In this document: positions 1 through 39,904 of the stretch, piece after piece
How the letters are laid out: each line of letters opens with the position of its first letter
Numbering within the stretch: the first letter of the stretch is position 1
NCBI GenBank assembly: GCA_013824615.1
Contig: PNOC01000031.1
Span: 1-39,904, forward strand
DNA: 39,904 nucleotides
From: Thermodesulfovibrio sp.
GTDB lineage: Bacteria > Nitrospirota > Thermodesulfovibrionia > Thermodesulfovibrionales > UBA6898
Direction of reading: 5' to 3'
Position numbers and translations under genes: made by a program
Notes under the pieces: model-generated
The model's database searches: none
Told to the model about the DNA's origin: nothing
What the model saw: only the letters and a program-made list of their open reading frames with translations

Positions 1-2
1 TT

Positions 3-209
3 TTTGCCGCCAGCCGGCTGCAGAAGGTGTTGGGGCAGCTCCGGTTTGAGGGAGAGTCGGAGAGTCAACCCGGCGGCAAGATCACCTTCAGTATCGGTGT
101 GGCGAGTTTTCCGGCTGATGCCGTTTACAAGGACGGGCTGATAAAGACCGTCGATGCCGCGCTCCGGAAGGCTAAAGAAGCCGGGGGAGACACTGTCGTT
201 TCGCTGTAA
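3..209 (+). CDS. Diguanylate cyclase, C-terminal end of GGDEF domain (partial)
   Basis: The reading frame is open from the left edge and ends in TAA at 207-209; its start lies outside the window. The visible residues match the end of a GGDEF domain: the ITFSIGVASFP strand, then a helix resembling the usual AD-ALY-AK-GR pattern, here VDAALRKAKEAGG. GGDEF domains make cyclic di-GMP from two GTP. The GGDEF signature itself would lie upstream and cannot be seen, so activity is unknown. The usual Tyr of ALYxAK is Arg here. A PilZ protein, a possible c-di-GMP receptor, lies convergently next to it, which fits a signalling context. Confidence 0.75.
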   Translation, partial: FAASRLQKVLGQLRFEGESESQPGGKITFSIGVASFPADAVYKDGLIKTVDAALRKAKEAGGDTVVSL

Positions 210-227
210 TCAGCGCAGAAGGTCAGT

Positions 228-896
228 TTATTCTCCTGCCAGGGCCTCTATAGCTGATACCGCCTCGGGACTGACATCAGTAAAGCATACGCCGTAGATT
301 TTTTCCTTCGCCTGCTTCCCGGCAATAACGCGCACCACCTCTGCAGTGGCGGTCATCTTTCGGGAGCCGGGAAGAGAGAATGCACAGATGATGATGTCCC
401 CTTCCAGCAGGTCAACCCGCGACTCCAGCATCATCCCCGTCGCACTGACATTTTTGGTATGACCGGCAAAAGGTCTGCCTTTCGTGGTCCCCTCGCATTT
501 CACCTTCAACTCCAGTCTGTATGATTTCCTCGATGCGATGTTCAGCAGCTGATAAGCCTCCTGAAGAAGAATCACGGTATTCAACGGGCTGGAGACAAAG
601 GCATTGGCGCTGCACTTGACGCAACGCTTCAGGTCCGCAGAATCCCCGGAGCAGACTATCATTATCGAGACATTCCGCAGTTTACTGTCCTTCCGTATCA
701 GACTGCAGAGCTTCTCTCCGGTCAGTTCCTGATCGTCGAGTTTTGCGATAATCAGGTCAGCCTGCTGCTGCTTATGCAGCGCAAAGGCGCTTGAATTTGA
801 TTCTGCGACCGCAATGCTGATATCTGACCTGCTGAGAAAATTATGCTCTTTTCTGAGGACTGCGTTGATATCTTCTGCGATGATTACCCTTTTCAT
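228..896 (-). CDS. Degenerate receiver domain fused to PilZ domain
   Basis: The protein has 222 residues. I start it at the ATG at 896 (MKRVIIAED) because a receiver fold begins with this hydrophobic strand; an in-frame start 36 bases upstream adds nothing recognisable. Residues 1-118 look like a response-regulator receiver with acidic residues E8 and D9. The position expected for the phosphorylated Asp appears to be K52, and the usual Lys near the end is S103, so ordinary phosphorylation is unlikely. Residues 123-222 form a PilZ domain with RxxxR (R123-R127) and NxSxxG (N149-G154), the c-di-GMP-binding motifs. It probably acts as a cytoplasmic c-di-GMP sensor, but the target is unknown. It converges with the upstream GGDEF gene. 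Confidence 0.8.
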   Translation of the reverse strand: MKRVIIAEDINAVLRKEHNFLSRSDISIAVAESNSSAFALHKQQQADLIIAKLDDQELTGEKLCSLIRKDSKLRNVSIMIVCSGDSADLKRCVKCSANAFVSSPLNTVILLQEAYQLLNIASRKSYRLELKVKCEGTTKGRPFAGHTKNVSATGMMLESRVDLLEGDIIICAFSLPGSRKMTATAEVVRVIAGKQAKEKIYGVCFTDVSPEAVSAIEALAGE

Positions 897-1041
897 GGTT
901 ATTGATATCAGTATAACGTTAGCGGGCAGCACGGGTAAAGTGTTTGTGAGGTTACCAGCCGGGAGGCCCCGGTGAAAAACTGAAACTTCCGTAGATAAAC
1001 TCTGCTTTTTCTATCCTGCTGATAACGTGATATACTTTGTT

Positions 1042-1875
1042 ATGACCCTCCCAAAAAGAAAACTAGGGAAAACAGGAGTCGACGTCACAATCCTCGGACT
1101 CGGGGGTGAAGGAATTTTGCGCACCTTCGGGCATGAGCGGGAGGCCTCAACCCTGATCAACAGGGCAATAGACCTCGGCATTAACTATTTTGAATCAGCA
1201 AGGGCTTATTCAGGCAGTGAGGCTTATTACGGATCGGCCCTCAGGGAAAGAAGAAAAGATATCTTTCTCGCGAGCAAGTCGCACGCCCGCGACAGAAAAG
1301 GCGCTCTGGCGCATCTGCATGAAACCCTGGCCAATATGAAGACCGACCATCTCGACCTCTGGCAGGTTCATGACGTCAGGGAGGAGGCAGAGGTTGAGGA
1401 GATCTTCGGCAGCGGAGGGGCCATCGAAGCCTTCAGCGAGGCACGTGAAAAAGGCATGGCAAGGTTCATAGGCGTCACCGGCCATCACAACCCCCTGATT
1501 ACCAGGAAGTGCATGGAACTCTTTGATTTTGATACGGTACTCATCCCGATAAACCCTGCGGAGCATGTATACAGCAGTTTCATCAAAACGGTCATACCGG
1601 CTGCCCGGGAAAGGAAAATGGGTATCGTTGCGATGAAAACCTATTTCCGCGGCCTGGCAGCACAACTGCCGGGTTTTCAGGACCTTGAGCCGTTTTATCG
1701 CTTCACCCTGTCTCATCCGATATCCACTGCGGTCATCGGCTGCGACAGCATTGAGCAACTCGAAGAAAATGTGCGTTTTGCGGCCGCTTTTGAAGCCATG
1801 ACAAAGGATGAAATGGACGGGATGCAGGAGATGATTACACCCTATGCGCGAAAGCTCATGTACTACAAACCGTAG
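1042..1875 (+). CDS. Aldo/keto reductase family oxidoreductase
   Basis: This 277-residue protein is a TIM-barrel aldo/keto reductase that would reduce carbonyl compounds with NAD(P)H; the substrate is unknown. It opens with the typical LGKTGVDVTILGLGGEG strand. The tetrad region reads NYFESARAY, so the usual Asp of FDTAxxY is Glu, followed by the Tyr, a Lys in LASKS and a His in LWQVHDV. The late segment TAVIGCDSIEQLEEN matches the cofactor-binding end of the family. It lacks the C-terminal ferredoxin-like Cys cluster of some anaerobe members. The ATG at 1042 is preferred over an upstream GTG at 1027; neither has a strong ribosome binding site. Confidence 0.85.
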   Translation: MTLPKRKLGKTGVDVTILGLGGEGILRTFGHEREASTLINRAIDLGINYFESARAYSGSEAYYGSALRERRKDIFLASKSHARDRKGALAHLHETLANMKTDHLDLWQVHDVREEAEVEEIFGSGGAIEAFSEAREKGMARFIGVTGHHNPLITRKCMELFDFDTVLIPINPAEHVYSSFIKTVIPAARERKMGIVAMKTYFRGLAAQLPGFQDLEPFYRFTLSHPISTAVIGCDSIEQLEENVRFAAAFEAMTKDEMDGMQEMITPYARKLMYYKP

Positions 1876-1951
1876 ATCCTGTCATTCCCCACTTTGGCAA
1901 AGGGGGGTGAGGGGGGATTTAATTGATCCAGCAATTGAATACCTCAATTCT

Positions 1952-1975
1952 GTCATTCCGGCGTGTCCGGAATCC
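1952..1975. repeat. REP-like palindrome (GTCATTCCGG...CCGGAATCC)
   Basis: ATTCCGG and CCGGAAT are inverted around a short loop, with the outer context GTCATTC/GAATCC. Related sites with a GAATGAC or GTCAT border occur at 3222-3245 and 32849-32922, so it belongs to a family of dispersed intergenic palindromes. Confidence 0.5.
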
Positions 1976-2066
1976 TTCCGGAAACAAAGAAAGACGCCCG
2001 AAAAGTGAGGATAATTTATTTGGATATTCTGCTGCGGGTTTAATAAATGCGGAAGCTTTTTCCCAT

Positions 2067-2274
2067 ATGGGGTTTCACCCCACGCCCCAGTCACCTTTCT
2101 TGATGGCCAAGCAAGGTAACCGAAAGAAGGCCACCCCAACGAACATCTCTATACGGCCTGCTCTGTCGTGCGCACTAAATTTGGGAAACTCGCCCCGGAG
2201 GTACCGGGGACTCAGACAGTCCCAAATTTTTAACGCGCGCACTCGGTCGCATACCTGAGATTTTCAAAGGGGGT
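2067..2274 (+). repeat. Structured dispersed repeat, copy A
   Basis: One of four related elements of 205-220 bp in the window. It begins with the hairpin TGGGGT-TTC-ACCCCA and continues with a conserved core in which AAATTTGGGA pairs with TCCCAAATTT around an inner CCCCGG/CCGGGG hairpin. An alternative hairpin GGGACT-CAGAC-AGTCCC could compete with the outer stem. It ends near GAGATTTTC followed by a G-run. Copy B lies about 720 bp away in the opposite orientation, with one small membrane protein gene between them. Short ORFs across it are not conserved as proteins. Confidence 0.85.
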
Positions 2275-2431
2275 AAACAGGAGAAAACAGCGATCCATAC
2301 CGCAGTACGTGCATCCTTGGTTGTTGATTAGCACCGATCCAATCGAGAGCTATTAGGGATGGAAACTATTGCAGATTTCCGAAAGTAATGTGGTAACAAG
2401 GTGTGTCACCTGCGCACTGAGGACGCAATTG

Positions 2432-2794
2432 TTATTTATATTTGTTTGCCATTTTAGATTTGCAATAATCCCAGATTCTCTGCCCCAAAATGCTGCCGAG
2501 TAGAGCTGCAGTGACTGTTGGTATAAGCATTTTCAAGAATATATCAAAATTAAGATCAGAGAAATTGGATGTTTCAATAAATTTATCAACGGCAAGAAAA
2601 CCTAAGAAGATGACGTCTGGTAATAAGACAATTAACGCACTACAGAACTTATGATCAGAGAGGATTGTGCCAGCAATTGTTCCCCCGATGAAAAATAATG
2701 GTATAGGCATCAAAGGGTAAAACCACCAACACTGCCACGAAAACAAGAATGTCACAAGGCCAACAACGATGAGTTGAAATATTTTTGTTATCAT
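2432..2794 (-). CDS. Small hypothetical membrane protein
   Basis: This 120-residue protein is not a family I recognise. It has about four hydrophobic segments: near residues 5-20, 25-45, 52-70 and 87-105. It ends in a basic tail (CKSKMANKYK), suggesting a cytoplasmic C terminus. It is more AT-rich than neighbouring genes and stands alone between repeat copies A and B, which face each other. That context suggests recent acquisition or a cargo position, but this is inference. No catalytic motif can be seen. Confidence 0.5.
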   Translation of the reverse strand: MITKIFQLIVVGLVTFLFSWQCWWFYPLMPIPLFFIGGTIAGTILSDHKFCSALIVLLPDVIFLGFLAVDKFIETSNFSDLNFDIFLKMLIPTVTAALLGSILGQRIWDYCKSKMANKYK

Positions 2795-2994
2795 TTCAGC
2801 TATAACTAATGAATATGCACGGCAGGTGTTTTTCCCATATCGCCTACCATCATAACATAGCCATTATTTCTTGAAAAGAACAAATCTCAGTGTTGATTTT
2901 CCCAAAGAAAAGTTATAAGTAACGAACTTGGCTTCGGAGTTTGTTACAGGAAGGAATGATCCATCCATGTTCCCGGAGCTTTGTTATCCTGACT

Positions 2995-3199
2995 CCCCTT
3001 CGAAAATCTTAGGGCTGCGACGGAGTTCGCGCGTATAGAATTTGGGACTGTCTGAGTCCCCGTACCTCGGGGGCGAGTTTCCCAAATTCAGTGCTGACGA
3101 CCAAGCAGACCGTATAAAGATTTTCGCGGGGTGCGTTCTTGGGCGTCACCTTGCTTGCGCATTCAAGAAAGGTGACTGGGGCATGGGGTGAAACCCCAT
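2995..3199 (-). repeat. Structured dispersed repeat, copy B
   Basis: Inverse orientation to copy A. From the plus strand it starts at CCCCTTCGAAAATCTT, contains the GAATTTGGGACTGTCTGAGTCCCC core and the GCGAGTTTCCCAAATTC arm, and ends at the GGGGTGAAACCCCAT hairpin. The core differs from copy A at scattered positions but keeps the pairing arms, which suggests the structure matters. Confidence 0.85.
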
Positions 3200-3221
3200 T
3201 ATGGATAATAACATCCAATCT

Positions 3222-3245
3222 GGATCCCGCCTCCGCGGGAATGAC
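3222..3245. repeat. REP-like palindrome (ATCCCGC-CTCC-GCGGGAAT)
   Basis: GGATCCCGC and GCGGGAATGAC form a hairpin with a four-base loop. It is a relative of the intergenic palindromes at 1952-1975 and 32898-32922, and directly follows repeat copy B. Confidence 0.55.
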
Positions 3246-3294
3246 GAACTCGTAAACAGAGCAATCCCCGTCTCCCCTACATCAAAAGGTTCTG

Positions 3295-3663
3295 CTATCC
3301 AACAAACAGCACCCTGTCCAATTCCCTGAAATGCGCATCACCGGTTACGACGGTGGAATCCGTTTCAAGCGCGGTAGCATAGACAATCGCATCTGCCATC
3401 GGCAGGGAGTGTTTGATGCTCAGGTCAGCTGCAAATAGCGCGGTGCTTTCGGTGAGATCGACCACCTTTGTGCGGTTCATGAGCGAAACAGCCGAAAGCG
3501 CCTCGTCCTCTGTCCTGTCCCTTTTAATCTTTTTATAAACCTCGTACAGGACGATCGTCGGGGTAACAACACGCTCCAGGTCTTTCAGATGCCGGGCATA
3601 TTCATCTGCCAGAGGGCCTGAGGTAAAGAATTCGATCCAGCCTGAAGAGTCAATGAGCTGCAT
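3295..3663 (-). CDS. vapC: PIN-domain toxin, VapC family
   Basis: This 122-residue protein has the standard VapC length and motif order: LIDSSGWIEF with the first catalytic Asp (D5), a Glu in VLYEVYK near residue 42, Asp in LPMADAIVYA near residue 91 and Asp in VTGDAHFREL near residue 110. These acidic residues bind Mg2+ or Mn2+ for ribonuclease activity in the family, commonly against tRNA or rRNA. Its ATG shares one base with the antitoxin stop codon, so the two genes are translationally coupled. The RNA target cannot be predicted. Confidence 0.9.
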   Translation of the reverse strand: MQLIDSSGWIEFFTSGPLADEYARHLKDLERVVTPTIVLYEVYKKIKRDRTEDEALSAVSLMNRTKVVDLTESTALFAADLSIKHSLPMADAIVYATALETDSTVVTGDAHFRELDRVLFVG

Positions 3664-3869
3664 TATCGCTCTTCGTCCTCCCTGACATTCCCCGTGTCCA
3701 TACCCTTAAGAAATCCCCTGAACGCTGCAAGCGGCTTTTCCGGGATAAAGTAGATGACGCCCCCTTTGGTTACTACATTCATCTTCTGTCCGGCTTTCAG
3801 ATGCAGTTGGTTCCTTACATCCTTCGGGATAACCACCTGGAATTTCGGAGAAATAGTGGTTGTTGTCAT
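3663..3869 (-). CDS. vapB: AbrB/SpoVT-type antitoxin of VapBC pair
   Basis: This 68-residue protein has a swapped-hairpin AbrB DNA-binding domain in residues 1-45, with the typical SPKFQVVIPKDVRNQL and LKAGQKMNVV segments. The acidic C-terminal tail, residues 50-68, would wrap the toxin. The start is supported by GGAGG about six bases upstream on the minus strand. It precedes the toxin gene, as usual for these operons, and is expected to repress its own promoter together with the toxin. Confidence 0.88.
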   Translation of the reverse strand: MTTTTISPKFQVVIPKDVRNQLHLKAGQKMNVVTKGGVIYFIPEKPLAAFRGFLKGMDTGNVREDEER

Positions 3870-3881
3870 ATGTCCTCCAAA

Positions 3882-3905
3882 TTACTTATCGATACACTTA
3901 TCGTA
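3882..3905 (-). promoter_or_regulatory. Possible VapB operator: two ACTTATCG repeats
   Basis: Two copies of ACTTATCG (CGATAAGT on the gene strand) start 12 bp apart at 3884 and 3896, just upstream of the antitoxin ribosome binding site, bounded by TTAC/GTAA. The position fits an autoregulatory site; binding is inferred from the family. Confidence 0.4.
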
Positions 3906-4114
3906 AAACAAATAATCTGCGCTGTCAATCCGATGTAATAAAACTGCCTCTTTTTGTCACAGAGAATATTAAATGTCACTATCTGAGTCTATATCCGGCG
4001 CCAGGAATAACAAATTTGACACCCTGCTCCTGTTCCAATAGCATTCCTGCCCTCAAAACGTCCTCGTTCCGGGTGGTACTGAAGTTGCTATTTAACATAC
4101 CGGAAATAGATGCT

Positions 4115-5614
4115 ATGAAAAACTCAGGAGATATTGACAGACGTAACGACAAGAAGTTCTATGGCACCGGCCTTATCCTCTTCTTTTTATTCATCACCGC
4201 GTCAGTATCCTTGCCAGCCCAGCAGCCTCCTATGATTGACGGGTGTCCCATCTTCCCTGTCAATAACGCCTGGAACACCCCGATTGACCATCTTCCTCTG
4301 GGTGCAAACTCATCGGCCTATATTGCGACCATCGGCGCGACAGGAGGCCTTCACCCTGATTTCGGGTCAGGAACATGGGATGGCGGGCCTATCGGCATCC
4401 CGTTTAATATCGTTTCCGGAACCCAGCAGAAGGTTGCAATTGCCTTTGGCTATGCTGGTGAAAGCGACCCGGGGCCTTATCCAATCCCTCCGGATGCACT
4501 GATCGAGGGCGGCAGCCAGTCAGGCGGGGACCGCCACGTCCTGGTGCTCGACAGAGACAACTGCATGCTGTACGAAACCTGGTCGTCATATAGGCAGCCT
4601 GACGGAAGCTGGCACGCAGGCTCAGGGGCGGTCTTTGATCTGCACTCAAATACTCTTCGCCCCTACGACTGGACCTCTGCGGATGCTGCAGGCCTTCCTG
4701 TGCTTCCCGGGCTGGTCCGTTATGATGAGGTGGCCTCCGGCGAGATCAGGCATGCCATAAGATTTACAGCACCGCAGACCCGAAACACCTTTGTATGGCC
4801 TGCTCGACACTATGCCTCGGACCAAACCGGCAGCAATTACCCGCCGATGGGGCAGCGCTTCAGGCTGAAAGCGGGCTTTGATATCTCGCCGTATTCTCCT
4901 GAACTGCAGACCATATTCCGCGCAATGCAGCGCTACGGGATCATCCTGGCCGACAATGGCTCAGCGTGGTACATATCCGGCGTACCGGACCCGCGATGGG
5001 ATAATGATATGCTGGTGAGCGGATTCAGCGAGGTCAGCGGAGCTGACTTCGAGGCCGTCGATGCCTCCGGGATTATGATACAGGAAAACTCCGGCGAGGC
5101 CAGACAACCTTCCTGGCCCCTGACCGTTCAGAAGTCAGGGGCTGGAGACGGGACAATAACCAGTTCTCCTGCCGGCATAAACTGCGGAGATATATGTTCG
5201 AATGATTTCACGGATGGAGCAACGGTAACACTCACCGCTGCCACGACAGTGGGCTCAGCCTTCAATGGCTGGGGCGGGTGCACCGACAGCTCCGGAGCAA
5301 TCTGCCATGTGACCATGGGCTCAGCAAAGGATGTCACTGCAGATTTCTCGGACTGCCCGGTTCTCCCTGTCAGGAGTGGAGGAGAATATTATTCAGCTCT
5401 CCGCGACGCATATGATCTATCCCTAGAGGGAGGCCTGATTCAGGTCCAGGCTGTAGTGATTATAGAAAGCCCTGACTTCAACGGAAATGTTTCAGTCACC
5501 CTACAGGGAGGTTATGATTGCGATTACTCGGCTGTCATCGCCAGTTCGACCATTCATGGGACGGTTACCATCTCAGGAGGCACGGTTGCTATGGATGGAA
5601 TCAGTATAGAGTAG
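4115..5614 (+). CDS. Secreted protein with bacterial repeat domain and GGYD C-terminal module
   Basis: I start this 499-residue protein at the ATG at 4115 because a signal peptide follows (GLILFFLFITASVSLPAQ); the open frame extends 255 bases further upstream without resembling secreted protein. Residues about 35-330 form a conserved extracellular domain with segments such as ESDPGPYPIP, EGGSQSGGDRH, SGAVFDLHSNTLRP, LPGLVRYDEV and ADNGSAWYISG. I know this pattern from proteins of several phyla but cannot give a function. Residues about 335-412 resemble the bacterial repeat (Flg_new-like) domain, with paired Cys. The last 85 residues match the C-terminal module of the protein at 7324-8109. Likely exported or surface-bound. 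Confidence 0.7.
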   Translation: MKNSGDIDRRNDKKFYGTGLILFFLFITASVSLPAQQPPMIDGCPIFPVNNAWNTPIDHLPLGANSSAYIATIGATGGLHPDFGSGTWDGGPIGIPFNIVSGTQQKVAIAFGYAGESDPGPYPIPPDALIEGGSQSGGDRHVLVLDRDNCMLYETWSSYRQPDGSWHAGSGAVFDLHSNTLRPYDWTSADAAGLPVLPGLVRYDEVASGEIRHAIRFTAPQTRNTFVWPARHYASDQTGSNYPPMGQRFRLKAGFDISPYSPELQTIFRAMQRYGIILADNGSAWYISGVPDPRWDNDMLVSGFSEVSGADFEAVDASGIMIQENSGEARQPSWPLTVQKSGAGDGTITSSPAGINCGDICSNDFTDGATVTLTAATTVGSAFNGWGGCTDSSGAICHVTMGSAKDVTADFSDCPVLPVRSGGEYYSALRDAYDLSLEGGLIQVQAVVIIESPDFNGNVSVTLQGGYDCDYSAVIASSTIHGTVTISGGTVAMDGISIE

Positions 5615-5679
5615 ATAAACAGAAAGCTATCGGCCAAAGGACAAGACCTGAAGCGGGATGGATATTTATTATTTTCATA

Positions 5680-5886
5680 ATGGGGTTTCACCCCAAACCC
5701 CAGTTACCTTTCTTGTATGCGCTAGAAAGGATAACCCAAAGAACGCACCCCAACGAAAATCTCTTAACGGTCTGCTTCGTCGTGCGCACTAAATTTGGGA
5801 AACTCGCCCCGGAGGTACCGGGGACTCAGACAGCCCCAAATTTTTAACGCGCACACTCGGTCGCATACCTGAGATTTTCGAAGGGG
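5680..5886 (+). repeat. Structured dispersed repeat, copy C
   Basis: Same orientation as copy A: TGGGGTTTCACCCCA hairpin, then AAATTTGGGAAACTCGCCCC, CCGGGGACTCAGACAG and CCCAAATTT. One arm base differs (GCCCC instead of GTCCC before AAATTT), slightly weakening the outer stem. It lies 66 bases after the stop codon of the preceding gene and faces copy D, about 7.8 kb away beyond the Rhs cluster. Confidence 0.85.
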
Positions 5887-6136
5887 ATAGGACCCCAAAA
5901 TCTGGATGATTACACCGACTACTCCTCGCCGCGGCCTTCTCTGCGGCGGTGTTGAGTTCCAAAATAACATGTCACAACTGGCTTGCGATGTACGGGGCGT
6001 AATCTTCGTTGACCAGTTTATTTGAGAAAACTCATGTGCAGCCGCAAAGGTGAAAAATCAGTGGGCTTGAGCGCTCCCGCATGAGGCCAATAATCAAAGG
6101 AGAATGATCAATCGCCCCTACCTGCTCCTGAATAAA

Positions 6137-7282
6137 CTACTGCAGTCTAATATATCTAACCGCCGTTTCTCCGTCCCCGTCAGACAATAGGCTGCTTATT
6201 GTCCATCCGATCCCAAAGGGCATGTTTCTGCTGCATTGTAATTTAATCAGATTCGCCCCCGGCGCTGCATAAATAACATCAATGGGTGCGGTTGCCTGTG
6301 TTGGCTTGTTATAGGTGGTACTATGGACTACAAGAGTATTGCCTCCGCAGGGTACGTTTGCCGTAGCATCGAATAATCTGCAGGTTATCTTGCCGAACAT
6401 ATCTGCGTCAGATATGAACGCAAATTCAAACGCACCGGAATAGGTCGCCCCATTGTTCGCAGTAATATTCCACCTGTAATATCTATAGTTCCCTGGGGTA
6501 TTAATAAGGAAGCTTCTTGCTTCCATGCTGGTCCAGTTCGTCTGATTTGTCTGAGTATCCAAAACCGACCAGTTTGTTCCATCGTTTGAACCGCTGAGGT
6601 TCCAGTTCTTAGCGTTGCTGGTCAATTGCGCATGTGCACTGGTAACCCCGGTAATCATATATCCCGCTGCCCGCAATGAATTTCCGCTGCCCAAGTCCAA
6701 CTGCACATATCCCGTGGGCGTGCTGATAACACCTTCATAGCCGCCTGTACTGTGGTTGAATAGATTCCAAGTATAATACACGCTTCCATATTCCCCTGAA
6801 GAAGTTACCAGGTTAGGAGAGGGCGCACTGAATCCGGTCATTGTGGGGCCGGGATTTGCCATCGTGCTTGTATAGTCGGGGATATTCCATGCCGCCCGGA
6901 CCTTGCCACTGAGATGATATGTACCGGATGAAGGCAATTGGATGGCCAGCCCTGTATCCTGATACACTCCGGCATTGCCCGTGAGACTGAAAGTACCGTT
7001 TAGAATGGCACTCCCGTTTATCCCCGTTGTGCTGACAACCCCCGCATTATCCACATACGCCTTTGTCGCTGCGTCACTGGAGTTTATCGGGTTGGCAATA
7101 TTCGTCACTGTATATGTCGGAGCGGAGCCCGACAGCTTAATATTGCCCGAGACTTCCAGTTTGGCACCCGGATTCGTCGTCCCAACCCCCAGATTCCCGT
7201 CCACGTAAAAGTCCCCGTTTGCCGCGAAGGCGTTTATCGCGATCAACAGAAACACTATTATCCCTGAAATCCTCTTCCCCAT
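6137..7282 (-). CDS. Secreted tail-fibre-like protein
   Basis: This 381-residue protein starts at the ATG at 7282, preceded by GGAGGAGAAG; a longer frame lacks such a site. A signal peptide covers residues 1-21 (FLLIAINAFAANG). It continues with DGNLGVGTTNPGAKLEVSG and SSDAATKAYVD, motifs typical of phage tail fibres and bacterial surface proteins that imitate them. A middle segment with SGSNDGTNWSVLDTQT and YRYYRWNITANNG resembles a discoidin (F5/8 type C) carbohydrate-binding fold. The last 90 residues contain three Cys. It is probably secreted and may be an adhesin; no phage structural neighbours exist. It belongs to the minus-strand cluster downstream of the Rhs gene. Confidence 0.65.
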   Translation of the reverse strand: MGKRISGIIVFLLIAINAFAANGDFYVDGNLGVGTTNPGAKLEVSGNIKLSGSAPTYTVTNIANPINSSDAATKAYVDNAGVVSTTGINGSAILNGTFSLTGNAGVYQDTGLAIQLPSSGTYHLSGKVRAAWNIPDYTSTMANPGPTMTGFSAPSPNLVTSSGEYGSVYYTWNLFNHSTGGYEGVISTPTGYVQLDLGSGNSLRAAGYMITGVTSAHAQLTSNAKNWNLSGSNDGTNWSVLDTQTNQTNWTSMEARSFLINTPGNYRYYRWNITANNGATYSGAFEFAFISDADMFGKITCRLFDATANVPCGGNTLVVHSTTYNKPTQATAPIDVIYAAPGANLIKLQCSRNMPFGIGWTISSLLSDGDGETAVRYIRLQ

Positions 7283-7323
7283 CTTCTCCTCCATTGTATA
7301 TGTAGTTTGAATTTTCATCATCG

Positions 7324-8109
7324 CTACTGAATAACCCTTATGTTCTTCATTGTTGCGCTGCCCCCGGCGGTGCGGATTGATCCTCGAAGAAATGAGAGAC
7401 CGCCGTTGTTCGTAATAAAGCTGTCATCGTATCCGCCTTCAACCGTCACGGCAATATCGCGGTTCAGCAGATCGGTTTCCATAAAGGTGACGGCCTGCAG
7501 CTGAATGACCTCACCGGAGACTGCCGCGTCATAGGCAGCCTGAAGCGTGTCAAAATATGCAGGGGTTGCCCGGGCTATCCTGACATTACGGAAGTACCCT
7601 GACCCGGTTACGGGAATATCCAGCCTGAGTGAGTCCGGGACACTGAACGACAGGGCTATAGTGCCGCTCTGAGCGTTGACCGCAGTCGGCACAAAAGAAA
7701 CCTGTACTGAGCAGCTCGCTGCCGGTGCGAGAACACCAGAACAGCCGTTAGTCACTGAAAAAGACGAGGCATCAGCACCTGTTACGTTGACTGTGCCTAG
7801 GGTAATGGCTGATGAGCCCGCATTCGTAATGGTGAACGTCTGAGTTGATGAGCTGCCCACCGCAACTGAGCTGAAATTAGAGCTGGCGGGGCTTGCTGTG
7901 ACACTATAGCGCTGAAGCCGCCCCAACAGATTGCCAACAGCATCATATTGATATTCGGTAATTGAACTGTTCTTATTCACCTGGATCAGCCGGTGTGCGG
8001 CGTCGTAGGTATAGATGGCTGTTTCGGCGAACGCTGTACCCAGGCCAGCGAAGATCAAGAACAGTGTCAGCAATCCGCTTACTGCCTGTCTTATTGGTCC
8101 TCTGTGCAT
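7324..8109 (-). CDS. Secreted protein: RHS-repeat fragment, ASH-like domain, GGYD module
   Basis: This 261-residue protein begins at the ATG at 8109, with GGAGGG about eight bases upstream; a longer frame to 8166 lacks support. A signal peptide covers residues 1-29. It then has about two YD/RHS repeats (AIYTYDAAHRLIQVNK, EYQYDAVGNLLGRL), like the ends of Rhs proteins. Residues about 72-170 form an ASPM-SPD2-Hydin-like immunoglobulin domain (SSTQTFTITNAGSSAITLGTV, GCSGVLAPAASCSV). The final 85 residues carry AYDAA, IQLQAV and GGYD, shared with the protein at 4115-5614. It may be a displaced Rhs tip or an independent surface protein. Confidence 0.65.
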   Translation of the reverse strand: MHRGPIRQAVSGLLTLFLIFAGLGTAFAETAIYTYDAAHRLIQVNKNSSITEYQYDAVGNLLGRLQRYSVTASPASSNFSSVAVGSSSTQTFTITNAGSSAITLGTVNVTGADASSFSVTNGCSGVLAPAASCSVQVSFVPTAVNAQSGTIALSFSVPDSLRLDIPVTGSGYFRNVRIARATPAYFDTLQAAYDAAVSGEVIQLQAVTFMETDLLNRDIAVTVEGGYDDSFITNNGGLSFLRGSIRTAGGSATMKNIRVIQ

Positions 8110-8169
8110 AACCAATTCCCTCCTAAGTTTCAAATCCATACCAGTTCTTCGACCAGCTACACACATAAA

Positions 8170-9453
8170 TTATTCAATGGTCAAATCGGTAAAAAGTTGA
8201 TAAACACCAACTTCATTGTCGATATTTTGCTCGACAAAAGATGATCGAAGAGGGTGTATTGGCCACAGCATGCTAGATATGGTCGCCGATTGGGCAGCAC
8301 CGATCAATTTACTGGCAAGCTTTATAATGGCTTGTGCATGCTCTTGTCCCGCCTTATCGCGCCTTAGCTGCGCAGCAGCATTAAGAAGATCGCCGCCCAC
8401 AATATAACCGTTGATGGTTTTCTTGTTGAGATAAGCACCCCCAACTTTTTGTAATATATGTGACAATTGCAATCTTACATCGTCCGACGCAGTGAGAGCA
8501 GTTACGCGTGCTTTATCTCTAAGTTTTATCCAGAACATGTCCCCCTCAACCTTTGCCAATGCACTCAAAGCGATCAATGAAGGATCACCGCTATCAAACA
8601 ATCCGATTGCAGCAAGATAATTATGGTAGAACTGCCTCCTTGGTGGACCAATATTCTCTTTTGATATTGCGGCCTCAAGACAATCTATGTCTTTCCGACT
8701 AAAGTTCTTATTTGAAACACCCTCATCCAAGACCAGACGAAGCTCATATCGCATGTCCAGGGGGTACTCTCTCGACAGCTTTTTTAGAATATCAATTCGA
8801 AGGCGCCGAGCTTCACGTACAAGATCAATAATTATCTTGTCATGCCCCGCTTCTCTATCGATTAAATCATCTAAAAAGGAAAGATAAATAAGCCTTAACT
8901 CTGAGGGAGTTTGGTCGTTTGATTCCGATCTGACCAAATTTATTAAGGCTTCTGGAGCAAGCGATTGTGGATTGGTTATCATCGCAACAGCCGCTGACTT
9001 AGTTGCTGTTTGTCCAACCAGACTGTTAAGGTCGGACTCCCATTCGGCAAAAGTTTCAGCAATGGCCAAGCGAGGAGATCCTGCCATTTTCCAGGCCATT
9101 GCAAGTGCAACCAGCCAATCCTCCTTAGGATTATCGTGCCGTCGCCCTATAAGCTGAGCAAGAACTTGACCATCGGACGAATTGTTCTTTTTATTAAGAA
9201 GATTTACAAAATGCCTTGCAGCCTCAAGCTTCCCATCAACCAGTTCTGCACATACTCGAACAAATAGTCCTTCATATGTATTGCCAACGCCTTCTGTATA
9301 AAATCGCGCTTTCTTGATATCCCCCCTGACCAGCGAGAGATAGGCTGCTTTAGCGTTTGGCCTTTTAAGTTCGTTCTTTGTGCATGAACAACAATAGACC
9401 ATAAGTACCACTGCGACAGTCATTAAAAGCAGTTTCTGCATGTAAACTGCCAT
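8170..9453 (-). CDS. Putative lipoprotein of unknown function
   Basis: This 427-residue protein starts at the ATG at 9453, with AAAGGA about eight bases upstream. The N terminus is a lipoprotein signal (LLLMTVAVVLMVYCCSC), so it should be lipidated and membrane-anchored. The rest is mostly helical with repeated Ala/Leu-rich segments (AAYLSLVRGDIKKARF, LEAARHFVNLL), reminiscent of TPR-like folds. No enzyme motif is seen. It is 79 bases downstream of the Rhs gene on the same strand, the position where Rhs toxins often carry a partner or immunity gene. A role as the Rhs partner is speculative, since typical immunity proteins are cytoplasmic. Confidence 0.55.
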   Translation of the reverse strand: MAVYMQKLLLMTVAVVLMVYCCSCTKNELKRPNAKAAYLSLVRGDIKKARFYTEGVGNTYEGLFVRVCAELVDGKLEAARHFVNLLNKKNNSSDGQVLAQLIGRRHDNPKEDWLVALAMAWKMAGSPRLAIAETFAEWESDLNSLVGQTATKSAAVAMITNPQSLAPEALINLVRSESNDQTPSELRLIYLSFLDDLIDREAGHDKIIIDLVREARRLRIDILKKLSREYPLDMRYELRLVLDEGVSNKNFSRKDIDCLEAAISKENIGPPRRQFYHNYLAAIGLFDSGDPSLIALSALAKVEGDMFWIKLRDKARVTALTASDDVRLQLSHILQKVGGAYLNKKTINGYIVGGDLLNAAAQLRRDKAGQEHAQAIIKLASKLIGAAQSATISSMLWPIHPLRSSFVEQNIDNEVGVYQLFTDLTIE

Positions 9454-9532
9454 ATTAATTCCTTTCATGTCTTGTGTAAACCAGAGACTTCCTACACCAG
9501 GAATTCAAACCACTGCAAATATACACTTTCAC

Positions 9533-12500
9533 TTACTTTGGAGCACAGAATACTCCCAAACAGCTGGTGTACATGTTGTTTTGTGCCATATATGGATATA
9601 GCTTTGACACAGCAGAACAACACTGACTACATCTATTTGCAATCCCTTGGCCTCGAGATCTCACTGTCCCCATAAATCTTTCAACATTGCGACATTCGTA
9701 ACATGCCATCCCCCTTTTTCTCCAATCATTAATTTCCTTAAGCCACTCCATTGGCGTCTGTGGAGCTAAACCAAGAGGATCGTTTCTATTCGTTGGATTG
9801 TTTTCGACATAAACATATAAATTAGTTCCTCCAATCAACCCGATAGGATCCTCACTAATAAACCGCTGCAGTTCCGGACTGTAATACCGCGCCCGATAAA
9901 AATACAACCCCGTCCCATCATTTTCTCGCCCCGTATATTGGAACGGATTATCGGACATCTCACCGGAAGGAGCAACCTGGCCGAATGCATCGTATGCATA
10001 GCTCGTTACCATCTGGCCACTCTCGTTTGAAAGTCCGATGATGCTGCCGAGGGCATCGGCATGGTAATACCTCACCACGTTTATTGCAAGCTCAACCCTC
10101 GCCAGCGGCTCGTCGATATTGAGGGTGCGGATATAACTTACGGTAGGCACACCGTTTTCGATCGCCTGCAAGATATCTTCCCCATCATAAAGATACGGAA
10201 TTGTCCTGCCGTTGATCGCTTTCTCTATCCGCCTCCCAAGGGCATCATATCTGAAACTCGCAGTCAGTGATGTGCAGTCCGGCCTATACCCAGAGATGCC
10301 AGTCAGCCGATTTCTCACATCCCACGAATACGTTGTCGTCCCGCAGGTATTTGCAGACGATGTCATATTTCCGTTGAGGTCGTAGACAATATTTTGCGAA
10401 TTGAAGGTCAACATCCGGTTTGCCGCGTCATGAGCTGTGCTCGCAACCTCGCCCGGCTTTGGAAGGCTGACGCCCTGCCGGTCCATGCTTGTCCTGTCAC
10501 CTGTCTGGTCGTAGGTGTAGGAGAGAGATTCAAGCACCTGACTTGCCGGGTCCTTGTGCTGCAGGTTCAGCAGGTGACTTCCATTGTCGTAACTATAGTT
10601 TGTTGTAGCACCATTGGGGTATGTCGTTGCCGATCGTCTCCCGAGGCTGTCATAAACTATCCCAAAATGTGCAGAAGCCCCATTGATAACCGTGTCCATG
10701 CCGTTCAAGCGGCCACCCGTATCATACCCATAGCTCACCGCAGGCTGACCGGCAACCGTCATTCCGGTCCTCCGCCCAATCGCATCGTATGTATAAGAAA
10801 CACTTCCAATAGGTGTCGTCTCGCTGGCAACCTTATCCGGAACCATGGTGCATCCTCCTCCACAGCCTGTACCGGTATATGTGTAGGCTATGGTCCCTGA
10901 AACGCTGTCAGTAATCAAAAGTATCTTTCCTGTTGCGTCATACAAGTATGTTGTATAACTTCCATCCGCATAGTCAATTCTGGTAACCCTGTTCATCAAA
11001 TCATGCGTGTATGCCGTTACCTGGCCCTTTCGATCAATCATCGAGACAAGATTATCACTCGTATCGTAGACATACGTCTCGATATTCCCCAACTGGTCGG
11101 TCATCTTTACAAGCCTGTTCCTGTTGTCATACTCATATCTTATAATCTGCCCCTTCGCATCCGTCACCTGACTGAGTTTACCGCTGAGATCATAATTATA
11201 ACTTGTCACATGCCCCAACTGATCAGTAGTGGTCAAAAGACTTCCCATCGCATCATAGGTGTTTGCAGTGCTATTGCCCTTGGCATCAGTGGAAGTGATT
11301 AGCCGGCCGAGACTGTCGCAGGTCATCACCGATGAGTTCCCCAGAGGGTCTGTCATCCTGGTTAGATTGCCCATCAGGTCGTATTCCATAGTTGTAATAT
11401 TTCCGGCTGCATCCGTCACTGTCAGCGGCTTGCCAAGGGAATGATACGTGAAGGTTGTAGTCTTGTTATCGGGTGATATCTGGGAGAAAAGATTGCCGTT
11501 GATATCATAGGTCATCCGGGTAATATTCCCCATGGCATCGGTGATCTTCGTAATCTTATTGAATACATCTTCATATTCATATGCAGTCGTATTGCCTATG
11601 CTGTCGGTTTTTGTGAGAAGTCGGCCTTTGGCATCATAGGTGTAAGCCGTAATTCTGCCGAGGGCATCGGTGACCGACAATAGCCTGTTCGTTACCGGTT
11701 CCCTTTCATAGGAAGTAGTACCATCAGGATTGGTTACCGCAGTGATATAGAATGAGTTATTGAAAGACCAGGTTGTCGTCGCCCCGTTGGGTGCGGTCAT
11801 ACTGGTCTGGGGGATGCCTCCGGCACCGAAGGTGTAGGAGAAAGTAACCACTCCGCCATCTGCATGAGTCTGTCTGATGACGCGACTGTCAGAATCATAT
11901 TCGTTTAACACCTCTCGTACACCCTTTTCATTTATGACCTCAGACATCCTTCCCGCGGAATCGTAGTTGTACTGGATAGAGCTTCCGTCGGGATTGGAAA
12001 CGGTTTTGAGCCGCGGATATATGCTTAAAGGATCTGTTTCATATCCATAGCCTACCGTTCTTCCCGAGGAATCTGTTATCAAATCTGTGCGATAGAAATT
12101 CCCGGTCCAGGTCTGGTTGAAGGTCACGAACCGGCCTTCCTGATTGGTGATCTTTTTCAGATATCCGCCCTCAGAGGAAGGCCGCCGCTCGATTGATAAT
12201 TGATTTCCCTTCCCGTCTGAGATTTGGATCAGTCTTCCGTCTTGGTCAAAGGTGTATATTGATCCGTCGTCCATCTTCAACGTCTTTGAATTATCCGCAT
12301 TAAGTGTTGCTACCGCACCGCCAATGGCCGGATCGACAGTATTCTTGTAGGTTCCTCCTGAATATCTGAAGAACGAGTACTGATAATTCCCGGGTTTAAT
12401 CAGAAGCATTGAATTCTGGGCGCTTTGCAGCCACCAGTCGTATTCGAAATACGTGGACATTCCGAAGGCGCCGAGATTCGCAGTTCCGGCACTGTAGGAC

Positions 12501-13273
12501 ATCGAGGCGTTTATCGGAATTACACCGGGAACGGAAAGAATCTGCCTGGAATAAATAAAATGTCCTGTGGCCAGATTCACCGAGGCTCCCGCCGTACTGC
12601 TGACCGATGCACTGCTGTTGCCTCTTCCTGAAGCACTGCCACCACCCGCAGGCTGGGCGCTGTTTCCACCTCCGGCGGAACCGCCTATACCAAAGACCCC
12701 GCCATTTCCTCCGCCTGGAGTACCAGCGCCACTTCCAGCAGCACCTCCACCGCTGGGAGAACCGCAACAGGCGTTTCCGCAGCCACCGGCACCTCCGCTC
12801 GGAGCACCTCCGGAGGCAGAAGCAGTAGGCGGCCCTCCATATACCGGGTGTGTGATGTTCGTGCCGGGGCAGATCCACGTGCTTTTTTTGCTCCAAAATA
12901 TACAGCAATCAGTACATTGGGCAGCATACTCTGAAACCCATCCGGACGGAGGCTCGTGTTCTAATGCGCATTGGGGGTTTCCATATGCATCGCAGTTATC
13001 AGTCGGCTGGCAGTCGCTATACGTGTAGCAGCCAGTTCCCCAGTGAATCTCATATCTCGACTCTCCGACTGTGGCTATCCCCCAGTACCTGGAATCCCTA
13101 CTGGGAGCACCGATGTCCCCACCGCAGCTTCCGTCAATTACTTCGTGTCCCCCCGGAGTTCCCCAATCACATGGGTAATCTGCAAAAGCAAGTCCACAAA
13201 AAAATAGAGACAACAGAATCGTTAGAGAAGAAAGGATATACATCAGATTGCGTTTATGATTTGTCGAAACCAC
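9533..13273 (-). CDS. Rhs/YD-repeat secreted protein with Cys-rich C-terminal tip
   Basis: This 1246-residue protein starts with GTG at 13273, preceded by a G-rich site; an ATG ten codons later is also possible. A Sec signal peptide (LTILLSLFFCGLAFA) is followed by about 130 Cys-rich residues, then a Gly/Ser/Ala-rich linker near residues 150-225. About 900 residues of YD repeats follow, which form the hollow shell of Rhs/Tc proteins (examples: YTYDAKGRLLTKTD, MTYDINGNLFSQI). The core ends in the standard RYYSPELQRFISEDPIG and NDPLGL boundary. Beyond it lie 77 variable residues with seven Cys. In Rhs systems this tip is often a toxin; this one matches no toxin I recognise. Confidence 0.88.
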   Translation of the reverse strand: MVSTNHKRNLMYILSSLTILLSLFFCGLAFADYPCDWGTPGGHEVIDGSCGGDIGAPSRDSRYWGIATVGESRYEIHWGTGCYTYSDCQPTDNCDAYGNPQCALEHEPPSGWVSEYAAQCTDCCIFWSKKSTWICPGTNITHPVYGGPPTASASGGAPSGGAGGCGNACCGSPSGGGAAGSGAGTPGGGNGGVFGIGGSAGGGNSAQPAGGGSASGRGNSSASVSSTAGASVNLATGHFIYSRQILSVPGVIPINASMSYSAGTANLGAFGMSTYFEYDWWLQSAQNSMLLIKPGNYQYSFFRYSGGTYKNTVDPAIGGAVATLNADNSKTLKMDDGSIYTFDQDGRLIQISDGKGNQLSIERRPSSEGGYLKKITNQEGRFVTFNQTWTGNFYRTDLITDSSGRTVGYGYETDPLSIYPRLKTVSNPDGSSIQYNYDSAGRMSEVINEKGVREVLNEYDSDSRVIRQTHADGGVVTFSYTFGAGGIPQTSMTAPNGATTTWSFNNSFYITAVTNPDGTTSYEREPVTNRLLSVTDALGRITAYTYDAKGRLLTKTDSIGNTTAYEYEDVFNKITKITDAMGNITRMTYDINGNLFSQISPDNKTTTFTYHSLGKPLTVTDAAGNITTMEYDLMGNLTRMTDPLGNSSVMTCDSLGRLITSTDAKGNSTANTYDAMGSLLTTTDQLGHVTSYNYDLSGKLSQVTDAKGQIIRYEYDNRNRLVKMTDQLGNIETYVYDTSDNLVSMIDRKGQVTAYTHDLMNRVTRIDYADGSYTTYLYDATGKILLITDSVSGTIAYTYTGTGCGGGCTMVPDKVASETTPIGSVSYTYDAIGRRTGMTVAGQPAVSYGYDTGGRLNGMDTVINGASAHFGIVYDSLGRRSATTYPNGATTNYSYDNGSHLLNLQHKDPASQVLESLSYTYDQTGDRTSMDRQGVSLPKPGEVASTAHDAANRMLTFNSQNIVYDLNGNMTSSANTCGTTTYSWDVRNRLTGISGYRPDCTSLTASFRYDALGRRIEKAINGRTIPYLYDGEDILQAIENGVPTVSYIRTLNIDEPLARVELAINVVRYYHADALGSIIGLSNESGQMVTSYAYDAFGQVAPSGEMSDNPFQYTGRENDGTGLYFYRARYYSPELQRFISEDPIGLIGGTNLYVYVENNPTNRNDPLGLAPQTPMEWLKEINDWRKRGMACYECRNVERFMGTVRSRGQGIANRCSQCCSAVSKLYPYMAQNNMYTSCLGVFCAPK

Positions 13274-13991
13274 TTGTGATCCCCCCGTTTGTGCACAATT
13301 ATTCCCCTTCTGTAAACTTATTATAGGAAACCTTCATCATTATACAGCTCCCTGTTGCCCCATCATGAATGATGCCGATATTTTTATCAGAAACCAGAAC
13401 GATTAGTCAATGAAAAAATATATTGAGTAGAAGAAGCAAAACTTTTCGGTTGATGTCTTGGTCTGTCGCCTATAGGGAGTATATGTTAACCAGATCGACG
13501 CATAAAATCTGTTCGTTATTTCCCGTACTTTGAAAGCGAGAACAATTTTTTTGTTTGTACTGTGCACACAGTTGCTACAATCGGAACCTGTTGACTCCAG
13601 GAAGAAATCGCGGGTTATGTTTCGGGGAAAAGTTTTGCTCTTGAGCTCCGCCGTTATACCGGGTTCCCCTTCGAAAATCTTAGGGCTGCGACCGAGTTCG
13701 CGCGTTAAGAATTTGGGACTGTCTGAGTCCCCCGTATAGAGTCCAAGATTTCGGGGGGGGCGAGTTTCCCAAATTCAGCGCGGACGACCAAACAGACCGT
13801 TAAGAGATTTTCGCGGGGTGCGTTCTTTGGGTCACCTTTCTTGCGCATTCACGAAAGGTGACTGGGGCATGGGGTGAAACCCCATTATCGATAAATTCTT
13901 CCGCTCTGGCTTGCCGTCTCCTCGTGAATCACGAACACTCAATCAGATCGACTATAATAAAAAGATCATGCAGGAAAGAGGAGGTCTCTAA
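13274..13991. other. Gene-poor spacer with repeat copy D
   Basis: Between the divergent Rhs and methyltransferase genes there is no supportable gene. The left 390 bases are AT-rich, probably including the Rhs promoter, but I see no clear signal. Repeat copy D lies at 13666-13885. A good ribosome binding site for the methyltransferase is at its right end. Confidence 0.55.
13666..13885 (-). repeat. Structured dispersed repeat, copy D
   Basis: Same orientation as copy B: CCCCTTCGAAAATCTT at the left and the GGGGTGAAACCCCAT hairpin at the right, with the GAATTTGGGACTGTCTGAGTCCCC arm between. It is a little longer because about 15 bases are inserted after AGTCCCC. Together with copy C it brackets the secreted-protein and Rhs cluster in inverted orientation. 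Confidence 0.85.
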
Positions 13992-14954
13992 ATGGTACCT
14001 GAAGATCTGTCAGGACTGAGAAATTTATATTCGGGGTTTATGGCGTCCAGGGTGGTGCTGACGGCAAACAACTTTGGCATTTTTGATTGCCTGAAGAAGG
14101 CTGTTACAGCCCCGGCCGTGGCAAAAAAGTTGAAGATAGATCAACGGGCAACAGGAATTTTACTGGATGCACTTGCCGGGTTGGGTCTGACGAGCAAGAC
14201 AAAAGACGGACGATACAAAAATACACCTGTAAGCACCCGATACCTTGTCAAGGGTTCACCCCTCTACCAGGGAGACATCATCAGGCACGCCTCATCGATG
14301 TGGGATAGATTCGCCACTCTGGACAACGTCGTAAAAACCGGAGTCCCTGCCCCTCGCAGCGGTGATCATGAGGCCTTTATCCTGGGTATGCATAATCTGA
14401 CCGTACTCCGCACAGAGGCGCTCATCAAGGCAATAGGAATTAAGGGTGTTAAGACCATGCTCGACCTCGGCGGCGGCCCTGGCACAAATGCCATTGCGAT
14501 GGCAAAAGAAGGTATCAAGGCAACCATATTCGACCGTCAGCCAACGATTGCGATCGCAAAGAAGGTCGCCCGGCGTGAGGGGGCAAAGGGCCTTCATTTC
14601 CTTGCCGGAGATTTTCAGCAGGACGATATCGGCTCGGGATACGATCTCATCCTGCTCAGCCAGATCTTCCATGCATATTCTTCTGAGGAGAATGTAGCCC
14701 TCCTGAACAAGTGCAAGAAAGCACTTAATCCCTTCGGCAGGGTTGTAGTCCAGGAATTCCCTATCAACGATGAATTGACCTCTCCTGCCAGAAGTGCTGT
14801 TTTCTCGATCAATATGCTGGTCGGCACAAAAAGCGGCCGCTGCTACTCACCCCGTGAGATGAAGCAGTGGCTTGCAAGTACGGGATTCGGCAGTATACGC
14901 GTCAAGAACCTCGAGGAGACGGTAATGGTCGAAGGAAGAGTGAAAGCCGGATAG
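13992..14954 (+). CDS. SAM-dependent O-methyltransferase family protein
   Basis: This 320-residue protein has the architecture of family-2 O-methyltransferases. Residues 8-85 form a winged-helix dimerisation domain (FGIFDCLKKAVTAPAVAKKL, ATGILLDALAGLGL). Residues about 140-318 form the Rossmann SAM domain, with motif I LDLGGGPGT, the acidic ATIFDRQP strand and LAGDFQQDD. The start has a strong ribosome binding site (GAGGAGG). Related enzymes methylate hydroxyls of quinones, carotenoids or bacteriochlorophyll precursors; the substrate cannot be told here. It stands alone. Confidence 0.85.
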   Translation: MVPEDLSGLRNLYSGFMASRVVLTANNFGIFDCLKKAVTAPAVAKKLKIDQRATGILLDALAGLGLTSKTKDGRYKNTPVSTRYLVKGSPLYQGDIIRHASSMWDRFATLDNVVKTGVPAPRSGDHEAFILGMHNLTVLRTEALIKAIGIKGVKTMLDLGGGPGTNAIAMAKEGIKATIFDRQPTIAIAKKVARREGAKGLHFLAGDFQQDDIGSGYDLILLSQIFHAYSSEENVALLNKCKKALNPFGRVVVQEFPINDELTSPARSAVFSINMLVGTKSGRCYSPREMKQWLASTGFGSIRVKNLEETVMVEGRVKAG

Positions 14955-15059
14955 CCCGGCAGTCAACGGCAACCAGCCAGACATGGCCAGAGATGGTCAG
15001 AGATGGCCCCTGTTCCATCTTCCCTGATATGGGGGGAGGCAGCAACGGGGGTTCCATAC

Positions 15060-15087
15060 AAACATTGTATAGTCCTATACAATGTTT
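15060..15087. promoter_or_regulatory. Perfect 13-bp inverted repeat, operator-like
   Basis: The arms AAACATTGTATAG and CTATACAATGTTT are separated by only two bases. The spacer is too short for a good RNA hairpin loop, and no T-run follows directly, so a dimeric DNA-binding protein site is more likely than a terminator. It lies 106 bases after the methyltransferase stop and 150 bases before the two-CW gene. The regulator is unknown. Confidence 0.5.
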
Positions 15088-15237
15088 TGCGAAACAATCG
15101 TATGCAATAAATGATCAGCAGGAAGAAATCTCTTTCATATCAGGGGAATCCAGACACAGTCCTTTATGGCACTTCTCTTGCAATCCATCTCAACGGGAAT
15201 AGTGATCCGATACGTTGGTCAAAGGGAGGAACAGGGA

Positions 15238-15444
15238 ATGCCGATGACAAACTGCTGGGATATGATAAAATGCGGGACAACAAAGACAACATCCTGTCCT
15301 GCAGCGCTTCAGAAAGCAGGAAGAAAGTGCTGGCTTGTCGCAGGCACCTTTTCCGGGGGACAAATCGCCTGCGATCACGCACTGAAACTCAAGTCCTGCA
15401 AAGAATGTGATTTCTATAAATCGGTAAAAACAGGCACCGCCTGA
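15238..15444 (+). CDS. Small two-CW domain cysteine protein
   Basis: This 68-residue protein starts at the ATG at 15238, with GGAGG about eight bases upstream; the longer frame from 15166 is not supported. It has the two-CW pattern: NCWDMIKCG near the start, CWLVAGTFSGG in the middle and CKECDFYK near the end, with seven Cys in total. Such small proteins occur in anaerobic Nitrospirota and Desulfobacterota, alone or fused to signalling domains, and probably bind a metal or Fe-S centre. The role is unknown. It converges with the flavoprotein gene at 15457. Confidence 0.75.
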   Translation: MPMTNCWDMIKCGTTKTTSCPAALQKAGRKCWLVAGTFSGGQIACDHALKLKSCKECDFYKSVKTGTA

Positions 15445-15456
15445 CCCCGAGATTAA

Positions 15457-16356
15457 CTACTGTTCCAGGAGCCTTTTTTTTAGCTCTATCGCAACAAGCG
15501 CACCCTCGCCGGCGGCTATAATCGCCTGATCATTTCCCGTCAGTGGCCCGACAATATAAAGCCCGTCGCAGGATGATTCAAAGTGTCTGTTCGTTGCAAA
15601 CTTAAAGTTGTCGGCATCTTTCTTGAGCTGGAGGCCGGCAAGAAAATCAGCATTAAGCTTGTACCCGAAATTTGACATAACGACTTCACATGCAATCGTT
15701 CCGCCATGCTCCATCTCGATACCTTCAAGCCTCTCTCTGCCGAAAAGCCTCTTTGGCCTGCCGGTTACAACGCGGATGCCGTTTTCAGCGAGTTCCTCGA
15801 TATATACCGGAGGAACGACAAGCGTATAAAGAATAAGAGAGAGATCCTCAGTATACATCTCCTTCATGGCAAGGGCAAGATGGACCGAATGCAGCGAATT
15901 CCCGATGACCACCAGCTTTTTTCCCCTTGTCCGATACCCGTCACAGTCGATACAGGTAAAAAAACTATCACCGAAAAACTTCGGGATATTTTCAATAGGC
16001 GGAAGATTCTCTGTGGCGCCGGATGAAACGATCACGAACTTCGACAGATATTCTTTCTCTCCGGCATATACAGAAAAATGTTCGTGTCTGACAACATTGG
16101 TTACCAACCCTTTTTCTATGGAAACATTAAAGCTCTTTGCCTGCTCCAGGCCAAGGGCTATAAGTTCTTTGCCTGAGATCGCCTTCTGCGTAAGGAAGTT
16201 TTCAATATGCCGTGCATGAGATGTCCTTCCTCCGCCGCGGTCTATCAGGAGAGCCTTGCGGTTATACCTGCCGAGGTAAATGGCGGCCTGGAGACCGCCA
16301 GGCCCCGCACCGATGATGATGCAGTCATAGATGGTATCTTCTGTCATAGTAGCCAT
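15457..16356 (-). CDS. Thioredoxin-reductase-like flavoprotein without clear NADPH motif
   Basis: This 299-residue protein has the FAD motif IIGAGPGGLQAA near residue 15 and the closing motif LYIVGPLTG near residue 265, as in low-molecular-weight thioredoxin reductases. A redox pair CIDC is present at residues 135-138, like CATC in TrxB. The second nucleotide motif, usually GGGNSA, is GNSLHS near residues 152-157, and the HRR segment that holds the NADPH phosphate is absent. This resembles ferredoxin-linked or deeply rooted thioredoxin reductases that do not use NADPH. Physiological donor and target are unknown. Two Met starts are close together; no clear ribosome binding site separates them. 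Confidence 0.75.
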   Translation of the reverse strand: MATMTEDTIYDCIIIGAGPGGLQAAIYLGRYNRKALLIDRGGGRTSHARHIENFLTQKAISGKELIALGLEQAKSFNVSIEKGLVTNVVRHEHFSVYAGEKEYLSKFVIVSSGATENLPPIENIPKFFGDSFFTCIDCDGYRTRGKKLVVIGNSLHSVHLALAMKEMYTEDLSLILYTLVVPPVYIEELAENGIRVVTGRPKRLFGRERLEGIEMEHGGTIACEVVMSNFGYKLNADFLAGLQLKKDADNFKFATNRHFESSCDGLYIVGPLTGNDQAIIAAGEGALVAIELKKRLLEQ

Positions 16357-16476
16357 ATTTAATATTAATGCATATATCCAGCTGATTCAAGCCGGATTCA
16401 AGTCGGATTCAGGGAGAGTTATCGCTATGGAAAAATCAGGAGAGCATTGCCACCTATGCCGGGCATAACTTCGACA

Positions 16477-16506
16477 TTGACGGAATCAATGAGAGTATGC
16501 TATTCT
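16477..16506 (+). promoter_or_regulatory. Candidate promoter of the cold-shock gene
   Basis: TTGACG at 16477-16482 and TATTCT at 16501-16506 are separated by 18 bp. It would give an untranslated leader of roughly 115 bases, typical in length for cold-shock mRNAs. Confidence 0.5.
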
Positions 16507-16540
16507 AAAGATAGAATTTTAGAGGTTTTTGCCGTTTATG

Positions 16541-16580
16541 AGGCTACAAAGACTTTTCAACTTTGTGGCCTTTATTTTTA
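16541..16580 (+). terminator. Terminator-like hairpin in the cold-shock leader
   Basis: AGGCTACAAAG pairs with CTTTGTGGCCT over eleven positions (one T-G wobble) around a nine-base loop, followed by TTATTTTTAG. It has the form of a Rho-independent terminator but lies inside the presumed leader of the cold-shock gene, so it may be an attenuator or a temperature-responsive element. Confidence 0.55.
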
Positions 16581-16627
16581 GTTGAGGCCTTCTGAGATTT
16601 CAGTTTATTGACAAAGGAGGTAGAAAA

Positions 16628-16828
16628 ATGACGAACGGAACAGTTAAGTGGTTCAATGACGCAAAGGGTTTTGGCTTTATTACGAGCGAAGACGGCGGAG
16701 ATGTTTTTGTCCACCACACATCCATCCAGGGCAACGGGTTTAAATCCCTTGCTGAAGGTGACTCAGTCAGCTTTGATACTGAAAAGGGACCGAAGGGTCC
16801 CAAAGCAATCAACGTAGCAAAGCTTTAG
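16628..16828 (+). CDS. cspA: Cold-shock protein, CspA family
   Basis: This 66-residue protein is a single cold-shock domain of normal length. It carries both nucleic-acid-binding motifs: KGFGFIT (RNP1) and DVFVHHTSI (RNP2), plus the opening [11 protein letters not shown]. These small beta-barrel proteins bind single-stranded RNA and DNA and melt RNA structures, often in the cold. AAAGGAGG lies just upstream of the start. Its leader has a promoter and a hairpin described separately, and a terminator follows. Which of several Csp paralogues this is cannot be decided. Confidence 0.95.
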
Positions 16829-16840
16829 TCAGCAGACACT

Positions 16841-16878
16841 ATCCCCCTGCTGCGAAAGCACAGGGGGATTTTTTTTGG
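16841..16878 (+). terminator. Rho-independent terminator of the cold-shock gene
   Basis: ATCCCCCTG-C-TGC and GCACAGGGGGAT form a strong stem with one bulged C and a GAAA loop, followed by a run of eight T. Confidence 0.9.
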
Positions 16879-16885
16879 GGGTATC

Positions 16886-17266
16886 ATGGTTCACAGACAT
16901 AAGCATGCACTGCAGATGGAAGAAAAAAGACTTAACAATGTTGCAGCAGGACTTGTTTCCGAAAGATTCCCGACGGTTTCGGCCATTGTTATTCATATGA
17001 CCTATTACCGCAAGGCAGTCATTCCCCTCCTGATGGTACGCACCGTCAATATGATTCCCACCACCTATGCCTATTTCAAGATGGACTGCATGGTAAAAGG
17101 CTGCAGCAAGGGCGGCTTTGACCTTACCCCTGTGGTGGCAAATATGGTGAAGAACGGGAAAAAAACATGCAAGGGGTCAATAAAGTGTCACGGTGAGATA
17201 GACACCCTCCCCGCCAGCCATGCAAGTATTGACTATGAGGCAGTTATCGAATATCAGGGGATATAG
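16886..17266 (+). CDS. Conserved hypothetical protein
   Basis: This 126-residue protein is not one I can name. It starts soon after the cold-shock terminator; ATTTTTTTTGGGGGTATC precedes the ATG and offers a weak G-rich site. The middle part carries three Cys (MDCMVKGCSKGG and KKTCKGSIKCHGEID provide four in total), a pattern that could bind metal or form disulfides, and the end is acidic. No signal peptide is seen. A strong terminator follows. Coding potential is supported by the intact frame and conserved-looking Cys spacing. Confidence 0.6.
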   Translation: MVHRHKHALQMEEKRLNNVAAGLVSERFPTVSAIVIHMTYYRKAVIPLLMVRTVNMIPTTYAYFKMDCMVKGCSKGGFDLTPVVANMVKNGKKTCKGSIKCHGEIDTLPASHASIDYEAVIEYQGI

Positions 17267-17290
17267 CCTGTTAAGCGCCAACCGTACCCA

Positions 17291-17328
17291 AAAAAAAGAG
17301 GGGGCAAAAAATGCCCCCTCTTTTTTTT
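17291..17328. terminator. Bidirectional Rho-independent terminator
   Basis: GAGGGGGCA and TGCCCCCTC pair around a short A-rich loop, with a run of A on the left and T on the right. It serves both the hypothetical gene on the plus strand and metF, the last gene of the minus-strand Hdr/Met operon. Confidence 0.93.
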
Positions 17329-17345
17329 ATAACTGCAGACAGCGC

Positions 17346-18326
17346 TTACTCGGCAGGCAGCACCGGTCTCGGGTATAGTCCGGCAGCCTTGACAATCGGC
17401 TCCATTGCAGACTCCCACTCAATGGCCTGAATATGGACCCCCTTTATGCCGGGAATCTCAAGCGCCTGCTGAACAAGTTCGACGGCAATTTTGATACCTT
17501 CCTGTTCCTGAAGTTCACGCATCTTCTTTTTGTCATCCCCTGCAGCAGCCTTGGCCTTGTTCATGCGGTCGATGAGTTCCTTGGGCACGGTGACCCCTGC
17601 AACTGAAGAGTCCATATACTTGAGCATCATGGCACTCTTGGGAACGATTATACCGGCAAGGATGGCTGTTCTTTCATGCAGCCCCAGGTTGCGCGCCTTT
17701 TCCATCTGGGACTTGAAAAGTTCCATATCATAAATGCCCTGAGTCTGAATGAAGTCAGCTCCGGCATCCACCTTTTTCTTGAGATTATAAGGCCGGAAAT
17801 CCATGGGGTCGCCCATCGGCGTCCATGAGGCTCCGATGAAAAACTTCGGGGCAACCTCAAGCTTGTCCCCACCCTGCTGCAGGCCTTCATCCCGCATCTT
17901 TTTCATGATGCCCACGAGTTGGCAGGTGTCCACATCGTAGACGTTTTTGGCCCCGGGATGGCCCTTCAGCTTCCCGGACGCGCCGAACTTCTGATGGTCA
18001 CCGGCAATGCAAAGGCAGTTTTTGAGGCCAAGAGCAGCTGCCCCGAGGAGATCCGCCTGCATGGCGATCCGGTTCCTGTCGCGGCAGGTCATCTGCATGA
18101 CCGGCTCCAATCCTTCACGCTGGGCAATGAACGCAGCTGCGATGCTCGATATGCGGACCACCGCGGTCTGGCAGTCGGTAATATTCGCCGCATCACAGAA
18201 GCCCTTTAACTGCCCTGCCTTATGTATTACCTCATGAGGATCGGCACTCATGGGAGGCCCAAGCTCTGCAGTGACGGCCATCTTGCCACTGGCAATGACT
18301 CTTTCAAGGTTGCTGCCGCTCTTCAT
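17346..18326 (-). CDS. metF: Methylenetetrahydrofolate reductase, large subunit
   Basis: This 326-residue flavoprotein has the MetF TIM-barrel: VTAELGPPMSADPHEV opens the fold, followed by DAANITDCQTAVVRIS, EPVMQMTCRDRNR and CLCIAGDH, all characteristic. It interconverts methylene-THF and methyl-THF, the step that makes the methyl group in the Wood-Ljungdahl pathway. MetF here lies one codon after metV and last in an operon with hdrABC and mvhD, as in Moorella, where the proteins form one complex. That complex has been proposed to couple methylene-THF reduction to a second electron acceptor. The start touches the stop of metV. Confidence 0.93.
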   Translation of the reverse strand: MKSGSNLERVIASGKMAVTAELGPPMSADPHEVIHKAGQLKGFCDAANITDCQTAVVRISSIAAAFIAQREGLEPVMQMTCRDRNRIAMQADLLGAAALGLKNCLCIAGDHQKFGASGKLKGHPGAKNVYDVDTCQLVGIMKKMRDEGLQQGGDKLEVAPKFFIGASWTPMGDPMDFRPYNLKKKVDAGADFIQTQGIYDMELFKSQMEKARNLGLHERTAILAGIIVPKSAMMLKYMDSSVAGVTVPKELIDRMNKAKAAAGDDKKKMRELQEQEGIKIAVELVQQALEIPGIKGVHIQAIEWESAMEPIVKAAGLYPRPVLPAE

Positions 18327-19046
18327 CTATTTGCCCTCCCCCGTTAATGTCGCTTTCTTTTCTTCTTCAGCTTCATACGCCCGAATATGCTCCAGAGAAA
18401 TCCTGCGAGGGCCGCCATGAGTGGCGGTTGACCAGTCACGCGGCGGCTGTACCTCGAAGAGCTTTTCGAGCGTTCCGAGTTTCTTCATCCGCTCAACGAT
18501 CAGGAACCAGGCGCAGTCCGTCTCGCTGCTCACCTCGCATTTGCCCTTATCAGTCCCTCCGCAGGGGCCGTTCATCAGGGACTTTGAGCACCGTACAATA
18601 GGACAGATACCCCCGGTGAGATGCAGAATGCAGTTACCGCATCCACCGCAGAGTTCGACAAAGAAACCTGCTTCAGGAACAGCACCATAAAAGCTGGTAT
18701 TAATACCCGGATATACCGGGATGGCCCCTGCAAGCCGGTCGGCAAGAAAATTGACGCCGACGCCGCAGGCGGTTGAAAGGATGAGATCATAGGTCTTCAC
18801 TTTTTCATCCAGGGGCTCAAAGAACTCCGGCTCGCAGTGGCGCTCAATCCCGGCACTGTCAATCAGCAGGTCCAGCCCTTCCTGCTTGGCCCTCATGCGG
18901 AGCATCGAGGCAAGAAGTTCCGCCTCTTTACTGCCGCCCGCATGGCAGATCGCAACACAGGTGTTGCAGCCATAGACAAGGACCTTCTTGAAGCCCTTCA
19001 CCATGTCCCAGATTTCATCAAATGGTTTTTGCTTGCCTACTATCAT
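18327..19046 (-). CDS. metV: MetV, Fe-S/zinc subunit of methylenetetrahydrofolate reductase
   Basis: This 239-residue protein combines a MetV N-terminal domain (VLVYGCNTCVAICHAGG, DSAGIERHCEPEF, STACGVGVNFLADR) with Cys-rich segments ELCGGCGNCILHLTGGICPIVRCSK and NGPCGGTDKGKCEV. The Cys clusters probably hold Fe-S and zinc sites that link MetF flavin to the Hdr module. Its ATG overlaps the mvhD stop by four bases (ATGA), with AAGGAG inside the mvhD end as ribosome binding site. The pair metV-metF is typical for acetogens and other WL-pathway bacteria. Confidence 0.9.
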   Translation of the reverse strand: MIVGKQKPFDEIWDMVKGFKKVLVYGCNTCVAICHAGGSKEAELLASMLRMRAKQEGLDLLIDSAGIERHCEPEFFEPLDEKVKTYDLILSTACGVGVNFLADRLAGAIPVYPGINTSFYGAVPEAGFFVELCGGCGNCILHLTGGICPIVRCSKSLMNGPCGGTDKGKCEVSSETDCAWFLIVERMKKLGTLEKLFEVQPPRDWSTATHGGPRRISLEHIRAYEAEEEKKATLTGEGK

Positions 19047-19558
19047 TGCTCAGTCACTCCTTTTTCAGACTGCTTGCGGGAAGCAAGCCAAATTGGTGAA
19101 GGGCCGAGGTTGCGGATCCTGTCCACAAACTCATCACACATCTCGGCCCACCGCGGGCCCATAGCCGCCGACAGGTTATACATCTCCAGACGTGCAGGAT
19201 CTATACCGACCTTTTTCAGCAGTGTCTTGACATATTCTATTCTTCTTGCTGCAAACATATTACCTTCCAGGTAATGACATTGTCCCCGTAGTCACCCGGC
19301 GGCAAAGACTCCGTCGACCCCCTTCTCAAAAGCCGAAAGTATATGGATATGGTCCAGTTTCCCTGTACAGGGGAGCCGGATTATCTTTACGCTCGGCGAA
19401 TAAGAAAGACGCATGACACCTGCCAGATCAGCCGCTGCAAAGGCGCAGTAGTGGCAGGCAAAGGCCAGTACATTCGGCGTCCAGTCTGCCGGTGTGTCAT
19501 GCGGGGCCTCAACGGTCGAAACCAGTATCTGTTCAGCTGCTTCTGCAACATCAGCCAT
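19043..19558 (-). CDS. mvhD: MvhD-like electron-transfer subunit, selenocysteine-containing
   Basis: Read through an in-frame TGA at 19294-19292, this is one 171-residue protein. Residues 35-38 are CHYC, residue 64 is Cys, U89 is encoded by the TGA and residue 94 is Cys in QCHYLEGN. MvhD proteins have GCHPGDCHYxEGN here, so the TGA replaces the first of two conserved Cys; VhuD of Methanococcus has a selenocysteine in the corresponding region. Both halves stay in one frame and are intact: the second half has the family ending EYVKTLLKKVGIDPARLEMYNLSA. The start has GAGAGGAG upstream. MvhD holds a [2Fe-2S] cluster and passes electrons to HdrA. Here it lies between hdrA and metV. Confidence 0.88.
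19252..19294 (-). promoter_or_regulatory. UGA selenocysteine codon and candidate bacterial SECIS
   Basis: Twenty-two bases after the TGA begins the loop of a hairpin: ATTACC pairs with GGTAAT around TGGAA (19259-19275). The loop has G in positions 2 and 3. A lower CAA/TTG stem follows beyond a four-by-four internal loop. Distance and shape fit bacterial SECIS rules; SelB binding is inferred. Confidence 0.65.
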
Positions 19559-19591
19559 ATTTCAGGTCTCCTCTCTCAGCATTACTAATAA

Positions 19592-22500
19592 TCAATTAAG
19601 CACTCCGGGTTCAGACTCTACCGCAGCGTCGATCATCGCAAGAATCTGATCGTCACGGAAATTGTTCACCTGGAAGGCCTTTGCAGGACAGATGCCTGCA
19701 CAGATGCCGCAGCCCATACATTTGATCTCATTATGGGAAATTTTTCCGTCCTCGGCAATATACGGGGAACCAAACGGGCAGACCCTGAGACAGCTCAGGC
19801 AGGACATGCAGAGTTCGCGCTTGTGCTTTGCAATGATGCCAGAAACCGCAAGCCGCTTATGGGACAGTACTACCCCTGCCCGCCCTGAGGCTGCAAGGGC
19901 CTGTGTGACCGTCTCGTCGATATTCTTCGGCGCATGACCGAGGCCGGCGACGAAAAGACCCTCGCTGGGAAAGTCCACGGGACGAAGTTTTACGTGGGCC
20001 TCCAGAAAATACCCGTCAGGATTTCTCGTGACCTTATACATGGCCCCGACCTGGTCCGTAGTAGGATGGGGCCGCAGGCCTGTGGAAAGAACGAGCCAGT
20101 CAGCCTCAAGAGACAGCTCCCGGTTCAGCATATAGTCCCAGGTCCTTACCGTCACTTTATTTCCAGACTGTGCGACCTCGGGTTTTCTGTCAACATCATA
20201 ACGGATGAAGATCACCCCCAGATCGCGGGCCTGCTTGTAGAAATCTTCACGCAGGCCATACGTCCTTATGTCGCGGTAAATGATCATCACCTCTGCCTCA
20301 GGATTAAGCTGCTTGACCGCGATTGCATTTTTTACGGCATCCTGGCAGCAGACACGCGAACAGTACTGATTCGGCTCTTCGCGGGAGCCTACGCACTGGA
20401 CCATGATATAGCGCTCACCTGCTTTAGGATTCTCGCCTTCAGCAATCCTCTTTTCGAGCTGCCTCTGGGTGAGCACATTGGGGCTTTGACCATAGAGATA
20501 CTCGGTCGGCTGGTATTCGATACCGCCGGTCGCCAGGATAACGGCGCCGTGCTCCACCGCGCTTCCGTCTGTCAGCAGGGTCTTGAAATTTCCGACAAAC
20601 CCGTCGGTCTGCTTTACCTCGGCACCGGTATGGACCGTGATCCCGGGATGCTCCTTCACCGCCTCGATGCGGTCTTTCAGAAATTCCTGTACATCGAGGC
20701 CTTCCAAAGTCCGGTAAACACCTTTCACCAGTCCGCCGAGTTCACTGTCTTTCTCGACAATATGGACAGGGAACCCCTGATCAGCAAGGGAAAGCGCTGC
20801 CGTCATGCCGGCGATACCTCCGCCGATGATCAGGCATTCAGGTGTAACGCCGACGGTCTCGCTTTTGAGCGGTTCCTGGAGTCTCGATTTCGCAACAGAC
20901 ATCTTGACGATCCCGATCGCCTTTTTCGTGGCAACCTCATTCTGCCCCTTATGGCACCAAGAGCATTGCTCGCGGATGTCGGCAAGGTCAAAGAGGTACT
21001 TGTTCAGGCCTGCCTCCCGGATCGTCTCCTGGAAAAGCTTCTCGTGCGTGCGGGGCGTGCAGGACGCAATAACCACCCTGTTGAGGTTCTGTTCTTTGAT
21101 CGTCTGCTTGATCATGTCCTGGTTGTCCTGGGCGCAGGCGTATATGGTATTCGTAACATACGTAACACCCGGCTGGTCCTTTACCGCAGCCACTACCTCG
21201 TCGATATTTACGGTCGACGAAATGTTCGTACCGCAATGGCAGACAAACACGCCAATCCTCGGCGCTTCTCCGGCCACGTCCTTCTCAGGAGGGAGCTCCT
21301 TTTCGATCGTCTCGGTCCCTCTCGCTTCTGCAAGGAGGGCCATGACACTGCCGGCGACACTGCTGCCCTGCATGACCGTCTCAGGGATATCTTTCGGCCC
21401 CTGGTAGATGCCGGTAACAAAGACGCCCTCGCGGGATGTCCTGACCGGGGCAAAGGGAGATGTCTTTGGAAAGAGGTACGGGGTGGTCTCAATGCCGAAG
21501 GTCTTTGCAAAGGCCTCTGCATCGCAGTGGGGCTGAAAGCCCACGGAGAGAACCACCATGTCGAACTTCTCGGTCATGAGACTGCCATCCTCGGCCGCAT
21601 ATTTCATGAAGAGATTACCGGTCCCCGGTTCTTCGCGGATTGCCGAAACCATGGCCCGCTGATAGCGCACGCCGTATTCATTCTTGGCCCGTTCGACATA
21701 CTTGTCAAAATCCTTGCCAAAGGCCCGCATCTCCATAAAGAAGATTGTCGGCTCTATGTTCTTGTCATGCTCCTTCGCAATGATCGACTGTTTTGTGGCA
21801 TACATGCAGCAGACTGACGAGCACCACGGATTTGCATTGCGGTTGTCACGCGACCCCACGCACTGTATCCAGGCTACCTTGACCGGATGCTTCTGGTCAG
21901 AGGGCCGCTGCACAACCCCTTTGTATGGGCCTGAGGCAGACAGAATGCGCTCGAACTGAATGGACGAGACCACATTCTGCCAGCGGCCGAGGCCAAGTTC
22001 CTGCCTCACCCGGGCATCGTAGAGTTCCAGCCCGGGGCTCAGGATAATCGAGCCGACGTTCAGCTCTATCTCCTTGCCCTTGTCCTCATAATTTATTGCA
22101 CCGGCCTTGCAGGCCTTCTCGCAGAGGCGGCAGCGCTTTTTGTCAGGATCATTAAGACAGATGCATTGGCTTGAGTCAATGGCACGGGTATTGGGGACTG
22201 CCTGAGGAAAGAGCGAGTAAATCGCCTTTCTCTGCCCGAGCTTCTGATCAAAATTGCTCGGGACCTTCTTAGGGCATTTGACCTCGCAATCGCCGCAGCC
22301 CGTACATTTATCTGCATCCACAAACCGGGGAGCAACCTTCACCTTCACCCTGAAATCACCCGCATCCCCCTCAACAGAGATTACCTCTGCAAGGGTATGG
22401 ACATCGATATTGAGATGACGGCCTGCCTCGACCATCTTCGGTGATATCATGCACATGGCGCAGTCGCCGGTCGGAAACGTCTTATCGAGCATAACCATGG

Positions 22501-22642
22501 TGCCGCCGATCGAGGGATCACGCTGGACCATATGGACCTTAAACCCGCTGTCGGCAAGGTCAAGTGCTGCCTGCATGCCGCCAATGCCGCCGCCAACGAT
22601 CAGGACTGAACCGCGTTTTGTTGAATTCGAAAGCAGACTCAT
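19592..22642 (-). CDS. hdrA: Fused HdrA-type flavoprotein with two FAD modules
   Basis: This 1016-residue protein is about 1.5 times longer than archaeal HdrA. Residues 1-450 are an HdrA-like unit with FAD motif VGGGIGGMQAA, the DCAMC pair (C61, C64), and ferredoxin motifs CTGCGDCEVKC and CRLCEKAC. Residues about 460-1016 are a second full HdrA: VCHCGTNISSTVNIDEV, a second FAD motif GGGIAGMTAA, and two C-terminal [4Fe-4S] motifs, CMSCLSCLRVC and CMGCGICAGIC. HdrA is the site of flavin-based electron bifurcation in the family. Its ATG overlaps the hdrB stop. The long ORF on the opposite strand is antisense shadow. Confidence 0.93.
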   Translation of the reverse strand: MSLLSNSTKRGSVLIVGGGIGGMQAALDLADSGFKVHMVQRDPSIGGTMVMLDKTFPTGDCAMCMISPKMVEAGRHLNIDVHTLAEVISVEGDAGDFRVKVKVAPRFVDADKCTGCGDCEVKCPKKVPSNFDQKLGQRKAIYSLFPQAVPNTRAIDSSQCICLNDPDKKRCRLCEKACKAGAINYEDKGKEIELNVGSIILSPGLELYDARVRQELGLGRWQNVVSSIQFERILSASGPYKGVVQRPSDQKHPVKVAWIQCVGSRDNRNANPWCSSVCCMYATKQSIIAKEHDKNIEPTIFFMEMRAFGKDFDKYVERAKNEYGVRYQRAMVSAIREEPGTGNLFMKYAAEDGSLMTEKFDMVVLSVGFQPHCDAEAFAKTFGIETTPYLFPKTSPFAPVRTSREGVFVTGIYQGPKDIPETVMQGSSVAGSVMALLAEARGTETIEKELPPEKDVAGEAPRIGVFVCHCGTNISSTVNIDEVVAAVKDQPGVTYVTNTIYACAQDNQDMIKQTIKEQNLNRVVIASCTPRTHEKLFQETIREAGLNKYLFDLADIREQCSWCHKGQNEVATKKAIGIVKMSVAKSRLQEPLKSETVGVTPECLIIGGGIAGMTAALSLADQGFPVHIVEKDSELGGLVKGVYRTLEGLDVQEFLKDRIEAVKEHPGITVHTGAEVKQTDGFVGNFKTLLTDGSAVEHGAVILATGGIEYQPTEYLYGQSPNVLTQRQLEKRIAEGENPKAGERYIMVQCVGSREEPNQYCSRVCCQDAVKNAIAVKQLNPEAEVMIIYRDIRTYGLREDFYKQARDLGVIFIRYDVDRKPEVAQSGNKVTVRTWDYMLNRELSLEADWLVLSTGLRPHPTTDQVGAMYKVTRNPDGYFLEAHVKLRPVDFPSEGLFVAGLGHAPKNIDETVTQALAASGRAGVVLSHKRLAVSGIIAKHKRELCMSCLSCLRVCPFGSPYIAEDGKISHNEIKCMGCGICAGICPAKAFQVNNFRDDQILAMIDAAVESEPGVLN

Positions 22643-23520
22643 ATCAGTTTCAACTCCTTTAGGAGGCCCATGGCATCAGTAAGATGCCGGTCGACCTGCA
22701 TGGCGATCGGATCAAAGCCCATCGAAAGCCCGATAAGCTCGGTAATGAAATAGACAGGCAACCGCTGTTCTATGCCGTACTTTTTACCTACCTCGTCCTG
22801 GTATGCGTCGAGGTTGAACTGACAGAGTGGACAGGTGGCAACATAACAGTTGGCGCCGCGCGCTGCCGCGTCCTTCATGATCCTTGACATCAGCAGCTGT
22901 GACTCTTCAGCATCATTGACCGAGGCAGAGGCGCCGCAGCAATCGGTTTTATAGCTCCAGTCTATGGTTTCAACCCCGAGGCTCTTGCAGACAATCTCCA
23001 TGCCCTGTGGATTTTCAACATCATCGCTCACCGGAACATCGCAGGGGAAGCGCGTAAGCAGGCAGCCGTAATAGCAGGCGGCCTTCAGCCCTTCGAGCTT
23101 CCTGCCGGCTTTTGCGGCAAGCTCCCCTGAGGTGACCTTAGTTTTGAGTACCTCAAGGATATTCGAGACCTTGATCTTTCCCTCCACCTTCTGGCCGAGT
23201 TCAGCATTTATGGCATTCTTCAGCTCAGGGTCGCAGGAGAGGCGCTGCTGGGACACCAGGGTCCTGCTGTAGCAGGATGAGCAGGGGATCATGATTTCCG
23301 AAAGACCGGTGGCGTCGGCAATGCCCAGGTTGCGTGCAGGAAGTGCGATAGCAAGAAAATCATCGGTCTTGGCAGCCGCAGTCGCCCCGCAGCAGTTCCA
23401 GTCGTCGATCTCTTTCAACTCAATGCCGAGATTGCTGAATACCATTTTACACTGTACATCGTATAACTGGGACGAGGCATGCAGAGAACAACCGGGATAA
23501 TATGCCAGTTCCATGGTCAC
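22639..23520 (-). CDS. hdrB: Heterodisulfide reductase subunit B homologue
   Basis: This 293-residue protein has the two CCG domains of HdrB: YYPGCSLHAS...NCCGATAAA...PCSSC and CYYGCLLTRF...DCCGASASV...CPLC. In methanogens these hold the noncubane [4Fe-4S] clusters that cleave the CoM-CoB heterodisulfide. In bacteria without those coenzymes the substrate is different or the unit only transfers electrons; in this operon it is likely linked to MetFV. The start overlaps the hdrC stop (ATGA), with GGAAGGGGGAG upstream. All visible cluster Cys are present. Confidence 0.93.
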   Translation of the reverse strand: MTMELAYYPGCSLHASSQLYDVQCKMVFSNLGIELKEIDDWNCCGATAAAKTDDFLAIALPARNLGIADATGLSEIMIPCSSCYSRTLVSQQRLSCDPELKNAINAELGQKVEGKIKVSNILEVLKTKVTSGELAAKAGRKLEGLKAACYYGCLLTRFPCDVPVSDDVENPQGMEIVCKSLGVETIDWSYKTDCCGASASVNDAEESQLLMSRIMKDAAARGANCYVATCPLCQFNLDAYQDEVGKKYGIEQRLPVYFITELIGLSMGFDPIAMQVDRHLTDAMGLLKELKLI

Positions 23521-24128
23521 TCCCCCTTCCCCTGCTTTGCCCTGCGATAGAGGGCCTTCACCTCTGCCACATTCTTTACCTTATCAATCTTGAAATGCAT
23601 CCGTTTCTTTTTCGTCATCGTCATACCCAGCTTTGCCTGGGCCTTCATTTCATCAAAAACAGCCTTCAGCCCGCCCTTTTTCAGCTCGTTAATAGCGGTC
23701 TTCGTTTCATAAATCCCCATGCCTTCAATCTCATTAAACCGGCCGTAATGCCCTGCAGCTTTCATAAAAGAACTGTGGAAATCGGCAATGCGCGGCTTGA
23801 GAGGATCAAGGTGGGCCTCTTTGGACATCTGCTTGAGCGTCTCGGTGATGCGGGCCGTCTGAATATTGTTCGGGCAGCGCGTTCCGCAGGTATAACAGGC
23901 AACGCATTGCCAGACCAGGAGATTATTGAGCGCCTCATCCCTGTCGCCAAGGAGGACTGTCCGGACAAGCCTGTCAGGCGTAACCCCCGTCTCTTCGCCC
24001 ACCGGGCAGCCGGCTGCGCATCTGCGGCACTGATAGCAGGCAGAGAGGTTCTGCCCTGATCTCTCCGACACCTCCCGGAGAAGGGATTTAGCCTTTGAAG
24101 TATCATATTTCAACGTGTTCGTTGACAT
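23517..24128 (-). CDS. hdrC: Heterodisulfide reductase subunit C homologue
   Basis: This 203-residue Fe-S protein is the first gene of the operon. It has two [4Fe-4S] motifs: CYQCRRCAAGCPVG near residue 31 and CVACYTCGTRCPNN near residue 75. It lacks membrane helices, so it is the soluble type that connects HdrA and HdrB. AAAAGGAG precedes the start. The upstream region carries a TTGACA box, consistent with a promoter for the six-gene operon. Confidence 0.93.
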   Translation of the reverse strand: MSTNTLKYDTSKAKSLLREVSERSGQNLSACYQCRRCAAGCPVGEETGVTPDRLVRTVLLGDRDEALNNLLVWQCVACYTCGTRCPNNIQTARITETLKQMSKEAHLDPLKPRIADFHSSFMKAAGHYGRFNEIEGMGIYETKTAINELKKGGLKAVFDEMKAQAKLGMTMTKKKRMHFKIDKVKNVAEVKALYRRAKQGKGE

Positions 24129-24208
24129 AACCTGCTCCTTTTCCCGGCATGTTGAGTTCTGCAGAGAAGAACGTGCGATTCATGACTCATGCTGAGGACG
24201 CAATACAT

Positions 24209-24238
24209 AATAATTGCTAATATTATTATAAATGTCAA
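24209..24238 (-). promoter_or_regulatory. Candidate promoter of the hdr-met operon
   Basis: A perfect TTGACA lies at 24238-24233 on the minus strand, followed after 17-18 bases by AATTAT/ATTATT in a very AT-rich stretch. Transcription would begin some 80 bases before hdrC. Confidence 0.5.
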
Positions 24239-24382
24239 CACGCCTTATATTCAATAAAATATTTCCCTGCTTACGGATCCCGCAGAATAGGATACAATAG
24301 GTACATGCCGGCATGTAAAGCCCTGCCGGACTGTCAACTGGAAGTGGCCCGACCTTAATAATAAAAGATCCGGAGGTACAAA

Positions 24383-25690
24383 ATGGAGACTGCTACGGGG
24401 CTCGACCCCAGACTGCCGCTTATACAGGATGCCGATCTGAACAATAAGATCGTGCTGGTCAGGTTCGACCATAATGTTGTCAAGAAAGGGGAGGTCCGCG
24501 ACCCTTTCAGGATTGACCGGACGATCGGAACGCTCTTCCATATTGTTGAGCGGGGAGGAAGGCCCATCCTGATGACGCATGTAGGCCGGCCCAAGGATAA
24601 GAAGTCCGGAATTATCACCTGCAGGCCGGAGGAGTCAGTCCTGCCGATCGCCCGTCACCTCGAGCAGAAGCTCCATATGAAGATCCATATCCCGTCTTTT
24701 CCTGCAGACCAGGAAAAAGGGATCACCGGCATCGATACGTCGATCAACCTCGCGATCAGGGACCTGCGCGAGCGGAAGATTGGCGCTATCTATCTGCCGA
24801 ACACACGCTGGTTTGCCGGGGAAGAGACAAAGGGAGATGCGGCCAGGAACTTCGCCCTGCAGCTTGCAGGGCTTGCCGACATCTATGTAAACGATGCCTT
24901 CGGTTCGTGGCAGCCCCACGCCTCCACCTGCGACATTACTGACTTTCTGCCCTCCTGTGCAGGCTTTCTGATGCAGCAGGAGATCCTGAATCTCAGCCGG
25001 GTGCTCAACCCTGTCCGGCCTTTTGTGGCTGCAGTAGCCGGCTCAAAATATGACACCAAGATCAAACCTCTCTATGCGATCTACGAGAAGGTCGACCAGC
25101 TAATACTCGGAGGGGTCATCTACAACACCTTCCTCTGCGCAAAGCATGATATAAGGATAAAAGGCGTCTCGGAGGAAGATATTAAGCTTGCGCAGGACCT
25201 CGTGGAAAGAGACAGGACACAGAAGAAGATCGTCGAGCTTCCCTTTGTAGTTGAGTCTGATGTCATGGAAGGACGCCTGGAGGGGAAGTATCGGACCATA
25301 TCGGTCAGAGACTTCAGCCCAGGCAAAACCTACGGATACATTCTCGATATCGATCCCCGGTCCTTTGACGACCCAGCTGTTTCAGAGGCCATAGGGTCTG
25401 CGAAGACCATACTCATAAACGCGGTTATGGGTTATACGCCCCACTTCACCGCAGGGTCCCAGGCACTCGACAATACAATCGACAGCAACCGGGACGCCAT
25501 GAAGATGTACGGGGGCGGGGACACGCTCCAGGAATTCAAAGACCTCTGCCCCGGTCTCTATCTCTCGGTGATGGATAATGCAAATTACTACTTCTTTACC
25601 GGAGGCGGCACCGTACTCACGGCCATTGAGGAGGGAAGCCCTTACGGACTCAAGCCGGTGGAGGCACTTATGAAACAAAAAGCGGGCTGA
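24383..25690 (+). CDS. Divergent phosphoglycerate kinase family protein
   Basis: This 435-residue protein keeps the PGK frame: LVRFDHNVV (for RVDFNVP), THVGRPKDK, NTRWFAGEE, VNDAFGS, AGSKYDTK, GGGDT and FTGGGTVL. PGK transfers phosphate between 1,3-bisphosphoglycerate and ADP. Several sites differ: the segment after NDAFGS reads WQPHAST and lacks the Arg that binds the substrate in canonical PGK, and the WNGPMG loop is INAVMGY. Length is slightly above normal (about 395). It could be a diverged glycolytic enzyme or a paralogue with another substrate. The ATG has CCGGAGG upstream. It is divergent from hdrC and alone in its unit. Confidence 0.8.
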   Translation: METATGLDPRLPLIQDADLNNKIVLVRFDHNVVKKGEVRDPFRIDRTIGTLFHIVERGGRPILMTHVGRPKDKKSGIITCRPEESVLPIARHLEQKLHMKIHIPSFPADQEKGITGIDTSINLAIRDLRERKIGAIYLPNTRWFAGEETKGDAARNFALQLAGLADIYVNDAFGSWQPHASTCDITDFLPSCAGFLMQQEILNLSRVLNPVRPFVAAVAGSKYDTKIKPLYAIYEKVDQLILGGVIYNTFLCAKHDIRIKGVSEEDIKLAQDLVERDRTQKKIVELPFVVESDVMEGRLEGKYRTISVRDFSPGKTYGYILDIDPRSFDDPAVSEAIGSAKTILINAVMGYTPHFTAGSQALDNTIDSNRDAMKMYGGGDTLQEFKDLCPGLYLSVMDNANYYFFTGGGTVLTAIEEGSPYGLKPVEALMKQKAG

Positions 25691-25720
25691 TCACTGAAAT
25701 TCTCAAAGTGATCAGCCCGC
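25682..25720 (-). terminator. Terminator of the DEAD-box gene, overlapping the pgk stop
   Basis: GCGGGCTGATCACT pairs perfectly with AGTGATCAGCCCGC (14 bp, 11-base loop). On the minus strand a T-run TTTTTGTTT follows; it is provided by the last codons of the pgk-like gene. On the plus strand no T-run follows, so it mainly serves the helicase gene. Confidence 0.8.
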
Positions 25721-25757
25721 TTCCCTGAAAAAGCAGTCCTTGATTGTTAAGGCTTGA

Positions 25758-27035
25758 TTACCAGCGAGTACCGGAGGTTTTCACGGAACTGGAGGTCTTG
25801 GGCTTCGGGTTTGTCCCCCACCTTCTTCCGGCATTCTTTGCTGCACCGGGCTTGCGCGCCGGAACTGCCTGCCTGGGCGGACGGGCAAACTCCGTGTCCT
25901 TATGCGCCGCAGTGGCTTTATAATCAAAACCCTCGATCGTGCGGCGTTCAATCGGTCCGCCGAGAACCCTTTCTATCGAACGAACCATATCCGTATCTTC
26001 GCCAGTCACCAGGGTATAGGCGTCCCCGCTCCGGGCTGCGCGGCCTGTTCTGCCGATCCGGTGGATATAGGCATCCGTGGTGTTCGGAATGTCATAGTTG
26101 ACGACGTGCGAAATCTGGGTAACGTCAATCCCGCGCGCCGCAATATCGGTTGCTACAAGGATCTGGTACGTACCGTCGCGGAACCCGGTCATGGCAGCCT
26201 GACGCCTCTGCTGTGAGAGATTTCCCTGCAGAGAGGCTGTCTTGTATCCGGCCTTGACCAGCTGTTCTCCCAGGCGCTTGGCGCGATGTTTGGTACGGGT
26301 GAATATCAGGACTGATTCAGTGTCCGTATGGTGCAGCAGATTGAGCAGAAGAGGTGTCTTGAGGTGCTGGGCCACAGGATAAAGTGCGTGGCTTACCGTG
26401 ACCGCCGGCAGCGTAGAGCCGACATCAAGGGTTACCGGGTCTTTCAAGACATCATTTGCCAGATGGCGTATCTCCTTCGGCATGGTGGCCGAAAAAAGCA
26501 GGGTCTGGCGCTTCTGGGGGATATGCTTCAGGATCTTCTTTATATCAGGGAGAAAGCCCATGTCAAACATATGGTCTGCCTCGTCGAGGACAAGCACCTC
26601 AAGTTTGGAGAGGTCGATCGTCCCCTGTCCTATATGGTCGAGGAGCCTTCCGGGGCAGGCAACAACGATCTCGGCACCGCGCCTCAGCTTTTCGATCTGG
26701 GGGCTAACGCCGACACCACCATAGACCGTGACGCTCTTGAGACGGGTCTGATGGCCAAGACTCCCGATTGACTCGTGGATCTGTTCTGCGAGTTCCCGGG
26801 TGGGGGCAATTACCAGCGCCCGAACCTGCCGCCGCTCGCCGCTCATCAGGCGGTTAAGTATCGGCAGCACGAATGCTGCGGTCTTGCCTGTGCCGGTCTG
26901 GGCAAGGCCCATAACATCGCGTCCTTTTAAAACTGGAGGGATCGCCTGTTCCTGAATCGGTGTAGGGGTACTGTACCCTGCTGCCACAACTCCGGCTGCA
27001 ACGGTAGGGTGAAGATTAAACTTACTGAATTCCAT
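25758..27035 (-). CDS. DEAD-box ATP-dependent RNA helicase, RhlE-like
   Basis: This 425-residue protein shows all DEAD-box motifs in order: Q motif FSKFNL and TPIQEQAIP, AQTGTGKT (I), PTRELAEQ (Ia), TPGR-like ACPGRLLD (Ib), DEAD (II), SAT (III), then VLIFTRTK (IV), ATDIAARGID (V) and HRIGRTGR (VI). The C-terminal 60 residues are basic and rich in Lys, Arg, Pro and Ser, as in RhlE/RhlB relatives. It unwinds RNA, probably in ribosome assembly or RNA decay. GGAGTCTTA precedes the ATG. It converges with the pgk-like gene, sharing a terminator. Confidence 0.95.
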   Translation of the reverse strand: MEFSKFNLHPTVAAGVVAAGYSTPTPIQEQAIPPVLKGRDVMGLAQTGTGKTAAFVLPILNRLMSGERRQVRALVIAPTRELAEQIHESIGSLGHQTRLKSVTVYGGVGVSPQIEKLRRGAEIVVACPGRLLDHIGQGTIDLSKLEVLVLDEADHMFDMGFLPDIKKILKHIPQKRQTLLFSATMPKEIRHLANDVLKDPVTLDVGSTLPAVTVSHALYPVAQHLKTPLLLNLLHHTDTESVLIFTRTKHRAKRLGEQLVKAGYKTASLQGNLSQQRRQAAMTGFRDGTYQILVATDIAARGIDVTQISHVVNYDIPNTTDAYIHRIGRTGRAARSGDAYTLVTGEDTDMVRSIERVLGGPIERRTIEGFDYKATAAHKDTEFARPPRQAVPARKPGAAKNAGRRWGTNPKPKTSSSVKTSGTRW

Positions 27036-27308
27036 TAAGACTCCTTTTTTTCTGCGTTCGGGGAAAGACCCCCGGTGTATTCCGGGGCTGAGAAAGACGT
27101 GGCATTCATCGACTAGTTTCCGGTTGTACAGCAGTTCTGTGATAAGTTACCGTAACAGCTTTGGGTATGTCCTGTCAAGGCATAATCATTGCCGGGACAA
27201 AAGCATGCCGGATATCCCGTGGCCTGACCCTTGCGATTTATCACTGTTTTTCCCTATGATAATTTCATAAATTCCCGTACATCTATGGAAGCAGGGGAGG
27301 CAAGAAAA

Positions 27309-28142
27309 ATGTGTGAGTTCTGCACAAAGCACGGCGAAGGCAAAGAGTGGTATCTGAACGTCCAAAACTATTCAAAAGAGCTGCTCCACGATCCCCGTCG
27401 CCTGCATATGATCAGGAACTTCTACCGGGAGATGGTTGACCAGGGCAACAACACCATCACCCGCATCGAGAAGTTGTCGCAGCGCAACCCGCGACTGCTC
27501 GATAAAATAAAGGATACTTATACCGCGGAAATGAAGTCAGTGCATTTTGGCCAGGTCCTTCCATGGGAAGATGTGGCCAGGATACTCTCTTTCTGCAACA
27601 CAGCCGTCAGACTGCCCTGCGGCTGCCGCTGGGCCTTCAGCAAGCAGGAAAAACGTGTCTGCTTCGGGATCAGCTACGGCACAGACGGGTGGTATCATGA
27701 TCTGGACACTGACTATTTTGGCTCTCCCGATGTATCCCATTTTGACTATCTGGAGAAAGAAGAGGCTGTCGAGCTGATAAAGGACCTCGGAAGACAGGGG
27801 ATGGTCCATAGCGTCTGGACGTTTCAGACCCCCTTTATCGGGGCAATATGCAACTGCGACCTGAAGTCCTGCCTGGCAATGAGGAGCACGGTCGGCCTCG
27901 GGATGCCGGCGATGTTCAGGGCTGAGAAGATCGCCGCAATCGACAGCGAAAAATGCACCGGATGCCAGGAATGCATTCCCCGCTGCCAGTTCAACGCTAT
28001 CGGTTACTCAGGTGAGACGAACTACTCGTCGATTATCCCTGAAAATTGCTTTGGCTGCGGCGTCTGTCGCAATGCCTGTCCTGAGGATGCAATTCATCTG
28101 ACCGAGCGAAGCACTCACCCCTCGGCCTCGGCTATCTGGTGA
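27309..28142 (+). CDS. Multi-cysteine Fe-S protein with C-terminal ferredoxin domain
   Basis: This 277-residue protein starts at the ATG at 27309, with GGGGAGG eight bases upstream; the longer frame is not supported. Two [4Fe-4S] motifs lie at the end: C216xxC219xxC222xxxC226 and C247xxC250xxC253xxxC257. Before them are an N-terminal CEFC (C2, C5), C104 and C106 in LPCGCRW, C118 and C181-C183-C188 in CNCDLKSC, enough for additional centres. It is cytoplasmic, and I know similar proteins from anaerobic Desulfobacterota, without a defined role. It may be a low-potential electron carrier. Confidence 0.75.
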   Translation: MCEFCTKHGEGKEWYLNVQNYSKELLHDPRRLHMIRNFYREMVDQGNNTITRIEKLSQRNPRLLDKIKDTYTAEMKSVHFGQVLPWEDVARILSFCNTAVRLPCGCRWAFSKQEKRVCFGISYGTDGWYHDLDTDYFGSPDVSHFDYLEKEEAVELIKDLGRQGMVHSVWTFQTPFIGAICNCDLKSCLAMRSTVGLGMPAMFRAEKIAAIDSEKCTGCQECIPRCQFNAIGYSGETNYSSIIPENCFGCGVCRNACPEDAIHLTERSTHPSASAIW

Positions 28143-28208
28143 GGTCAGTCCTGACGGGTTACGATAAATCTGTAATGTTCTGAATTATTGACAAAATTCT
28201 TTTCCCTG

Positions 28209-28236
28209 TTGAAACATTTGTACGCTTTGATATAGT
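28209..28236 (+). promoter_or_regulatory. Candidate promoter of the gene at 28316
   Basis: TTGAAA at 28209-28214 and TATAGT at 28231-28236 are separated by 16 bp, about 75 bases before the start codon. A second TTGACA lies slightly upstream, without a good partner. Confidence 0.5.
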
Positions 28237-28315
28237 TTAAAAGACAGGCCCGCTATCAATAGATGGTCGCAATTTTAATAAAATAACCCGTAGGATATTG
28301 AAAACCGGAGTATAT

Positions 28316-28729
28316 ATGGCAGAGAAAACAAAAAAAGAGATCAAGGCAGCACAGGATGCACTCGAGATCCTGATGAACATTCTACCGAAGTCAGAAAAGG
28401 GTATCCATAATATTGCGTATACCGTCGGGCTCATAAGCCGCGAGTCCGGAATACCTGTCGAGCAGGCGACAGAATTGATCATGGCATGGGGCGAACGGTT
28501 GAGGACCCTTCCGAATTTCAAGGAACTCTACCCGCATTACAAGAAACCTTCACTCTATCGCTACCAGGTCCGCTATGCTGCCCTGAGTGCCTACAAGAGA
28601 ACTCAGGACAAGCCCTCATCCCAGTGGTTTGAAAGCCTGACGGGCAAAAAAGCACCAGCGGCATCCTTCTGGGACAGTGTTCCTCCTGTGAAGAAAAGGG
28701 GCAGACCCAAAAAAGTTGCGACGGAATAG
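28316..28729 (+). CDS. Small hypothetical protein with AT-hook-like tail
   Basis: This 137-residue protein starts at the ATG at 28316 with CCGGAG upstream. I do not recognise the family. The first 80 residues look helical (IKAAQDALEILMNILPKS, VEQATELIMAWGERL). The tail VKKRGRPKK matches the AT-hook core (GRP flanked by basic residues), which binds the minor groove of AT-rich DNA. It may therefore be a DNA-associated protein. It has its own likely promoter and precedes the helicase gene by 114 bases. Confidence 0.6.
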   Translation: MAEKTKKEIKAAQDALEILMNILPKSEKGIHNIAYTVGLISRESGIPVEQATELIMAWGERLRTLPNFKELYPHYKKPSLYRYQVRYAALSAYKRTQDKPSSQWFESLTGKKAPAASFWDSVPPVKKRGRPKKVATE

Positions 28730-28843
28730 CACCTGCTCCGGAAGAATTCTGGCAGACCTGAACAACCCCGCTCCGTACGCCGGCATATAAGTTTTTCACC
28801 TTCTGTCTACGCGGAATAAACATCAAAAGGACATTTGCGGTCA

Positions 28844-30862
28844 ATGGATATATACAGAGCACTAGCACATTTGAACCCCCGGCAGAAGGAAGCCGTCATG
28901 CATACAGACGGGGCACTCCTTATCCTTGCCGGGGCTGGTTCGGGCAAGACCAGGGTGATCACCCTGCGGACCGCATACCTGATAAGTACCGGTGTTCCGG
29001 CACGGTCGATTCTGGCGGTCACCTTTACCAATAAGGCAGCAACGGAGATGAAAGAACGTGTAAAGTCGATGGTCCAGGGTGCGGGCGGGACCCCGGTCAT
29101 CTCTACGTTCCATTCTCTATGCCTGAAAATACTGAGGCGCGAAATCGAACACCTGGGGTACCGGAAAGACTTCACGATCTACGACACCTCAGAGCAGGTG
29201 TCTCTCCTGAGGAATATATTGTCGGACATCAAATTCTACGACAAGAGCTTTAAGGCAGAATCCATTCTCGAGAGGATCAGCCGTACAAAAAACGATTTTA
29301 CTTCTACAGAACGGGTCCCCTCTGAAGTACCGCTCGAAGAAGCCTCTGCCATGGTCTATCCGAAATATCTGGAAGCCCTGAAATCTCTTAATGCGCTTGA
29401 CTTCGATGACCTCCTGCTTTTGACACTCAAGCTCTTCAGGGAACATCCGGATGTCCTGAATAAATACCAGGAGAGATTCAGGTATATCATGGTCGACGAG
29501 TATCAGGATACAAACCGGGTGCAGTATGATTTCATCAAACTCCTGGCGGGTGAGCGCAGGAATCTCTGTGTAGTCGGGGATGATGATCAGTCCATCTATG
29601 GCTGGCGCGGTGCCAACCTCGGCAATATTCTTGATTTCGAAAAGGATTTTCCGGGCACGGTCATTGTCCGTCTTGAACAGAATTACCGCTCCTTCGGGCA
29701 TATCCTCAGAGCGGCAAACGGCGTCATCACCAACAACACAAAACGGATGGAGAAAGCCTTATGGACCGACAGGGGCGACGGACCGCGGGTCAGAATCCTT
29801 AAGACAAGAGATACGGAAGATGAAGCCGAATGGCTGGCCAAAAGAATCGCCTCTATCCGCTTCGAGCGAAACAACCCTTATGAGGATTTTGCAGTGATCT
29901 ACCGGGCGAACATATTTTCGAAGCCGTTCGAGGAGGCCCTGCGGAGGCAGAGGATACCTTATTCGGTTGTAGGCGGGACCAGCTATTTTGAAAACAAAGA
30001 GATAAAAGACGTTGCAGCCTATCTGAAAATCATAGCCAACCCCTCGGACGACCTCAGCCTGCTTCGGGCCGCCAACGCACCGAAAAGGGGTCTGGGGACT
30101 TCGACTCTCGGCATACTCTCTGAATTCAGCCGGGCGAATTCTCTGTCTCTGCTTGACACCTTTGGGAGTGCTTCAGGGGTCCCGGGTCTGAGCCCAAAGG
30201 CCGCCTCTTCTGCCTCAAATCTGTTTGCCCTGATCAACCGCTACCGGCCACTTTTTGCAAAGGGCAGAGAAATGGGCAGAATACTGAAAGGGCTCATCGA
30301 AGAGGTCAGCTATAACAGCTATATTACCGAGCTTTATAAGACACCCGAGACAGCATTCCGAAAGATAGAAAATCTTGATGGTTTTGTCGAGTCCCTCAGT
30401 CGCTATGAAGCAGCTGAATTTCCTCCTTCGCTCCACGGATTTCTGGAGGCAATGGCGCTCACAGACCTGCTGGAAGCCAAAGAGGAAAAGGGTGGCAGGG
30501 GGGTTACGCTGATCTCTTTTCACTCGTCAAAAGGCCTGGAATTCCCGGTGGTTTTTATAGTCGGGACCGAAGAGGATATCCTGCCCCACCGTAAGTCTGC
30601 GGACACAGACGAGGGACTTGAAGAGGAAAGACGGCTCTTTTATGTCGGCATAACCAGGGCCAGGAACGAATTATATATAACGTATGCCGACCACAGAACC
30701 AAATACGGAAAAGAAGCCGCAGCTGCCCCCTCAAGGTTTCTCGATGAAATACCGGCGGAGGTCATAAAAAAACTCGACCGCTTTGAAGAACTCGGGCCGG
30801 AAGAAGAAAAGGTCTATGCAGAAAAATTCTTTGCAAATATCAAGGCAATACTGGGAGAATGA
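28844..30862 (+). CDS. UvrD/Rep/PcrA-family DNA helicase
   Basis: This 672-residue superfamily-1 helicase shows LNPRQKEAV (Q motif), AGAGSGKT (Walker A), TFTNKAATEM (Ia), VDEYQDTN (II), GDDDQSIYGWRGA (III), QNYRS (IV), SFHSSKGLEFPVVF (V) and VGITRARNELYITYA (VI). It unwinds DNA 3'-5' in repair or replication restart. The protein is shorter than E. coli UvrD (720), lacking part of the C-terminal extension that contacts repair partners. ATG at 28844 is chosen; a TTG nine bases upstream is possible. The GGDEF gene follows after only four bases, so they are cotranscribed. Confidence 0.93.
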   Translation: MDIYRALAHLNPRQKEAVMHTDGALLILAGAGSGKTRVITLRTAYLISTGVPARSILAVTFTNKAATEMKERVKSMVQGAGGTPVISTFHSLCLKILRREIEHLGYRKDFTIYDTSEQVSLLRNILSDIKFYDKSFKAESILERISRTKNDFTSTERVPSEVPLEEASAMVYPKYLEALKSLNALDFDDLLLLTLKLFREHPDVLNKYQERFRYIMVDEYQDTNRVQYDFIKLLAGERRNLCVVGDDDQSIYGWRGANLGNILDFEKDFPGTVIVRLEQNYRSFGHILRAANGVITNNTKRMEKALWTDRGDGPRVRILKTRDTEDEAEWLAKRIASIRFERNNPYEDFAVIYRANIFSKPFEEALRRQRIPYSVVGGTSYFENKEIKDVAAYLKIIANPSDDLSLLRAANAPKRGLGTSTLGILSEFSRANSLSLLDTFGSASGVPGLSPKAASSASNLFALINRYRPLFAKGREMGRILKGLIEEVSYNSYITELYKTPETAFRKIENLDGFVESLSRYEAAEFPPSLHGFLEAMALTDLLEAKEEKGGRGVTLISFHSSKGLEFPVVFIVGTEEDILPHRKSADTDEGLEEERRLFYVGITRARNELYITYADHRTKYGKEAAAAPSRFLDEIPAEVIKKLDRFEELGPEEEKVYAEKFFANIKAILGE

Positions 30863-30866
30863 GAAC

Positions 30867-31610
30867 ATGACAGACCATAGCCAGCTCCACGACGCATTAA
30901 AAAAGCTCTCCGGTGACATCCGGGTACTGATTGATCTCTCCAGAAACGAGACTGATGCCTCCTGGGATCAGATGATCGAGACCGTAAAAAAAGAGATCGC
31001 CAGCGAGGATCTTCACACGGCGCCCCGGGGTGGACGGAGGGACACTGACATCATATACCGCGCCTTGATCTCTGAAATTTACGACCATCTCGGCCTGCTC
31101 GTCAGGAACCTGAAGGCCTCCCAGGAGAGGCTGCGGAAACTTGCCACCAGAGATCTGCTTACCGGACTTTACAACCGGAATTTTTTTAATGAGGCAATTG
31201 TCCGGGACATCCGAAAGGCAGAAAGAAAACATGAGAAGCTTGCATTGATTATCATAGATATCGACAACTTCAAAAACATCAACGACACCTACGGTCATCT
31301 CCACGGAGACGGCGTACTCCGGGAATGTGCGCGTATATTAAAGAGTGCTGTCAGGAAATCCGACTTTCTCTGCCGCTATGGGGGCGATGAGTTTGTTATT
31401 GTAACCCCGATGCCTTCCTGCGAAGAAAATGCACCTCTCTACGCGAGGATTGAAGAAAACGTCACCGCGTGGAACATTGAATACGCAACTCTGGACTACA
31501 AACTCTCCCTGAGCATCGGCTGTTCAGTCTGGGAAGCAGGCAAGGACATTATCGAAGTTTTGAGCGCGGCCGACAAAAAAATGTACCGGAACAAGAGAAA
31601 GAAGAAATAA
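30867..31610 (+). CDS. Diguanylate cyclase with GGDEF domain
   Basis: This 247-residue protein starts at the ATG at 30867, with GGGAGAA upstream, four bases after the helicase stop. Residues 1-80 show no known sensor and probably form a helical regulatory or coiled segment. Residues about 85-245 are a GGDEF domain with DLLTGLYNR, DIDNFKNINDTYGH and RYGGDEF. RKSD five residues before GGDEF is an intact inhibitory I-site (RxxD), so product feedback is expected. It should make c-di-GMP. Cotranscription with a DNA helicase is odd and perhaps accidental. It converges with the globin-coupled gene. Confidence 0.92.
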   Translation: MTDHSQLHDALKKLSGDIRVLIDLSRNETDASWDQMIETVKKEIASEDLHTAPRGGRRDTDIIYRALISEIYDHLGLLVRNLKASQERLRKLATRDLLTGLYNRNFFNEAIVRDIRKAERKHEKLALIIIDIDNFKNINDTYGHLHGDGVLRECARILKSAVRKSDFLCRYGGDEFVIVTPMPSCEENAPLYARIEENVTAWNIEYATLDYKLSLSIGCSVWEAGKDIIEVLSAADKKMYRNKRKKK

Positions 31611-32762
31611 TCAATCGGATGAAGCCGGGAGAATAACCGTGACCGTCGTCCCCTTTCCCTCAACAGGCTCTATGGTGAGTTTGCCAAAACTCCTTTTTAC
31701 TGCCAGCTGGACAATAGCCAGCCCGAACCCGGTGCCCTGTGACTTTGTGGAATAAAAAGGGGAGACCAGCTTTTCAAGGTCATCCTCCTTCGGCGGCAGG
31801 CCGGTGTTAAATATTGCTATTCTTACGTCCTGATACGGGTCACCTGCGGTCGAGGCCGTTATCCGTATGACAGGGTCTGACAGGTCAATCGCATCAATGC
31901 TGTTCTGGAACAGACAATAGAAGAGCTGGTCCATATCGCTGCGGTCAGCCCGGACAAAGGGAAGGCTGCCGAGTTCCAGACTGACCTGGATCTTTTTCTC
32001 TGCCAGCTGGACAGCCAGCTTCTCAAGCGCAGTGCGGATCGGGGCCTCCGGATGGACAAAGGTAATCTCCTGCTCCCGGGTGAACATTTCATTGTAGATT
32101 TTGATGTCCTGTACTATTCTTTCCAGCCTCGACGTCTGTGCAATAAGATCTGAATAGGTGCCATAGGCATTGCTTTCCGGATCAGCCTTGCGCTGGAGCC
32201 TCCGGATATTTCCTCCCATGATCGCCACCGGATTTCTGACCTTATCTGCAATCCCCCGAATCACCTCCATATCGCACCGGGTTGTCGCCTCAATAAAGGC
32301 GGTTGTCTCGATCAACAGGCAGAGGTCTATCAGGGCGTCAAGGGTAGCCGTAATCCTGAGTCTGTCGTCAGCCGGGATTTCCGAGCTGATTATCTTCTGG
32401 CAGAACTGGCGGACCAGAGAAAAACCGAGATTCGAAAACCTCTGATCGAGCCCGACCTCGACATGCCTGAGGCCGACCTTCCAGAGGTATGCGTGAAATG
32501 ACCGGTCGAGCCCGCGTGTCACAAGGGATTCAAACCAGAGGGCCCAGACCTTCACCAGAAAGCCTGGCCTTTCCTCCCTCTCAAGAATCAACCCTGTTTC
32601 GGTGATATCAAGAAACTCCTGATGCAGAAAATTCGCAAACTCTTCTTTATGCTTAAGAAAAATTGGCGAATAGGTATTGAGCAGTTCAACCTCTTTTTCA
32701 TCCAGCTTCAGCTTCTCGATATACGTCTCGAATTTATCGTATGGGGGTAATGTCTCATTCAT
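31611..32762 (-). CDS. Globin-coupled histidine-kinase-like protein lacking H-box His
   Basis: This 383-residue protein begins at the ATG at 32762. Residues 15-125 resemble a globin-coupled sensor domain, with a likely proximal His at H100 (KVGLRHVEVGL), so it may bind heme and sense O2 or NO. Residues 165-220 form the dimerisation helix; the H-box reads ADKVRNPV, with D173 where the phosphorylated His stands. Residues 235-381 are an HATPase domain with QNSIDAI (N-box), FNTG (G1, Asp replaced by Asn) and GTGFGLAI (G2). It probably binds ATP but cannot autophosphorylate in the usual way. No response regulator is adjacent. Confidence 0.8.
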   Translation of the reverse strand: MNETLPPYDKFETYIEKLKLDEKEVELLNTYSPIFLKHKEEFANFLHQEFLDITETGLILEREERPGFLVKVWALWFESLVTRGLDRSFHAYLWKVGLRHVEVGLDQRFSNLGFSLVRQFCQKIISSEIPADDRLRITATLDALIDLCLLIETTAFIEATTRCDMEVIRGIADKVRNPVAIMGGNIRRLQRKADPESNAYGTYSDLIAQTSRLERIVQDIKIYNEMFTREQEITFVHPEAPIRTALEKLAVQLAEKKIQVSLELGSLPFVRADRSDMDQLFYCLFQNSIDAIDLSDPVIRITASTAGDPYQDVRIAIFNTGLPPKEDDLEKLVSPFYSTKSQGTGFGLAIVQLAVKRSFGKLTIEPVEGKGTTVTVILPASSD

Positions 32763-32848
32763 ACTCGGGTTTTTCCTTCCGTCCAATAATATTTGCCTGA
32801 ACGCATACTACCTTTCCCTGAATCGAGTCTGGGTACTAAGTCAGAAGT

Positions 32849-32922
32849 CGTCATCCTCGGGCTTGACCCGGGGATCCAGAACCTCTTGAAAACAATGGAT
32901 TCCCGCCTTCGCGAGAATGACT
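32849..32922. repeat. Pair of REP-like intergenic palindromes
   Basis: GTCATCCTCGGGCTTGACC with CCCGGGGATCC forms one palindrome and GGATTCCCGCCTTCGCGAG with AATGAC forms another 20 bases later. These are widespread intergenic repeat types in GC-moderate bacteria and match the smaller sites near 1952 and 3222. Confidence 0.6.
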
Positions 32923-32996
32923 GCCAAAATGGTTTATTTGAGTCAGTATTACCGCAAGTCGCCACTCAAGGTCTATGAATTCTTCCTCTTTCATTG

Positions 32997-33737
32997 TCAG
33001 CCTTCAGACAGGTTTTTTAGATTGAACCGGGGCAAGTCTTCATCTGAAAGCCACCTTCGACAAACATCCAATGTGTTTTGCCATTCTGCCACAATAAGAT
33101 GCTCATTTTCATCATGCTCATCATAATACCCAATACTCAGATTAACACCCGTAATCTTCCGGCACAAAGAGACAATATCTGTGTAAGACATGCGGTCTGG
33201 TTCGGAATACCCGGTCACTCTTGAAATATATTCCCTGAAATCATCTGTCCCCACAGTGTAACACTTGAAGTCAGTTGCACCTCTTCTGTCGAATTGAATC
33301 ATAAACTGGTGGCTGTCATTAATATCATTTGCAATGTCCAAATTATCGTCCATCAGCCAACTGCTTCCATGTCTACCTCTCTCTTCGCCGTTTGTTATGA
33401 GAATGGAATGACCCATATCTTTCAGCAACCAGATCATTGCGCATCCTGCTCTGTCGTCAGCTCCAAGTCCTCCATGCTCATTCCTTATGATGCCATCTCC
33501 AACGAGCGTCTGCGGCGGTGCATCTGTATCCCAATAGCTTTTATCCCAGTATGTGTCAGCATGGGCGACAAGCAGAACTCGGTTCTCTCTTTTGCCCTTT
33601 ATGTAGATAAACTGCTCCAGGCCGCTTCCTCGATGTATGGCACCGGGTATTTCTGCGAACTTATTGAACACCTCGTCCGTTCTTCCTAGCGGCAGGTTTA
33701 AAAACTCCATTAATATATTGATATCCGTTGTAACCAT
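32997..33737 (-). CDS. Zinc metallopeptidase, M20/M28/M42-like
   Basis: This 246-residue protein has the ordered metal and catalytic motifs of co-catalytic zinc peptidases: VAHADTYWD (first ligand His), GLGADDRAG (bridging Asp), TNGEERG (catalytic Glu and ligand), MIQFDRRG (Asp ligand) and a late His in DEHDENEHL. It is shorter than most M20/M28 enzymes (about 350-400) and lacks their dimerisation lid. It would cleave peptides or amides in the cytoplasm; the substrate is unknown. The start at 33737 has AAAGGAATTC upstream. It is isolated among relic sequence. Confidence 0.8.
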   Translation of the reverse strand: MVTTDINILMEFLNLPLGRTDEVFNKFAEIPGAIHRGSGLEQFIYIKGKRENRVLLVAHADTYWDKSYWDTDAPPQTLVGDGIIRNEHGGLGADDRAGCAMIWLLKDMGHSILITNGEERGRHGSSWLMDDNLDIANDINDSHQFMIQFDRRGATDFKCYTVGTDDFREYISRVTGYSEPDRMSYTDIVSLCRKITGVNLSIGYYDEHDENEHLIVAEWQNTLDVCRRWLSDEDLPRFNLKNLSEG

Positions 33738-34228
33738 GAATTCCTTTGATTGTCAATACCGTTTATCATATCATAGCCTTAAGTTTCAGCCGCAAGTCTA
33801 TATTGCCATTGTTCAACGGTTAAACGCCCCCTGCCGGAATATTTGATGGGCTATCTATAAATCCGCGGGGCATAGCCTTTGATGGCGCAAACATCTGGGT
33901 CTCAAATTGGGCCAGCAACAATGTGACGAAACTCCTGGCAGGAAAAGACAGGAAAAAACTCAATGCGCGATACGCACCGACCAATGGGAGTTTTCGAAGA
34001 CGCAATAGCCTCAGTTCCAGACGTCCGCTTGACCGGTGCCATATATTTGATAAACTGGGAATACATACATTGAGCCGCTGTACAGGGCTATTCCATTCTC
34101 AAATAGGGGGTATGAATGACAAACGCGATTCCGGAACGCTTTCACAGCGTCACTGCGCTGCACCTTAATGAGTTCCCCAAAAAAAGTTCGCCAGTAACGT
34201 TACGTGACTCAGGAAAGGAGGAATAGAT
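33738..34228. other. Decaying region with gene relics
   Basis: No intact gene is visible. The middle holds the beta-propeller relic described separately. The rest, 33960-34200, contains short frames without recognisable domains. A ribosome binding site for the mini-ORF at 34229 is at the right end. Confidence 0.6.
33814..33950 (+). pseudogene. Fragment of a beta-propeller (NHL/YVTN-like) gene
   Basis: The plus-strand frame includes PRGIAFDGANIWVSNWAS, followed by NNVTKL, the signature of one blade of secreted NHL/YVTN or streptogramin-lyase-like propellers. Before it a stop codon (TAA near 33811) ends the frame, and after it the sequence loses similarity. A whole propeller needs six or seven such blades; only one is present, so this is a relic. 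Confidence 0.6.
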
Positions 34229-34327
34229 ATGCAAAAAATCACAACACACTTATGGTACGACAAAGAGGCTAAGGAGGCGGCCGAATTCTACATTGCAGCC
34301 CTTCGGCGTGCTTACAAAGGAGAATAG
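34229..34327 (+). pseudogene. Truncated PhnB/VOC-type gene or leader mini-ORF (32 residues)
   Basis: With AGGAAAGGAGG upstream, an ATG opens a 32-residue frame. The first 21 residues (MQKITTHLWYDKEAKEAAEF and Y) match the start of PhnB/3-demethylubiquinone methyltransferase-like VOC proteins, normally 140-160 residues; the rest is missing, probably by deletion. Its TAG ends one base before the ATG of the RibD-like gene, so it may now act as a leader that delivers ribosomes to the next gene. Confidence 0.6.
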
Positions 34328-34328
34328 T

Positions 34329-35075
34329 ATGAGAAAGCTTGCTGTTCTGTCTTTCATAACCCTTGACGGCGTTATGCAGGCTCCGGGCGGGCCTGAAGAG
34401 GACCCCACCGGCGGTTTTGAATACGGAGGGTGGGTCGCCGGCTACTTCGATGACTTCCTTGGCAAAGTTATGGACGGGCAAATGAGTGAACCCTTTGATT
34501 TATTGCTTGGCAGAAGGACGTATGAGATATTCGCGGCATACTGGCCATATGTAAAAACCAAGGGAGATCCCATTGCAGATGGAATCAATAACGCGAAAAA
34601 ATATGTGACTTCAAAGACACTGACAACGCTTGAATGGCGCAATTCAGAACTGATCAGGGGAGATGTCGCGCAGGGGGTTAAAAAACTGAAGGAGCAGGAC
34701 GGCCCGGAAATACAGGTTCATGGAAGTGGCGGGCTTATTCAAACGCTTTTGCGGCACGACCTGGTTGATGAGTTCCGGCTGAAAATATTCCCAATCACTC
34801 TCGGCAGGGGCAAACGCCTGTTTGCCGAAGGCACGATGCCTGTTGGATTCAGATTGACCGAAAGCGAGGCTTCACCAAGTGGCGTCATCGTTGCAACTTA
34901 CGTCCGCGAAGGAGAAGTCAAGACAGGATCATTCGCGCTTGCTGTCCCAACCAAGGCCGAACTCGCTCGCCGGCAGTCTATGTCCCTTTCGGCTTCAGCC
35001 TCTTTGTCGGCAGGGCGTTCCAGGGATCGTCTGGCCAGGGGTGTTTTGGATACCGCCCTTTCAGTTCTTTTTTAA
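34329..35075 (+). CDS. RibD C-terminal/dihydrofolate-reductase-like protein
   Basis: This 248-residue protein has the RibD_C fold: RKLAVLSFITLDGVMQAPGG, a PFDLLLGRRTYEIFAAYWP segment, VTSKTLTTLEW, VHGSGGLIQTLL and FPITLGRGKRLF. Related proteins use NADPH, but for most substrates are unknown. The family normally ends near residue 217 (after AELARR); here about 30 low-complexity residues (SMSLSASASLSAG) follow, and this part lies antisense to the end of hrpB. The original stop codon seems to have been lost. Translation is likely coupled to the mini-ORF directly upstream. Confidence 0.8.
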   Translation: MRKLAVLSFITLDGVMQAPGGPEEDPTGGFEYGGWVAGYFDDFLGKVMDGQMSEPFDLLLGRRTYEIFAAYWPYVKTKGDPIADGINNAKKYVTSKTLTTLEWRNSELIRGDVAQGVKKLKEQDGPEIQVHGSGGLIQTLLRHDLVDEFRLKIFPITLGRGKRLFAEGTMPVGFRLTESEASPSGVIVATYVREGEVKTGSFALAVPTKAELARRQSMSLSASASLSAGRSRDRLARGVLDTALSVLF

Positions 35076-37488
35076 CCTGCTGATAACCGCTGTTCCAGAA
35101 CCCCTTGAGGTCCTGGGTAATCTGGACCGGCCTCCGGGCGGGAGACAGGAGGTGCAGGAGTACCTTTACCCTTCCACCAGCAATCATTGGGGTGTCTGCA
35201 AGGCCGAACATCTCCTGCAGCTTTACGGCGAGGACCGGAATATCTCCTGAATCATAGTCCAGGGCTATCCGGGAACCGCTGGGGACAACAAGATGCGATG
35301 GGAACCGCTCATCAAGAAGGCGGCTCTGCACCCAGGTCAACTGCGCCTTCAAAGCGGGCAGGAGGTTGAGCCCTGCAAGGTCCCTGGCATTTCTGATGCT
35401 GCCGAGCCATGGCCGGAGCCAGATTTCGGGAGTTGAGGCCAGATGACTTTCAGAGAGATCAGGCCATGCCTCTTCAGGGAAGGCACGCTGAATAAGTGCA
35501 ACCCGCCCCATGAATTTGCGGGCCTCTGGATTGAATATGAGCAACGAAGCATCTGCTTGTATAGCCTCACACACAACAGGCACTGTCTCGTCCGCCGTCG
35601 GATAAAACGGTTTTTCAGACATGATAATTGCTCCCAGCCTCTCTTCGCTGACAGCAAGCACCTTGCGTTCCCTCCGTTCCCACTCGACCCTGCGAATCTG
35701 CTCAATTCTGCTGCTGCATTCCCGTCGCAGCATATCCTCATCCACAGACACGGCCAGATGAACGACACCCTCGGCTTTTTCGCCTGCGTCAACATTCAGG
35801 GCGATTATATATTTATTGCCGGCCAGACTGCACTGCCGGGCGAATCTGACACCCCTGCCATGGGATAAAACATAGCGGCCGTTGCTTTCTTTCTCCCGCA
35901 GTTTTGCCAGCCTGTCAGGAAATGCAGCCAGGAGCAGGACAGATATCATTTCCTGTTCGTCTTTTCTCTCTGCGCGTTTTCTTTCAGTTTTCTGTATCAG
36001 GTTGACGAGTTGCTTTGCCGTCCTATCCACTGCCCGCAGGGCCCCCAAATCAGCTGTCCCGGCGATCTTTCCCTCCCGGCGCCAGCGTCGAAGCAGCTCA
36101 AGTCGCTCCGTCAGGTCCGGTTCGCCCGTGCCCCGCCGCATGATATCTCGCTCCGACAGCAGAGCCGCCAGGTCAGCCCCCAGTTGTATCTCTCCTGCTT
36201 CTTCAGCCCTGACAAAGAGCCTGCTGAGGCGGGGATGAAGTGGCAGCCTTGCCATCTTCCTGCCGATTGCGGTAACTGATCCTGACTTGTCAAGTGCTTC
36301 CAGTTCCCTCAGAAGCACCGTGGCAGCTTCCCAAGCCTTTGGCGGCGGGTCATCAAGCCAGGAAAGAGCCGACGGGTCTTTAACGCCCCAGACGGCAAGT
36401 TCGAGAACAAGAGATGAAAGGTCTGAGATAAGAATCTCCGGCAGGGCAAAGGGGACCATCGACTGAAAGGTATATTTACTGTAGAGGCGGTAGCAGATAC
36501 CTGGTCCGAGCCTTCCGGCTCTGCCCTTGCGCTGCTCGGCCGAGGCCCTGGATACGGAGACAGTCACCAACCTGTTCATTCCTGTCGACGGATCATACTG
36601 AAGCCGGCGTGCCAGCCCGCTGTCGACCACAACCTGCACTCCCTCTATCGTAAGACTAGTCTCGGCTATATTTGTTGCAAGAACAATCCGCCGCTTCGCT
36701 GACGGGATTATGGCCCGTTCCTGCTCTTCAAAGGAGAGATCGCCATAAAGAGGGTGAACCTCCCCGCCTATCTGTTCCAGAGCTGGCCTGAGTATCTCCG
36801 CAGCTGCCTTTATTTCTCCAGCCCCCGGCAGGAAGACCAGAATATCGCCATCTGTTTCTCTGACGACCCGCCTGACAGCCTCTGCTGCCCGTGCTGCAGG
36901 AGGTCCCTCTTTGGTTTCAGCAAGATACCGCTCTTCAACGGGAAATATTTTTCCTTCCGAGGTAATAACAGGGGCGTTACCCAGCAGGGCGGCAATCGGT
37001 CCACTGTTGAGCGTTGCCGACATCACCATGATTTTCAGATCTTCCCTGAGGTTCTGCTGAATGTCCAGGCAGAGCGCCAGCGCCAGGTCAGCCTGCAGAC
37101 TTCGCTCGTGGAACTCATCGAAGATGACCATGGCAACGCCGTCAAGGCCCGGGTCTGACTGGATACGGCGGGTCAAAATTCCTTCGGTCACTACTTCGAT
37201 GCGGGTAGCGTCAGAGACCCTGCGGTCAAAACGAATGGTATACCCGACGGTGGCACCAACCTCCTCCCCAAGAATTGACGCCATCCACCGGCTGGCAGAG
37301 GTAGCTGCAATACGGCGGGGTTCAAGCATCACTATGCGCCCTGCGGCCGGTGAGATGTTTTCAAGAAGGGCAAGCGGCACTCGCGTTGTCTTGCCGGCAC
37401 CCGGAGGGGCCTGCAGAACAAGCGAACGATTTCTCAGCACAGTATCTTTCAGCTGGCTCAGGATATTATCGATAGGATAGGTTTTCAT
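34978..37488 (-). CDS. hrpB: ATP-dependent helicase HrpB
   Basis: This 836-residue DExH-box protein has the HrpB pattern: LQAPPGAGKTTRVPLALL (Walker A), LEPRRIAATSAS, EGILTRRIQ, DEFHERSL (II), MSATLN (III), LVLATNIAETSLTI-like VLATNIAETSL (V) and QRKGRAGRLGPG (VI). A helicase-associated and an HrpB-specific C-terminal domain follow to the end (KHPWPDDP, typical of the family). The enzyme is widespread and of uncertain role, probably RNA remodelling. Its last 98 bases overlap the RibD-like gene in convergent orientation. Confidence 0.95.
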   Translation of the reverse strand: MKTYPIDNILSQLKDTVLRNRSLVLQAPPGAGKTTRVPLALLENISPAAGRIVMLEPRRIAATSASRWMASILGEEVGATVGYTIRFDRRVSDATRIEVVTEGILTRRIQSDPGLDGVAMVIFDEFHERSLQADLALALCLDIQQNLREDLKIMVMSATLNSGPIAALLGNAPVITSEGKIFPVEERYLAETKEGPPAARAAEAVRRVVRETDGDILVFLPGAGEIKAAAEILRPALEQIGGEVHPLYGDLSFEEQERAIIPSAKRRIVLATNIAETSLTIEGVQVVVDSGLARRLQYDPSTGMNRLVTVSVSRASAEQRKGRAGRLGPGICYRLYSKYTFQSMVPFALPEILISDLSSLVLELAVWGVKDPSALSWLDDPPPKAWEAATVLLRELEALDKSGSVTAIGRKMARLPLHPRLSRLFVRAEEAGEIQLGADLAALLSERDIMRRGTGEPDLTERLELLRRWRREGKIAGTADLGALRAVDRTAKQLVNLIQKTERKRAERKDEQEMISVLLLAAFPDRLAKLREKESNGRYVLSHGRGVRFARQCSLAGNKYIIALNVDAGEKAEGVVHLAVSVDEDMLRRECSSRIEQIRRVEWERRERKVLAVSEERLGAIIMSEKPFYPTADETVPVVCEAIQADASLLIFNPEARKFMGRVALIQRAFPEEAWPDLSESHLASTPEIWLRPWLGSIRNARDLAGLNLLPALKAQLTWVQSRLLDERFPSHLVVPSGSRIALDYDSGDIPVLAVKLQEMFGLADTPMIAGGRVKVLLHLLSPARRPVQITQDLKGFWNSGYQQVKKELKGRYPKHPWPDDPWNALPTKRLKPKGT

Positions 37489-37622
37489 GGAATTGCATCA
37501 CGCGTCAGATTTTCTATATTCTAACATTGACCTGCTGTTAAAGAGGATACCGCTGTGCAGTATAATATTTTTGTGTATTGTTATTTATGATGATTAAAGC
37601 CTGAGGAGAAAAGGAGAGACTC

Positions 37623-38789
37623 ATGGTACCAAAGACCGAATGTGACGCGAGGATAGAGAGACTTCAGAAAGAACTCAGGAAAGAAGTCATTGACGGGGCC
37701 CTCTTTGTTTATCCGATTGATGTATATTATTTCACCGGAGTCAGGCAGAATGCCGTCCTCTGGGTGCCGACTGACGGAGCACCGACTCTTTTTGTCAGGA
37801 AAAGCCTGATAAGGGCCAGAGAGGAAAGCTGCATTCCCGACGTGAGGCCTTTTCCTGCAAGCCGCGAGTTTGCAGATAATTTCCCTGAAAATATACAGAG
37901 AATTGGTCTCACATTCGATATTCTTCCGGTACTGCAGTATCAGTACTATGCAAAACTTCTCGGCAACAAAGAATTAGTTGACCTCTCAGATATTAATCGC
38001 CGGATGCGCTCGGTGAAGTCTGCCTGGGAAATTGATCAGATGCGCGAGAGCGGCAGAAGACTCTCCGAGGTTTTCAGGCTTGTGCCCTCTTTTTTGAAGC
38101 GAGGCATGCGCGAGCGCGATCTGGCTGCCGAAATAGAATTTCGCCTCCGCTCCAAGTGGAGTGAGGGGAGTCTGCGTATGCGGGCCTTCAATCAGGAGAT
38201 TACCGGCCTTGCTGTAGCCGGGGAGAGAGCGGCTGCACCGGGCTGCTTCGATGGTCCTGTAACGGGAAGAGGACTTTCGAACTCATCTCCCTATGGACCT
38301 TCAGATGCCCTGATACTGGAAGACTCCCCGATTCTGATCGACTATCCGGGGATATTCAATGGCTATATTGTCGACATGAGCCGCATTTTTATTTTCGGCA
38401 AGCTTGAGCCCGCGATGCGCCGCGCGTTTGAAGTTTCGTTGGAGATTCAGTCGTGGCTGATGGATAGTATTCGTCCAGGGGCCATTTGTGAAGACCTTTT
38501 TTGGGGGGCAGCAGGCATAGCCGAAGGAGCAGGACTTAAGGAGAATTTCATGGGATATCCCGGTGAACAGGCCAGGTTCGTCGGCCACGGAGTTGGCCTG
38601 GAACTGGACGAACTGCCTGTGCTCGCACAGAAATTCAGAACACCACTTCAGGAAGGTCAAACAATAGCGATAGAGCCAAAATTTATTTTCCCCGGCAGAG
38701 GGGCCGTCGGCATAGAAAACACCGTTGCTGTCACACAATCCGGGTGCGAGAAACTCACAGACCTTCCAGACGAACTGGTATGTCTTTAG
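37623..38789 (+). CDS. M24 family metallopeptidase (Xaa-Pro aminopeptidase-like)
   Basis: This 388-residue protein has an N-terminal creatinase-like domain (residues 1-125) and a C-terminal pita-bread domain. Metal ligands are visible: Asp in ILIDYPG, Asp in GYIVDMSR, His in FVGHGVGLELDELPV, Glu in AIEPKF and Glu in GIENTVAV. It would remove an N-terminal residue before proline or act on dipeptides; which is unknown. AGGAGAAAAGGAGAG precedes the ATG. It stands alone, divergent from hrpB; TTAAAG and TATAAT with 17 bp between them at 37538-37566 may be its promoter. Confidence 0.9.
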   Translation: MVPKTECDARIERLQKELRKEVIDGALFVYPIDVYYFTGVRQNAVLWVPTDGAPTLFVRKSLIRAREESCIPDVRPFPASREFADNFPENIQRIGLTFDILPVLQYQYYAKLLGNKELVDLSDINRRMRSVKSAWEIDQMRESGRRLSEVFRLVPSFLKRGMRERDLAAEIEFRLRSKWSEGSLRMRAFNQEITGLAVAGERAAAPGCFDGPVTGRGLSNSSPYGPSDALILEDSPILIDYPGIFNGYIVDMSRIFIFGKLEPAMRRAFEVSLEIQSWLMDSIRPGAICEDLFWGAAGIAEGAGLKENFMGYPGEQARFVGHGVGLELDELPVLAQKFRTPLQEGQTIAIEPKFIFPGRGAVGIENTVAVTQSGCEKLTDLPDELVCL

Positions 38790-38868
38790 CGCTGGAAACC
38801 CTGTAGAGACGTTGCTATCATCCCGCTGGCCGGAGACTTTCTGCTTTGGTGCGGCGCTTGTTCCCTGA

Positions 38869-39078
38869 CTATTCTTCTGCCAGAGTCTGCAGCATGGTCT
38901 TAATAATGACCGTGTAGAAGGCTATAAATATCCCGGCTATAATCGCATATCCTGCGGCCTGCCAGCCATTAAAACTGCTCACAACCTGGGTAAGGCTTGT
39001 TCCTGCCGCAATGCTTCCCAGAAAACAGAATATCGCTGCAACCGCTGACGTCCATCCAAAACTTTTATTAGACTCCAT
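38869..39078 (-). CDS. Small membrane protein with two helices
   Basis: This 69-residue protein has two hydrophobic helices, near residues 10-30 and 41-62, joined by a short loop (QVVSSFNGWQ). AAAAGGAG precedes the start on the minus strand. No family is recognised. It sits between the M24 peptidase and the CBS-domain gene. Small proteins of this form often act in membrane complexes or stress, but nothing specific can be said. Confidence 0.65.
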   Translation of the reverse strand: MESNKSFGWTSAVAAIFCFLGSIAAGTSLTQVVSSFNGWQAAGYAIIAGIFIAFYTVIIKTMLQTLAEE

Positions 39079-39242
39079 TACACGTCTCCTTTTGCGCTGT
39101 GATGTTTTCGATATGATTGTACAATAAATCGCAGAAATGTTTCAAAAATATTTCATTGGCCAGCGATTAATCGATTAATATTTCGTATAATAGTCATAGT
39201 GCAATACTGAAGTACTATAAATCTCTGACTATGGAGCGTTTT

Positions 39243-39737
39243 ATGACAAAAGGAAAGAAGGGCACCGGCAGTCATTTAGGATCAAGCATCGGACATGATA
39301 TGCTTGTCCAGGAGGTAATGACTAAAGACATTATTTCTGTTCAGAAGTATGAGAGCATTCTGCATGTTGCAAATATTCTGGCCGATAAAAATATAAGCGG
39401 ACTGCCTGTTGTTGACAAGGCTAACCGGGTAATCGGTATCATTACCCAGGCTGATATTCTTTCGATAGTGGGAATACGAAAAGAGCATACGCTGAAAGAC
39501 CTTCTGAAACATATGCTTGGGGAGCAGCTGCCGGAGAAAAAAATTGGCGATATTGTTGCAGATATCATGGCCTCTCCGGCGGTTACCATCAAACCAACCG
39601 CAAACATTGCCGAGGCGGCACAGGTTCTCGACGAAAAGAGAATCAGAAGGCTGCCGGTTGTTGATGATAAGAATGTCCTGATAGGTCTGATATCGAGGGC
39701 CGATATCCTGAAGGCCGTTATAAGAAAATTAAAATAA
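39243..39737 (+). CDS. CBS-domain pair protein
   Basis: This 164-residue protein has two CBS domains. The first spans about residues 20-80 (VQEVMTKDIISVQKYESIL, ISGLPVVDKANRVIGIITQADIL). The second spans about residues 100-162 (VADIMASPAVTIKPTANIAEAA, IRRLPVVDDKNVLIGLISRADIL). Such pairs bind adenine nucleotides or related ligands and regulate partners. I start it at the ATG at 39243, where GGAG is six bases upstream; an ATG 12 bases earlier lacks such spacing. A TATAAT box lies at 39186-39191. No partner enzyme adjoins. Confidence 0.92.
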   Translation: MTKGKKGTGSHLGSSIGHDMLVQEVMTKDIISVQKYESILHVANILADKNISGLPVVDKANRVIGIITQADILSIVGIRKEHTLKDLLKHMLGEQLPEKKIGDIVADIMASPAVTIKPTANIAEAAQVLDEKRIRRLPVVDDKNVLIGLISRADILKAVIRKLK

Positions 39738-39783
39738 GATATGGGGAAGGTCAGGACTCCCATCCCTGAGATGACGAAACTAA

Positions 39784-39825
39784 GAAGGCCCGAATTATCC
39801 AGATGAATAATTCGGGCCTTCATTT
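39784..39825. terminator. Strong hairpin, bidirectional terminator
   Basis: GAAGGCCCGAATTAT and ATAATTCGGGCCTTC pair over 15 bp around an eight-base loop. On the plus strand ATTTTAAA follows; on the minus strand TTAGTTT follows. It separates the CBS gene from the incoming rRNA operon and probably terminates both. Confidence 0.85.
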
Positions 39826-39830
39826 TAAAT

Positions 39831-39904
39831 CCGGCAGCAACCTACTTTCCCAGGACCTCGCGATCCAAGTATCATCGGCCATGGAGGGCTTAACTTCCGT
39901 GTTC
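39831..39904 (-). rRNA. rrf: 5S ribosomal RNA, 3' part (partial)
   Basis: Reading the minus strand, the sequence has GAACACGGAAGTTAAGCCC near the window edge and ends GGGAAAGTAGGTTGCTGCCGG, both diagnostic of bacterial 5S rRNA. About 74 of some 115 bases are inside the window, and the 5' part and the rest of the operon lie beyond. A terminator follows directly. Confidence 0.95.

Follow-up and report, generated by a model that had tools for sequence, protein, structure and literature searches.

A probable selenocysteine codon in the mvhD gene of a Hdr-type methylene-tetrahydrofolate reductase operon of Thermodesulfovibrio sp.

The mvhD gene in the 39,904 bp stretch of Thermodesulfovibrio sp. 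DNA analysed here (the whole of which we call the window) is interrupted by one in-frame UGA codon, and comparison with related genes very strongly supports the reading of that codon as selenocysteine (Sec). The explanation that we favor, with a probability of about 0.96, is that the gene encodes a full-length MvhD protein with Sec at residue 89, that a SECIS hairpin directs its insertion, and that the protein links HdrCBA to MetVF in a Hdr-type methylene-tetrahydrofolate (THF) reductase. The original prediction that mvhD probably encodes a selenoprotein is thus supported by the selenocysteine machinery of the genome, by the recurrence of the TGA in relatives, by a covarying SECIS element and by selection that continues past the TGA.

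The mvhD reading frame and its operon

The mvhD gene (FlpD/FrhD family, PF02662) occupies positions 19043 to 19558 on the minus strand and runs from an ATG to a TGA stop codon; when TGA is translated as U it encodes 171 residues, including Sec89, before the terminal TGA. Minus-strand translation bears out the earlier claim that the two halves of the gene lie in a single frame with the TGA alone between them, and the only internal stop is the TGA at 19294-19292 (codon 89 of 171). The open reading frame listing breaks the gene at this codon into pieces of 88 aa (19558-19292) and 71 aa (19258-19043), so automatic annotation would give two mvhD halves, as had been foreseen. The joined protein matches the FlpD profile PF02662 over its full length (1-123 of 123, E 1.4e-45, passing the 22.3-bit cut-off), and a profile search of the genome also reports the mvhD match with "1 TGA". 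The conserved Cys/Sec positions of the protein are C35, C38, C64, U89 and C94. The residue 89 column is occupied by Cys in the Cys paralogues and, where alignments are shown, in the remaining solved MvhD chains, while in chain 9sfi_K (annotated as an F420-non-reducing hydrogenase subunit delta, archaeal-type) the aligned residue is X, presumably selenocysteine. The stop had originally been placed at the first Cys of a GCHPGDCHY motif; its position does align with that Cys, but the motif found here is GU-LRGQ-CHY, and GCHPGDCHY is that of the Cys paralogues.

Six genes, hdrC (23517 to 24128), hdrB (22639 to 23520), hdrA (19592 to 22642), mvhD, metV (18327 to 19046) and metF (17346 to 18326), lie adjacent to one another on the minus strand and mostly overlap or nearly do so; for example, the ATG of metV shares 4 bp with the mvhD stop codon (ATGA). 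They were assigned as follows: hdrC by 4Fe-4S and hdrB by CCG domains (Pfam), each with synteny, hdrA (1016 aa) by its open reading frame and its two FAD/NAD(P)-type domains and ferredoxin domains (Pfam), and metV (PF12225, E 1.1e-34) and metF, the methylene-THF reductase gene (PF02219, E 2.5e-36), by profile match and synteny. No in-frame TGA is present in the hdrA gene beside the Sec-MvhD gene; in the literature Sec-HdrA is frequently found together with Sec-FrhD. Six such genes, adjacent and on one strand, are what the gene-content definition of the type IV (Hdr-type) reductase asks for, and the same content and order are described for that enzyme (PMC8760232; PMC9430772). Elsewhere the window encodes a 1246-aa RHS-repeat protein (9533-13273), and the genes that come after it (6137-8166) carry Ig domains of the HYDIN/ASH-like kind as well as F5/8 type C domains. 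It also encodes a protoglobin-histidine kinase fusion that is likely a haem-based gas sensor (31611-32786).

The 80 best relatives of mvhD were taken from GTDB with one genome per species, and all 80 have TGA at exactly the corresponding codon and at no other, the frame being unbroken before and after it. Nitrospirota and Desulfobacterota supply most of these relatives; many assemblies are represented, some of them of cultured strains (including Desulfoprunum benzoelyticum DSM 28570 and Desulfopila aestuarii DSM 18488), and the nearest are Nitrospirota, several of them named Thermodesulfovibrionia or Nitrospiraceae. The dN/dS values have a median of 0.07 (maximum 0.21) before the TGA and, with the hairpin excluded, a median of 0.19 (maximum 0.43) after it; the downstream half of mvhD is therefore protein-coding and constrained, and the earlier statement that both flanks are intact and conserved agrees with this purifying selection. 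The hdrA gene immediately precedes mvhD in 80 of the 80 related loci, and metV immediately follows it in 79, gene order being judged where the contig allows; in the remaining locus (L095) the contig ends.

The hairpin downstream of the UGA codon

A bacterial SECIS hairpin, ATTACC-UGGAA-GGTAAT, is predicted at positions 19259 to 19275 (minus strand) from its coordinates, its fold, covariation and locked synonymous sites, and its agreement with the bacterial SECIS (bSECIS) model. Its apical loop (UGGAA) starts 22 nt past the UGA, which is where the whole hairpin had been said to begin; the stem starts at 16 nt. The published model specifies a loop of 3-9 nt, a stem of 4-16 bp, a G in the first two loop positions, a spacing of 16-37 nt and a minimum free energy of -7.5 kcal/mol or below (PMC13188914), and the values found here are 5 nt, 6 bp, a G at loop position 2, 22 nt and -8.2 kcal/mol (55-nt fold), respectively. 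A bacterial SECIS search had been proposed as a check, and the element both fits this model and is conserved across the Sec genes. Judged by fold energy alone the hairpin does not stand out from shuffled sequences (-8.2 kcal/mol, z -0.15), and the energy was given no weight as a sign of a special structure; the case for the hairpin comes from comparison across genomes. An Rfam search at the mvhD site gave no match, which we do not count against a SECIS element since bacterial ones vary too much between genes.

Is the stem then maintained in other genomes? All 90 Sec genes preserve its five inner pairs. Among these genes a Tyr codon TAC always pairs with a Gly codon GGT (38/38) and a Phe codon TTC with a Gly codon GGA (52/52), so that an A-U or U-A pair is kept. 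The joint change of Tyr/Phe and of a synonymous Gly codon preserves an RNA base pair, and at the level of sequence this makes the argument for a SECIS element an unusually clear one. Codons within the hairpin are also locked, namely His CAT in 81/81 (background 60%), Leu CTG in 81/81 (34%) and Asn AAT in 80/81 (55%), and codons beyond it are free. The stem is kept by none of the 19 Cys paralogues, in which Lys, Arg or Thr stands in place of the Leu and the Gly codon appears in all four forms. The Tyr/Phe and GGT/GGA co-changes number 5 on the best tree and 1 when only starred (fully supported) branches are used, and the covariation counts overstate the number of independent events because the Tyr/Phe switch falls on few well-supported branches; since this limits the co-change count, the argument leans also on the locked synonymous codons and on the contrast with the Cys paralogues.

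Selenocysteine machinery and alternative readings of the codon

All four of the genes that had been suggested for a genome check are present: selA (E 2e-184), selB adjoining it (E 3e-110), selC, the tRNA-Sec with a UCA anticodon (tca; also found by ARAGORN), and selD, so the lack of machinery that was to have refuted the prediction is not what the genome shows. The selD gene itself contains one in-frame TGA, as does the gene for a full-length formate dehydrogenase alpha subunit (FdhA), and these two are likely further selenoproteins of the genome. Two additional FdhA-like matches (contigs C29 and C6) also contain an internal TGA. Because 58 of 61 relatives (genomes of the window's order) have selA, the co-occurrence of TGA-bearing mvhD with the machinery tests the reading weakly; none of the three that lack selA has a TGA-bearing mvhD, which is consistent but weak.

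A sequencing or assembly error, with TGC or TGT (Cys) as the real codon, would fit the Cys that the paralogues and solved structures have at the aligned position. It is nevertheless vanishingly improbable: the TGA recurs in all 80 nearest homologues, which come from independent assemblies and include cultured strains, and this recurrence rules out both such an error and a recent nonsense mutation; a conserved SECIS hairpin also lies behind the TGA. The possibility of a miscalled codon, named in advance as a ground for rejecting the prediction, was in practice refuted in this way.

The gene could instead be a pseudogene, or its two open reading frames could give two separate half-proteins, and the downstream half does have an ATG-initiated frame of its own (19258-19043). 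In relatives, however, the codon of that ATG (+12) is variable (Thr, Lys, Leu and others), and the two halves, both under purifying selection, form one domain; together with a TGA confined to one codon with the frame open on either side of it, and with synonymous sites in the hairpin that are locked only in the TGA genes, this makes half-proteins or a pseudogene highly improbable. The low-level reading of UGA by Trp-tRNA that occurs in bacteria makes insertion of Trp or Cys, through near-cognate readthrough or a changed code, conceivable, but this too is very unlikely, given that mvhD itself terminates with TGA, that the genome is equipped with a complete Sec system and with TGA in the known selenoprotein genes selD and FdhA, and that Cys in the homologues at this position is the classical setting for Sec replacement.

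On the selenocysteine reading, the UGA would be decoded by SelB and Sec-tRNA(Sec) under the direction of the hairpin, which lies 16-32 nt past this codon and within the coding sequence, as expected by analogy with established bacterial biology. MvhD, which in homologous complexes holds a [2Fe-2S] cluster (PMC9430772), would then be the [2Fe-2S] electron-transfer subunit that joins HdrCBA to MetVF in the type IV methylene-THF reductase. We infer that Sec is inserted and the complex assembled in this manner, that Sec89 takes the place of Cys as a ligand or neighbor of the cluster, and that it may speed or tune electron transfer between HdrA and MetVF.

Relation to known MvhD proteins and to the partners of MetVF

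Sec-containing FrhD/MvhD (COG1908/PF02662) is a selenoprotein family of bacteria that was listed in 2006, when it had 19 members, among them those of Syntrophobacter, Syntrophus and Moorella (PMC1794560). Four Sec MvhD proteins are present in Desulfobacterium autotrophicum (PMC2702500), and in Desulfococcus multivorans, where mvhD2 adjoins hdrA2 and hdrBC, one MvhD gene is reported as split by a UGA (dmul_C28840/50) (PMC5109826). The gene described here resembles these in its family, its UGA at a conserved Cys, its bacterial SECIS element and its hdrA neighbor (PMC1794560; PMC2702500; PMC5109826), and differs in lying in a Nitrospirota genome and in an hdrCBA-mvhD-metVF operon. VhuD of Methanococcus and other archaea belongs to the same family, and PDB chain 9sfi_K shares the column of its X with Sec89; unlike the archaeal proteins that have two such positions (two Sec, PMC13188914), the present one has Cys38 at the first, and its SECIS element is of the bacterial type and is in the coding sequence rather than the 3'-UTR. 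The HdrCBA-MvhD-MetVF complexes of Moorella and Sporomusa have the same six genes clustered with mvhD directly before metVF, but the MvhD considered here is predicted to contain Sec, of which the two papers make no mention for MvhD (PMC8760232; PMC9430772). The original prediction had also held that a selenium-bearing MvhD is uncommon in a bacterial MetFV-linked complex; for this lineage that is wrong, as the 79 of 80 loci with metV and the long-known family (PMC1794560) make plain.

In the order to which the window belongs, the FlpD and MetV match tables of 61 genomes were compared. MetV adjoins a TGA-bearing MvhD in ten of them and a stand-alone Cys-MvhD in none of the 61, and in at least 16 its upstream neighbor is a ~700-aa protein whose C-terminal FlpD domain is divergent. 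The eight ~700-aa loci that were aligned (L144, L146, L150, L151, L152, L155, L156 and L157) are without the first part of the FlpD domain (the CxxC start) and have Cys at the Sec89 position and no TGA. Judging from these gene neighborhoods, MetVF in this order appears to be served alternatively by Sec-MvhD with HdrCBA or by the Sec-free ~700-aa protein. L039 and L041 (match 1501-1869 in both, read on the minus strand for L041) represent a second Sec-MvhD clade, which is distant; its motif is GUHLGECHYRSGN in L039, it has the same stem with another loop (GGTCC in L039), and in neither genome does this copy adjoin MetV.

The mvhD gene is a sound added example of an already known selenoprotein family. 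What may be new is the degree to which Sec is fixed in the Hdr-type methylene-THF reductase and the Sec-free, MetV-linked substitute in relatives; a literature search, with most subscription papers outside its scope, found the MetVF-linked MvhD clade nowhere described as uniformly Sec-containing. We give even odds to the broader proposal that Sec is fixed in the stand-alone MvhD of HdrCBA-MvhD-MetVF in Nitrospirota and Desulfobacterota, where it tunes the cluster and makes this route selenium-dependent, and that the ~700-aa protein provides a Sec-free alternative elsewhere in the order.

The reading of mvhD given here corrects a gene that annotation breaks in two, as probably happens in many other genomes of Nitrospirota and Desulfobacterota. 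It also points to selenium dependence of an enzyme complex central to carbon fixation in these phyla, and, if Sec is indeed fixed in the stand-alone MvhD, the methyl branch of the Wood-Ljungdahl pathway would be selenium-dependent through HdrCBA-MvhD-MetVF.
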